From IMG/VR virus record IMGVR_UViG_3300047508_000109, positions 1 to 40,123 of that record: 40,123 nt of DNA; one strand, 5' to 3'. Source of the DNA: a virus. How positions within the stretch are numbered: the first letter of the stretch is position 1; every line of letters begins with the position of its first letter. This document shows positions 1 to 40,123 of the stretch, one piece after another. The notes under the pieces are model-generated. The model was not told where the DNA came from. It did no database searches and saw only the letters and a program-made list of their open reading frames with translations. The translations under genes and the position numbers were made by a program.

Positions 1-127
1 CGGTCCCGTCATGGCCGACGATTTGAAGGCCCTTTTTGACGCTCCAGCTACCGTCCTTGCCCTGGACGAAGTCACTTGGCTGCGAGGGGCGCACGCCCTT
101 GTCGCTCGCGTTGGCCGTCGACTCGAT
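1..127. repeat. Direct repeat joining the contig ends (copy 1)
   Basis: These 127 bases are identical to bases 39997-40123. The repeat lies inside a leftward reading frame that stays in phase when the ends are joined, so the genome is circular or circularly permuted with a unique length of about 39,996 bp. The length equals a common assembler k-mer size, which favours an assembly overlap over a true short terminal repeat. Confidence 0.95.
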
Positions 128-970
128 GTGCTTGTCCTGCGCTTCGAGCGCCGTCTGCGCGGCCTTATCCTGCATGACGCCGATGCTCTGTAGCATCTGC
201 GGGACCATCATCTTCTGCGTCTCCGCGTCGTAGCGCTGCGCCGCAATCTTGACCTGCTCGGCCGCGTCGTCCCATGCCTGCTTGTACTGGTACGCCTCGG
301 CCGCATCCTCGGAGCCCAGGCGCGCGACCAGCTGCGCGTGCACGCTCGACTTGTTCGCGAAGGTCGCCTTTTGCGCCTCGACGTCCTCCTTGATGGCGTC
401 GTTGAGTCCCTCAAGGAACGTGTTGCGCCCGCTGCGGTCCTGCACGCCTAGCCAGCCGCCCATCGCGGCGCCGATGACGCTCAGCGCCTTCTGCCAGCCC
501 GACTTGGACGCCCAGTAGTGCTGGGGCGAAATCTCCTGCGCCTTGGCGAGGTCCTGTTCGGACTGCTTGCGGATGGCCGCGCGCTTGGCCTCGTTGGCCT
601 GCATGACTGCCATGTCGCGCTGTCGCTGTTCGTTCAGGGACTGCTCGGCGTTGGTCGCCTGCTCCATGCCCTGTGCCGGCCGCATGGCGAGGTCGTACGC
701 CGAGCCCTGTCCGCCCGCGTAGGCGTGGTTCCGTGGGTTCTCGGGGTTGGTGGCCGACGCCGCGCCGAACGCCTGCTGCTGGAGCCCCTGGCCGGCCTGC
801 TGGACGCCCTGCGCGGCCGCCTGCTGGTCCTGGGGGTTCTGCGGCGGCGCCTGCCAACTGGGCGCAAGGTCGGGCGTCGGCCCGGGCGCCGTGTCGGCCT
901 GGAATGGAGGCGACGCGCCGGGTCCCGTCGGCTGCGTCGGGTCCTGCTCCCATGGATAGCCGTAGCCCAT
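1..970 (-). CDS. Internal virion-type protein, N-terminal part (gene crosses the contig join)
   Basis: The gene starts at ATG 970, directly after the TAG stop (973-971) of the upstream gene. It runs off the left edge and continues from 39996 to a TAG at 39896, giving about 356 residues in total. The N-terminus (MGYGYPWEQDPTQ) is Pro/Gln-rich. A Gln/Ala-rich stretch follows, then long charged helical segments (for example EQSLNEQRQRDMAV and QKALSVIGAAMGGW with a Gly/Ala hydrophobic patch), and a C-terminal part with PLVYDPQLRAT. I recognise no catalytic motif. Its position between a tape-measure-motif protein and two other Ala/Gln-rich proteins in the tail module suggests an internal (ejection) protein of a short-tailed virion; this is inference from composition and location. 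Confidence 0.8.
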   Translation of the reverse strand, partial: MGYGYPWEQDPTQPTGPGASPPFQADTAPGPTPDLAPSWQAPPQNPQDQQAAAQGVQQAGQGLQQQAFGAASATNPENPRNHAYAGGQGSAYDLAMRPAQGMEQATNAEQSLNEQRQRDMAVMQANEAKRAAIRKQSEQDLAKAQEISPQHYWASKSGWQKALSVIGAAMGGWLGVQDRSGRNTFLEGLNDAIKEDVEAQKATFANKSSVHAQLVARLGSEDAAEAYQYKQAWDDAAEQVKIAAQRYDAETQKMMVPQMLQSIGVMQDKAAQTALEAQDKHIESTANASDKGVRPSQPSDFVQGKDGSWSVKKGLQIVGHDGT

Positions 971-1972
971 CTACTGGTCCTTCTTGTCGAGCTCGGGGTG
1001 GAGTAGGCTGCGCAGCCATGACGCCGACTGCATCACTCGCTTGTCGGCGAGGCCCTCGGACGGGGCGGACTTGGCCTGCTCGCCGGGGAGAATCATCTTG
1101 CCGGGTCGGTACTGTGGCTGCGGCGCCTGTGGCGGGATGCGCTGCGCGCGCCGCCACTCGTCGCCAGCTGGCGCCATGCCACCCATCGGTGGGCGAAGCG
1201 ACCGCATCATGTCGGGCAGCTTGGCGAGCGGGATTACGGCTTCGGGTCCCGCCTCACCGATAAGTGCACGAGTCGGCTGCGTCACGATGCCGCCGTCCTT
1301 CATGGCCGCGATCGATGCTGCGCCGAGACCGGCCTTGACCACGCCCTCACCCCACGTCGGCGTACCCAGCGCGGCGCCGGCACGGCCGGCCCGGTTGGCC
1401 TCGTACGCTTCGCTGCCCTGCTGCTGCATCCCAGCGTTCTGAAGCTGCTGCGCTCCCCAGCCTTGGTTGATGCCCTGCTGCTGGAGGTTGGCGCCCGCGT
1501 TGAATTGGCTGTTCTGAAGGTCCTGGCCGCGCGCCTGGCCGATAGCCTGGCCATAGGCATTGGTCGCCGCGTTGCGCTCGGCGATGCCTGCCATGGCCTG
1601 CTGCCCTGCTAGGCCCTGGTTGATTTGCCCGGCGTTGGTGGCTGCGGTGAGGCTGGCGAGCTGCGCACCACCAGGCCGCGCGCTCGCGGCGAAGCCCTGC
1701 TGCTGCGCCACGTTCTGTCCGGCCTGCTGGCGCAGCTGCTCAGCGGCGAGCGAGTCGGTACCGTTCATCTGGTGCTGAAGTCGGTCGAGAAGCTGCGCCT
1801 GGCCATTGCGGAACGACGACTCGCCCGCCTGCGGCGCAACCGTGTTCATGCGGGCCTGGTCCTGCGCCGTCATGCCTGCCGCGCCCGGGAGCGCGTAGTT
1901 GGCCTGGTTCACACCGGCGTAGTCGCCCTCGGTGCGCTGCTTGAAAGGGTTGATGTCGTCCCAAAAGCCCAA
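971..1972 (-). CDS. Internal virion protein with tape-measure-like C-terminal motif
   Basis: This 333-residue protein starts with TTG at 1972, with AGGAG about 10 bases upstream inside CCTAGGAGCG. Residues 30-200 are extremely rich in Gln, Ala, Asn and Gly (AQQQGFAAS, QQQGINQGWGAQQLQNAGMQQQG), typical of ejection or internal proteins. Residues 226-249 carry the signature DGGIV-PT-ALIGEAGPEAVIPL, which is widespread at the C-termini of tape measure and other internal tail proteins. The rest of the C-terminus is charged. The gene is followed without a gap by the join-spanning gene. I infer that it is packaged in or near the tail and leaves with the DNA. It is far too short to be a siphovirus tape measure. 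Confidence 0.75.
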   Translation of the reverse strand: MGFWDDINPFKQRTEGDYAGVNQANYALPGAAGMTAQDQARMNTVAPQAGESSFRNGQAQLLDRLQHQMNGTDSLAAEQLRQQAGQNVAQQQGFAASARPGGAQLASLTAATNAGQINQGLAGQQAMAGIAERNAATNAYGQAIGQARGQDLQNSQFNAGANLQQQGINQGWGAQQLQNAGMQQQGSEAYEANRAGRAGAALGTPTWGEGVVKAGLGAASIAAMKDGGIVTQPTRALIGEAGPEAVIPLAKLPDMMRSLRPPMGGMAPAGDEWRRAQRIPPQAPQPQYRPGKMILPGEQAKSAPSEGLADKRVMQSASWLRSLLHPELDKKDQ

Positions 1973-1992
1973 GATTACACGCTCCTAGGTGA

Positions 1993-4900
1993 CTATATCT
2001 GCGGCGGCCCCGAACCGCCACCAGACGTTGAGTTGCCGCCCGAGCCAATGTCGGCGCTGGATGAGTTACCCGGGCGCCGTTCGAGCCCCAGGCGGAAGAT
2101 GCCAGCGAGTCCGCCGACGAGCATGGTCAGGTCGCTGAACACCGCGCCGGGGCCGGGCGGCTTCCCCGGCGAGGGGCGAACCTCGATGCGGAAGCGCACC
2201 GACTCGCATTTTTGGACTTCGAGGTCGTGCTGAAACTGGTACGTACTTGAACCGTCGCCGCCGTAGGTGCCGGTCCCATAGGGCGATGAATCGCCATAGG
2301 TCCCGGTCTCCATGAAGTCCTGCGGGTCGACGTCCTGCACGAACGGCAGGCCCACCTGGTAGTTGTACTGGTAGCTGAGACGCACCATGTGATGCGAGCG
2401 CCAGATGCCCAGGAATGAGGCGCGCTTCACCCTCTGGAAGCCTTGGAGACCAGCGAAGTGCAGCCATGCCGGTTCGAAGGCCATGACGATTGCCGAGCCG
2501 AAGTCGGTCCACGTGGCTGCGTCCTCGACGCCGACTCGGCCGTCGTTGCGGCAGAACGTGTAGGCGCCCTTCCAGAACGTGGCATCGGCTCCGGTGAGGC
2601 TGAACGTGCCCCACTGCTTGAAAAAGTAGTCGTAGAGCAGGGTCACGCCGGCAGACGTCAAGATGCGAATCTGGTTCTTGTCGGGTACCAGCGTCGCCGC
2701 GGTTACCGCTTGGTCGTTGTAGACCTCGACGTCCTTGCCCACGTACTGCGGCGCGTCGCCGCCTAGCGGTAGGAGGTAGAAGCCCTTCGCCGACTTGAAC
2801 ATGACGCCAGCGTCCAGGCCCACGATGCTGGCCTGCTCGGCGCAGCCGACGTCCGAGCGCACGAGGTTGGCCGCGGAGTAGCTGCCCTGGCCGAGGTCGT
2901 TCGGCCCGTCGCCGTCAACGCGGTAGATGGACGACGCCTTGAACAGAATGTTCGTCTCGTTCAGCATGATGCCGCCCGTGATGGCGCCACCTTCTTCGTC
3001 GCAGTGAATCTCGAACGCCGGGAAGAAGCGCACGACATCACCCAGGAAGTGCAGCTTGCTGAAGATGACCTGATTGGGGTCCTCGAACCCGGCGAGGTAG
3101 ATGCGGTCCTGGCCGCTCCAAATGACCGTCGCGGGCTCGGGCATGAGGTTGGGCGGCTCACCGCTGTTACGGTAGTCCAACTGCTTGGTGAGGATAACCG
3201 CGTCCAGCATGTTGTCGGTGAATGCTACCGTGTCCGTGGTCGGGTCGTTCACGACGTACCCGTTGTCACCCGTGGCCGCAGGGTCGACGCTGGAGACGCG
3301 GTGAAACGCCGACTGGTCGGTGGGGTTCACCTCGGTGCGGAAGATGGCGAACGCCAGGTTCGTGCGGCCGCCGCGCTTCCACGTATGCGCGATGGTCGGG
3401 ATGGTGACGCTAACCTTCTTGCTGCCTGCCGCCGACAGCGTGAACGCGGCGACGCACGTGCCGAGCTCGCGCTCGCCCTTCTCGTTGATCCACTCGGGAT
3501 AGATGCGGTACGAGTAGCTGCCGATGGGGATGGCGCCCGCGGCGCCGTCGGCGAGCACGACGCCCTCGACGAAGAACATGAAGCCGGCCTCGACTACCGA
3601 CTTGCCGTCGTACTGCCACAGCGCGCCCCCGGTGAGGTAGCTTGACGAGCCCACCTTCACTGCGCGCACCTTGTGGCCGAAGTCGAAGGCGATGGCCTTG
3701 ATGCCCCGCTCCGTGTAGACCGCATTCTCGCCGCTCGCGGGCAGGCCCGGCGTCGTGACGACCGGGATGGACGCCAAGCGCGTCTTGTAGATGCCGGCGA
3801 ATCCGTACTTGCCGCCGCCAAGGTCCTCGACATGGGGCAGCACTGGACGTGGCCCGCTCGCCGAGATGAGCGCCACGGGAATGCCCCCGGCCACGCCGGG
3901 CAGGAACCGCGCGACGATGGCAGGATGCGCGACGCCAGTAGCCGGCGACAGGCCCAGGCCGCGCAGGACCATGTACGTGGTCTGCAATGCAGAGACCTGC
4001 GTGATGACCGCATACGCCTGCGTGTCGACGCGCCATGCCTTGCTAGCGATGGACGAGTGGATGACCGACGTGAACGGGCTCGCGGTCCCCTGGCCGTCGA
4101 TCCACTGGTACGCCTTCACCACGTTGCCGTAGCTGCCGGACGTCTCCTCGATGAAAATCCACGCCACGCGGTTCCCCGTGAGCGTTGACGTCGTACCGCC
4201 GTCGTCCACGACAGGGACGGGCGTGATGCTCGAGACGGTGATGCGCGCCGCGTCCGTGTTGATGGTCGAGTCGAACGTAGGGATGAGGTCGGTGAACTCG
4301 ACGCCGAAGGAGCCGCCCGCGTTGGAGTAGACGAGCAGAATCTTGCCGCTATCCATCCCAGTCACGTCGAGTTGCGTCGTCGCGACCGCCCCAGGGTACG
4401 AGATGGACGCCAATGCCGAGCCCGACGCCTTCATGACGACCAGCCGCGCGTGGTTCAGGTTGGACTCGTCGGTGTAGGCCACCACGTACTCATCAGCTGC
4501 GATGAGCGCAGCGGCGAAGCACAGGTGAACCGTCGAGAAGGAGCAATCGTCGGCGATGACGTGCGTCGTGGCTGCCAGCGACGCGGTGAGATTGCGCGGC
4601 TGGATGACGAGCGTCTTGAGCGACTTCGACCCGTCCACGTAGTGAATCAGGTGGATGAACGCTCCCACGGCGAGCAGGGTCGGGCGTGACGCCCCCGAGA
4701 TGGCCGCGTCGCTCACCAGGAGCGTCTCGCCGGTGTCGTCGTAGACGGAGTAGCGCAGCGAGCCGCGACTGTCCTCCCACGCGTAGACCGTGATGCCGTC
4801 ATTCGTGGCGCGGTCGGCGTGCGTCTGCTCGCCGGTAACCTTGGCGATGGTCGCCTGCTTGACGCTCACCGGGACGTGCGTCCCGTGGTTCACCCAGCCC

Positions 4901-5148
4901 TGGCGTTCCGAGTAGCTGCGCACCGTGCCATCGCCGACCGCGACCAGCTCGTCGCCACGCGTGAACAGCGCCGTGCCAGGGTCGGTGGCGCCGAGCCGCT
5001 GGTAGCCGTTGCGCATCGCGAGCTGGCCCTTCTTGGTGAACACGCAGTTCTCGACGGCTAGGAACTTGCCGGCCATGTTGAACGGGTCGGAGCCGAGGTC
5101 GACACCTCCCCAGAGCGGTACCGGCTGATTGACCCAACGGATTGCCAT
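1993..5148 (-). CDS. Large tail structural protein (tail nozzle or hub candidate)
   Basis: This is a 1051-residue protein starting at ATG 5148, which overlaps the upstream stop as TGATG. The N-terminus (MAIRWVNQPVPLWGGVD...) reads as a virion protein with a repeated pattern of short strands: many Gly/Asp turns and recurrent hydrophobic-Tyr-Asp segments such as LVAVGDGTVRSY and SRGSLRYSVYDDTGE. This suggests beta-propeller or beta-rich architecture. The last 40 residues are Gly/Ser-rich. It is the largest gene of the genome and lies directly downstream of the adaptor cluster, where short-tailed phages encode the tubular nozzle protein (T7 gp12 analogue) or a stabilisation protein. The structural role is well supported by context; the exact part is inference. 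Confidence 0.75.
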   Translation of the reverse strand: MAIRWVNQPVPLWGGVDLGSDPFNMAGKFLAVENCVFTKKGQLAMRNGYQRLGATDPGTALFTRGDELVAVGDGTVRSYSERQGWVNHGTHVPVSVKQATIAKVTGEQTHADRATNDGITVYAWEDSRGSLRYSVYDDTGETLLVSDAAISGASRPTLLAVGAFIHLIHYVDGSKSLKTLVIQPRNLTASLAATTHVIADDCSFSTVHLCFAAALIAADEYVVAYTDESNLNHARLVVMKASGSALASISYPGAVATTQLDVTGMDSGKILLVYSNAGGSFGVEFTDLIPTFDSTINTDAARITVSSITPVPVVDDGGTTSTLTGNRVAWIFIEETSGSYGNVVKAYQWIDGQGTASPFTSVIHSSIASKAWRVDTQAYAVITQVSALQTTYMVLRGLGLSPATGVAHPAIVARFLPGVAGGIPVALISASGPRPVLPHVEDLGGGKYGFAGIYKTRLASIPVVTTPGLPASGENAVYTERGIKAIAFDFGHKVRAVKVGSSSYLTGGALWQYDGKSVVEAGFMFFVEGVVLADGAAGAIPIGSYSYRIYPEWINEKGERELGTCVAAFTLSAAGSKKVSVTIPTIAHTWKRGGRTNLAFAIFRTEVNPTDQSAFHRVSSVDPAATGDNGYVVNDPTTDTVAFTDNMLDAVILTKQLDYRNSGEPPNLMPEPATVIWSGQDRIYLAGFEDPNQVIFSKLHFLGDVVRFFPAFEIHCDEEGGAITGGIMLNETNILFKASSIYRVDGDGPNDLGQGSYSAANLVRSDVGCAEQASIVGLDAGVMFKSAKGFYLLPLGGDAPQYVGKDVEVYNDQAVTAATLVPDKNQIRILTSAGVTLLYDYFFKQWGTFSLTGADATFWKGAYTFCRNDGRVGVEDAATWTDFGSAIVMAFEPAWLHFAGLQGFQRVKRASFLGIWRSHHMVRLSYQYNYQVGLPFVQDVDPQDFMETGTYGDSSPYGTGTYGGDGSSTYQFQHDLEVQKCESVRFRIEVRPSPGKPPGPGAVFSDLTMLVGGLAGIFRLGLERRPGNSSSADIGSGGNSTSGGGSGPPQI

Positions 5149-6254
5149 CAGCTTCTCGCGTACCCGACTTCAGCGGCGTAGACGATCTTGTTGGTCGTGC
5201 TCGATGCCGTAGTGATTTTCAGAAGCAGGACATGTCCGGCGGCAAGAGTCGCGCCTGAGATGCCGGTGAGGACGATGGTCAAGGTGCCGTTGATGGCACC
5301 AGAACCAACGGCATCAGACCGGGTCGTGATGGACCCGGTCGACATGTTGAGGTCAACGAGTTGGCACACGAGCAAGTTCAGCGTGGCCGCGCCCTGCTGG
5401 CAGTAGAGGGTCACGCTTCCGACGGCATCACCGACCAGAATTGGGATGGGGCAGGTGAGCGCCTCGACGGCCGCCGTGGCGTGCTGCCAGTTGAACAGGC
5501 TGGACGTGTCCGTCGCCAGCCATCCGGTAGTCGTCTTGGACGACATCATGGAGGCCGGGATCGAGAGAACGGCGATGTCGTGCAGGACAGCTGGCGCGTC
5601 GATGCTGAGACCGGGGAGCACCATCACCGTTGAGTCGCTCGCGGCAAGCACACCGGCGTTGCTGATCTTGACGACGCTATCGTACGGTCCCACCGGCAGG
5701 GCGGCCGGCATCGTGAAGCTGTACGCGCCCGCGAGCGCCGCGGGCGCCGCGATCGTGATCGCGTTCGGCGACGTCTCGCCCGCCTTACGGAGCTTGATGT
5801 CGCCCACGTCGACCTTGGCGGGCACGTTCGGGTCCTGGGTGAAAACGTACGTGCTCGCAGCTTCGACGTACGTGACCTTGGCAGGGTTGCTGCCGCCATA
5901 GTCGCCGACGATGCCGCCCAGCGCGGCCGCGTTGAGAGTACCGGCTGCGGTAATCTGAATCTGGTTGCCGTCGACGTCGTTCGCCCACAGGTCGCCATCG
6001 CGGTAGTACAGCGCCAGCGTCGTGGCGATCGCGCCCGACTGGTTCGTGAACACGAGCGTGCCGATGCTCGTCGCCGAGAACGCGTTGAACGCGACGTCCG
6101 CATCGACGAGCAGGCCGACGGCGGTCCGCACTCCCGCCTCGACGGCGTCGATGATGGTCTGGAGCGCGGTGTTCAGGTCGTTCGCCCACTCGGGGCCGAG
6201 CGTGACCTGGACCTGTGGGAGCGTGATGCTCAGCGGGGCGCCGATGTCGGCCAC
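5148..6254 (-). CDS. Beta-rich virion protein (tail or fibre-like)
   Basis: This 368-residue protein starts at GTG 6254. The stop of the previous gene overlaps it (TAGTG), and GGAGG lies 7 bases upstream, so I prefer this start to the in-frame ATG at 6275. Mature sequence begins (V)ADIGAPLSITLPQVQVTLGPEW. Residues 30-150 show short alternating strands and an AALGGIVGDYGG turn. The C-terminal half is Ser/Thr/Ala/Val-rich (for example GSGAINGTLTIVLTGISGATL) and looks like a beta-sandwich tip domain. I know no specific family for it. It sits between the adaptor gene and the large tail protein, so it is likely a tail accessory or fibre component. Confidence 0.65.
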   Translation of the reverse strand: MADIGAPLSITLPQVQVTLGPEWANDLNTALQTIIDAVEAGVRTAVGLLVDADVAFNAFSATSIGTLVFTNQSGAIATTLALYYRDGDLWANDVDGNQIQITAAGTLNAAALGGIVGDYGGSNPAKVTYVEAASTYVFTQDPNVPAKVDVGDIKLRKAGETSPNAITIAAPAALAGAYSFTMPAALPVGPYDSVVKISNAGVLAASDSTVMVLPGLSIDAPAVLHDIAVLSIPASMMSSKTTTGWLATDTSSLFNWQHATAAVEALTCPIPILVGDAVGSVTLYCQQGAATLNLLVCQLVDLNMSTGSITTRSDAVGSGAINGTLTIVLTGISGATLAAGHVLLLKITTASSTTNKIVYAAEVGYARS

Positions 6255-6565
6255 TAGACAACCTCCAGGTTGCACACGACGTCATTGGTCCAGCCGAGCG
6301 TGCGCAGATGCAGATGCGTCGCCGCGCGCGTCGTGGAGACTTCCAGGACGCTGCCAGCGGCAACCTGGCCGGCATCGGCGTAGATGCGCGTGACGCGCCA
6401 GTCGCGATATGCACGGCCCAGCGTGTGCGGCACGAGCGTCCCACTGCTCGAAAGGGTGACCTTCTCGAGGAGCACGGGCTTGTCGGTGGCCTCCAGATGC
6501 CGTGAGAGTGCGAGGAGCGCACGATCGACCAGCGGCATTCCAGTGTGAGGGATGTTGAACGCCAT
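6254..6565 (-). CDS. Small virion-associated protein, unknown function
   Basis: 103 residues from ATG 6565, which overlaps the adaptor gene's stop (TGATG). The protein (MAFNIPHTGMPLVDRALLALSRHL...) has an N-terminal helix, then alternating strands, and ends in LHLRTLGWTNDVVCNLEVV. A TAGTG overlap couples it to the next gene. No catalytic motif or membrane segment is visible. Its place in the adaptor-tail block suggests a minor head-tail completion or tail protein; function is not recognised. Confidence 0.6.
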   Translation of the reverse strand: MAFNIPHTGMPLVDRALLALSRHLEATDKPVLLEKVTLSSSGTLVPHTLGRAYRDWRVTRIYADAGQVAAGSVLEVSTTRAATHLHLRTLGWTNDVVCNLEVV

Positions 6566-7404
6566 CAGTACCATCTGTACGGGTAGCGTCCACGCGAGCG
6601 CAGGTCGCGCACGTTGCGCATCTTCTGCGGCGGCATGCGGTCCGCCGCCGCCTGCTTGATGCGCTCGATGAGCATGGCCTCGAGGCGCGACAGCTCGCCG
6701 TAGTCGGTACCCTCCTTGATGAGGCAGCGAATCGCCGCCTTGACCACGAGCAGTTCCTCCCAGCCTGCGATGCCGTCGAGCGTGACGTCGTCGGGGCTGA
6801 AGTACGACCATGCCACGGTGCCATCCACGATGACGTCGGCCGTCGAGTCGGGGCCGAGCGCTGGGAGCGCCGCCGACACGCCGCTGGTCGTGCAGCGGAA
6901 CCGCATGTCAAAGTTGAGGACGAAGTTACCAGCGACGTAGCTCGTGGCAGGTGCCCAAGCCGGCGCTGTCGGGATGAGGATATCAGGCGCAGGGATGTAC
7001 GTGTGCCGGTAGACCTGGCCCACGTTCGCGCCTGGCAGGAGCAGCTGCGCGCCCACCTCGCGAAACCCCGACGCCCAGCCGACGCTGTACTGGTACTCGT
7101 TGCGCCGAGCGAAGGAGATGGGGTCGAGTTCCATGAACAGGTTCGGCGCCTGCTTGTACTCGACGGCGAGCGTCTTGTAGTGGTCGGTGGGCAGGGAGAC
7201 GACGCCCGTGTTGTCCACGATGGCGATTTCCTCGACCACCGTGAACAACATGACGTCGCAGGAAAGGAGCAGGTCGACCAGTTCCGTGTAGGACTGGTCC
7301 AAAAACCTGGAAATCGTGTCGTTCTTCAGGTGGCGCGAGTTCTCGGTGTCCGAAAGCTCTCGGACGCGCTGCCTAATCGCACCAAGAGTCCAAACGCGAC
7401 TCAA
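6565..7404 (-). CDS. Head-tail adaptor-like protein with an internal carbohydrate-binding-like insert
   Basis: 279 residues. The N-terminus (MSRVWTLGAIRQRVRELSDTE..., then ISRFLDQSYTELVDLLL) and the C-terminal helix (GWEELLVVKAAIRCLIKEG...LEAMLIERIKQAAADR) follow the helical plan of podovirus adaptor proteins that sit under the portal. Residues about 147-203 interrupt this plan with a Trp-Tyr-Gly module (AWAPATSYVAGNFVL ... VDGTVAWSYF) like the small W-Y-G sugar-binding-type repeats found in phage tail proteins. The only start that preserves the N-terminus is TTG 7404, overlapping the stop of the HNH gene as TTGA, with AAGGGGA upstream. The start may have been altered when the HNH gene inserted. 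Confidence 0.75.
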   Translation of the reverse strand: MSRVWTLGAIRQRVRELSDTENSRHLKNDTISRFLDQSYTELVDLLLSCDVMLFTVVEEIAIVDNTGVVSLPTDHYKTLAVEYKQAPNLFMELDPISFARRNEYQYSVGWASGFREVGAQLLLPGANVGQVYRHTYIPAPDILIPTAPAWAPATSYVAGNFVLNFDMRFRCTTSGVSAALPALGPDSTADVIVDGTVAWSYFSPDDVTLDGIAGWEELLVVKAAIRCLIKEGTDYGELSRLEAMLIERIKQAAADRMPPQKMRNVRDLRSRGRYPYRWY

Positions 7405-7901
7405 GGCTTCCCCTTGGTAGCCATCAGGTACTCGACGGCATCGAGTAGAACTTGCTCGTCATCATGAACCTGCCCGAGTACAAGGTTGCATCGAGAACAG
7501 AGCAAACCGCGGATTCGCCCAGTCTTATGGCAATGATCGACGTGAATCGTACGAGTATCGGCCGTGAATGGCGTTACGCAAATAGCGCATCTACCATCCT
7601 GCTCGATCATCATCTGATTCCATCCTTCTAGAGTAAGACCGTACTTTCGCTTAAAGCGACTCTTCCGCTGGACAGCCTTCGTACGCTCAGGATGACGCTT
7701 CTGAGAAGCTATCGAGCTGGCGATATTCCGTTCTGGGTTCGCGACCTTCCAAGCATGGTTAGTCTCACGCTTACGCTCTGAATTAGCAGCCTGCCATGCC
7801 TTGCTATAGGCATTCTTCTTCGCCCGATACTCAGGGTCTCCCTGATTTCGATGATGTCGAGCACGGTCCTGCGCCTTTTTCTGCTCAGGGTCTCTCGCCA
7901 T
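7401..7901 (-). CDS. HNH homing-type endonuclease (endonuclease VII-like)
   Basis: 166 residues from ATG 7901. Residues 1-85 are very basic and repetitive (KKAQDRARHHRN, KAWQAAN, HAWKVAN), a DNA-binding region. The catalytic core is a Cys4 zinc module with the endonuclease VII-type signature: C105-x2-C108, VDHCH at 121-125, then RGLLCSRCN with C135, C138 and N139. Such proteins cut DNA; free-standing copies inserted among phage structural genes usually act as homing endonucleases. Base composition is visibly more AT-rich than the flanking structural genes, consistent with recent acquisition. It sits between the adaptor gene and a 69-residue gene, overlapping the adaptor start by 4 bases. Confidence 0.93.
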   Translation of the reverse strand: MARDPEQKKAQDRARHHRNQGDPEYRAKKNAYSKAWQAANSERKRETNHAWKVANPERNIASSIASQKRHPERTKAVQRKSRFKRKYGLTLEGWNQMMIEQDGRCAICVTPFTADTRTIHVDHCHKTGRIRGLLCSRCNLVLGQVHDDEQVLLDAVEYLMATKGKP

Positions 7902-7904
7902 CGT

Positions 7905-8114
7905 CTACTCCCCTTCGGCTGGCTCGTTATCCTGCGTCGCCTGGCACAACGTGAGGCATGCGAGGAATGACTCGCAGCTCGGATTCGCCGCGAACTCCTT
8001 GGCCGCCCGGTCGGCATCGGCGGTCTCGGAGCCTTCGTCGTAGGCCGGCGACTTGGCGGCAGCCGGCGTCTTGCCGATGGCCGCCAAGATCGCCGAGCCG
8101 TCGACCTTGGCCAC
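7905..8114 (-). CDS. Small hypothetical protein, Ala-rich with C-terminal Cys cluster
   Basis: 69 residues starting at GTG 8114, which overlaps the upstream stop as TAGTG. The sequence is acidic and Ala-rich with three cysteines near the end (CESFLACLTLCQ). No known domain is recognised. Before the HNH insertion it would have been the direct neighbour of the adaptor gene. It is tightly coupled to the preceding virion-like gene, so it is probably a minor head or tail protein; confidence in expression rests on overlap and codon use. Confidence 0.6.
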   Translation of the reverse strand: MAKVDGSAILAAIGKTPAAAKSPAYDEGSETADADRAAKEFAANPSCESFLACLTLCQATQDNEPAEGE

Positions 8115-8515
8115 TAGACCACGACCGTCCGCATGACCGCGAAGAACGACACGCGCGCCTGCGAGTCGCCGCTGAAGTCGGTCGGCGTGCCTCCCGTCAT
8201 GGTGCGGATGCGGTGCTTCTCGTAGACGCTCCCAGTGGCCTCGGTGAGGTCGCCCGTCTGCGTGGTCGCATCGGTCGTCTCGCCTGCCACCTGGATTGAG
8301 GCCACGAACGAGTCACACTGCACGAACTTCGAAGTGAAGGTCACGTCGAAGACGCCGCTCGCGGTCTGTACCACGGTGAAGCCCGTGCCGCGCACCGTAG
8401 TCGGTGCAGTCGTACCGGTGCCCGCGGGAATCCACGAGCCAGCGATGACCACTGCCTCGGTGCGGCAGATGATGCTCAGTGGCACCGGGTCGATGGAATA
8501 GGGATTTCCGGCCAA
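8114..8515 (-). CDS. Small beta-rich head-associated protein
   Basis: 133 residues from TTG 8515 with GAAGGTG about 5 bases upstream; no ATG exists near the N-terminus. The sequence (MAGNPYSIDPVPLSIICRTEAVVIAGSWIPAGTG...) has many short strands, Thr/Gly-rich turns and the segment VRGTGFTVVQTASGVFDVTF, and ends RVSFFAVMRTVVV. This kind of protein next to a major capsid gene is often a head decoration or minor capsid protein. That role is inferred from position, not from a recognised family. Confidence 0.6.
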   Translation of the reverse strand: MAGNPYSIDPVPLSIICRTEAVVIAGSWIPAGTGTTAPTTVRGTGFTVVQTASGVFDVTFTSKFVQCDSFVASIQVAGETTDATTQTGDLTEATGSVYEKHRIRTMTGGTPTDFSGDSQARVSFFAVMRTVVV

Positions 8516-8575
8516 GTTACACCTTCTTTCGCGTGGGTATGTCTTCAGTCGCCTACTACGTCAACGACTCGCTAA

Positions 8576-9829
8576 CTACCCGATAGTAAACGTCCCATTC
8601 GCGCCGGGAGCGTTGCAAACCAGCCAACCATACGCGGCTCCCTTAATCATGAAGCTGTTCGTACCGAGCAGCGGCTGCATGAGCTGGCCACCGCCGTCAT
8701 CGACCAGGTGCGGCAGTCCGCCCATGTGGCGAATCTTCCAAGTCTTGGACGTGATGACGTAGCCGGTGTCCAGCGGGCAGTCCGGGTCGCTCACGACGTC
8801 GACCGAGCCGCCACCGATCATGACCTGCACCGTCGAGAAGCCGCTCTTCAGCGTGACTTCCATCGTGTGCTGGTGAAGCTTCTCCTGCTCCACCATGGCC
8901 GTGAAGTTCAGCGGGTGGATGTAGCACTTGTCCGGGCGGCGCTTGGTGACGTACTTAATCTTCTCGCCAACCTTACGAATGCTGGCGGTGATGCGCTGCG
9001 TGGGCTTGTCGAGCCGCACGCCGCTCAGGCGAAGGCCGCCCTTGGTGCGGTCCTGGCCGAAGAACGTGGTGCTGGTCGGCGCCGTCTTGGGAATCCAACT
9101 CGCCAGGCCGGGCCACGCGCCCGTGCCGCCCGTGTCGCCCGACGGCAGCAGGAAGTCGCCCGCGGTGAGCGAGCCGACCGCGGCGGTATCGCCAGCGGTG
9201 AAGGTCACTGTACCCGCGTCCTCGTCCACCGATGCGACGCGGATGGCGGTACCAGCGCCGAGCGGCGAGTAGCCGGCCGCCGCAGTGATGGTGCGCAGCG
9301 AAGGGCCGCTGCCGTTGTAGACCTGGTACTCCTGGTTGCGGAAGAACTTCGCGGCGTCATCGGGGTTGGTGAGGGTCCAGACCTCGCCACTGTTCGAGGC
9401 ATACGACGCCACAGACGACGTGGCGTTGCCGTAGTTCCACTGGGCCATGCGGTTGCCCATGGCTTCGAGCATGAGGTCCGTGGCGTCCTCCAGGAGGTTC
9501 GACAGCGCCTCCTTGGTGGAGCAGGCCATGACCGCCTGCCGGTCGAGGATGGCGCGGTTGTACAGCGCGAACTGCGTGCCGGTGAACGCGCCGTACGCGT
9601 CAATCATCGTGCCCGCGCTAGAGCCGGTACCGTACGCCACGTCCGGGTTGGCGGACGTCGCATCGGGCGCGCCAATCTTGATGGCTTCGCGCTCGGTCAC
9701 GCCGTAGAAGTCGTCGACCTTGGTGACGTCGGCGAGGAACGCGTGCTCGCGGTACACCAAGTCAGCGATCTCATCGCGGAGGTAGATCTCGGTCAGAATG
9801 CGGGTCGCATCTGAGAACAGGGCTCCCAT
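8576..9829 (-). CDS. Major capsid protein
   Basis: 417 residues from ATG 9829 with GGAG upstream. The protein (MGALFSDATRILTEIYLRDEIADLVYREHAFLADV...) has the length and pattern of podovirus coat proteins with an HK97-like fold: an N-terminal helix, a long spine-like helix region (LSNLLEDATDLMLEAMGNRMAQWNY), a Gly/Ala-rich beta domain in the middle and a conserved-looking C-terminal strand region (VDVVSDPDCPLDTGYVITSKTWKIRHMGG). It follows the scaffold gene, as expected for a portal-scaffold-capsid block. It should form the shell around the DNA. The exact family was not tested by search. Confidence 0.85.
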   Translation of the reverse strand: MGALFSDATRILTEIYLRDEIADLVYREHAFLADVTKVDDFYGVTEREAIKIGAPDATSANPDVAYGTGSSAGTMIDAYGAFTGTQFALYNRAILDRQAVMACSTKEALSNLLEDATDLMLEAMGNRMAQWNYGNATSSVASYASNSGEVWTLTNPDDAAKFFRNQEYQVYNGSGPSLRTITAAAGYSPLGAGTAIRVASVDEDAGTVTFTAGDTAAVGSLTAGDFLLPSGDTGGTGAWPGLASWIPKTAPTSTTFFGQDRTKGGLRLSGVRLDKPTQRITASIRKVGEKIKYVTKRRPDKCYIHPLNFTAMVEQEKLHQHTMEVTLKSGFSTVQVMIGGGSVDVVSDPDCPLDTGYVITSKTWKIRHMGGLPHLVDDGGGQLMQPLLGTNSFMIKGAAYGWLVCNAPGANGTFTIG

Positions 9830-9997
9830 TTTTCGTACTCCAGGTCACATCGGCAAAGACAGTGTTTGAACGCCCTGGACAAAATTGTCCTCGGGACACT
9901 GGCACCGAAACCTTTGGAGTGCCGAAAAACGAAGCCTTTTACGACCTACAGGAGAAGGATACCACGATTCAGATAGTCAATCGCTAATTTCAAGAGG
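9830..9997 (-). promoter_or_regulatory. 168-bp gap upstream of the capsid gene, with two inverted repeats
   Basis: One of the largest non-coding stretches of the leftward unit, just ahead of the capsid gene. It holds GGACA-AAAT-TGTCC (about 9877-9890) and GGCAC...GTGCC with an 13-base loop (about 9901-9923). On the leftward strand neither is followed by a clear U-run. The motif AAAGG(C/T)TTCG occurs twice within about 30 bases. The region is more AT-rich than the flanks and may hold an mRNA processing site or an internal promoter to raise capsid expression, but no convincing -35/-10 pair is visible. Confidence 0.35.
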
Positions 9998-10005
9998 TTA
10001 TCCAT
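9946..10005 (-). CDS. Possible 19-residue peptide
   Basis: ATG 10005 opens a 20-codon frame (MDNLLKLAIDYLNRGILLL) ending in TAG at 9946. The ATG lies just above the stop of the 69-residue gene. Codon use is AT-rich and unlike the neighbours, so it may be chance. It is listed because it is the only frame in the gap and the peptide would be an amphipathic helix. Confidence 0.2.
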   Translation of the reverse strand: MDNLLKLAIDYLNRGILLL

Positions 10006-10207
10006 TGGTAGAGTCCCTGGGCCAGCGCGCGCAGCACCAGAGCAGGAACCTGCGGACGTAGTAGACAGCCATGGCGCCGTCGATGTCCGCGCACATGGGC
10101 GCGTAGCCGCGTCCCGTCTCGGCATGGGCGATGGCCTCGGCGAGCGCGTCGACGATGGCGAAGTCACCGGGCGGTGGCGTCGCCTGGTTCCAGGGAAACT
10201 GGCTCAC
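9998..10207 (-). CDS. Small hypothetical protein between scaffold and capsid genes
   Basis: 69 residues starting at GTG 10207, overlapping the scaffold stop as GTGA. The protein (SQFPWNQATPPPGDFAIVDALAEAIAHAETGRGYAPMCAD...) is followed by an aromatic, Cys-containing segment (VYYVRRFLLWCCARW). I recognise no family. Translational coupling to the scaffold gene and GC-rich codon use support its being real. A role in head assembly is possible from location only. Confidence 0.65.
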   Translation of the reverse strand: MSQFPWNQATPPPGDFAIVDALAEAIAHAETGRGYAPMCADIDGAMAVYYVRRFLLWCCARWPRDSTNG

Positions 10208-11259
10208 AGCTCAGACGCAATCTTGCGCAGCGCCGCCGCACGACGCTCGGCCCGGGTCACGGGCGTCGTCTCCACGGGCGTCGCCACGGCCGCTGCGCGC
10301 GCGCTGATGGATGTGGTGATGGGCTCGGTAACCGGCTTCGGCGCGGGCTTCGCCGGCTCGGCCTTGGCGTAAATCTTCTTGAACGACGCCAGCTTAGTCG
10401 CCAGGAACTTCTCGTACTCGCCCACGACAGCGGCCATCGACACGTCGGCGGACGGGTCCTGGGAGACCTTGGAGCAGGCAATCTCCCACAGCGTCTCCTG
10501 CGTTCCCTTGGCGTCCGCCTCCATGATGGCCGCGACGTGCGGGAACGCGTCCTCGGTGATGCCGCCCGTGGTCTGCTCAAGGTAGTTGCGCTTCGTGGCC
10601 TCCTGCTGCGCGGCAGTCTCCTTGGCGGCGACCTCGGCCTTGTAGTCGGCGAACTCCTTGTCCCGCTTGGCGAGCTCGGCCTTGACCTGTTCCTCGGCGG
10701 ACAGCTGGTGCACGTTGACCTTGCGGGCGAGCGCGCGCTCGCGCAGCTCGGGCTTGACCTCGCTCGGGTCGTGCGCCGACAGCCACAGTTCCTCGGCGAG
10801 CGCGATTCGTTGTTCCTTGGTGAGCTTCTGCTTCTCCGCGAGCGCTCCGATGTCCTCGCGGAACAGCTTCGCCACCTGCTCGGCGTCGGCGCCGCTGGCT
10901 TCCTTCGCCGCGCGCTCCTTCTCCCAGGTCGCCTGCTGGTCCTTGATTTGCGCCTCGCGCGCGCGCAGCTGCGCTTCCTTCTTCGCCAGGGCGGCTAGCT
11001 GCGGGCTCACGGGCGTGTCGTCCGCCTTGGGCACCGCAGGGGCATCGGTGGCCTTCGGCGGCTCCACGGCAGGCGTGGGCGGCTTCTCGGCAGCCTTGGC
11101 CTCCATGAGACGCGCCTGGTGCGGGTCGACCACGGGATTGCTCATGGTCGCCAGCGTGGCAGCGCGACGCGCGGCGCGGTCTACGGGCTTCGCGGATGGT
11201 ACGGGCGTGTCGGTCGGGGTGGGCGCGATAACTACAGGTGCTGCGACTTCATCGGCCAT
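10204..11259 (-). CDS. Scaffolding protein (probable)
   Basis: 351 residues from ATG 11259 with AAAGGA upstream. The N-terminal 90 residues are Pro/Ala-rich and disordered. Residues about 90-240 form long charged heptad-like helices (LAALAKKEAQLRAREAQIKDQQ, AEEQVKAELAKRDKEFADYKAEV). The C-terminus ends in a basic helix (TRAERRAAALRKIASEL), as in scaffolds that bind the coat protein. The protein is highly charged, lacks cysteine-rich or catalytic motifs, and sits between portal and capsid genes. It should guide procapsid assembly and then leave. The family is assigned by composition and order. Confidence 0.8.
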   Translation of the reverse strand: MADEVAAPVVIAPTPTDTPVPSAKPVDRAARRAATLATMSNPVVDPHQARLMEAKAAEKPPTPAVEPPKATDAPAVPKADDTPVSPQLAALAKKEAQLRAREAQIKDQQATWEKERAAKEASGADAEQVAKLFREDIGALAEKQKLTKEQRIALAEELWLSAHDPSEVKPELRERALARKVNVHQLSAEEQVKAELAKRDKEFADYKAEVAAKETAAQQEATKRNYLEQTTGGITEDAFPHVAAIMEADAKGTQETLWEIACSKVSQDPSADVSMAAVVGEYEKFLATKLASFKKIYAKAEPAKPAPKPVTEPITTSISARAAAVATPVETTPVTRAERRAAALRKIASEL

Positions 11260-11908
11260 GGATTCGTCCTTTCGCCATGCTCAGGAGCAGGTCACGGAAT
11301 TGGGGGGGGGTGATGATGCGCTGGGCGCGGCTCATGTTCTCGACCTTGCGGCGAGCGACAGGAGCACCGTCCGGAAAGGGAGTGGAGTACGACTCGCCTC
11401 CTTCTTCGATAGGCGAGGCAGCCCCCCCCCCACCGTGGTTTGTCATGAAGCTGATGGTCGCGGTCGGCTCCGAGTCGCACCAATCGAGCTCGGGCGGCGC
11501 AGCATCGCCGACGTAGTAGAGCCAAGTGCGCTTGCGGGCTGGATGCCCGTACCGTCCTTGCTCTACCTCACACACCCATCCGCGGCAGATGGCGCGCGTC
11601 CAGCGTCGCACGGGACGTGGCAAGCCGAAGTGCTGCCACGCGATGGTTTCAGCGGGATGCTCGAGTACGCCACCGCATCGGCGGACCGACGCCAGTGCGG
11701 CCGCGAAACACCCGCCGTCGTCGCCGATCTCGTAGCCGTATCGTGCCTTGACCACGTGGGCTAGCTGGCACCAACGCGCGCAAGGCGGGTGCGCTACGAC
11801 GGCGTGCGGCCCATCGTAGCGCCGCGCGTCGCGCTTCTCGTCCCATGGGTCAACGTCGGGTAGGCCGAAGTACGCGCCATCCGTGGCGACGTAGAGTGCT
11901 GCGATCAT
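11249..11908 (-). CDS. HPPC-motif phage protein, DNA-methyltransferase-like, with G tracts
   Basis: 219 residues from ATG 11908 with a strong AAAAGGAGG upstream. It resembles a widespread group of phage proteins with HPPCARWC (residues 39-46), EIGDDGGCFAAAL (60-72), GGVLEHPAET (79-88) and RKRTWLYYVG (about 124-133), ending in a TPPQF-LL helix. The HPPC and EHP motifs recall Dcm-type cytosine-modifying enzymes, but most methyltransferase motifs are not clear, so the activity is uncertain. It lies oddly between portal and scaffold and overlaps the scaffold start by 11 bases. It contains a run of ten G (leftward strand, 11431-11422) and eight C (11309-11302); slippage in either would remove the conserved C-terminus. 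Confidence 0.7.
   Translation of the reverse strand: MIAALYVATDGAYFGLPDVDPWDEKRDARRYDGPHAVVAHPPCARWCQLAHVVKARYGYEIGDDGGCFAAALASVRRCGGVLEHPAETIAWQHFGLPRPVRRWTRAICRGWVCEVEQGRYGHPARKRTWLYYVGDAAPPELDWCDSEPTATISFMTNHGGGGAASPIEEGGESYSTPFPDGAPVARRKVENMSRAQRIITPPQFRDLLLSMAKGRIHGR
11302..11309 (-). repeat. Homopolymer tract (eight C on the coding strand)
   Basis: Eight consecutive G on the + strand, read as ACC-CCC-CCC in the HPPC-motif gene near residues 200-203, only about 50 bases before its stop. It is one of two long homopolymers in the same gene. Confidence 0.9.
11422..11431 (-). repeat. Homopolymer tract (ten G on the coding strand)
   Basis: Ten consecutive C on the + strand encode a tetra-glycine after Asn-His (residues about 159-162) of the HPPC-motif gene. 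Tracts this long are typical slippage sites in phase-variable genes and also typical sites of sequencing error. Confidence 0.9.
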
Positions 11909-11941
11909 CCGTCCTCCTTTTGTAGAAACGCTCGCAGTCTA

Positions 11942-13783
11942 TCAGTTACCGCCTGGAATGGCGCTGGGAAGTGGCGGCGCAGGAGCGATGGGCGCCTGGA
12001 CGATAGGCGCAGCACCCGGCATCGGCGCGCCAGGCATCGCAGGTGGCGCGGGCGGTGGTGGCGGGTTGGACCAGTGCTCTGCGCCGGCAATCCAGTCGCG
12101 AAAGAGCTGGAGAATCTCCTCGGGCGCCTCCTGGCGGGTGAGGATGCGCAGCTGGTCGCGCATGAGCTTGAGACCCAACACGAGATCCTGGCTCACCGGG
12201 TCGGGCTGCTCGTACTTGCCGTCCATGAGGTTCTCCATGGCGGCCTCGATGTCCGTGCGCGGCGCGTTCTCGAGGTCGAGCTCGCGGTCTACGTCGGGAT
12301 GGTCGATGAGGTTCCGCAGGCCCTGGACGTCGATGATGCCCAGCTTGAGCATGTCCATGCCCTTGGCTAGACGACCAGCCGGCGTGTTGCCCAGGAGCGA
12401 TGCGGCCTCGATGGTGATGTCGAAGTTCTCGTCGCCGATGTCGATGTCGGCCCAGTCGATGGTCTTGATGACGTTGCGTTCCTTGTACTCGGCCTTGACC
12501 GGCTTGCCCGCGGCCTTCAGGTCCTGTGTGCACCACACGATGCGCTTCGCAATCTCCATCGCGGCGTCGGAGAGCCACTGCGACTGCGGCGCGAATCGGC
12601 CGCTCTGGATGTCGTTGACCTCGCGGATGGCCACGCCCGCGTCGAGTCCGGGCTCCTTGCGCGCGTTCGCAATCATCTCGGAGATGCCCACGATCTTGAA
12701 CATCTTCTCGATGCGCCGCTCGTGCCAGTTGTAGGTCTCGGCGTTGAGCGCCTGCGGCGTGTAGAACGTCGGCGGCTTGCCGCCCTTCGTGTTGACGTAG
12801 AGCCCCGGCTCGTTGCTCATCGCCTCTTCGGGCAGTTTCGCCCCGAAGTCGCCGTAGACGCGCGGCGCAATCATCAAGTTTTGGCATTCCTTTATCCAGG
12901 CGTCCTCGCGGTTGTGGTCCAGCTGGAGATGCGCGATGGCCTCGGCGATGCCCTGACCGTAGAAGCCGCGGACGGGCTTCTTGTGGTAGAGGAAGACGAA
13001 GGGGAAGTAGTCCTTCTTGTACCGCTGCTCGAGTAGGACCTGCGACTTGATGGAGACGACGTACATGCCGTCACTCGCGCCCGGCGAGCTGGGCAGGCGC
13101 CACGACTCCAGCACAGGGATGCTGTTGGCGTCGGGCGAGATGCGGCGACGCCGGCCGACGCGCGAATCGTCGGGCGGCGCCGTCTCGATGACGTCGGCGA
13201 ACCCTGGGAACAGGCCCTTGAGCGTGTCCTTGTCGATGAATCTGCGGTGGTGAATCTGCTGCGGTGGGCAGTTGCGTGCCTCGCGCTCGTCCACGACGAT
13301 GTCATCCATCTGGACGTGGTCGATGGCAATCTCGTCCTGCTCGATGAACACCTTGCACACGCCCATGCCGTGCACGGCGCTACCCAGGACCATGTCGTGG
13401 ATGGTGTCATAGACCTTGAGCGTGTCGAACTTGCCTTCCAGGTACTTGTCCAGCTTCTTGGCGGTGCGGACGGCCTTGAAGTGCGCGCCCGACGTTTGCG
13501 CGGTCGGCTTCGGCCGGTTGCTGCCGATGAGCGCCACGTAGGTGTCGACCACCGCGGCGAGGTAGTTCTCGTTGCTCTGCGGGACGTCGTAGCCGAGCAG
13601 CTGCGCATAGCCGGCGCTGGTGCCGCTGTTGTCGTCGTGTCGGTTGGTATAGAGACGCTCGTGGAGCTCGGCGTAGTAGCGAATCCAAAGTTGATGCTGT
13701 TCGACGCTACCGACGTAGCGATGGATGGCCGACGCGCGCTCGTCCTTGGTGCACGCCCACCACTTCTTGGTCGTGTCGGCCAT
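11942..13783 (-). CDS. Portal protein
   Basis: 613 residues from ATG 13783 (MADTTKKWW...), overlapping the upstream stop as TGATG; a longer in-frame extension to 13849 has no support. The protein has the size and layout of podovirus portals: an N-terminal alpha/beta region, QLLGYDVPQSNENYLAAVVDTYVALIG, a core with YKKDYFPFVFLYHKKPVRGFYGQG and IAHLQLDHNREDAWIKECQNLM (the conserved portal stem region), and a Pro/Ala-rich C-terminal tail. It forms the dodecameric DNA channel and docks the terminase. Order terminase, two small genes, portal, scaffold, capsid agrees. Confidence is high from motifs and context. Confidence 0.9.
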   Translation of the reverse strand: MADTTKKWWACTKDERASAIHRYVGSVEQHQLWIRYYAELHERLYTNRHDDNSGTSAGYAQLLGYDVPQSNENYLAAVVDTYVALIGSNRPKPTAQTSGAHFKAVRTAKKLDKYLEGKFDTLKVYDTIHDMVLGSAVHGMGVCKVFIEQDEIAIDHVQMDDIVVDEREARNCPPQQIHHRRFIDKDTLKGLFPGFADVIETAPPDDSRVGRRRRISPDANSIPVLESWRLPSSPGASDGMYVVSIKSQVLLEQRYKKDYFPFVFLYHKKPVRGFYGQGIAEAIAHLQLDHNREDAWIKECQNLMIAPRVYGDFGAKLPEEAMSNEPGLYVNTKGGKPPTFYTPQALNAETYNWHERRIEKMFKIVGISEMIANARKEPGLDAGVAIREVNDIQSGRFAPQSQWLSDAAMEIAKRIVWCTQDLKAAGKPVKAEYKERNVIKTIDWADIDIGDENFDITIEAASLLGNTPAGRLAKGMDMLKLGIIDVQGLRNLIDHPDVDRELDLENAPRTDIEAAMENLMDGKYEQPDPVSQDLVLGLKLMRDQLRILTRQEAPEEILQLFRDWIAGAEHWSNPPPPPAPPAMPGAPMPGAAPIVQAPIAPAPPLPSAIPGGN

Positions 13784-13974
13784 CAGGCGCCCCTCGGCTT
13801 CGATGAGAACGTGATGGTGCCGTTCTCCAAGTCGATGTCGGAGACCCACGTGTCATGAGCAGGCGGTTCCAACGCGCGGAGCACGACTTCGCGCCACCAG
13901 CATCGCCACGTGCGATGGTGAAACGTCTCCGCTACATCATGCGAGCAATAGAGTTCCGACCTGTAGAATTCCAT
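13783..13974 (-). CDS. Small hypothetical protein, Trp/Cys/His-rich, upstream of portal
   Basis: 63 residues from ATG 13974, which directly abuts the stop (13977-13975) of the upstream gene. The sequence (MEFYRSELYCSHDVAETFHHRTWRCWWREVVLRALEPPAHDTWVSDIDLENGTITFSS...) has a C-terminal strand pair. Base composition around its 5' end is more AT-rich. No family recognised. Tight coupling to the portal gene supports expression. Confidence 0.6.
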   Translation of the reverse strand: MEFYRSELYCSHDVAETFHHRTWRCWWREVVLRALEPPAHDTWVSDIDLENGTITFSSKPRGA

Positions 13975-14199
13975 TCAGTCCAGCCCCGCTTCCTTGGCCG
14001 CCAGCCGCTGAATCTCAGCGTGGATGCTCTTCGGCGACTCGGCCGGCATCGCGCGCGTCGTCGTGGTCTCGACGTCCCGCCCTGCCAGGCCGGCGAGCGC
14101 GAAGTCGGTGAGGGTCATGGTCACTCCGCCGTAGCAGACGTGCATCACCTTGTTCTTGACGGCCCAGGCATACAAGATGTCCAGCGGTTTCGTGTCCAT
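13975..14199 (-). CDS. Small hypothetical protein
   Basis: 74 residues from ATG 14199 with a purine-rich GAGAGG upstream. The protein (MDTKPLDILYAWAVKNKVMHVCYGGVTMTLTDFALAGL...) is predicted alpha/beta with a Thr-rich middle (ETTTTRAMP) and a C-terminal helix (SIHAEIQRLAAKEAGL). It lies between the terminase-linked membrane peptide and the portal-linked gene. Function not recognised. Confidence 0.6.
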   Translation of the reverse strand: MDTKPLDILYAWAVKNKVMHVCYGGVTMTLTDFALAGLAGRDVETTTTRAMPAESPKSIHAEIQRLAAKEAGLD

Positions 14200-14208
14200 G
14201 GCTATAGT

Positions 14209-14286
14209 CTACCTCTCCTTCGTGACCAGGAGTATCAGCCCTGAGACCAAGAGCACCACCAAGTACACGACTACGACATGGCTCAT
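14209..14286 (-). CDS. 25-residue single-pass membrane peptide
   Basis: ATG 14286 overlaps the terminase stop as ATGA and opens a 26-codon frame to TAG at 14209. The peptide is MSHVVVVYLVVLLVSGLILL plus a VTKER tail: about 20 hydrophobic residues followed by a positive end, a classic single membrane helix. The overlap, the clean hydrophobic pattern and the otherwise empty gap between terminase and the 74-residue gene argue that it is translated. The role is unknown; tiny membrane peptides in phages can act in lysis timing or superinfection exclusion, but nothing here proves that. Confidence 0.55.
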   Translation of the reverse strand: MSHVVVVYLVVLLVSGLILLVTKER

Positions 14287-15866
14287 CGGTTCTTCCAGTC
14301 CTTCCAGCCGCTCGCGCGCAGGCCGCCCGGCTTCTTCTTGCTTGCCTGCATCTTCGCCTGATAGGCCAGCGTCGCGTCAAGGATACGCTGCGACTCGATG
14401 GCGCGCGCGCCCACAGGCTTGGGCGGCGCCACCTTGGAAAAGTCGTGCGGCGAGTAGCGGAACACGCCTAGCGCTGCGTCGCACAGGTCATTCGGCGCGC
14501 CCGGGTCCTCGACCTTTCGCGTCGCCAAGTGCTTCCACTGCAACGTCATCATCTGGTGCGCGAGCGCCGACCCCTGGCGAATCTTGACGCGGCCCCGCTT
14601 CATGTTGTCGGCCATCATCGTGATGGCGGTCTCCTTGTAGCCCGGCGTCTTGTCGACGGGACGCAGGTACAGGTCATACAGTTCCTTGAAATCCTGCACG
14701 ATGGCCGTTCCCAACCCGCCCGCGTCTACCGTCATCTCGTCGAAGCTACCGTACTTCCCCTGGAATTCGAGGATGCGGTCCTTCCACTCGTGCGGCGCCA
14801 ACCCCGAGGCGTGGTATTCGTCAACGATGTACAGGTCCATGCACGTCGGCGCCCACGCGCCCACCGAGCAGGCGAACGCATCCTTCGTTCCAAGGTCGGC
14901 CGAGAACAGGTAGTGCCAGTCGTGGTCGGGCGGAAGCTGGTCGAAGTCCTGTAGCGCCGGGTCGTACGGGTAGCAGTAGCCAGCCGCATCCAGCCGCCAC
15001 TTGGCCAGGTACTCGCGCTCCCAGATGGGATTGTCGTCCGCCCAGCCCTTGCGCGCCTTATGCGCCAGGAGGCGCTCCCACAGCCCTGGGACGGCCACGT
15101 TGTCCTTGGCGGTCCACTGGTGGTAGCTCCATGCATAGGCCCGCTCAGCCCATTCTGGAGCGTCCCGGCGTGCGTACGGCCGCGCGATGCAGGACATGTC
15201 CTCGGGGTTGGCTTCGTCTTCGTCGTCCTCGCGCGTCGGGCGCCAGCCCGGCGTGAAGCTGTGAGGGTTCGACGCCTCCCAGAACGGGCCGCGGAAGTAG
15301 CGCCCGGGCGTGCCGGCGAGCACGAGCGCACCGTCCGTGTCGGCCAGTGTGGGCACGGCGCATTGGTCGATGGCGTACTCCAGCACCTCGGGGCGGTACG
15401 TAGAACTCTCGTCGAAGATGACTAGGGAGAACGCCTCGCCGCGCAGCTTGTCGGCGTCGTCCTCGCTCTCGAGGCCAAGCATGATGATGCTCGAGCCGTT
15501 GGTCGTGGTGCACGACAGGTCATTTGCGTTGAAGCCGCACCCTAGCTTGTGGCGCTTGTCGAGCTTCTTGAGCGCCGCCCAGCAGATGCGCTTGGCAATC
15601 TTGATGGTCAACGCCACGTAGGCGATGCGGCACCCCGGCCGGCGTAGCGCCTCGTCCAGCATGTACGCGGCGGCCGTGAACGACTTCCCCGCGCGCCGGG
15701 GGCACAGCACCACCTTGAACTTGTCGGGGTCGTCCAAGACGGCGAGCTGCTGCGGGAACAGGTCGCCGCGAATGGACGCGCGCAGCCGCTCGTGCGCCGT
15801 CGCGAGCTCTACCGCGGACGCGCGCTTGGCGGCTAGCTCGGCGATGAAGTCTTGGTACTCGGCCAC
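14283..15866 (-). CDS. terL: Terminase large subunit
   Basis: 527 residues from GTG 15866, which abuts the upstream TAG. The ATPase half has Walker A CPRRAGKS (residues 55-62), Walker B LVIFDE (148-153) and motif III-like LAGTP (about 183-187). The nuclease half has SADLGTKDAFA with D324, VDAGG with D381 and PNDLCDAALG with D460/D463, the expected acidic triad of the RNase H-like fold. It translocates DNA through the portal into the procapsid and cuts it. Gene order with portal downstream is standard. No small terminase subunit is obvious upstream; the 176-residue gene at 16979-17509 or the 84-residue neighbour are possibilities. Confidence 0.96.
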   Translation of the reverse strand: MAEYQDFIAELAAKRASAVELATAHERLRASIRGDLFPQQLAVLDDPDKFKVVLCPRRAGKSFTAAAYMLDEALRRPGCRIAYVALTIKIAKRICWAALKKLDKRHKLGCGFNANDLSCTTTNGSSIIMLGLESEDDADKLRGEAFSLVIFDESSTYRPEVLEYAIDQCAVPTLADTDGALVLAGTPGRYFRGPFWEASNPHSFTPGWRPTREDDEDEANPEDMSCIARPYARRDAPEWAERAYAWSYHQWTAKDNVAVPGLWERLLAHKARKGWADDNPIWEREYLAKWRLDAAGYCYPYDPALQDFDQLPPDHDWHYLFSADLGTKDAFACSVGAWAPTCMDLYIVDEYHASGLAPHEWKDRILEFQGKYGSFDEMTVDAGGLGTAIVQDFKELYDLYLRPVDKTPGYKETAITMMADNMKRGRVKIRQGSALAHQMMTLQWKHLATRKVEDPGAPNDLCDAALGVFRYSPHDFSKVAPPKPVGARAIESQRILDATLAYQAKMQASKKKPGGLRASGWKDWKNR

Positions 15867-16121
15867 CTACTTCGTCTTGGACGTCTCGTCGTTGTCCAGC
15901 ACGTGCGCGACCTGCGTGAGCGGGATGCGCAGGCTGCCTCGCTCGAGCTTGCGCGTCTTGAGGTAACTGCACCCCGGGACCAACTGCAAGACGAGGAAGT
16001 GGCCTTCGACGCGCATCGACGAGACGAGCGCATCGGTCTCGCGCGAGCCGACGATGAACGACTCCATGGTCACGGCCATGCCGAGCGCGACGGGGGACGT
16101 GAGGGTGGCTGCAACAATCAT
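15867..16121 (-). CDS. Small hypothetical protein upstream of terminase
   Basis: 84 residues from ATG 16121, overlapping the upstream stop by 4 bases. The sequence (MIVAATLTSPVALGMAVTMESFIVGSRETDAL...) starts hydrophobic, then shows alternating strands and a C-terminal charged region (TQVAHVLDNDETSKTK). It ends directly at the terminase start, so it is likely translated in step with it. It could be a DNA-packaging accessory; no helix-turn-helix is evident. Function unknown. Confidence 0.6.
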   Translation of the reverse strand: MIVAATLTSPVALGMAVTMESFIVGSRETDALVSSMRVEGHFLVLQLVPGCSYLKTRKLERGSLRIPLTQVAHVLDNDETSKTK

Positions 16122-16543
16122 CGGTCTGCCTTTCGTAGGAACAACGGTTTGAAGTCCAGTCTCAGGTCATGCTTCGCCGCGAATCGCTCCCAGGAACGGG
16201 AACGGAACGTCATCACGTCGGGTCGCGGGATGCTGTCGACCAGTCGACGCGCCAGGTGCGGCGGCGACGTGTGCTTTAGCGCGTCGCGGGCGTAGCTCTT
16301 CACGTAGACGTAGTGCAGCGTCGTCCGCGCGTGGCAAATCCACCCAAGGATGGCGTCCTCGTCATCGGGCATCACCATGACGCGCGTCGTGTCGCGGTCG
16401 AGTAGCGTGTCCACGAGCGGGCGGAACGCGCGCAGGTAGTCATCGTGCGTCGGGAATCCGTGGTACGGCGACTGCGCGTAGCTCTGGAGCCACGACGACG
16501 CCACGAGTGGGCGGTGCGATGGCTGCATGTCGATGATCCTCAT
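16118..16543 (-). CDS. GNAT-like acyltransferase-fold protein
   Basis: 141 residues from ATG 16543, overlapping the upstream stop as ATGA. The pattern MRIIDMQPSHRPLVASSWLQSY..., then MVMPDDEDAILGWICHARTTLHYVYVKSYARDAL... and a final SWERFAAKHDLRLDFKPL matches the small GNAT-like proteins found upstream of terminase genes in many podoviruses: the strand with Tyr-Val-Lys-x-x-(A)R replaces the usual acetyl-CoA loop. Substrate unknown; it may have lost catalysis. A conserved position next to packaging genes suggests a role in assembly or host interaction, but this is inference. Confidence 0.65.
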   Translation of the reverse strand: MRIIDMQPSHRPLVASSWLQSYAQSPYHGFPTHDDYLRAFRPLVDTLLDRDTTRVMVMPDDEDAILGWICHARTTLHYVYVKSYARDALKHTSPPHLARRLVDSIPRPDVMTFRSRSWERFAAKHDLRLDFKPLFLRKADR

Positions 16544-16821
16544 ACTTCGGCCACGAAGTACAACTCATCATTGTCGGTGAACGACTCTACGGCGAGGGCA
16601 TCCTTGACTACCACAATGCCCGTATGGTCATCGACGTCGTGCACCACGAATTCACCAACGCGCGCCTGCCCAGGTGACACGCCGGCCCGCAGTCGCATGC
16701 CGACGTGGATGCCTAGGCAGTCATTCGGGTCCCACAGCGTGAGCGTGTTACCCGTGCGCGATGCCACGACGCCTACGCGCGTCCACGCCATGGCCTTGGT
16801 GATGTAGGTGGCAGTGCTCAT
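16540..16821 (-). CDS. Small beta-rich hypothetical protein
   Basis: 93 residues from ATG 16821, overlapping the upstream stop as ATGA. The sequence (MSTATYITKAMAWTRVGVVASRTGNTLTLWDPNDCLGIHVGMRLRAG...) is mostly short strands and ends VVVKDALAVESFTDNDELYFVAEV. It looks like a small beta-barrel (OB- or SH3-like) virion or assembly protein. No known family recognised. Confidence 0.6.
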   Translation of the reverse strand: MSTATYITKAMAWTRVGVVASRTGNTLTLWDPNDCLGIHVGMRLRAGVSPGQARVGEFVVHDVDDHTGIVVVKDALAVESFTDNDELYFVAEV

Positions 16822-16979
16822 GACTTGCTCTTCTTCCGCCGCAGTTCGTGCTTGATGCGCAGCGCGCCAGCCTTGGCGAGTCGGTAGTACTTCTCAGCCT
16901 GCGGTACCGTGATGCGCTCGGCGGTGATGTCCGCCTGGAGCATGTGCCGCGTCGCGCGTAGCCGGCTTGCCTTGCCCAT
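16818..16979 (-). CDS. Small basic helical protein
   Basis: 53 residues from ATG 16979, overlapping the upstream stop as TGATG; an in-frame extension upstream lacks a start signal. The protein (MGKASRLRATRHMLQADITAERITVPQAEKYYRLAKAGALRIKHELRRKKSKS) is strongly basic and helical and could bind nucleic acid. It lies in the packaging block between the zinc-finger gene and the beta-rich gene. Function unknown. Confidence 0.6.
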   Translation of the reverse strand: MGKASRLRATRHMLQADITAERITVPQAEKYYRLAKAGALRIKHELRRKKSKS

Positions 16980-17509
16980 CAGGGCACCGCCTGGAGTCTG
17001 CGGTAGTCGAACAGCACCTTGTCCACCACGCTCATCTGGAGCGCCTTGGGGAGCGCGTGGAGCCACGCCAAGAACAACTCCACCTCGTCCTCGTGCGTGA
17101 TGGCGCTGCTCTTCTTGGGCTTGAGCTTGAGCTTGAGTTCCACGAGCCCCGCGAGCGGCTTCGTAGCGAGCGCGATGGCCTCGAGGACGACACTGATGCC
17201 GTCCTCGCTGGTCGTCCCGGCGAGCGGCTGCATGCGGCGCAGCTCCACGCCGAGCATGCGCACGGCACGGTCAACAACGCGGCGCACCTCGTCGTCGGAG
17301 AGCTCTACCTCGCCAGGCGCGAGTTCGGGTACGGGTGGCGGTGACAGGTGCGGCGCGAACTCGGCGACCATCGCTTCGGGGATGGTCGGCGGCATGCGGA
17401 CGAACGGTTCGACGGGGAGGGCGACGCCCTTGTTGCGGCAGGCGGCGCAGAGTGAGTTGCGGTACCGCACCGTCGCACCGCAGCCGCTGAAACAAAGAGT
17501 TGAGCCCAT
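16979..17509 (-). CDS. Zinc-finger-like hypothetical protein in the packaging block
   Basis: 176 residues from ATG 17509 with AAAAGGACG upstream. The N-terminus holds a four-cysteine cluster (CFSGCGATVRYRNSLCAAC), likely zinc-binding. A Pro-rich linker follows, then helices including KPLAGLVELKLKLKPKKS and a C-terminal helix pair (LFLAWLHALPKALQMSVVDKVLFDYRRLQ). Its location three genes upstream of the large terminase would allow a small-terminase or DNA-binding role, but neither motif is diagnostic. Confidence 0.6.
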   Translation of the reverse strand: MGSTLCFSGCGATVRYRNSLCAACRNKGVALPVEPFVRMPPTIPEAMVAEFAPHLSPPPVPELAPGEVELSDDEVRRVVDRAVRMLGVELRRMQPLAGTTSEDGISVVLEAIALATKPLAGLVELKLKLKPKKSSAITHEDEVELFLAWLHALPKALQMSVVDKVLFDYRRLQAVP

Positions 17510-17560
17510 CGTCCTTTTGTCCTTCTCCCCCCACTACGCCGGGGGCAGGCGCAGCCTAGC

Positions 17561-18298
17561 CTAGCGTTGATAAAATCCGAAGCGGAAACCGTAGCTGCTC
17601 GCGCCCGACTGGGCCGCGTTGACCAGGTGAAGCAGCATCGTCTCACCCGGCAGGATGGGGCACGCCGCGCACACCTCGGTGAAGTAGCTCGCCGTCGCCA
17701 CCGCGATGTCGAGCGAGCCTGGCGCGTTGTTCACGCCGAAGTTCAGGTGCCACTGGTCGTGCACCACGGGCAGGATGCCGCGCGACATGCCCTCGCCGAT
17801 GAGGATGGCCGCGGTGTCCGCGGGCGCCACGACGGCGCCATAGCGGATGTCCACGTTCGACAGGCCGCCCGTGCCCGGCGAGGCCACGACGATGCCGGTC
17901 GAGCCGACGTTGGTGGCAGTCGCCGACGTGAAGCGCGACACGCCGCTTGCCGACTTCTCCACGTACCAGCGGCTCGAGCTCGCGCCCGCACCGGCCACGG
18001 TGAGCCTGTGGCGGTAGAACACCGGGTAGACGACCTTGGTCGTGTCGAGGTTCTTGATGGAGAACAGCGCCTTGGTCCCGTCGGTCACCGTAGGCGCCGC
18101 ATGCGACGCGGTGCCACCCGTGATGAGCGTGTTGGTGCCAACACCGGCGACGAAGAAGTGCTTCTCGTCGGCCATTCGGTCCTGCGTCATCGTGTTGACG
18201 AGCAGTTCCTGGAAGAGCGACGCACGGATGGTCTCCGCACGTCCGCCCTGCGATGCTGCGTGGCCTAGCTGGTCTGGATTGCCTGCAACTTCCGACAT
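17561..18298 (-). CDS. Putative virion protein, beta-rich
   Basis: 245 residues from ATG 18298 with a strong GAGGAGG upstream. After a short helical start (MSEVAGNPDQLGHAASQGG, ETIRASLFQELLVNT) the protein is a series of strands with Gly/Thr/Ala turns, including FFVAGVGTNTLITGGTASHAAPT, YPVFYRHRLTVAGAG and GSTGIVVASPGTGG, ending in YGFRFGFYQR. An aromatic C-terminus and Gly/Thr-rich strands are typical of decoration or fibre-like proteins. The strong ribosome-binding site in an otherwise overlap-coupled operon suggests high expression. The specific role is not recognised. Confidence 0.65.
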   Translation of the reverse strand: MSEVAGNPDQLGHAASQGGRAETIRASLFQELLVNTMTQDRMADEKHFFVAGVGTNTLITGGTASHAAPTVTDGTKALFSIKNLDTTKVVYPVFYRHRLTVAGAGASSSRWYVEKSASGVSRFTSATATNVGSTGIVVASPGTGGLSNVDIRYGAVVAPADTAAILIGEGMSRGILPVVHDQWHLNFGVNNAPGSLDIAVATASYFTEVCAACPILPGETMLLHLVNAAQSGASSYGFRFGFYQR

Positions 18299-18356
18299 GT
18301 GAGCCTCCTCGTCCGCGGTCTAGTCGCCCCTGCGACGTCGGGACCCAAGGAGTATC
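18299..18356 (-). promoter_or_regulatory. Short gap with hairpin and strong ribosome-binding site
   Basis: On the leftward strand this gap contains GTCGC-AGGG-GCGAC followed by GAGGAGGCTCAC before the ATG at 18298. The hairpin could stabilise or separate the messages; no U-run follows it. Confidence 0.3.
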
Positions 18357-18599
18357 TCAGGTGATGGGCGCGTCTGCAATACCCGTTACCTCCATCGCTT
18401 GGATGAGCCATCCATCACGATGCTGACCTCTGCCCGCTCTCCATTCTCCAGGACTATGCTCTCCCCATGAGGTAGACATGCGGTCGTGACAATCCGTAGC
18501 CGATTCGACGTATTCCTTGGCAAGTTCCACACTAGCGAAAACACGATCAGCTTCATGGCCTTCGCAGTCGTAGTACTTGGACACCAGATATACGGTCAT
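18357..18599 (-). CDS. Small hypothetical protein (VY-x-YDCEG type)
   Basis: 80 residues from ATG 18599, overlapping the upstream stop as ATGA. The sequence (MTVYLVSKYYDCEGHEADRVFASVELAKEYVESATD...) follows a pattern common in small phage and plasmid proteins: a first strand, a YDxEG turn, VFAS-x-E-A and a helix, then a last strand (WLIQAMEVTGI). Local base composition is less GC-rich than its neighbours. Biochemical function unknown. Confidence 0.7.
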   Translation of the reverse strand: MTVYLVSKYYDCEGHEADRVFASVELAKEYVESATDCHDRMSTSWGEHSPGEWRAGRGQHRDGWLIQAMEVTGIADAPIT

Positions 18600-18982
18600 C
18601 GAGTCGGCTCGGGCGGCTTCTCCTGGGCATCCACGATGGCCGCCATGAACGGCAGGATCTGCAACGCCACGAATGTCGGGTACGCCAGGCCCGTCTGCTG
18701 CGGCCCGGTCGAAGGCGACTCGACGGCCGCCTTGAGCCGCTCCCAGTCCGCCTGGTCGATGACCATGGTAGCGTCGAGTCGGGTGTTGTAGGCGATGTCC
18801 ACGGCCGACGCGCTCTTGATGGCCGCGTAGCTCGCGGTCCACATCGGGTTCATCTGGAGCCGGTCCAAGAACTGGCGGAAGGTCACCACGACTGCGGTCC
18901 CGTCGGGGTTGGTAGCAGCCTTGCCGTCCTGGCCCAGGATGGTCACGTCACTCGGAATCACGATGTATCGCATTTTTGTCAT
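18596..18982 (-). CDS. Hypothetical protein, first gene of the late block
   Basis: 128 residues from ATG 18982; an internal ATG at 18973 giving MRYIVIPSDV is an equally good start. The protein has an N-terminal beta region with a Gly/Asp turn (ILGQDGKAATNPDG), then TFRQFLDRLQMNPMW and helical segments (DATMVIDQADWERLKAAVES), and a hydrophobic stretch (FVALQILPFMAAIVDA) near the C-terminus. It is the first gene after a 98-bp control gap, so it probably heads the late transcript. No family recognised. Confidence 0.65.
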   Translation of the reverse strand: MTKMRYIVIPSDVTILGQDGKAATNPDGTAVVVTFRQFLDRLQMNPMWTASYAAIKSASAVDIAYNTRLDATMVIDQADWERLKAAVESPSTGPQQTGLAYPTFVALQILPFMAAIVDAQEKPPEPTR

Positions 18983-19080
18983 CTTTCGTCTTACATCAAG
19001 AACACGGCATATACGCCGTGGGGGTCCAGTCCCGTACGCTACCGTAACTCTAGCGGTATCGTTGACCTTTTCACCACTAT
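18983..19080 (-). promoter_or_regulatory. Candidate leftward promoter with overlapping inverted repeat
   Basis: This 98-bp gap separates the early small genes from the virion block. On the leftward strand GTGAAA (19074-19069) and TAGAGT (19052-19047) are 16 bases apart, a plausible sigma70-type pair with 4/6 matches each. An inverted repeat TACCG-N9-CGGTA (19040-19058) covers the -10 element and could be an operator. The transcript would have a leader of about 60 bases with a hairpin. The promoter assignment is inference. Confidence 0.4.
19003..19020. promoter_or_regulatory. Inverted repeat in the leader of the late block
   Basis: CACGGCATATACGCCGTG forms a 6-bp stem plus a wobble pair around a TA-rich centre. 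It lies about 20 bases before the first late start codon. No U-run follows on either strand, so it is more likely an operator or leader hairpin than a terminator. Confidence 0.45.
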
Positions 19081-19251
19081 CTAGTCGCTATCCAGCTTCT
19101 CCGTGTTTTCTAACTGCCCTCGCGCGCTCTCTTCGACTTGGCGTCTCGTCCATTCGACCCATTCGCCGGCAGTGGGCACGAACATGACGCCCGAGCAGTC
19201 CCGCCAAAACGCCTCGCGCTTGCGCTTCGCCCGTCGTCCTTGCGCGCTCAT
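19081..19251 (-). CDS. Small basic hypothetical protein (56 residues)
   Basis: ATG 19251 overlaps the upstream stop as ATGA, and the frame ends in TAG at 19081. The 56-residue product starts MSAQGRRAKRKREAFWRDC and continues with GVMFVPTAGEWVEWTRRQVEES. It is basic at the N-terminus, with aromatic strands in the middle and a helical end. No family recognised. The overlap and codon use support it as a gene; it is the last one before the late control gap. Confidence 0.6.
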   Translation of the reverse strand: MSAQGRRAKRKREAFWRDCSGVMFVPTAGEWVEWTRRQVEESARGQLENTEKLDSD

Positions 19252-19526
19252 TTGCGACGCTTCTCGTAAGAGTCTTCAGACGCGAAGAGGCTTTTGAATG
19301 GAGCAAATCGCATCGCGTCACAGACGTATTGGCGTCTCTGGCGCCAGTTTCCACGTTCGTCCTGGTACCAGCGCGGCGGCGCGACGCCCGGCGCGGCCTC
19401 GTCCGCGGACGGCATGGGCGTGGCCGTCTCGCGGGTCGTTTCCCCCCACACATCCCCATCCCTCGCGGGGCAGTCGGGTAGGTGGCCACGAGCGCACGCC
19501 TCGGCCCCGAAGTAGCACGTGCTCAC
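19248..19526 (-). CDS. Small hypothetical protein with Cys-rich N-terminus
   Basis: 92 residues from GTG 19526, overlapping the upstream stop as GTGA. The first 20 residues hold C4, C11 and C19 with a His (CYFGAEACARGHLPDC), a possible metal site. A Pro/Ala linker follows, then WYQDERGNWRQRRQYVCDAMRFAPFKS. Function unknown. It belongs to a run of short overlapping genes downstream of the nuclease. Confidence 0.6.
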   Translation of the reverse strand: MSTCYFGAEACARGHLPDCPARDGDVWGETTRETATPMPSADEAAPGVAPPRWYQDERGNWRQRRQYVCDAMRFAPFKSLFASEDSYEKRRK

Positions 19527-19735
19527 GAGCTACCCCACGTCGGCACGTTGACGAGGCCTGGGCCCATCGCTTCGCGCATGCGGGTTACGCGCTCGATGCG
19601 CGCGCGCCTGCTGTCCTTGATGGAGCACAACACCCACTCCCACCGGTTGAGAATCTCCGCACGGCATCGGTACCACTCGTCCCACTTGGAGTGGGTTGAC
19701 ACGGTGAGTCGCCAGACCTCGCCTCGGGTGCTCAT
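19523..19735 (-). CDS. Small hypothetical protein, Trp/Arg-rich
   Basis: 70 residues from ATG 19735, which overlaps the nuclease stop as ATGA and has AAGGAAGGA upstream. The protein (MSTRGEVWRLTVSTHSKWDEWYRCRAEILNRWEWVLCSIKDSRRARIERV...) looks like a compact alpha/beta protein with strand-helix-strand order. An in-frame TTG 21 bases upstream is less likely. No family recognised. Confidence 0.65.
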   Translation of the reverse strand: MSTRGEVWRLTVSTHSKWDEWYRCRAEILNRWEWVLCSIKDSRRARIERVTRMREAMGPGLVNVPTWGSS

Positions 19736-20067
19736 GTTTCGTCCTTCCTTGGCCAAGAATGTACCACCGCCATCGCATCCTCAACGCTGGTCACGCAGGC
19801 CCACAGGCCACCCATGCGATTGATAAGCACGCCGTGAGCCTCCTGCTCAGGCGTGACCCTCCACTTGCCGTCGGGGAGCTTGACTTCTAGTTCGGCATGG
19901 ATGCCGCCAGGTAGTACGCAGACGATATCGCCTGATCCCACCTTGCCGAATCGGATGAACCGGCCACCGCTACGGGACGTGCCGACGTTGTTTCTCCAGC
20001 AGCAGATTCCGACGGCGGTAAGTGCTTCGATAATGGACCTGGTCAATTCCTGCTCTGACTGACTCAC
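19732..20067 (-). CDS. VRR-NUC domain nuclease
   Basis: 111 residues if started at GTG 20067 (GTGAGTCAGTCAGAG), which overlaps a short upstream frame. The product (MSQSEQELTRSIIEALTAVGICCWRNNVG...) has the order of VRR-NUC restriction-like nucleases: an N-terminal E-x-x-L helix (E5, E7), GSGDIVCVLPGG with D47, the ELEVK core (E59, E61, K63), and TPEQEAH with Q75, ending in a strand-helix (LWACVTSVEDAMAVV). In phages these act on branched or replication DNA and often replace a RusA/Holliday-junction resolvase. It lies near the replication genes, consistent with that role. Confidence 0.88.
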   Translation of the reverse strand: MSQSEQELTRSIIEALTAVGICCWRNNVGTSRSGGRFIRFGKVGSGDIVCVLPGGIHAELEVKLPDGKWRVTPEQEAHGVLINRMGGLWACVTSVEDAMAVVHSWPRKDET

Positions 20068-20138
20068 GTCAGGTGTTTCCACGTGCGACGGTGGACCAAC
20101 GCGCTCACCGCAGAGCAAGTAACTCCGAGGCGGCTCAT
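20064..20138 (-). CDS. Possible 24-residue peptide coupling two genes
   Basis: ATG 20138 overlaps the stop of the membrane-protein gene (ATGA), and its own TGA overlaps the nuclease GTG at 20067 (GTGA). The product is short and basic (MSRLGVTCSAVSALVHRRT plus WKHLT). The double overlap fits the habit of the whole operon, so it may serve for translational coupling. No function can be read from the sequence. Confidence 0.4.
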   Translation of the reverse strand: MSRLGVTCSAVSALVHRRTWKHLT

Positions 20139-20353
20139 CGACCCAGCCTTTCGCGCGTCTTTAGTCGCGACGTCTTCGCGTCTGCATCGTTGCCCACCTC
20201 GAAGCCTTCGCTCCACGCCGCGTCGCGCTCGCGCTCGAGACGCTGCGCGCGCTCCGTTTCGACGACGACGCGTACGCCGCTGTACACGATGCCACCCACT
20301 AGTCCGACCACGCTGGCGACAGCGGCCAGCACCATGATGTCCTCGGCGGTCAT
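20135..20353 (-). CDS. Small membrane-anchored helical protein
   Basis: 72 residues from ATG 20353, overlapping the stop of the upstream Ala/Tyr-repeat gene (ATGA). Residues about 6-29 (IMVLAAVASVVGLVGGIVYSGV) form one membrane helix. A charged helix follows (ETERAQRLERERDAAWSEGFEVG). The layout, one helix plus a charged coil, is seen in spanin-like and many small phage membrane proteins; here it sits in the early block, away from the lysis-like cassette. Function unknown. Confidence 0.65.
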   Translation of the reverse strand: MTAEDIMVLAAVASVVGLVGGIVYSGVRVVVETERAQRLERERDAAWSEGFEVGNDADAKTSRLKTRERLGR

Positions 20354-20982
20354 GCAGTCACCGCACACATGCGGACGAGTAGGTCGCAAAACGATGCCCA
20401 TACTTCGCGCTTGGCGGAGGCGGAGGCGGCGGAGGCGGAGGCGGCGGCGTAGGCGGCGTAGGCGTAGGCGTTGGCGGCGTAGGCGGCGGCGTAGGCGGCG
20501 TAGGCGGCATCGGAGGCGGCGGCGTAGGCGGAGGCGGAGGCGGAGGCGGCGGCGTAGGCGGCGGCGTAGGCGGCGCGCGCTGTATCGATGTTCACAATCT
20601 CGGCGAGACTCTCCAGCTGCAACGCCAGGGCATCGCGTCCGCATGCGCGCAGAGCCCGTGGCGCTGCCCAGCGTACCGCCCAGTCTGCCGCCATGAACGC
20701 ACGACGCTGCTCCACCTGGCGCGTCGACCGCGTACCTAGTGCCATCACAACGGTGTCCTTGAGCAATTCGTTTCGCAGATCGACGGGCATGCTGTCGTTG
20801 CCACGGCGATACGCAGCGCCGATAACTGGACACACGCACCGCGGATGGTCGCTCCACGACTCACCTGCCAGTACGGACGCCCACTCCATTGCGCACCCTT
20901 CGCCACCAGCGGCATGATTGCCATGCGCGAGCGACGCGGAATTGAACCTTGCCAACACTTCAGCCTTGATTTCCACGGTCAT
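20350..20982 (-). CDS. GEGC-motif protein with Ala/Tyr-repeat tail
   Basis: 210 residues from ATG 20982, three bases after the upstream stop. Residues 1-130 form a folded domain with GGEGCAMEWASVLAGESWSDHP, CVCPVIGAAYRRGND and FMAADWAVRWAAPRAL; I have seen this pattern in uncharacterised proteins of phages and high-GC bacteria. Residues about 135-195 are a low-complexity tail of Ala, Tyr and Ser (AAYAAAYAAAS). The tail is coded almost only by GCC, TAC and TCC. Two other genes (22353-23015 and 25521-26096) carry the same kind of tail. The role is unknown. Confidence 0.75.
   Translation of the reverse strand: MTVEIKAEVLARFNSASLAHGNHAAGGEGCAMEWASVLAGESWSDHPRCVCPVIGAAYRRGNDSMPVDLRNELLKDTVVMALGTRSTRQVEQRRAFMAADWAVRWAAPRALRACGRDALALQLESLAEIVNIDTARAAYAAAYAAASASASAYAAASDAAYAAYAAAYAANAYAYAAYAAASASAASASAKREVWASFCDLLVRMCAVTA
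20405..20580 (-). repeat. GCC/TAC/TCC codon-repeat tract 1
   Basis: Imperfect short tandem repeats encode the Ala/Tyr/Ser tail of the gene at 20350-20982. Bases 20539-20575 are a 37-bp inverted, identical copy of 25859-25895 in the rightward unit. Confidence 0.9.
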
Positions 20983-20985
20983 GTT

Positions 20986-21216
20986 TCACTCTCCCTTTCG
21001 CATTGCAGTCGCCACGCACCGCGCGTAGGCCACGTCGTCGAACCATCCAGCGCTACGCGGGTACGTCCGCGGCTTGCGCAGGTACAGCGCCATCGCCGCA
21101 TCCAGCTCGCCTCGCGTAGCCGCACGCACGATTAGCGGCCGCTCGTTGCCCTTGCGGTCCCACCGCGTAGCCGGCCGCTGGCGCGCGAGCCATGCCGCTT
21201 CCTGGCGCGGCGTCAC
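20986..21216 (-). CDS. Small hypothetical protein
   Basis: 76 residues from GTG 21216, overlapping the upstream stop as GTGA. The sequence (TPRQEAAWLARQRPATRWDRKGNERPLIVRAATRGELDAAMALYLRKP...) has two helices with a basic strand between them and ends DDVAYARCVATAMRKGE. It could be a small DNA-associated protein. No family recognised. Confidence 0.6.
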   Translation of the reverse strand: MTPRQEAAWLARQRPATRWDRKGNERPLIVRAATRGELDAAMALYLRKPRTYPRSAGWFDDVAYARCVATAMRKGE

Positions 21217-21440
21217 TTCGGCACCCCATAGGCACCCAGGTCCACGCCGCTCGTGTGCGGCGCGAGTCGGTGAATCCGGTAGCAGTTGCGGCACATCAGG
21301 GCCTCCTTGACGCCGACCTGCTTCCAGCCGGCGCGCTTGCGTACTTCGACGTTCATGGCGTCCAGCATCGTCCACAGTTCGGCGGACGGCTCCGGGCAGG
21401 CGGCGCCGCAGTTGCGGCAAGGCCAGTCGACGTCGGTCAT
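21213..21440 (-). CDS. Small zinc-ribbon-like protein
   Basis: 75 residues from ATG 21440, overlapping the upstream stop as ATGA. Two CxxC pairs frame the protein (CRNCGAAC near residue 8 and MCRNCYRIH near residue 49), a probable zinc ribbon. A helix lies between them (LWTMLDAMNVEVRKRAG). Likely DNA- or protein-binding; specific role unknown. Confidence 0.65.
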   Translation of the reverse strand: MTDVDWPCRNCGAACPEPSAELWTMLDAMNVEVRKRAGWKQVGVKEALMCRNCYRIHRLAPHTSGVDLGAYGVPK

Positions 21441-21832
21441 GGCGTGGCCTTCAGGGTAAGGCCAACCTGCGCAAGCTGCCCCGTCGTTTCAGTGCCATTG
21501 AGACGGTCGAAGGCGGCCCTTACCTTGGCGAGTTGGCAGCAGACGCAGTTAGCCCAGCACTCGGTGCTATCAGGCTTCCACTGGTGGTTAGCCCGGACGT
21601 TCATCAGCGGAGCAATCACCTGCTCTAGTTCGGCGGCTCGCTGCATCAACTCCATGCGGTGAGTGTGCGTCACAGCGATGTCGCTCTGTGCTTGCCTTGC
21701 CACCTTGCGCGCACTGCGCAGATGCGACACTAGGTCGGGTATTCGCTTCACCAGCGGGATGATTACTTCGGGCGCCTGGAACCCTGCCGACTTCGCCAAT
21801 CGCTCCATCTCGTACAGCTCATCGTCGCTCAT
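21437..21832 (-). CDS. Helical hypothetical protein with CVCC motif
   Basis: 131 residues from ATG 21832, overlapping the loader gene stop as ATGA. It is mainly helical (SDDELYEMERLAKSAG, LVSHLRSARKVARQAQSDI, MELMQRAAELEQVIAPL), with a cysteine group (CWANCVCCQLAKV) near residue 95. Downstream of the loader-like gene, it may be a replication accessory. No known domain is recognised. Confidence 0.6.
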   Translation of the reverse strand: MSDDELYEMERLAKSAGFQAPEVIIPLVKRIPDLVSHLRSARKVARQAQSDIAVTHTHRMELMQRAAELEQVIAPLMNVRANHQWKPDSTECWANCVCCQLAKVRAAFDRLNGTETTGQLAQVGLTLKATP

Positions 21833-22353
21833 TTGCCACCCCCCAGCTTCAGCAGCTCGCCAGCACGCATCGGCCCAAGCCTCGCCGTGTGCTCCTCGAG
21901 TCGCCCCACGTTCTCGCGCTTCTCCAGCGTCTCACTCGACGCCAGGAAGAAGCCTCGCCACTGCGCGCGCACCGTGTTTATGTCCGATGACATCGTGTTG
22001 CAGAGTTCGCGCCATCCAATCGCGTCCACTGCGCGCGCAATCGCGGGGTGAGACCACTTCGGCTCCTTGTCTCGCCCCAGGTGGCGCATCGCATGGTCTA
22101 CCTCTGCCCACGCGAGGGCCGCATCGGGCAGTGCGACACGCGAGGCCGCGCAGCGCGTGCGGATGTCGCTGATGCTCGGCGGGTGAGGCGGACCGTCGGC
22201 CAGGTAAGCCTTGAGCGCCCCATACGCCTCGGGTAGCGCCAGGTCGGCCAGCATGTCGCTCCACACCGATAGCATCCCTGGCGACACCTTGAGACGCTCG
22301 GGGAACGCGTCGGAGATGGTCGCTAGCAGCGTCGTCGTCTCGTCCACGGTCAT
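21829..22353 (-). CDS. Helicase loader-like protein (G39P-type)
   Basis: 174 residues from ATG 22353, overlapping the upstream stop as TGATG; two in-frame GTG codons just before it are less likely. The N-terminal helical bundle (MTVDETTTLLATISDAFPERLKVSPGMLSVWSDMLADL...EAYGALKAYLADGPPHPPSISDIRTR) matches the layout of loaders and inhibitors of phage replicative helicases such as SPP1 G39P. The remainder is helical and ends in a charged tail. It lies two genes after the initiator, so it probably loads the host DnaB-type helicase. The family call is by pattern, not search. Confidence 0.72.
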   Translation of the reverse strand: MTVDETTTLLATISDAFPERLKVSPGMLSVWSDMLADLALPEAYGALKAYLADGPPHPPSISDIRTRCAASRVALPDAALAWAEVDHAMRHLGRDKEPKWSHPAIARAVDAIGWRELCNTMSSDINTVRAQWRGFFLASSETLEKRENVGRLEEHTARLGPMRAGELLKLGGGK

Positions 22354-23015
22354 CACCACGCCTCCGCGAGCAGTTCGAGCAGCTTCGCCGATTGGCGCTG
22401 AATGGACGCAGCCCGGGCGGCGTCGGCGGCGTCGGCGGCGGCGTAGACGGCGGAGGCGGCGTAGACGGCGGCGTAGACGGCGGCGGAGGCGGCGGCGGAG
22501 TAGGCAGCGTAGGCGGAGGCGTAGGCGGAGGCGGCGGCGGCGGCGGAGGCCTTATCACACGCATAGTTCGCCTCGGACCACTCCCTATAAGTCGGCTCGT
22601 CACCAGCGATGCGGCGGCACAGCAGGTCCACGACCTTGGCACTTTCGGGCGTCGCCCACTTCGCCAACTCCGTCTCCACAAGCCAGGCCAGAAACCGCCA
22701 TGCGACCATGGTCAAGTCGGCGCCCGGGCGAACGGCGTCGAGAAACCGCTCGGGCCAGGTCATCGCTTCGACAAGCGGCAACAGCTCGAACATCCTGTCT
22801 TCCAAGTGCGCGAGGATTAGCGGGATGCCCAGTTCCACCGGATACTGCGAATGGTCGTAGTTCTCCAGCGTGCAGCCAATGGCGCAGCCCTTGCCGTTCC
22901 CCCAGCCCGTGCCCTGGACGAGCCGGTCGGCGGCAGCATGCGCACGCACGCGCGCCAAGTAGTGGTCCTTCAACTCGGCGCAGTCGTGGAAAGCTCGGAG
23001 AACCTCGATGGTCAT
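22353..23015 (-). CDS. GKGC-motif protein with Ala/Tyr-repeat tail
   Basis: 220 residues from ATG 23015, overlapping the initiator stop as ATGA with AAAGGGG upstream. The folded part holds GTGWGNGKGCAIGCTLENYDHSQYP, VELGIPLILAHLEDRMFELLP, WPERFLDAV and VAWRFLAWLVETEL. It recalls uncharacterised phage proteins with a GxGCAxGC core. Residues about 155-205 are Ala/Ser/Tyr/Val-rich repeats (AYASAYAAYSAAASAAVYAAVYAAS). It is inserted between initiator and loader, a remarkable place for such a gene. The three repeat genes of this genome differ in their folded domains but share the tail. Confidence 0.75.
   Translation of the reverse strand: MTIEVLRAFHDCAELKDHYLARVRAHAAADRLVQGTGWGNGKGCAIGCTLENYDHSQYPVELGIPLILAHLEDRMFELLPLVEAMTWPERFLDAVRPGADLTMVAWRFLAWLVETELAKWATPESAKVVDLLCRRIAGDEPTYREWSEANYACDKASAAAAASAYASAYAAYSAAASAAVYAAVYAASAVYAAADAADAARAASIQRQSAKLLELLAEAW
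22415..22560 (-). repeat. GCC/TAC/TCC codon-repeat tract 2
   Basis: Imperfect tandem repeats encode the Ala-rich tail of the gene at 22353-23015. They include GTC and GAC variants, so the encoded tail has Val and Asp as well as Ala, Ser and Tyr. Confidence 0.85.
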
Positions 23016-23815
23016 TTCACACCCCTTTCGCGCATCTGCTGCGCCAATGCTCTCAGTTGGTCGCCGCTCATGGCGACGTAGCCTTTGCCGTTCAACGACG
23101 CCACCGACACCGCCGCCGCCGCCAGCTTGTCGAAGTGCTGCGCCAGCGTCCCGATGTCCGGCATCGATGCCGCCAGGAACGAGGGCGGCGATGTGAACAG
23201 TACGCCGATGCGGCGACACACCTCCTCCGCACCGTGCTGCTTCACCAGCGGCTTGAGAAGGCCGAACTGCTTGGGCCCCCACGTCGGCTTGATGCCACCG
23301 CTGCGCTCGACGTAGCGAGCCTGGAACTCGTCTGTGACTTGACGAAGTCCAAGGGTTCGCTCCACGGGCGGCGAAGCCGCTGATTGGACGTCTCGTTCGT
23401 CTCTTCTCGTCTCGTTCGTACGTGCATTGCGACGCTCGTTTTTCGCATCTGCGGTGGCTTCTGCGGCCGCACGCTTCTGCCACCCTACTTTCGCGTTGTT
23501 AGCGTTCGTTTCACTGGTCCGCTGATGCCTATGCTCGCCATCTACGTCGTATCTGACGAGCACGTAATCTTGCTGGCAGAGGTCGTGGATTCGGACCAGC
23601 CCGAGGTTCACCAGCACTCTGACTGACCTCTGCCGCATGCCTGCCGAGAAACTCCACTCGCGGTCACGCCATGCCACCGCACCCTTGAGAACCCCTCCAT
23701 TCTCCTGCTGCGCGCAGTAGGCGGCCAAGGCCAGCCAGTGAGCGCGAGGCGCCTCCGGCAAGGCCAGGAACTCTGCGCTGAGAACGAACGCCACGTCAAC
23801 GCGGAACCAGTCCAC
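23012..23815 (-). CDS. Replication initiator-like protein (O/DnaD-type organisation)
   Basis: 267 residues from GTG 23815, two bases after the stop of the ribbon-helix-helix gene. Residues 1-95 (DWFRVDVAFVLSAEFLALPEAPRAHWLALAAYCAQQENGG, then FSAGMRQRSVRVLVNLGLV) form a winged-helix-type domain as in phage replisome organisers. A long charged, disordered linker (about 105-155) follows. The C-terminal domain (VTDEFQARYVERSGGIKPTWGPKQFGLLKPLVKQHG...) resembles the helicase- or loader-binding part. It should bind the origin and recruit the loader encoded two genes downstream. An origin may lie inside this gene, as in lambda, but I see no clean iterons. Confidence 0.72.
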   Translation of the reverse strand: MDWFRVDVAFVLSAEFLALPEAPRAHWLALAAYCAQQENGGVLKGAVAWRDREWSFSAGMRQRSVRVLVNLGLVRIHDLCQQDYVLVRYDVDGEHRHQRTSETNANNAKVGWQKRAAAEATADAKNERRNARTNETRRDERDVQSAASPPVERTLGLRQVTDEFQARYVERSGGIKPTWGPKQFGLLKPLVKQHGAEEVCRRIGVLFTSPPSFLAASMPDIGTLAQHFDKLAAAAVSVASLNGKGYVAMSGDQLRALAQQMRERGVK

Positions 23816-23817
23816 GG

Positions 23818-23979
23818 CTAGCCTGCCTGCGGGCGCTTCGCCTTTAGACCGTCCTCGACCAGCATTGATGCCACGTAGGACAGGGAGCGCTGGTCGCGCT
23901 CGGCTGCCAGTTCGAGAAGTGCCCTCGCCTCTTGAGTGAGGCGGATGTAGACGATGGCAGAGCGATTCTTCTTTGTCAT
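23818..23979 (-). CDS. Ribbon-helix-helix regulator (CopG/Arc-like)
   Basis: 53 residues from ATG 23979. The short product (MTKKNRSAIVYIRLTQEARA, then LLELAAERDQRSLSYVASML) has the strand AIVYIRL, helix one, the turn with RSLSYVASML as helix two, and a short basic tail: the full ribbon-helix-helix pattern. Such proteins bind DNA as dimers through the strand. It has its own promoter in the 38-bp gap upstream and sits directly before the initiator gene, so it may control copy number or replication, and itself. Confidence 0.8.
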   Translation of the reverse strand: MTKKNRSAIVYIRLTQEARALLELAAERDQRSLSYVASMLVEDGLKAKRPQAG

Positions 23980-24017
23980 GAACTGTACCGTAGCGCATCT
24001 CAGTGGCGTGTCAAGAA
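23980..24017 (-). promoter_or_regulatory. Leftward promoter of the RHH-replication genes, apparently leaderless
   Basis: On the leftward strand a perfect TTGACA (24014-24009) is followed after 16 bases by TACGGT (23992-23987). The expected start of transcription, about seven bases further, falls at or next to the ATG at 23979, and there is no Shine-Dalgarno sequence. GGTAGTTC and GGTACAGTTC flank the promoter and could be half-sites for the RHH protein. The -35 is clear; the -10 is weak. Confidence 0.5.
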
Positions 24018-24239
24018 CTACCGCAACGCCTCGACACGTGCCGCGAGCGCCCGCATGGCCTCCACCTCGCTGGGCGTGCCGGTCATGACGGCCGCTTCGA
24101 GCAGCGCGGCGGCGAGTCGCATGCGGAGCATGTGGTGGTGCAGGCCGCGCAGGGCGAACGACACGGCGATGGCGTCGATGAGCTCGGCATTCAGCTCGAG
24201 CTGGGCGACGCGATGCGTGCGGCGCGTTGGCGTGGTCAT
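24018..24239 (-). CDS. Small helical hypothetical protein
   Basis: 73 residues from ATG 24239, overlapping the upstream stop as ATGA. The sequence (MTTPTRRTHRVAQLELNAELIDAIAVSFALRGLHHHMLRMRLAAALLEAAVMTG...) is one long set of helices rich in Ala and Leu, with a His cluster. It is the last gene before the RHH promoter. Function unknown. Confidence 0.6.
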   Translation of the reverse strand: MTTPTRRTHRVAQLELNAELIDAIAVSFALRGLHHHMLRMRLAAALLEAAVMTGTPSEVEAMRALAARVEALR

Positions 24240-24427
24240 GGCGCCTTCCCTCCTGTGCGGTGGTACCAGGCTAGAGCCTGCGCACGGTGACACTTCTTGC
24301 AGCGCTCGCTGACCCCACCCCTAATTGCGAACTTGGCGATATTGTCCTCGCGGTACGGGTGTCCGCATACGAACACCCCGCTCTCCTTGGGTCTCTGTCG
24401 TTTGCGCATGACGTATCGGCGCGTCAT
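24236..24427 (-). CDS. Small zinc-binding-like basic protein
   Basis: 63 residues from ATG 24427, overlapping the upstream stop as ATGA. A basic N-terminus (MTRRYVMRKRQRPKES) precedes a CGHPYREDN segment and a CKKCHRAQALAWYHR segment, together a plausible Cys/His zinc site of the HNH-like or treble-clef type without a visible catalytic His-Asn pair. Probably nucleic-acid binding. Function unknown. Confidence 0.6.
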   Translation of the reverse strand: MTRRYVMRKRQRPKESGVFVCGHPYREDNIAKFAIRGGVSERCKKCHRAQALAWYHRTGGKAP

Positions 24428-24597
24428 GGGCACACCCGCTGCCGTGGCAGGTCCACGCCCTGCGCGCGCAGTTTGCGTGCCCTCGTCTTGACGCTCGCGA
24501 CGTTGACGCCCAGGCGTCGCGCGAGCTGCTCCATGGTCTCGCAGAGGTCCCATGCGTGGCAGAACTCGGTGTCGGTGTGCTTCGGCTTCGGTCCCAT
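24424..24597 (-). CDS. Small helix-turn-helix protein
   Basis: 57 residues from ATG 24597, overlapping the upstream stop as TGATG. The middle (LCETMEQLARRLGVNVASVKTRARKLRAQGV) is a textbook helix-turn-helix: EQLARRLGV, the turn, and a recognition helix with VASVKTRARKL. It is probably a transcription regulator of the early genes or a DNA-binding accessory factor. It is the second HTH gene of the leftward unit, two genes after the XRE-type protein. Confidence 0.72.
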   Translation of the reverse strand: MGPKPKHTDTEFCHAWDLCETMEQLARRLGVNVASVKTRARKLRAQGVDLPRQRVCP

Positions 24598-24836
24598 CAC
24601 TTCACCTCCCCGGCACGCCGTGCGCGCGCCTTGTCACGTCGGTACTCCAGGCAGGCCACGCAGCACGTCCGCTGCGCCGCCGCAGGATCAGTGAAGCAGT
24701 AGTGGCACACGCCCACCTGCGTCGCCTTGGCGCGTAGCGCGCGAAGCCGCATGGCTCCTGGAGTCGCACGTCCAGCCCGCGCAGCTTCGCCGCGCGACGC
24801 GCGCATCCGCAGCGCTCCAGCCGTCGTGCTGGTCAT
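24597..24836 (-). CDS. Basic zinc-finger-like protein
   Basis: 79 residues from ATG 24836, overlapping the XRE gene stop as ATGA. The first 45 residues are Arg/Ala-rich (LRMRASRGEAARAGRA, GAMRLRALRAKATQ). A cysteine group follows (CHYCFTDPAAAQRTCCVACLEYRRDKARARR), a probable zinc site with a basic helix. The partial internal similarity of LRMRASRGEAARAG and MRLRALRAKATQVG suggests a duplicated segment. Likely nucleic-acid binding. Confidence 0.62.
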   Translation of the reverse strand: MTSTTAGALRMRASRGEAARAGRATPGAMRLRALRAKATQVGVCHYCFTDPAAAQRTCCVACLEYRRDKARARRAGEVK

Positions 24837-25021
24837 TCGGCCCACTCCTTCGGCGCGACCCCGCAAATCTCGTGCAGCTTGATAGCGCGCACGAGCCCGG
24901 GGCGCCCCCCGTTCTCCAGCAGACACCATTCCGAGCGGGTCATGCCTAGCTTCGCCGCAGCCGTGGCCTGGTCGTATCCCATCTTCGTCCTCCATCGTTT
25001 GAGTAGTCGCGGTCCGTTCAT
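24833..25021 (-). CDS. XRE-family (Cro/CI-like) regulator
   Basis: 62 residues from ATG 25021. The helix-turn-helix covers residues about 16-37 (YDQATAAAKLGMTRSEWCLLENG), the standard XRE pattern with Gln in the first and a polar recognition helix. It has no oligomerisation or protease domain, so it is like Cro or a minimal repressor. It is the first gene of the leftward unit and faces the rightward unit across a palindrome, which is the natural operator candidate. No Shine-Dalgarno lies before its ATG. Confidence 0.85.
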   Translation of the reverse strand: MNGPRLLKRWRTKMGYDQATAAAKLGMTRSEWCLLENGGRPGLVRAIKLHEICGVAPKEWAE

Positions 25022-25108
25022 GGGGTAACGCTAGCCGTGTTGTGCGATGTTTGCAACATCGAAAGAAAGTTGTGGACACGATTCGTGGGTGTGTTAAATC
25101 TAGAACCC
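25022..25108. promoter_or_regulatory. Divergent early promoter region
   Basis: This 87-bp gap separates the two transcription units. Leftward: TTGCAA (25056-25051), 17 bases, TAGCGT, then six bases to the ATG of the XRE gene. Rightward: TGGACA (about 25072-25077), 15 bases, TTAAAT, then nine or ten bases to ATG 25109. Neither start codon has a Shine-Dalgarno sequence, so both first mRNAs may be leaderless. The palindrome at 25045-25061 overlaps the leftward -35. Element matches are moderate; the layout is the stronger argument. Confidence 0.55.
25045..25061. promoter_or_regulatory. Operator-like palindrome
   Basis: CGATGTT-TGC-AACATCG is a perfect 7+7 inverted repeat with a 3-base centre, the size of a Cro/CI-type operator. 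It overlaps the leftward -35 element and lies about 10 bases upstream of the rightward -35 element. The likely ligand is the XRE protein encoded at 24833-25021. Confidence 0.7.
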
Positions 25109-25294
25109 ATGGAAAACAGCAAGTCGTTCATCGCGCGAATGTCGGACTACTTCGGACGTCTGCCCGGGCAGACCACTGGCGACTTCGGCGCCGAGCTGAA
25201 GAAGCTCACTCCCAAGGATAAGGAGGACCTCGTGGCGTGGTTCAACGCGGCCGGTCTGCCGACGTTGCCCGCGTCGCAGCCCATCCAGTCGTAA
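25109..25294 (+). CDS. Small conserved-type early protein
   Basis: 61 residues from ATG 25109, first gene of the rightward unit. The product (MENSKSFIARMSDYFGRLPG, then QTTGDFGAELKKLTPKDKED) ends in LVAWFNAAGLPTL. The LPGQT...EL-KLTPKDKEDLV pattern is familiar from small uncharacterised early phage proteins. An upstream in-frame extension to 25037 would pass through the promoter and is rejected. No Shine-Dalgarno; a leaderless mRNA is likely. Function unknown. Confidence 0.75.
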   Translation: MENSKSFIARMSDYFGRLPGQTTGDFGAELKKLTPKDKEDLVAWFNAAGLPTLPASQPIQS

Positions 25295-25302
25295 CCCGCG
25301 TG

Positions 25303-25324
25303 ATGCCCTGTGCGAGCAGGGCAT
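25303..25324 (+). promoter_or_regulatory. Stable hairpin between two early genes
   Basis: ATGCCCTG-TGCGAG-CAGGGCAT forms an uninterrupted 8-bp stem, extended by wobble pairs. It is not followed by a U-run but by GGAGG and the next start codon. It may attenuate, process or protect the message after the first gene. Confidence 0.5.
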
Positions 25325-25341
25325 TGCGGAGGTTATGAACC

Positions 25342-25524
25342 ATGACGACACGCATCCTGAGCCGCATTGAAGTCGCTGCGGACGCACCGAAGTTGACCGA
25401 CTACCACGACGCATCGGAGGACGTGACGGTGGAGCTACGCATCCCGGACGAGTGGTTCGCCGAAGTGAAGGCGGACGCGCGCGACGCGTCGGTGACGTGC
25501 CCGTTGAAGGGCGGTGTGAAGTGA
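25342..25524 (+). CDS. Small acidic early protein
   Basis: 60 residues from ATG 25342 with GGAGG 9 bases upstream. The sequence (MTTRILSRIEVAADAPKLTD, then YHDASEDVTVELRIPDEWFA) is acidic with alternating strands and a final EVKADARDASVTCPLKGG. Its stop overlaps the GTG of the Imm5-like gene (GTGA). It could be a partner of that protein. No family recognised. Confidence 0.65.
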   Translation: MTTRILSRIEVAADAPKLTDYHDASEDVTVELRIPDEWFAEVKADARDASVTCPLKGGVK

Positions 25525-26096
25525 GCGCGCATTGGAGCAACGCCCTCGTCAAGCTGCGCGCGTGCGGCGAAGCGGTAGAGTGGGCGAAGACACAGCCGAG
25601 CCTTGCCGCCGCGTGGGATGCGTGCGAGCGCGCAGACTGGCTGCTGTGGCTCGTCGGGCGCACCGACGCATCGGCGCCGTGGAGCGAGGAGCGCAAGCCG
25701 CTGGTGCGATGCGCTAATGCGTGCGCCGCCGAGGGGTTGAAGTACGCCAAGGACGGCAAGGCGAAGGACGTGGCAGAGGCGTGCATCTCCATCACGCAAG
25801 CATGGTGCGCGGGCGCAGCGAGTAGGGAGGACGTGCGCGAAGCGCGCGCCGCCGTCACCGCCGCCTACGCCGCCGCCTACGCCGCCGCCTCCGCCGCCTA
25901 CGCCGCCTCCGCCGCCGACGCCGCCGACGCCGCCGCCTACGCCGCCTACGCCGCCTCCTCCACTGCCGCGCGAGCCACCGCCTACGCCGCCTACGCCGCC
26001 GCCTACGCCTACGCTCGGACACGCATGCTCCGCGAATTGTGCGTCATCGTACGCGCGCATTTCCCTAACCCGCCCGCACTGGAGGTGACCCTATGA
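25521..26096 (+). CDS. Imm5-like protein with Ala/Tyr-repeat region
   Basis: 191 residues from GTG 25521, overlapping the upstream stop. Residues 1-110 carry the pattern I associate with the putative immunity protein Imm5 group: LRACGEAVEWAKTQPSLAAAW, ACERADWLLWLVGR, and helices with CANACAAEGL. Residues about 112-170 are Ala/Tyr/Ser/Asp repeats coded by GCC/TAC/TCC/GAC. A helix (RTRMLRELCVIVRAHFPNPP) closes the protein. Imm5 was named from its presence near polymorphic toxins; phage copies are common and uncharacterised. It is the third gene of the early rightward unit. A role in counteracting a toxin is possible but unproven. Confidence 0.75.
   Translation: MSAHWSNALVKLRACGEAVEWAKTQPSLAAAWDACERADWLLWLVGRTDASAPWSEERKPLVRCANACAAEGLKYAKDGKAKDVAEACISITQAWCAGAASREDVREARAAVTAAYAAAYAAASAAYAASAADAADAAAYAAYAASSTAARATAYAAYAAAYAYARTRMLRELCVIVRAHFPNPPALEVTL
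25859..26012 (+). repeat. GCC/TAC/TCC codon-repeat tract 3
   Basis: Imperfect tandem repeats encode the Ala/Tyr region of the Imm5-like gene. Bases 25859-25895 match 20539-20575 on the opposite strand over 37 bp without mismatch. Confidence 0.9.
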
Positions 26097-26413
26097 GCCA
26101 CAAGTCACGCGAGGAGTTCACCGACATCCTCACCGAGTGGCGGACCATGGCCGCGAAGCGCTCGCCTCTGGTCATACGTACCGACGTCGTCTCAGGTGGC
26201 CGCTACTCGATGGCGCCGTTCGTGTCGGCAACGCTGGAACGCACCTACGCGCTAATCGATGCCGGGCACGGAGGCGGGTTGATGGCATCTATCACCGCAG
26301 ACTGCCGCGGGCACCTGTCGGCCGGCTGCCACGACGACACAATGACGTTCACCGTCATGATAACGCGTCCCGTCGATGATGGCGACGTGGTCCCTGTGGA
26401 GGTGACGCCATGA
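26093..26413 (+). CDS. Hypothetical early protein
   Basis: 106 residues from ATG 26093 with GGAGGTGA upstream and an ATGA overlap. The sequence (MSHKSREEFTDILTEWRTMAAKRSPLVIRTDVVSGGRYSMAPF...) has a helical start, then strands, GHGGGLMASITADCRGHLSAGCHDDTMTFTV and a final VVPVEVTP. It looks like a compact alpha/beta protein. No family recognised. Confidence 0.65.
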   Translation: MSHKSREEFTDILTEWRTMAAKRSPLVIRTDVVSGGRYSMAPFVSATLERTYALIDAGHGGGLMASITADCRGHLSAGCHDDTMTFTVMITRPVDDGDVVPVEVTP

Positions 26414-26640
26414 CGTACGGCAAGACCACGACGTTCACCGCGCCCACGTTCCTCTCCGAGGGCGACTACCTCGCCGAGGCCGCTACCTGCCAGCGTCGCG
26501 GCTTCCCGCAACTCGCGGCATTCTGGCGACGACGCGCGCAGCAGGCTCAGGAGAGCGCGACGGCGCGCGCCATCATCGCCGAAGCGCGACTGCGCAGCGA
26601 GCTGGAAGCGGCTGCGATGGACGCCATGGAGGCAGAGTGA
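26410..26640 (+). CDS. Small helical early protein
   Basis: 76 residues from ATG 26410 with GGAGGTGA upstream and an ATGA overlap. The sequence (MTYGKTTTFTAPTFLSEGDYLAEAATCQRRGFPQLAAFWRRRAQQAQESATAR...) is a short strand followed by long Ala/Arg/Glu helices, probably a coiled coil. Function unknown. Confidence 0.65.
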   Translation: MTYGKTTTFTAPTFLSEGDYLAEAATCQRRGFPQLAAFWRRRAQQAQESATARAIIAEARLRSELEAAAMDAMEAE

Positions 26641-26900
26641 AAGGGGCTATGCGGATGTGTCGTTCGCATGGGTATGTCCATCCGCCCAGCAGCAAATGCC
26701 CCGGATGCGTGGACGTTTCCACCGCTCGTTCGGCATTCCATGCGTTGGCAGCATTCGGCGTGGCTGTGGCGTGGGGCGAGATGGCGTGCTTCGTAGCCCT
26801 CGATAGCTACGGCGGACCGCCCAATCCGTGGCCCGTGACTCGCGATGACTGGCAGTCACAGTGGGCCGTCGATATCTTGCGTTCGATGGTGTCGCGATGA
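26637..26900 (+). CDS. Small Cys/Trp-containing early protein
   Basis: 87 residues from GTG 26637 with GGAGG 4 bases upstream; an internal ATG at 26655, placed 8 bases after AAAGGGG, is an alternative start. A CRSHGYVHPPSSKCPGC segment near the N-terminus is a likely zinc site. The rest has a hydrophobic helix (SAFHALAAFGVAVAWGEMACFVAL) and an aromatic region (NPWPVTRDDWQSQWAVDILRSM). Function unknown. Confidence 0.6.
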   Translation: MKGAMRMCRSHGYVHPPSSKCPGCVDVSTARSAFHALAAFGVAVAWGEMACFVALDSYGGPPNPWPVTRDDWQSQWAVDILRSMVSR

Positions 26901-27079
26901 TACTCGTGGCGCTCGTCTGCGTCGTGGCGTGGCTTACGCGTCGCACGACGCCCGAGCCCGACGCGCGCGTGTTCTGCCACCGCTGCGACGCGCGGTTCAG
27001 TGACCAGCGTGGGCTCGGCTGGCACATCTCGGCGAGTCACCCGCAAGACTTCGAAGTGACGGAAGCGAGGAAGCTATGA
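26897..27079 (+). CDS. Membrane-anchored C2H2 zinc-finger protein
   Basis: 60 residues from ATG 26897, overlapping the upstream stop as ATGA. Residues 1-14 (MILVALVCVVAWLT) are a membrane helix or signal-anchor, followed by Arg-Arg. Residues 27-48 carry a single C2H2 finger: C27-x2-C30-x12-H43-x4-H48, with Phe and Leu at the expected core positions (FSDQRGLGWHISASH). Single C2H2 fingers of Ros type exist in bacteria and phages, but a membrane anchor ahead of one is unusual. It may hold DNA or a protein at the membrane. Confidence 0.7.
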   Translation: MILVALVCVVAWLTRRTTPEPDARVFCHRCDARFSDQRGLGWHISASHPQDFEVTEARKL

Positions 27080-27456
27080 CCCGAGGTGCAGAGGTTGGTG
27101 CATTCGATGCGATCGGCGAGGACCAGCTGGCGCAGGCGCTCGAGATGGCCACGGTGGAGCAGCTCGGACGCGAGCTCGCACGACGCGTCGAGAAGCTAGC
27201 CGCTGCGGTTGACGACGCCGAGCGAACCGCGCAGGACTCGGACGACGTCCTGGTCATCGCGGGCGCCGCTGCGATGGCGACGTACAGCGCCGCCGCCGCG
27301 GGCGACTATTCACAGGCAGTGTGCGTGCTCATCGGGAAAGGCGACCTGGCGCTCACGAACCGCAGCCTGCACCTGGCGTCGCGCGCGCGGCGGCATGCCG
27401 AGCGGACAGAGCGAAGATGGGCGGACGTCAAGGCGCGGAAGGGCGGTGCGTCGTGA
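27076..27456 (+). CDS. Helical hypothetical early protein
   Basis: 126 residues from ATG 27076, overlapping the upstream stop as ATGA. It is nearly all helix (EDQLAQALEMATVEQLGRELARRVEKLAAAVDDAERTAQ, then a less charged Ala-rich middle and LHLASRARRHAERTERRWADVKAR). No catalytic motif is seen. It lies three genes before the annealing protein and could be a recombination accessory; that is position only. Confidence 0.65.
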   Translation: MTRGAEVGAFDAIGEDQLAQALEMATVEQLGRELARRVEKLAAAVDDAERTAQDSDDVLVIAGAAAMATYSAAAAGDYSQAVCVLIGKGDLALTNRSLHLASRARRHAERTERRWADVKARKGGAS

Positions 27457-27632
27457 CCAACGAAGAGTTGACCACGTACCGCGTCACAGCGCGTCTCGCG
27501 CACGCGCCAGGCGGCCACGCCGAGCGGGTGCTGGTCGTACAGGCGGAGACGCCGTTGAAGGCCGCCAAGGCGGCGCTACAGCGTCTCGGCGAGGACTGGC
27601 GCGACGCGCGCTACACCGTGGAGCGTACATGA
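27453..27632 (+). CDS. Small alpha/beta early protein
   Basis: 59 residues from GTG 27453, overlapping the upstream stop as GTGA. The sequence (TNEELTTYRVTARLAHAPGG, then HAERVLVVQAETPLKAAKAA) ends in [18 protein letters not shown] and follows a strand-strand-helix-strand plan. The pattern of a strand pair, AETPLKAAKAAL helix and last strand is common in small phage proteins of unknown function. Confidence 0.65.
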   Translation: MTNEELTTYRVTARLAHAPGGHAERVLVVQAETPLKAAKAALQRLGEDWRDARYTVERT

Positions 27633-27841
27633 CCAGCTACTGCAAGTTCTGCCGTCGCGACTGGTGCGAGTGCGGCGAACTCTACGCGGAGTCGCTCCTG
27701 ATGGACGCCCAGGACAGGCAGTATTGGATGGCCGACGACGAGCCTACCGGAACATACGTGTGGCACGGCGACCGGCTGCAAGCCGCGCAGGACCGTGAGC
27801 AGGCGCTGAACGCACAGGGACGACATGGAGACGACGCATGA
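27629..27841 (+). CDS. Small zinc-ribbon-like protein before the annealing protein
   Basis: 70 residues from ATG 27629, overlapping the upstream stop as ATGA. The N-terminus has C5, C8, C13 and C15 ([11 protein letters not shown]), a likely zinc site. The remainder is acidic and Gln-rich ([28 protein letters not shown]). It is translationally coupled to the Bet-like gene (ATGA). Function unknown. Confidence 0.65.
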
Positions 27842-28818
27842 GCACCGCAATCGCAACCATCGGCGACTCAGCCGACTTCACACGCGAGCAGGTCGACCTG
27901 ATCAAGACACAGGTCATGTTCGGCGCCACGGATGGCGAGCTTCAGCTTTTCGTCGCGACGTGCAAGCGTCTGCGGCTTGACCCGTTCGGCCGCCAAATCT
28001 ACGCGGTCAAGCGGTGGTCTCGTGAGCGTGGCGAGAAGTGGGAGACGCAGGTGAGCATCGATGGGTTCCGCCTCGTGGCGAGCCGCTCTGGCGACTACCA
28101 GGGGCAGACGGCGCCGCAGTGGTGCGGACCCGACATGCACTGGCGGGACGTGTGGCTGGAGACGACGCCGCCCGCGGCCGCGCGCATCGGTGTGTGGCGC
28201 GCCTCGTTCCGTGAGCCGGCGTGGGGCATCGCGCGCTATGCCTCGTACGTCCAGCGCACCAAGGAGGGCGGCGCCAACCGCATGTGGCAGACGATGCCTG
28301 ACGTGATGCTGGCAAAGTGCGCCGAGGCGCTAGCGTTGCGGAAGGCGTTCCCCAACGACCTATCCGGGGTCTACACGAGCGACGAGATGGCACACGTCGA
28401 TGCCGAGGATGCTCCGGTGAAACCGCCTGCGTTCTTCGGCGTGGACCGCACAACCAACTCCCCGATGGGAGATGCGCCGCCGACCGTCCTCGAGGCGCAG
28501 CTGGAGAAGTCCATTGACGTGGCGAAGGCCAAGAAGGCGCCGCTGGATGCCGACTTCGAGGCCATGAACAAGCGCCTGCTCGCCGTTCGGGGCTATGGCG
28601 GCGACGAGAACAAGGAGCGCCGCAAGGGCTGGATGGCCGACGCGATGCGATACGTGGGTGCGCCCGGCAAGCTCTACGTGGCGTTCACGCGACTGGACGA
28701 GGCGTCCAAAGCCGACGTCTTCGCGCAGCTGGCGAAGCTGGAAGAGTCGGCGAAGGACGACGTACCTGCGTTCGCTGCGCCCGTGAAGGAGCGCGAGCCG
28801 GGGGAAGACGATGAGTAG
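27838..28818 (+). CDS. bet: Bet/RecT-type single-strand annealing protein
   Basis: 326 residues from ATG 27838. Residues 19-60 ([42 protein letters not shown]) and [18 protein letters not shown] match the conserved core of the lambda Bet branch of RecT proteins; [25 protein letters not shown] closes that domain. The C-terminus (from about 205) is a linker and a helical region ending in an acidic tail. It anneals complementary single strands in phage recombination and replication. No partner exonuclease is encoded next to it; the VRR-NUC gene at 19.7 kb is the only nuclease candidate apart from the HNH protein. Confidence 0.93.
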
Positions 28819-28903
28819 CGGCGCGCTGCACCTGGCGAAACTTCTCCTGGCGCTCCTGGCGTCGTTCCTGGCGGCTCTTAGCGTGCTGGTGGGTGGTCAG
28901 TGA
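28811..28903 (+). CDS. 30-residue single-pass membrane peptide
   Basis: ATG 28811 lies within the end of the Bet-like gene (GGGGAAG upstream) and the frame ends at TGA 28903, which overlaps the next gene's GTG. The peptide is [20 protein letters not shown] followed by [10 protein letters not shown]: one membrane helix with almost no soluble part. Overlaps on both sides and codon use support translation. Its role is unknown; it might belong to lysis control or superinfection exclusion. Confidence 0.5.
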
Positions 28904-29256
28904 GCGACTGGGCGAAGGCCGCTAAGGCGCGGTGCGACGCGGCGACGTCGGGGCCATGGAAGTCCGACGTGGGCATCTATGGCGACCCAGATGGCGATGA
29001 GGACCTCGGATACGCCCGAACGCCGGTGGTGACCCGCAAGCATGGGGAGCATTATGAGGCGTTCGTGAATCGGCTACAGCCGAACGCTCAGTTCATCGCC
29101 CACGCCCGCACCGACCTACCTCGCGCCCTCGCGGCGATCGAGGCCGCAGACCATGTCGCGTCGCGGTTCGAGGAACTGCTCGCACAGGTGCACCGTTGTG
29201 AAGGCTACTGCCCGCTATGCGGCGCCCTTGCCGCCTACCGGAAGGAGCGGCGATGA
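28900..29256 (+). CDS. Hypothetical phage protein (AATSGPW...AQFIAHARTDLP type)
   Basis: 118 residues from GTG 28900, overlapping the upstream stop as GTGA. It has the pattern of a common small phage protein family: an N-terminal helix with ARCDAATSGPW, a variable middle (VGIYGDPDGDEDLGYARTP), and QFIAHARTDLPRALAAIEAAD near residues 88-108. A CxxC pair (CEGYCPLCG) closes the protein. The family has no proven function. It often sits in early regions of temperate and lytic phages. Confidence 0.72.
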   Translation: MSDWAKAAKARCDAATSGPWKSDVGIYGDPDGDEDLGYARTPVVTRKHGEHYEAFVNRLQPNAQFIAHARTDLPRALAAIEAADHVASRFEELLAQVHRCEGYCPLCGALAAYRKERR

Positions 29257-29507
29257 CTCGGAGGATGTGTCCCGACTGCGGTCACCAGTGGATGCCGGGG
29301 TGCACGTTTCCATCTTGCGCCAAATGGCTCCCAGACCTGATCGCCCGCGAGCGAGCCGCATCGCGCGCTGCGGCTCTTGAGGAGGCCGCGTGGTGCGTCG
29401 ACCTTAGCCCGGATATTTGCCTGGTGATGTCCCGCGATGATGAGGCGGGACGCTGGGCCTGCGAGGGGATCAAAGCACTGCGCGCGGCCATCCGCGCCAT
29501 GAAGTAG
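29253..29507 (+). CDS. Small zinc-ribbon-like protein, last rightward gene
   Basis: 84 residues from ATG 29253, overlapping the upstream stop as ATGA. The first 22 residues hold CPDCGH and CTFPSC, a probable zinc ribbon. A helix rich in Ala and Arg follows (LIARERAASRAAALEEAAW), and the end (ACEGIKALRAAIRAMK) is the common tail of small phage proteins. Its stop lies two bases from the stop of the convergent lipoprotein gene. Confidence 0.65.
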   Translation: MTRRMCPDCGHQWMPGCTFPSCAKWLPDLIARERAASRAAALEEAAWCVDLSPDICLVMSRDDEAGRWACEGIKALRAAIRAMK

Positions 29508-29509
29508 GG

Positions 29510-29860
29510 CTAGGGCGCTTCGTACGCGCGCCATGACTGCCGCGCGCGACGCACGAAGTACTGCCCCGGCCACCGCAACTGCGCCATCGTCTGCGCATCC
29601 GAGCACGACGCGTTTCCCGTCGTGAACACCAGCACATCAGGCGCTTCACCCGCGAGTGCGGCCGCATCGGCCAGCTCGGCGGTGTCACGATGCCACACTG
29701 CGCACACGGGCGGCACGTCCAGGGGTAGCGTGGACGCGGCCACGGGCTCATGCACGTCGTCGTAGGACGGCGAGGTGCCGATGCCGCCGCTGGTCGTATC
29801 GACGTCGCAGGACGCCAGCAGCGCCACCACGAGCGCGCTCAGGACGATGCGGGCGGTCAT
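29510..29860 (-). CDS. Lipoprotein of the lysis-like cassette
   Basis: 116 residues from ATG 29860, overlapping the upstream stop as ATGA. The N-terminus is a lipoprotein signal with lipobox L15-A16-S17-C18 (ARIVLSALVVALLASC). The mature part of about 99 residues has VPPVCAVWHRDTAELADAAA, PDVLVFTTGNASCSDAQTM and a basic end (YFVRRARQSWRAYEAP). Outer spanins (Rz1) are small lipoproteins, but this is larger and less Pro-rich, and Asp at position +2 after the Cys is the E. coli signal for staying in the inner membrane. It may be a spanin variant or an exclusion lipoprotein. Confidence 0.7.
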   Translation of the reverse strand: MTARIVLSALVVALLASCDVDTTSGGIGTSPSYDDVHEPVAASTLPLDVPPVCAVWHRDTAELADAAALAGEAPDVLVFTTGNASCSDAQTMAQLRWPGQYFVRRARQSWRAYEAP

Positions 29861-30144
29861 GACACCGCCTCGTAGGTCTGCTCGAAGATATCGCATCGGC
29901 AGGGGTAGATTTCGCCCTTCACGCCCGTGATGAGCATGTCTCCTCGGTTAAGGCGCATGGTTCCTTCTAGCGTCGGGATCAGGTAGCAATCATCGCTCTC
30001 GTGTGTGATCGGATGGCCGGCGTAGATGAATGACCAGGGCATCCCATTGTGGACGCTGGTATTGTCGGGTGCGGCGAGGCCATGCGCGACAAGCTCGTCG
30101 AAGGTGATGGCCTCGATGACTACGGGGCGCTTACGGAACCTCAC
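29857..30144 (-). CDS. Conserved phage protein (RKRPVVIEA family)
   Basis: 95 residues from GTG 30144, overlapping the holin-like gene stop as GTGA. Start MRFRKRPVVIEAITFDEL and end GDMLITGVKGEIYPCRCDIFEQTYEAV are the hallmark of a very common small phage protein family with a compact beta fold. Its function is not known. It lies in the last part of the leftward unit among lysis-like genes, as it often does in other phages. Confidence 0.85.
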   Translation of the reverse strand: MRFRKRPVVIEAITFDELVAHGLAAPDNTSVHNGMPWSFIYAGHPITHESDDCYLIPTLEGTMRLNRGDMLITGVKGEIYPCRCDIFEQTYEAVS

Positions 30145-30503
30145 GGCTTCACCGTGGTGATGATAACGCCCGACGCGGGCGGCACGTCCTTGGCCAGCAT
30201 CGCCTTCACGGCAGCCGTCTGCTGCAACATGACGAGCTCGGCGGCGCTCAAATCGGGCAGGCCGGCTGCCTTGAGCGCGTCCACGATGGACTCGATGTAC
30301 TTGTCGTATTTCGCCACGCCGCTCATCGCGGGGTTGCCAGCGGACGCGAGTTCCACGGCCTGGAAGGCGAGGCCGGCGTATTTCAGCACGGTGTCGCGGC
30401 GGCTAGTATCCGGCACGAGCTCGCGGAACAGGAAACCAAGGCCCTGCTCCACGAGCGAAGTACCGAGGGGGGACGACAGGAAGGACCAAATCAAGCTCCA
30501 CAT
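30141..30503 (-). CDS. Holin-like or lysis-associated protein (tentative)
   Basis: 120 residues from ATG 30503, with TAGGAG upstream formed by the previous stop codon. The N-terminus (MWSLIWSFLSSPLGTSLVEQGLGFLF) is hydrophobic and Trp-rich, enough for a weak membrane helix. A long helical region (VLKYAGLAFQAVELASAGNPAM, YIESIVDALKAAGLPDLSAAELVMLQQTAAVKAM) follows and resembles the C-terminal domain of LLH-type phage holins. Placement between a membrane protein and the lipoprotein fits a lysis cassette. The holin call is tentative. Confidence 0.5.
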   Translation of the reverse strand: MWSLIWSFLSSPLGTSLVEQGLGFLFRELVPDTSRRDTVLKYAGLAFQAVELASAGNPAMSGVAKYDKYIESIVDALKAAGLPDLSAAELVMLQQTAAVKAMLAKDVPPASGVIITTVKP

Positions 30504-30514
30504 TTCGGTGACTC

Positions 30515-30907
30515 CTACGGTGTTGGGACCGGCTTCGCGCCGGTCGCGCGCGCGACTGCGGTGAGCTGGTCACGTATCCAGTGCATGTCGTCTACCATGT
30601 CGGCGAGGGTGGCGTCCACGGCAGCTTGGTGAGTACGCATGTCCTGCATGGCGGACTGCAACGCGCCTAGCTGGGCCGTGGTGGTCGCCGACGTGGCGGC
30701 GAGGGCCGCGCCAGCGCCCGCGCGCACCTGCTCGAGCTGCGGTGAGCGGACAACGTCATGGCTCCAGGTAGCGTAGGCAACGCCAAGGAGCACGCATAGC
30801 CCGGCTGCGCCAAGGATAGCGCGCAGGTTCTCGGCGCGCTTGGCGACGGGAGCGAGTGGGTCTGGTGGAGGTGAGGTGATGGGCGTGACCGGTTTTGGCG
30901 GCTTCAT
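30515..30907 (-). CDS. Membrane-anchored coiled-coil protein (spanin- or holin-like)
   Basis: 130 residues from ATG 30907, with TAGGAG (stop codon of the tailspike gene) upstream. A Pro-rich cytoplasmic start (MKPPKPVTPITSPPPD) is followed by one membrane helix (AILGAAGLCVLLGVAYATW, about residues 31-49) and a long helical, Ala/Gln/Met-rich region (ALQSAMQDMRTHQAAVDATLADMVDDMHWIRDQL). That is the layout of an inner spanin (Rz) and also of some coiled-coil holins. It pairs well with the lipoprotein two genes downstream. The exact role is inference. Confidence 0.6.
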   Translation of the reverse strand: MKPPKPVTPITSPPPDPLAPVAKRAENLRAILGAAGLCVLLGVAYATWSHDVVRSPQLEQVRAGAGAALAATSATTTAQLGALQSAMQDMRTHQAAVDATLADMVDDMHWIRDQLTAVARATGAKPVPTP

Positions 30908-30920
30908 GTCGCGATGGCTC

Positions 30921-33404
30921 CTAGGTCCCAATTCTTGTCCACTTGCTCGTCGCGGCATTGTAGCGAAGCGTCAAGGAAGCACCAGCGGCGACCGTGTAGA
31001 CGTCCTGGATGTTGCCTGCGGTGGTGGTCGCCCATCCGCTAGGAGCGTACAGCGTGATGGTGGACCCGTTGTAGGCGAGCTGGGACGCTACCGTGGCCGA
31101 GACGTTGATGGTCGCGATGGCGGTCGTCCCGGTGACGCTGGCCGTGTCGTAGTCGGGGTTCCACGTGATGGTCGTTCCGCTAGCGATGTCCGGCCCCACA
31201 TCGTCACTCATCCGCAGATTCTGCGCGGTGGCTACGGTGTGGTACATGCCGTTCCACTTGTTGCCCCGGCCCTTGATTGCGCCAGCTGGCACAGACGTCG
31301 AGTAGTAGATGGCCGACCCCACCGATGCGTGCGTGGCGTCGGCCGACAGAATGTCGCAATCCTGAAAGTACACGATGTCGGTGGATGTCTTGCCGTTGAA
31401 CTGGACCACGCCATCGCTGGACCCAGACCTACCACGCCAGCGCACGCGCGAGAAGCGTCCGCCCATGCAGTTACCGCCGATTTGGGCCAGGCGCGAGATG
31501 CTGCCCGCAAGGAGCGCCTGCGTCCAGTTCACGTCGCTGATTTCGAACCAACCGCCGCCACTGCCATCCACCGCTACAAGCAGGTAACCGCTAGCGCCAG
31601 CGAGCGGAACGCTGCTGGCGCTCTGCGACGAGTCGAGTGCGATGACCTCGATGCCGCGTGCGGATAGGTGGATTGGATGCGACAGGTTGAACACCGCGCC
31701 GAACCCGCCGCTCGACAGCGAGTTAACCAGGTTGACGATTAGCCCGTCCACGACGAGATGCGTTCCGTACTGCACATCGTCGTAGGACTGGAAGGTGTAG
31801 CCGCCGATGATATTTGGCTTGTGGGTGCACCCGACTGCGGTCGTGGACGAGCGCACGTTGACCGCGACGGGGCATTCGAAGTTGCAGCCCACCATGCGAG
31901 TCATCCCTCGTTCGGACGTGAGGATGCCGACGAACCCATATGCGCTCTTGAATGTGCAGTCAGTGAAGAGACTTCGGGACACAACCGACGACGTCCCCCA
32001 AACCTGGATGCCGAACTTGGAGTTCGGCCAGTTCTCCATGATGACGTTATCGCAAACCAGGTCGACGCCCGGGTTGATGTAGCAAATGTGAGAGCCGCCG
32101 ATGGTCGATGATGTGAACCCGCCCACGCAATCGGTGTCGTGAAGCCAGCTGTCCTTGATGAGCAGCGCTCGGCCGTTCCAAGGGACGTCGGTGGACATGA
32201 AGACGGCGTGAAATCCGCCCTGGAGGTCGCAATTGTCAATCTTGACGCGCAGTACCGGCTTGCCACCGTTGACGCCACCGTTGATTCCAATGGGACCGCC
32301 GAATCCGTGCATCTTGCAGTCGCGAAACAGCACGTCCTGCGTGGCGGTCACCGATGCCGTGATTGCCGGGTTGTAGTTGTACATCGAGCTCACCGCCTCG
32401 GTGGCAGCATTGCCCGTCGTGCCCCAGTATTCGCCGATGAGCTCGAGGCCCGACATCGTGAGGTTGTAGTTCGCCGTGAGCGCATCGCTCGCCTTGGGGT
32501 TGTGGCTGATGACCGAGCACGTGTACCCGGCGAACAGGTAGTCGTTCGTGGTGAGTCCGGTGATTTGCGTGGCATCGGTCACCGTGATGGTGTTGGCGCC
32601 GCTGTTGACCGCTGTGACGCCGATTGTGAACGCACCATTCGCTCGCGGCGACGAGCCGTCGATGTTTGGCGACGCCTTGACGATGACGGTGTTCGGAGCC
32701 CACTTCGCTGCGTCACCAGCGGTCACGAGCGTAATCACGTTGCCGGAAATTGATGCGACGCGGCCGCGCTGAACGCGCGTGCTCGTCATGCGGATGATTG
32801 TCTTGCCGATGCCATCACCGAAGATGATGAGGTTGGGAAAGTCGACGATGCCGCAACCTGCGGTCGTGGTGTTGTCGTGCGTGGCGACCAAATCGTAGAT
32901 GAGGCCACCATTGCTCGGCAGGTAGATGGGCTTCTTCGTGGTGGCTGCCGCCTGTAGCAGCGTGTTCCACGCTGCCAGGTTGTCTGTCCCGATGGTGCCC
33001 GCCGTACCATCGGCGACCATGTTGTAGGGTACCTTGGTGGCATCCAGGCAATTCAGGCCCAGGCCAGCAGCGCCCGCTGCGCCGTTGGTGCCGTTGGTCC
33101 CATTGGTCCCGTTCGCACCGTTGTTGCCGGCTGGTCCCTGCGGACCCGTGATGCCTTGTGGTCCGGGTGGTCCCTGCGTTCCCGCGGGACCTACGGAGCC
33201 ATCCGTGCCGGAGCCATCAAGACCTCGCGGACCCTGCGCGCCAGTCGGACCCTGCGCGCCAGTCGGACCCTGGATGCCCTGCGCGCCGGGTGGACCGACC
33301 GCTCCGGGGGCGCCAGTCGGACCCTGCGGCCCGGCCGGACCCTGCTCCAGTGGGACCGAGGGGACAGTGACCGAGCCCGGGCGTAGTGGCGCGCTGTGAG
33401 TCAT
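30921..33404 (-). CDS. Tailspike with collagen-like stalk and pectate-lyase fold
   Basis: 827 residues from ATG 33404. Residues about 22-110 are Gly-X-Y repeats ([13 protein letters not shown]..., then GTNGTNGTNG), a trimerising collagen-like stalk. From about 118 the [17 protein letters not shown]...[27 protein letters not shown] segment opens a right-handed beta-helix typical of the pectate-lyase-3 superfamily. The region up to about 740 continues with short coils ([31 protein letters not shown]). The C-terminus ([15 protein letters not shown]...[18 protein letters not shown]) is a beta-sandwich tip. It should bind and possibly depolymerise host surface polysaccharide. Confidence 0.9.
33050..33340 (-). 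repeat. Collagen-like Gly-X-Y coding repeats
   Basis: Short tandem repeats encode the stalk of the tailspike. The 18-bp unit GGACCCTGCGCGCCAGTC occurs twice in a row (33229-33264) and degenerate copies surround it. Such tracts change length easily. Confidence 0.85.
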
Positions 33405-33407
33405 CGG

Positions 33408-33641
33408 CTAGACGTAGCCTCGGGCGGTATGGAACTGGAGAAGTACCGCCGCAAGCACGGTCTGAAGGGCAGTCTGTTCCGCGGCGGCGAGCTGCGTAGC
33501 GAGGATTTGGAACGGCCCGTCCGGGTCTCCGGTGCCCTCAAGCTCAAGCACGGTCCGTCCGTTCGAGCGGCGCACATGCAGGGTAAGACCCGGGCTGGTT
33601 GGGGTCGGATCGGGCACGACAATGGTGACGGTCCTGGGCAT
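33408..33641 (-). CDS. Small tail-associated protein between fibre and tailspike genes
   Basis: 77 residues from ATG 33641 with TAGGAG upstream, formed by the stop codon of the fibre gene. The sequence (MPRTVTIVVPDPTPTSPGLT, then LHVRRSNGRTVLELEGTGDP) has two strand pairs and a final helix (LAAAEQTALQTVLAAVLLQF). It may be a small adaptor or chaperone for the tailspike. No family recognised. Confidence 0.65.
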   Translation of the reverse strand: MPRTVTIVVPDPTPTSPGLTLHVRRSNGRTVLELEGTGDPDGPFQILATQLAAAEQTALQTVLAAVLLQFHTARGYV

Positions 33642-33649
33642 GGTGTCTC

Positions 33650-35440
33650 CTAGGTGAAAAACGGGATGTACTTCGAGGTCCCGCCCTCGGTGACCTCGAT
33701 GAAGCCGCTCGGCGCGTTGGAGCTCGCGCCCGCCGTCCAAGTCGTCGACGGCGCGTCGCTCGTCTTGGTGATCTTGATATTCGGCGAGCCGGCCGAGATG
33801 CCGCTCAGATCGAGCAGCGCGTTCAGCTTTGTGGTTCCAGCACGGACGATGATCGCGAGGGGATTCGTGAGGGTCACCGAGCCGGCCGCCGCGACCGCGC
33901 CGACGATGTCCAACGTCGCTGCCTGGTCGATGGTGACCGCCGACGCATCGGTGAGCGTGAGCACATCGAGGCGCATCATCGACGCGCCGACGGTGGACGT
34001 CACCTGCGTGGACCCGGTGTACGTGATGGTGTGGGGCACGAGTTCGATACCCACGTACGTGGTCGCAGCCGCGGTGACACCCTGCGCGACCGAGCCGCCG
34101 AAGCGGGCGATGCGCGCTCCGGTGATACTGTTGGTCGTGCCGGTGATTTGCGGGATGGAGCCGAAGTCGTGGTGGCACGCGACGGTCATCACCTGAGTGC
34201 CGCTGGCCTGGAGGTACGTCGGCGCAGTCCAGACGTTCTCGCGCTGGAGAGCCACGGTCCCGTTCGCCCATGTCTGGACGATGCTGGTGAGGTCGGCCAC
34301 GCCGTTCGTGTGCGTGGAGCCGAATGCGTGCGTGACGCGTTCGACGGCGGTCGTGATGCCCGTGTTCGCGCTCGGGGTCGTGACGAAGAAGCTTCGACGT
34401 CCGCTCGTGTTCACGGTCCCGGTGACGTTCAGACCGCCGTTGGACGCCGACGACGACGTCACGTTGAGCATGGTCGAGACGACCTGGATTAGTGCGAGAT
34501 TCGTCGTGACGCCCGTCGCCGACACGGTCCCGACGCCGATGGAGGCCGCACCGTAGAGGTTGGTGCCCTGGAGGTGACCGCCGTTGGCGACGGTGCCGGA
34601 CTGCATCGTCTGGAGAAGCAGCGTCCCGTTCTCGGCCGCGTCCGTGATGGTGCGGCACAGTCCATGGATACGCGCCATCTCACGGTCGGTACCCGAACCG
34701 TTCGTCGCCCACAGGCTGATGTACGCCGATGCGCCACCCGTCGTGTTGATGGTCGAGTGGTGGATGAAGCGCCCCACTTCGAGCTGCGTCGCCGCGCCCG
34801 CGTCGGTGATGGTAGAGCTCAGCGGATTGACCGCGGCCGACATCGTAAGGCCGGCCGCAGTGACCACGCCCGACGCCACGGTGAGCAACGACGAGTCACC
34901 GAGCAGACCGCTCGCGCCCGCGAACGGGATCCGCGTAGAGGTGAGCCCGGTCGCCTGGAGCGCCGTCGCCGACAGGGTGCCGCTGCCCGACGTGAACGTG
35001 AGCGTCGAGAAGTCCTGCTGTAGCCCCGCGGTGCCGGTGACCGGGATGCGCGTGGCGGTAAGGCTGCTGTTGGTGACCGACGTCGCGACCACGCCCGCGC
35101 GCACGGTGAGCAGCCCCGTGCTGTCCAGCGTGAGCCCCAGTACGCCACCAGTCGCCCAGTTGAGCGTATCCGCGCCCGACGAATACATGCCGGTATTGGG
35201 GTCTGCCTTGAAGCTGTACGAGGGCGAGCCTACGGCGTTGATGCCGAGTTCAAGTTGCTTGGCCGTGTTGTCCCAAAAGAAGTTCGTGTTGTCCTGGGCG
35301 AAGACGGCCGAGCCGCTGAACAGTACTGAACCGGACGTGCCGCTCGTGAGCGTACCGCCGATGGACGCGGCCGTCCCGCCGCCCGTCGCGGCCGGCTGCG
35401 GGAGGTTGTCCAGGTTCGAGTCGAGGTCGTCGATCGTCAT
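33650..35440 (-). CDS. Tail fibre-like structural protein
   Basis: 596 residues from ATG 35440 with GAGGAG upstream and an ATGA overlap with the upstream stop. After a short start (MTIDDLDSNLDNLPQPAATGG) the protein consists of short strands with Ser/Thr/Gly/Ala: SGSAVFAQDNTNFFWDNTAK, LELGINAVGSPSYSFKADPNTGMYSSGADTLNWATGG (a motif frequent in phage fibre and head-fibre proteins) and many TS-TRIPV/F repeats. The C-terminus holds GTTNSITGARIARFG and ends EGGTSKYIPFF. It is probably a fibre or appendage that supports adsorption. Confidence 0.8.
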   Translation of the reverse strand: MTIDDLDSNLDNLPQPAATGGGTAASIGGTLTSGTSGSVLFSGSAVFAQDNTNFFWDNTAKQLELGINAVGSPSYSFKADPNTGMYSSGADTLNWATGGVLGLTLDSTGLLTVRAGVVATSVTNSSLTATRIPVTGTAGLQQDFSTLTFTSGSGTLSATALQATGLTSTRIPFAGASGLLGDSSLLTVASGVVTAAGLTMSAAVNPLSSTITDAGAATQLEVGRFIHHSTINTTGGASAYISLWATNGSGTDREMARIHGLCRTITDAAENGTLLLQTMQSGTVANGGHLQGTNLYGAASIGVGTVSATGVTTNLALIQVVSTMLNVTSSSASNGGLNVTGTVNTSGRRSFFVTTPSANTGITTAVERVTHAFGSTHTNGVADLTSIVQTWANGTVALQRENVWTAPTYLQASGTQVMTVACHHDFGSIPQITGTTNSITGARIARFGGSVAQGVTAAATTYVGIELVPHTITYTGSTQVTSTVGASMMRLDVLTLTDASAVTIDQAATLDIVGAVAAAGSVTLTNPLAIIVRAGTTKLNALLDLSGISAGSPNIKITKTSDAPSTTWTAGASSNAPSGFIEVTEGGTSKYIPFFT

Positions 35441-36216
35441 GCTCTCTCCTCGAGATACGCCGTGATTGCTGTGGCAGTACCGCCGATGGCCACAATCTCC
35501 AGGTACACGCGGTCGAACGCCGCGAGACCCGAGACGTTCTCGTTGTGCTGGAGGTTGTCGGCGCCGTCCTCTCCGATGGCCACGCCACCATGCAGCACGC
35601 CTCGCAGCGTCACGTCGGAGTTGGTGGCGCCCATCGGCTCCCAGGTGGTCCCGTCGGCCTTGCTGCGCCCCCAGGCGCGCAGCGTGCAGGTCATCGTGCC
35701 GCTGCCGGCCGTCGAGTGCATCTGGAAGGCGCCGCGGTCCTCGCCGCGCCAGCCGTAGCCCGAGCCGAGGCCGGCCTGGGCGCCCACGAGCGCGAAGCCA
35801 GCGAGAGCGCCGCTGGTGAACGCCGCACTGATGGCGAACGTGCCATTCGCTACCGCTTCGGTGTTCTTGCCGCCGTTGCCCTGCGGACCTGGCGTGGCGC
35901 GCTTCACGGTAACAGTGGCGCTCGAACTGGTCGCCGTGCACCCGCACACCGAGGCGTTGATGGCCGTGGCGATGGCGGCCGCCGTGGTCGTGCTCGAATC
36001 GCCGCCTGCGAAGACGACCGGGCGCAGGATATCGGTGGCGGTGAAGGTCGTGGTCACGAACTTGAACGTGAAGACGATTCCGTCCTCGCGCATGATCGTG
36101 AACGATTCCTGGTCGACGAGAGCCGAGCCAGCCACTGAAGTGATGGTGATGCCCGCCTTGGTATCGGCGGGTGGGCCGTTCGTGGCAGTCGCAGCAGCGA
36201 AAAAACGGATCGTCAT
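35437..36216 (-). CDS. Virion appendage-like protein
   Basis: 259 residues from ATG 36216 with TAGGGAGA upstream, formed by the stop codon of the previous gene. An N-terminal domain (ALVDQESFTIMREDGIVFTFKF ... AAAIATAINAS) follows the pattern of a beta-alpha module seen in phage structural proteins. The middle is Gly/Ala-rich (GALAGFALVGAQAGLGSGYGW), and the C-terminal half is strands ending in YLEIVAIGGTATAITAYLEERA. It is coupled to the fibre gene, so it may form the base of the fibre. Role inferred from position. Confidence 0.65.
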   Translation of the reverse strand: MTIRFFAAATATNGPPADTKAGITITSVAGSALVDQESFTIMREDGIVFTFKFVTTTFTATDILRPVVFAGGDSSTTTAAAIATAINASVCGCTATSSSATVTVKRATPGPQGNGGKNTEAVANGTFAISAAFTSGALAGFALVGAQAGLGSGYGWRGEDRGAFQMHSTAGSGTMTCTLRAWGRSKADGTTWEPMGATNSDVTLRGVLHGGVAIGEDGADNLQHNENVSGLAAFDRVYLEIVAIGGTATAITAYLEERA

Positions 36217-36225
36217 GTGGTCTCC

Positions 36226-38991
36226 CTAGTCGCCGAGCTTCGGTGACGCCAGCGGCGCACCGAACGAATCAGCCTTGGTCTGTTGTGGTGGCTTCACAGC
36301 CCCGCCCTCGCCGCCCGCACCTTGCGGTTGAGGCTTCACCTGGTCTATCGCCTGGAGGAACTTGACGCAGTACGGAGCGAACAGCGAGTTCACTGGCGCG
36401 GCCATGACCATGCTCATGCTCAGTTGCGTGCTCCAGGGGAGCGGATGGTCAAGCTGGCTGGCCCGGTTCGCGATGTCCGTGCGGATGCGGTCCAGCGTCT
36501 CCGGGTAGCAAGCTTCCATGGTCTCGACCATCACGGGTGAGACCTGGCCGGCTGCAAGCGCGGTGAAGAAGCTGTTCGGATCGCCGGCAATCTTGACGCG
36601 TTTCGCCCACTCGCCGATGTCGCCCGCAGTCGGCAGCATGTCCGCTCGCTTGCCCAGGAGCGGCCCGGCCACGGTCATCTGCGGCATGGTCTTGGCGAGG
36701 TATGTGAGCCGCGCGAACGCGCGCGCCACGAGCTCGGTGGCCGTCTTCTTGTCGACGATGGCGACCGGCTCGAACGCCTTCGCCAAGCGCTCCTTGGTCT
36801 GCTCGGGTCGCGCCACCGCCTGCGCCAGCTCGAGCGAGCGCACCTTGTACAGGTCGCCCAGCGTGGCGTCCTTGGGAACCCCCATGTCGCCGAAGCTGTG
36901 CGCGCGCAGGATGACGGCCGCTGGCGAGACGGTGCCCTCGGCCTTGGCCGCCGCGCTGATGACCTTGTCTACGCCCGCGGCGTATCGCCCTGCGCCACCG
37001 AAAATCATGCGCTTGATGGCGCGGGTGAGCGGCCGTGTGGTCATCGTGGCGAACGCTCCACCGACTCCAGCGCCCAGGATGGGGCCGAGGAACGGGACGC
37101 CTACCGCATGGCTCACCAGATGGCCCACGGTCGATCCAAACAGCATCTTCGACCCCTGCCGCACGCCGCTGCCGACCATGCGCCCCACGCCCACCTTGGC
37201 GACGCCTGCGGCGCTATGGGCGAGTCCCGACTCTGCCGGTGCAGCCTCTCCGGTTGCCGCGGACAGGCGTGCCTCATGGAAGCTGGCCTTGAGGTTGGTC
37301 ATCTCGGACGGCTTCAAGTCGGCGAGGCTGGTGAGCTCGGGGTGCTGCGCGCGCGCGAACTCCAGCAGTTCGCGCGCGCTGGCTGGCTTGTTCAGCTTCT
37401 CCGCCGCGTCCACGAACGCCTGCTGATGGCCGGCGAGTGCTTTGGTGGCGGATTTCGTACGCTGCGCCACGATTTCCGCATGTGAAGGTGGAACCTCGGT
37501 GAGGTCGATGCCGAACAGTGCGCCCAACTGTGCGCGCGACTTGCCAGCAAGGCCATTGGCTGGCGCCACGGGGGTGGCGTCGAAAATCGGGTGATTCGGC
37601 TCGATGACCGGGGGGTACGCCTTGTTGTTTGGAAGCAGCGACTGCGCTCGGTCAAGCGCCGCCTGATGCTCGGCGAGCGCCTCGCGGAACCCGGGCGCAC
37701 GAGCCGCCGCCGCCACTTCCTCGGGGGTCCCGGTGAAGTGCATCGAAATCTTGCCCTGGCCCTTGGCGTACGAGCCGCCACGCTCACCCGAGCCGCCGAA
37801 CATGGGGTCGGTCTCCTCGTACGACCGCGCGCCCGACGTGTTGCCTTCCATCGGCAGCATCGATTGCGTCTTGGCGCGTGCCGCTTCAAGGTCGCGTGTG
37901 GCCTGCGCCAGTTCAGGCGTGACCTTGCCAGCCTCGATGGCCGCCTGCTCCATCTCGGGGGTCATCACGTACCCCGGTACCCTTGCGGCCTTGCCGGACA
38001 CGAGGCCCTCGAATTGGCGCACGTTCTGGCGCGACGCCACGGTCATCTTGTTGTACTTCTTCTGGAAGTCTTCGACGTTCCCGGGGCTCACCGGAGCCGT
38101 CTCGGCTGGCGCGCTCGGCGCAGCGGCTTCGGGAGCGGGCGTTTCCGTCTGGGCACCCAGCGTCTCAAGTTCCTTCTGCGGCCCCGCGGTGGCCTCGCGG
38201 TAGCTGCCGAGAAGTTCCTCCTCGGCAGCGGAAGCCTTGCCACGCTCGAGGATGCCCTTGACGATGGGACTCAGCAGGTCGCCGCCCAGGCCGAGAGCGC
38301 CACCGAAGGCGAGGTCGACGAGGTTGCCTGGCCCCATGTGAGCCAGCACTGACTCGACGCCGAAATCTCGATTCGGGTCGCGCGCGGCCTCGTTAGCGCT
38401 GCCGAGCACGCTGAATGGCGCCATGCCGATGGCACCCTTGCCGAACGACTCCACAGCGCTACCCAAGCCGTACCTCTTGGCCACGGCGACCCCCGCGGCG
38501 TCCAGCGCCTCTGCACCCTCGGCTGCGCCACCGATGCCTGCCGCGAGACCGCCGAGCACGCCGCCTGCCAACTGGAGGCCAGTGCCCAGGTACGGGTGAT
38601 TCGACTCGAACTCCTGGCGCCGCGCTTCGACGTCGCGCGCTGCGTCCTGGCCACCGATGGCGCGCGCGATGAGGTCGCCGCCGAGCCAGCGACCGGCTTC
38701 CTCGATGGCCGCCTGCCCCTGGTTGTCCTTGGCGTCCGTCTGCGCCTGCTCCCAGTTGAGTTCCTCGGGCGTCTTCGGCGTCGCGACGCGGTACGCGTGG
38801 TACTTCGGGTCGCTCAGGCTGCGCCGCTCGATAGCCTCGCGGTTGCCCTGCGGGTCCTGGACTTCGATGACCGCATCGTCCGGCTGCTGAAGCGCTGCCG
38901 ATACGTGGTCCGCGTAAGCGGAATGCGCAGCATCGGACTGCTCGCGGGCGACGTCCTCGGGTGTGAGCTGCCTAGTGGCGATGTCGGCCAT
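36226..38991 (-). CDS. Large internal virion (ejection) protein
   Basis: 921 residues from ATG 38991, overlapping the upstream stop as TAATG; a longer form to 39006 is less likely. The protein is Ala/Gly/Glu-rich. It has Gly-Ala hydrophobic segments that could insert in a membrane (LQLAGGVLGGLAAGIGGAA about residues 135-160; FLGPILGAGVGGAFATM near 670), long helices (TPELAQATRDLEAARAKTQ) and a Pro-rich tail (VKPQPQGAGGEGGAVKPPQQ). This is the layout of podovirus ejection proteins that leave the virion before the DNA. No lysozyme or transglycosylase motif is evident to me. Confidence 0.78.
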   Translation of the reverse strand: MADIATRQLTPEDVAREQSDAAHSAYADHVSAALQQPDDAVIEVQDPQGNREAIERRSLSDPKYHAYRVATPKTPEELNWEQAQTDAKDNQGQAAIEEAGRWLGGDLIARAIGGQDAARDVEARRQEFESNHPYLGTGLQLAGGVLGGLAAGIGGAAEGAEALDAAGVAVAKRYGLGSAVESFGKGAIGMAPFSVLGSANEAARDPNRDFGVESVLAHMGPGNLVDLAFGGALGLGGDLLSPIVKGILERGKASAAEEELLGSYREATAGPQKELETLGAQTETPAPEAAAPSAPAETAPVSPGNVEDFQKKYNKMTVASRQNVRQFEGLVSGKAARVPGYVMTPEMEQAAIEAGKVTPELAQATRDLEAARAKTQSMLPMEGNTSGARSYEETDPMFGGSGERGGSYAKGQGKISMHFTGTPEEVAAAARAPGFREALAEHQAALDRAQSLLPNNKAYPPVIEPNHPIFDATPVAPANGLAGKSRAQLGALFGIDLTEVPPSHAEIVAQRTKSATKALAGHQQAFVDAAEKLNKPASARELLEFARAQHPELTSLADLKPSEMTNLKASFHEARLSAATGEAAPAESGLAHSAAGVAKVGVGRMVGSGVRQGSKMLFGSTVGHLVSHAVGVPFLGPILGAGVGGAFATMTTRPLTRAIKRMIFGGAGRYAAGVDKVISAAAKAEGTVSPAAVILRAHSFGDMGVPKDATLGDLYKVRSLELAQAVARPEQTKERLAKAFEPVAIVDKKTATELVARAFARLTYLAKTMPQMTVAGPLLGKRADMLPTAGDIGEWAKRVKIAGDPNSFFTALAAGQVSPVMVETMEACYPETLDRIRTDIANRASQLDHPLPWSTQLSMSMVMAAPVNSLFAPYCVKFLQAIDQVKPQPQGAGGEGGAVKPPQQTKADSFGAPLASPKLGD

Positions 38992-39896
38992 TAGCGATTC
39001 ACCCAATTGTCGGGCTGCTCAGGGAAGTACTCACCGGGCGGCTCATCCCACGGAAAGGACCTCGACGACCCGCCTGGAATGATACGGTCGGGGTCGATCG
39101 CATTCGGGCCCCATGGAAACGGGGTCTGTCGAGGCAGCGGCGGCGCCGCCGAAGATGCGGGAGGCTCACCAGACGCGATCTGGTCGGGCGCGAACTGCTC
39201 CGGGTCGCCCGCGTGCTGCTTGGCGTACGCCTTCTCCGCGTCCGCTTCGATGGCCGCCTTGGACGGCCGCGTAGCTTGCGATGGGTCGCCGCCCTGGTAC
39301 GGGTTGTCACTGGAGACGCTCCAGCCGGGCGCAGCGTAGCCGGGTAGTTCAGCCGGCGAGACGACCTTGGTTGGTTCCTTGCCCGCGGCCTTCAGGATGA
39401 TGTCGTCCGGGACGCCCATCTGGCGCGCGCGGTTCTGCTCGGCGACGTTCTTCTCGTGCGCCTTGGTCCAGCCAGAGACCGACGTGAGCACCGAGCCCTC
39501 GCCCTGCGCTTCGAGGTCGCGCGACGGGCCGAAGATTTCGCCTAGTGTGGGGTTGGCGATTTGGCTGATCTGGTTGAGCGACGCGTTCCACGCTTTGCCC
39601 GTGCTCGCGTCGGGCGCCACACCCAGCACGTTGCCCTTGGCGTCGCGGAGAATCATGTCGGGCGCAGGCTTCACCCGGCCCTTCTCGTCGTAGGTCACCG
39701 CGAAGCCCAGCACGTCGCCGTTCGGTGCGATTGCCACGACTTCCTTAGGAATCTCGCCGTCGATGATGCCGTCTAGAGCAAGCTGCCGCTGCCCGCCCGG
39801 GTTGAGCGCGTCGGCACTCCAGCCGTACTTCTTGTCCCACCCCAACTTGGAGATGGCCGCCGAGTACTTCGCTAGCTGGGCTTTGGTGAACGCCAC
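38991..39896 (-). CDS. Internal virion-type protein
   Basis: 301 residues from GTG 39896, overlapping the stop of the join-spanning gene as TAGTG. The N-terminus (MAFTKAQLAKYSAAISKLGWDKKYGWSADALNPGGQRQLALDG) is a small helical domain, followed by a strand-rich middle (VVAIAPNGDVLGFAVTYDEKGRVKPAPDMILRDAKGNVLGVAPD, an internal duplication) and a Pro/Ala-rich C-terminus with PWGPNAIDPDRIIPGG. It lies between two other internal proteins. The NGDVLG/KGNVLG repeats look like a small beta module. Function inferred from position only. Confidence 0.65.
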   Translation of the reverse strand: MAFTKAQLAKYSAAISKLGWDKKYGWSADALNPGGQRQLALDGIIDGEIPKEVVAIAPNGDVLGFAVTYDEKGRVKPAPDMILRDAKGNVLGVAPDASTGKAWNASLNQISQIANPTLGEIFGPSRDLEAQGEGSVLTSVSGWTKAHEKNVAEQNRARQMGVPDDIILKAAGKEPTKVVSPAELPGYAAPGWSVSSDNPYQGGDPSQATRPSKAAIEADAEKAYAKQHAGDPEQFAPDQIASGEPPASSAAPPLPRQTPFPWGPNAIDPDRIIPGGSSRSFPWDEPPGEYFPEQPDNWVNR

Positions 39897-40123
39897 TACT
39901 GCGCTCCCCCGAGGCTGTTGAACTTGCGCGGCGCAGGCCCGCTGCCTGCTGCCTTGGGCGTGGCGCGAAGCTGCGGGTCGTAGACAAGCGGCTTTCCGGT
40001 CCCGTCATGGCCGACGATTTGAAGGCCCTTTTTGACGCTCCAGCTACCGTCCTTGCCCTGGACGAAGTCACTTGGCTGCGAGGGGCGCACGCCCTTGTCG
40101 CTCGCGTTGGCCGTCGACTCGAT
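39896..40123 (-). CDS. Internal virion-type protein, C-terminal part (continues at base 970 side)
   Basis: This is the 3' end of the gene that starts at 970 and crosses the contig join. Bases 39997-40123 duplicate 1-127, and the frame is the same in both copies. The part shown contains RPSQPSDFVQGKDGSWSVKKG and GHDGTGKPLVYDPQLRA and ends in FNSLGGAQ followed by TAG at 39896. A GTG at 40090 in this frame is internal, not the start. Confidence 0.9.
   Translation of the reverse strand: MESTANASDKGVRPSQPSDFVQGKDGSWSVKKGLQIVGHDGTGKPLVYDPQLRATPKAAGSGPAPRKFNSLGGAQ
39997..40123. repeat. Direct repeat joining the contig ends (copy 2)
   Basis: Identical to bases 1-127. One of the two copies should be removed when the genome is closed. 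Confidence 0.95.

Follow-up and report, generated by a model that had tools for sequence, protein, structure and literature searches.

The 40,123-nt stretch of virus DNA analysed here (the window) covers positions 1 to 40,123 of IMG/VR record IMGVR_UViG_3300047508_000109 and carries three genes, each of which encodes a body, an Ala-rich repeat (the arm) and a short C-terminal segment (the cap; Table 1). The coordinates and tails proposed for these genes in a first-pass annotation were borne out. Gene 3 begins with a GTG codon at 25521 and overlaps the adjoining ORF at each end, and gene 2 shares a few bases with the initiator ORF on its upstream side and with the helicase-loader ORF on its downstream side. 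Searches of Pfam, PHROGs and NCBIfam with the three proteins returned no informative match, PADLOC reported nothing, and no close relatives of the window were found via the initiator and RecT.

Table 1. Repeat-bearing genes, their parts and neighbouring features in the window.
Feature	Positions	Strand	Description
Gene 1	20350..20982	-	210 aa; family 1 body (motif WSDHPxCxxPV), then arm and cap; family 1 profile E 1.3e-44
Gene 1 C-terminal cap	20353..20412	-	KREVWASFCDLLVRMCAVTA; similar to family 1 caps, has LxxRM end
Gene 1 arm	20413..20580	-	56 residues, ARAAYAAAYAAASAS...; codons nearly all GCC/TAC/TCC
37-bp tract, gene 1 arm copy	20539..20575	-	Exact reverse complement of 25859-25895
Helicase-loader-like gene	21829..22359	-	Neighbourhood context
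Gene 2	22353..23015	-	220 aa; family 2 body (motif GKGCAxGCT); family 2 profile E 1e-52
Gene 2 C-terminal cap	22356..22406	-	SIQRQSAKLLELLAEAW
Gene 2 arm	22407..22550	-	48 residues; AF2 helices 143-176 and 181-218
Replication-initiation-like ORF	23012..23998	-	phrog_2447, E 4e-6; true start probably further in
RHH-like small regulator, weak	23818..23979	-	Under Pfam cut-off
XRE-type HTH regulator	24833..25021	-	HTH_3, E 1e-6
Gene 3	25521..26096	+	191 aa; family 3, Imm5_like-related body (motif CERxDWxxW); family 3 profile E 4e-27
Gene 3 arm	25842..26015	+	58 residues; AF2 helices 102-140 and 145-180
37-bp tract, gene 3 arm copy	25859..25895	+	Codon phase same as gene 1 copy
Gene 3 C-terminal cap	26016..26093	+	RTRMLRELCVIVRAHFPNPPALEVTL; similar to family 3 caps
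RecT-family annealing protein	27838..28818	+	RecT, E 2e-31

Three families and their common layout

Genes 1, 2 and 3 belong to three separate, mostly viral families, and their bodies are unrelated folded domains, as had been proposed, with profile-profile comparison giving a probability of at most 1.4%. Families 1 and 2, with the motifs in Table 1, were defined in the present analysis; besides matching its body profile and carrying an arm, gene 1 ends in an LQxSAxxLxxRM-type cap and gene 2 in a KLLELL-type cap. In all three, the repeat separates the body from a conserved segment at the C-terminus, a layout seen in more than 119 viral contigs per family. Genes over the score threshold had an arm in 81 of 89 cases for family 1, 66 of 88 for family 2 and 110 of 117 for family 3, and the arms are short in a few members. 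Scanning with arm DNA alone recovered further unrelated bodies, including fusions to DUF7666 (PF24703): some arm-bearing relatives have a DUF7666 domain joined to a helical segment of the family 3 type with arm and cap, whereas none of the three window genes matches DUF7666. Two annotated phages have members in replication neighbourhoods, and the annotated member Bobby adjoins an integrase, not replication genes. One record (G034) contains both a family 1 and a family 3 gene; whole-record full-length alignments mostly hit a record's own arm and, G034 excepted, were not used for co-occurrence. Where family 2 members hit tail fibres, tape measures or ribosomal proteins in Pfam and PHROGs, the matches were set aside as driven by the repeat or by fused neighbour sequence. 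No description of these arms was found in the open-access literature.

Family 3 is related to putative immunity proteins. Among 29 family 3 relatives, 13 match Imm5_like (PF21805) at E up to 0.1 (best E 1.3e-12) and 3 match Imm5 (PF14423), and the Imm5_like match of relative L125 (26.3 bits, against a gathering score of 25 bits for membership) spans residues 52-176, the later half, arm and cap included. Gene 3 itself gave no match to the Imm5_like profile, whether the E limit was 0.1 or 1, and did not reach the membership score; its AF2 model is all-alpha, as is expected of Imm5_like. On these profile matches we file gene 3 as a relative of Imm5_like and not as a member, because its own match is absent, yet L125 and 13 of the 29 relatives match. 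Imm5, one of the domains that occur in polyimmunity proteins, was predicted to be mostly alpha and to confer immunity to DYW-type deaminase toxins and to CdiAC toxins (PMC3482391). The papers found in the open-access literature describe no hypervariable, codon-uniform arm such as the phage proteins carry. The earlier statement that the trio has no described function stands for genes 1 and 2; gene 3 lies near the Imm5_like putative immunity proteins. A counter-defence or immunity role of the arm proteins would be a guess.

Composition, predicted structure and variability of the arm

The tails had been described as coded almost exclusively by GCC, TAC and TCC, and this held in the window: tail Ala is GCC in 94 of 99 codons (28% elsewhere in the genome) and tail Ser is TCC in 17 of 17 (14% elsewhere). 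Across the families a single codon accounts for a median of 98% of arm Ala in family 2 and 100% in family 3, the same codon making up 33-36% in the body, and family 1 is looser (median 61% one codon). The third base tracks the residue type in families 2 and 3, GCC/GCT arrays occurring mostly with Tyr/Asp and GCG/GCA arrays mostly with Ser/Trp/Arg/Glu; C at the third position is common to all three window arms. Non-Ala residues are spaced mostly 3-4 apart, with a strict period of 4 in family 1.

AF2 models of genes 2 and 3 (both pTM 0.78; eight helices and pLDDT 86 for gene 3) contain two long helices, a mid-arm break and a confident C-terminal helix, and at the tips of the arm confidence drops to about 54-58. 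The arm is thus most likely a helical hairpin that returns the C-terminal helix to the body, as modelled in two of the three proteins. Foldseek against the PDB gave no significant match for either model, and sequence searches found no solved structure for genes 2 and 3; profile hits to ribosomal, coiled and designed proteins look low-complexity and were ignored. Ala-rich helices are able to form tight coiled coils, a capacity by which the arms might drive the proteins into fibres or a scaffold. Coiled coils made of polyalanine are the topic of PMC4049302. Such polymerisation is improbable, since the models read as a hairpin that brings a conserved cap back to its own body, and pairing would have to survive very variable arm sequences.

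To judge from the sequences compared, arms vary in frame where bodies are 99-100% identical, and in several phage protein families they appear to change, both in length and in sequence, much faster than the bodies do. Contigs L351 and L293 have identical bodies and share 3 kb of identical flanking sequence, and their arms differ by 111 nt; further arm-variable sets are L146/L199, L181/L218/L227 and two copies within L117. The cultured mycobacteriophages Halley and Ejimix differ by 3 bases and a single 42-nt in-frame arm gap, and Courthouse and Halley by 2 body mismatches and several gaps in the arm, with identical caps. There are 80 contig pairs whose bodies match at 99% identity or more; in 67 of them the arms are identical too, many of these pairs probably being copies of one virus, and some length differences between metagenome contigs may be assembly errors.

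In some pairs codon positions 1 and 2 change and position 3 is constant, which superficially resembles the NNC-type variation of diversity-generating retroelements. A retroelement origin was rejected: a search of the genome for a reverse transcriptase (PF00078) gave no match, and the arm changes include large in-frame gaps that fit codon-unit shuffling. Coding tandem repeats (in-frame microsatellites) of surface and tail proteins gain and lose units in frame, and the arms do likewise at constant frame; the phage arms differ in that they occur in replication-region genes, are found on several bodies unrelated to one another, hardly vary at the third base and are followed by a conserved cap.

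The arms might instead be functionless, a neutral or mildly harmful repeat growth tolerated as both ends are anchored at a hairpin turn. Single-codon arrays, the fast change in length, the few members with short arms and a third base that tracks residue chemistry in families 2 and 3 are all consistent with such growth, which fits most of the data behind our favoured explanation. We nevertheless consider it a minority possibility, as arms are kept in distant relatives of all families at the frequencies given above, recur on additional unrelated bodies and space their non-Ala residues regularly.

The 37-bp inverted tract and exchange between arms

The arms of genes 1 and 3 contain tracts reported earlier as identical over 37 bp in opposite orientation. 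The exact match was confirmed, and the tracts are embedded in an imperfect inverted repeat of 169 nt that is 76% complementary. Their excess over chance is not clearly upheld given the repeat composition: after shuffling of the tails' own codons, a shared tract of at least 36 bp arose in between 1.9% of trials (codon shuffle) and 8.1% (block shuffle), and GCC-type tails from different families and different viruses have at least 36 bp in common in 50 of 690 pairs (maximum 58). The gene 3 tail has 37 bp in common with two unrelated viruses (L066 and L016), and the gene 1 tail 36 bp with L175 and L144.

The first-pass annotation had proposed that recombination at these tracts, with a Bet-type annealing protein, would flip the 5.3 kb including the initiator and the regulators. 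The genome does encode a RecT-family protein, exact inverted repeats flank the segment, and the codon phase common to genes 1 and 3 would leave the inverted products open. Such a switch is nonetheless unsupported and highly improbable. The 37-mer is near its composition expectation, with equally long tracts found between repeats of unrelated viruses, and the breakpoints fall within genes 1 and 3, so that inversion would swap caps between unrelated proteins as in-frame chimeras, whereas body and own-family cap are kept together in 162 of 163 testable relatives. Moreover, the regulators and divergent promoters would move along with most of the genes they face, and a search of the genome for a dedicated invertase or integrase matched neither a serine (PF00239) nor a tyrosine (PF00589) recombinase. 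On these comparisons the 37-base tract appears to be weak evidence for a DNA switch.

Another suggestion was that the tails spread by gene conversion, with repeat segments exchanged between arms of different genes within a genome keeping them alike. In L103, another virus, the family 1 and family 2 arms have 52 bp in common including the rare motif SVAS, a length reached in none of 77 matched comparisons. For window genes 1 and 3, family- and codon-matched comparisons reached 37 bp in 2 of 112, and the third-position C common to the three window arms points the same way. However, window genes 1 and 2 have only 17 bp in common, below the background median, L404 carries two different arm types in a single contig, and L135 falls inside the background range (9.8%). 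Exchange as what keeps the arms alike is therefore possible but doubtful, and weak in the window, while occasional exchange between genes seems plausible from L103.

A proposed arm diversified in frame and its possible meaning

Our preferred reading, to which we assign a probability of roughly 55%, is that three phage accessory families share one added device, an Ala-rich, likely helical arm diversified in frame. The arm would be inserted between the body and the short conserved C-terminal helix and would fold as an antiparallel helical hairpin, bringing that helix back to the body. Its arrays may change via in-frame slippage or unequal recombination, because a whole-codon shift of a codon-uniform array keeps both base pairing and reading frame. 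The genes are probably expressed early, since they sit in tightly packed replication and recombination gene runs of the window phage. Most speculatively, the Imm5_like kinship of family 3 suggests that the arm might be a contact surface open to adjustment in phage-host conflict, whether in immunity to host toxins, in counter-defence or in some other way. The earlier idea that the tails serve a common purpose is best upheld as to placement, the same arm being found at an equivalent position in several unrelated families; the purpose is putative. We regard as tentative, and less likely than not, the fuller proposal of an undescribed module: a codon-uniform, hypervariable Ala-rich hairpin arm, placed alike in several unrelated early proteins and forming a contact surface that could be re-tuned against host defence or toxins by in-frame slippage without a dedicated enzyme.

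For annotation, codon-uniform arrays give rise to long spurious open frames on both strands, and tracts of 30-50 bp common to such arrays are weak recombination evidence. If the arm module is real, it links several families now filed as hypothetical proteins, and the cultured mycobacteriophages with already differing arms make it testable. Should the arm be a functional module that evolves fast, phages would be able to vary a protein surface without a retroelement or an invertase, because near-uniform codons keep shifts in frame and well paired.

Three gene families with Ala-rich arms

Genes 1, 2 and 3 proved to be real open frames with the Ala-rich tails reported in the first-pass annotation, and codon counts confirmed that these tails are coded almost entirely by GCC, TAC and TCC. 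GCC accounts for 94 of the 99 tail Ala codons, compared with 28% in the remaining genome, while Tyr and Ser in the tails are coded by TAC and TCC without exception. Because of this uniformity, long but spurious open frames, poly-Arg or Gly-rich in composition, run antisense to the arms, a trap for gene callers. The window, a virus record of 40,123 bp, has at its two ends an identical 127-bp direct repeat, consistent with a complete genome, either circularly assembled or from a terminally redundant phage. A large protein with a collagen-like GxxGxx repeat close to its N-terminus is probably a tail fibre.

Coordinates of features in the window
Feature	Position	Strand
Gene 1	20350-20982	-
Gene 2	22353-23015	-
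Gene 3	25521-26096	+
37-bp tract, gene 1 arm	20539-20575	
37-bp tract, gene 3 arm (inverted)	25859-25895	
Antisense false frame	20073-20696	+
Antisense false frame	22211-23383	+
Antisense false frame	25401-26060	-
Direct terminal repeat	1-127 and 39997-40123	
Large protein	30921-33404	-
Repeats of the large protein	33203-33344	

Motif scans of viral contigs returned at least 119 stretches for each of the three genes, and the window genes matched the profiles of their own families with E values of 1e-44 (gene 1), 1e-52 (gene 2) and 4e-27 (gene 3). Profile comparison linked none of the three bodies, as expected from the unrelated folded domains claimed for them. Profile matches of its relatives connect family 3 to Imm5_like and Imm5, predicted immunity proteins in polymorphic toxin systems (PMC3482391); window gene 3 itself fell below the Imm5_like model, and families 1 and 2 had no convincing match to any described family. 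Family 2 looks mainly viral, since its motif was found in at least 119 viral stretches but in only 11 contigs when ~85,000 species genomes of bacteria and archaea were scanned. Xanthomonas phage XapPhi5 has an annotated family 2 gene, which is present, unannotated, in the deposited records of XapPhi1 (L601), XapPhi6 (L603) and XapPhi4 (L604), being open in the latter two.

Relatives from each of the three families share one layout, in which the body is followed by the Ala-rich part and then by a short conserved segment at the C-terminus, the cap. AlphaFold models of gene 2 (pLDDT 82, pTM 0.78) and gene 3 (pLDDT 86, pTM 0.78) both contained two long helices with a break in mid-arm, confidence being low near the tip and high in the C-terminal helix, a pattern suggesting that these arms fold as antiparallel hairpins.

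The 37-bp tract and the proposed inversion

The 37-bp identity between the arms of genes 1 and 3 is exact, and it had been proposed that RecT-type annealing there would invert 5.3 kb carrying the initiator and regulators. A RecT-family gene is indeed present in the window genome; profile search of the same genome revealed no serine or tyrosine recombinase. The breakpoints lie inside genes 1 and 3 in identical codon phase, so inversion would exchange the C-terminal caps between the two proteins. When cap profiles were trained on half of the relatives and the held-out genes scored, the cap matched the gene's own family in 162 of the 163 that scored confidently; a further 18 genes had scores too weak for assignment.

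The tract itself is mostly not special. When the codons of the tails themselves were shuffled, 19 of 1000 trials attained 36 bp, as did 81 of 1000 in a block shuffle preserving Ala runs. Among GCC-type tails of different families and different viruses, 50 of 690 pairs had at least 36 bp in common, and the gene 3 tail shared 37 bp with each of two unrelated viruses. Against a background matched by family and third base, 37 bp was attained in 2 of 112 comparisons. The tract, which comes from one of the three pairs of tails compared, thus lies at the limit of what would be expected; the tails of genes 1 and 2 have just 17 bp in common. Taken together with the cap-body pairing and the recombinase search, this leaves a switch by inversion between the tracts unsupported, although the RecT-family protein could in principle mediate one.

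A stronger within-genome match was found in the viral contig L103, where a family 1 arm (frame +8887) and a family 2 arm (frame +7147) share 52 bp including the rare SVAS motif. Of the cases examined, this one speaks most strongly for exchange between arms belonging to separate genes, and it makes occasional exchange of this kind plausible.

Codon arrays and hypervariability of the arms

In families 2 and 3, a median of 98-100% of arm Ala codons are of one kind, a codon whose share in the body of the gene concerned is 33-36%; family 1 arms are looser (median 61%), with a strict period of four residues. GCC/GCT arrays in families 2 and 3 occur mostly with Tyr/Asp and GCG/GCA arrays mostly with Ser/Trp/Arg/Glu, although exceptions exist. 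That residue type tracks the third base of the array suggests that a DNA process shapes the arm, the exact side chains being flexible.

Between viral loci L351 and L293, the bodies match exactly, as do the 1.5-kb flanks to either side, but the arms differ by 111 nt; L146/L199 and L181/L218/L227 are further cases of the same kind. L117 contains two copies whose bodies are identical across 450 nt and whose arms differ. In L141 the family 3 motif occurs seven times in tandem; the copies have similar bodies and caps but highly divergent arms, an arrangement reminiscent of a polyimmunity-type array; L168, L170 and L236 carry similar tandem copies. Where the bodies of two contigs matched at 99% identity or more, the arms were also identical in 67 of 80 pairs, many of which may be the same virus. 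As a guard against metagenome assembly errors, cultured Mycobacterium phages were compared. Halley and Ejimix differ by three bases and one 42-nt gap within the arm, and Courthouse differs from Halley by two body mismatches and several in-frame arm changes, with an identical cap. Such arms may change by slippage.

Further bodies and genomic context

Two scans with arm DNA alone as query yielded 210 new loci, the arm frames falling by body into family 3 (n = 87), family 1 (n = 42), family 2 (n = 12) and bodies outside these profiles (n = 30). Some of these 30 belong distantly to one of the three families or carry a family 3-like segment, DUF7666 fusions included. In the viral contigs L542, L523, L543 and L467, a DUF7666-type N-terminal domain is apparently followed in one protein by a helical segment of family 3 type, an arm and a cap. 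No link to the three families was seen for the CQDRFDNW, LDHQAEMW and L407/L455 body types. Mycobacterium Omegavirus phages (L605-L610, L377) carry proteins that, on reading their sequences, resemble a fusion of a family 1 N-terminus with an arm-bearing, family 2-like second half; these proteins are hypervariable among cultured isolates.

Gene 2 overlaps a replication-initiation-like ORF and a helicase-loader-like ORF, and gene 3 overlaps the neighbouring ORF on each side, which suggests translational coupling of both genes with their neighbours. A virulence-associated E gene precedes the family 2 gene of Xanthomonas phage phiXaf18, a DnaB-like helicase gene precedes the family 3 gene of virus vir526, and the annotated relative in phage Bobby adjoins an integrase. 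We infer early expression of the arm genes.

The anatomy and variability of the arms are well supported, and their occurrence on further bodies indicates a recurrent device across phages, not one peculiar to the window phage. The first observation is confirmed, and the pattern behind it is broader and more interesting.
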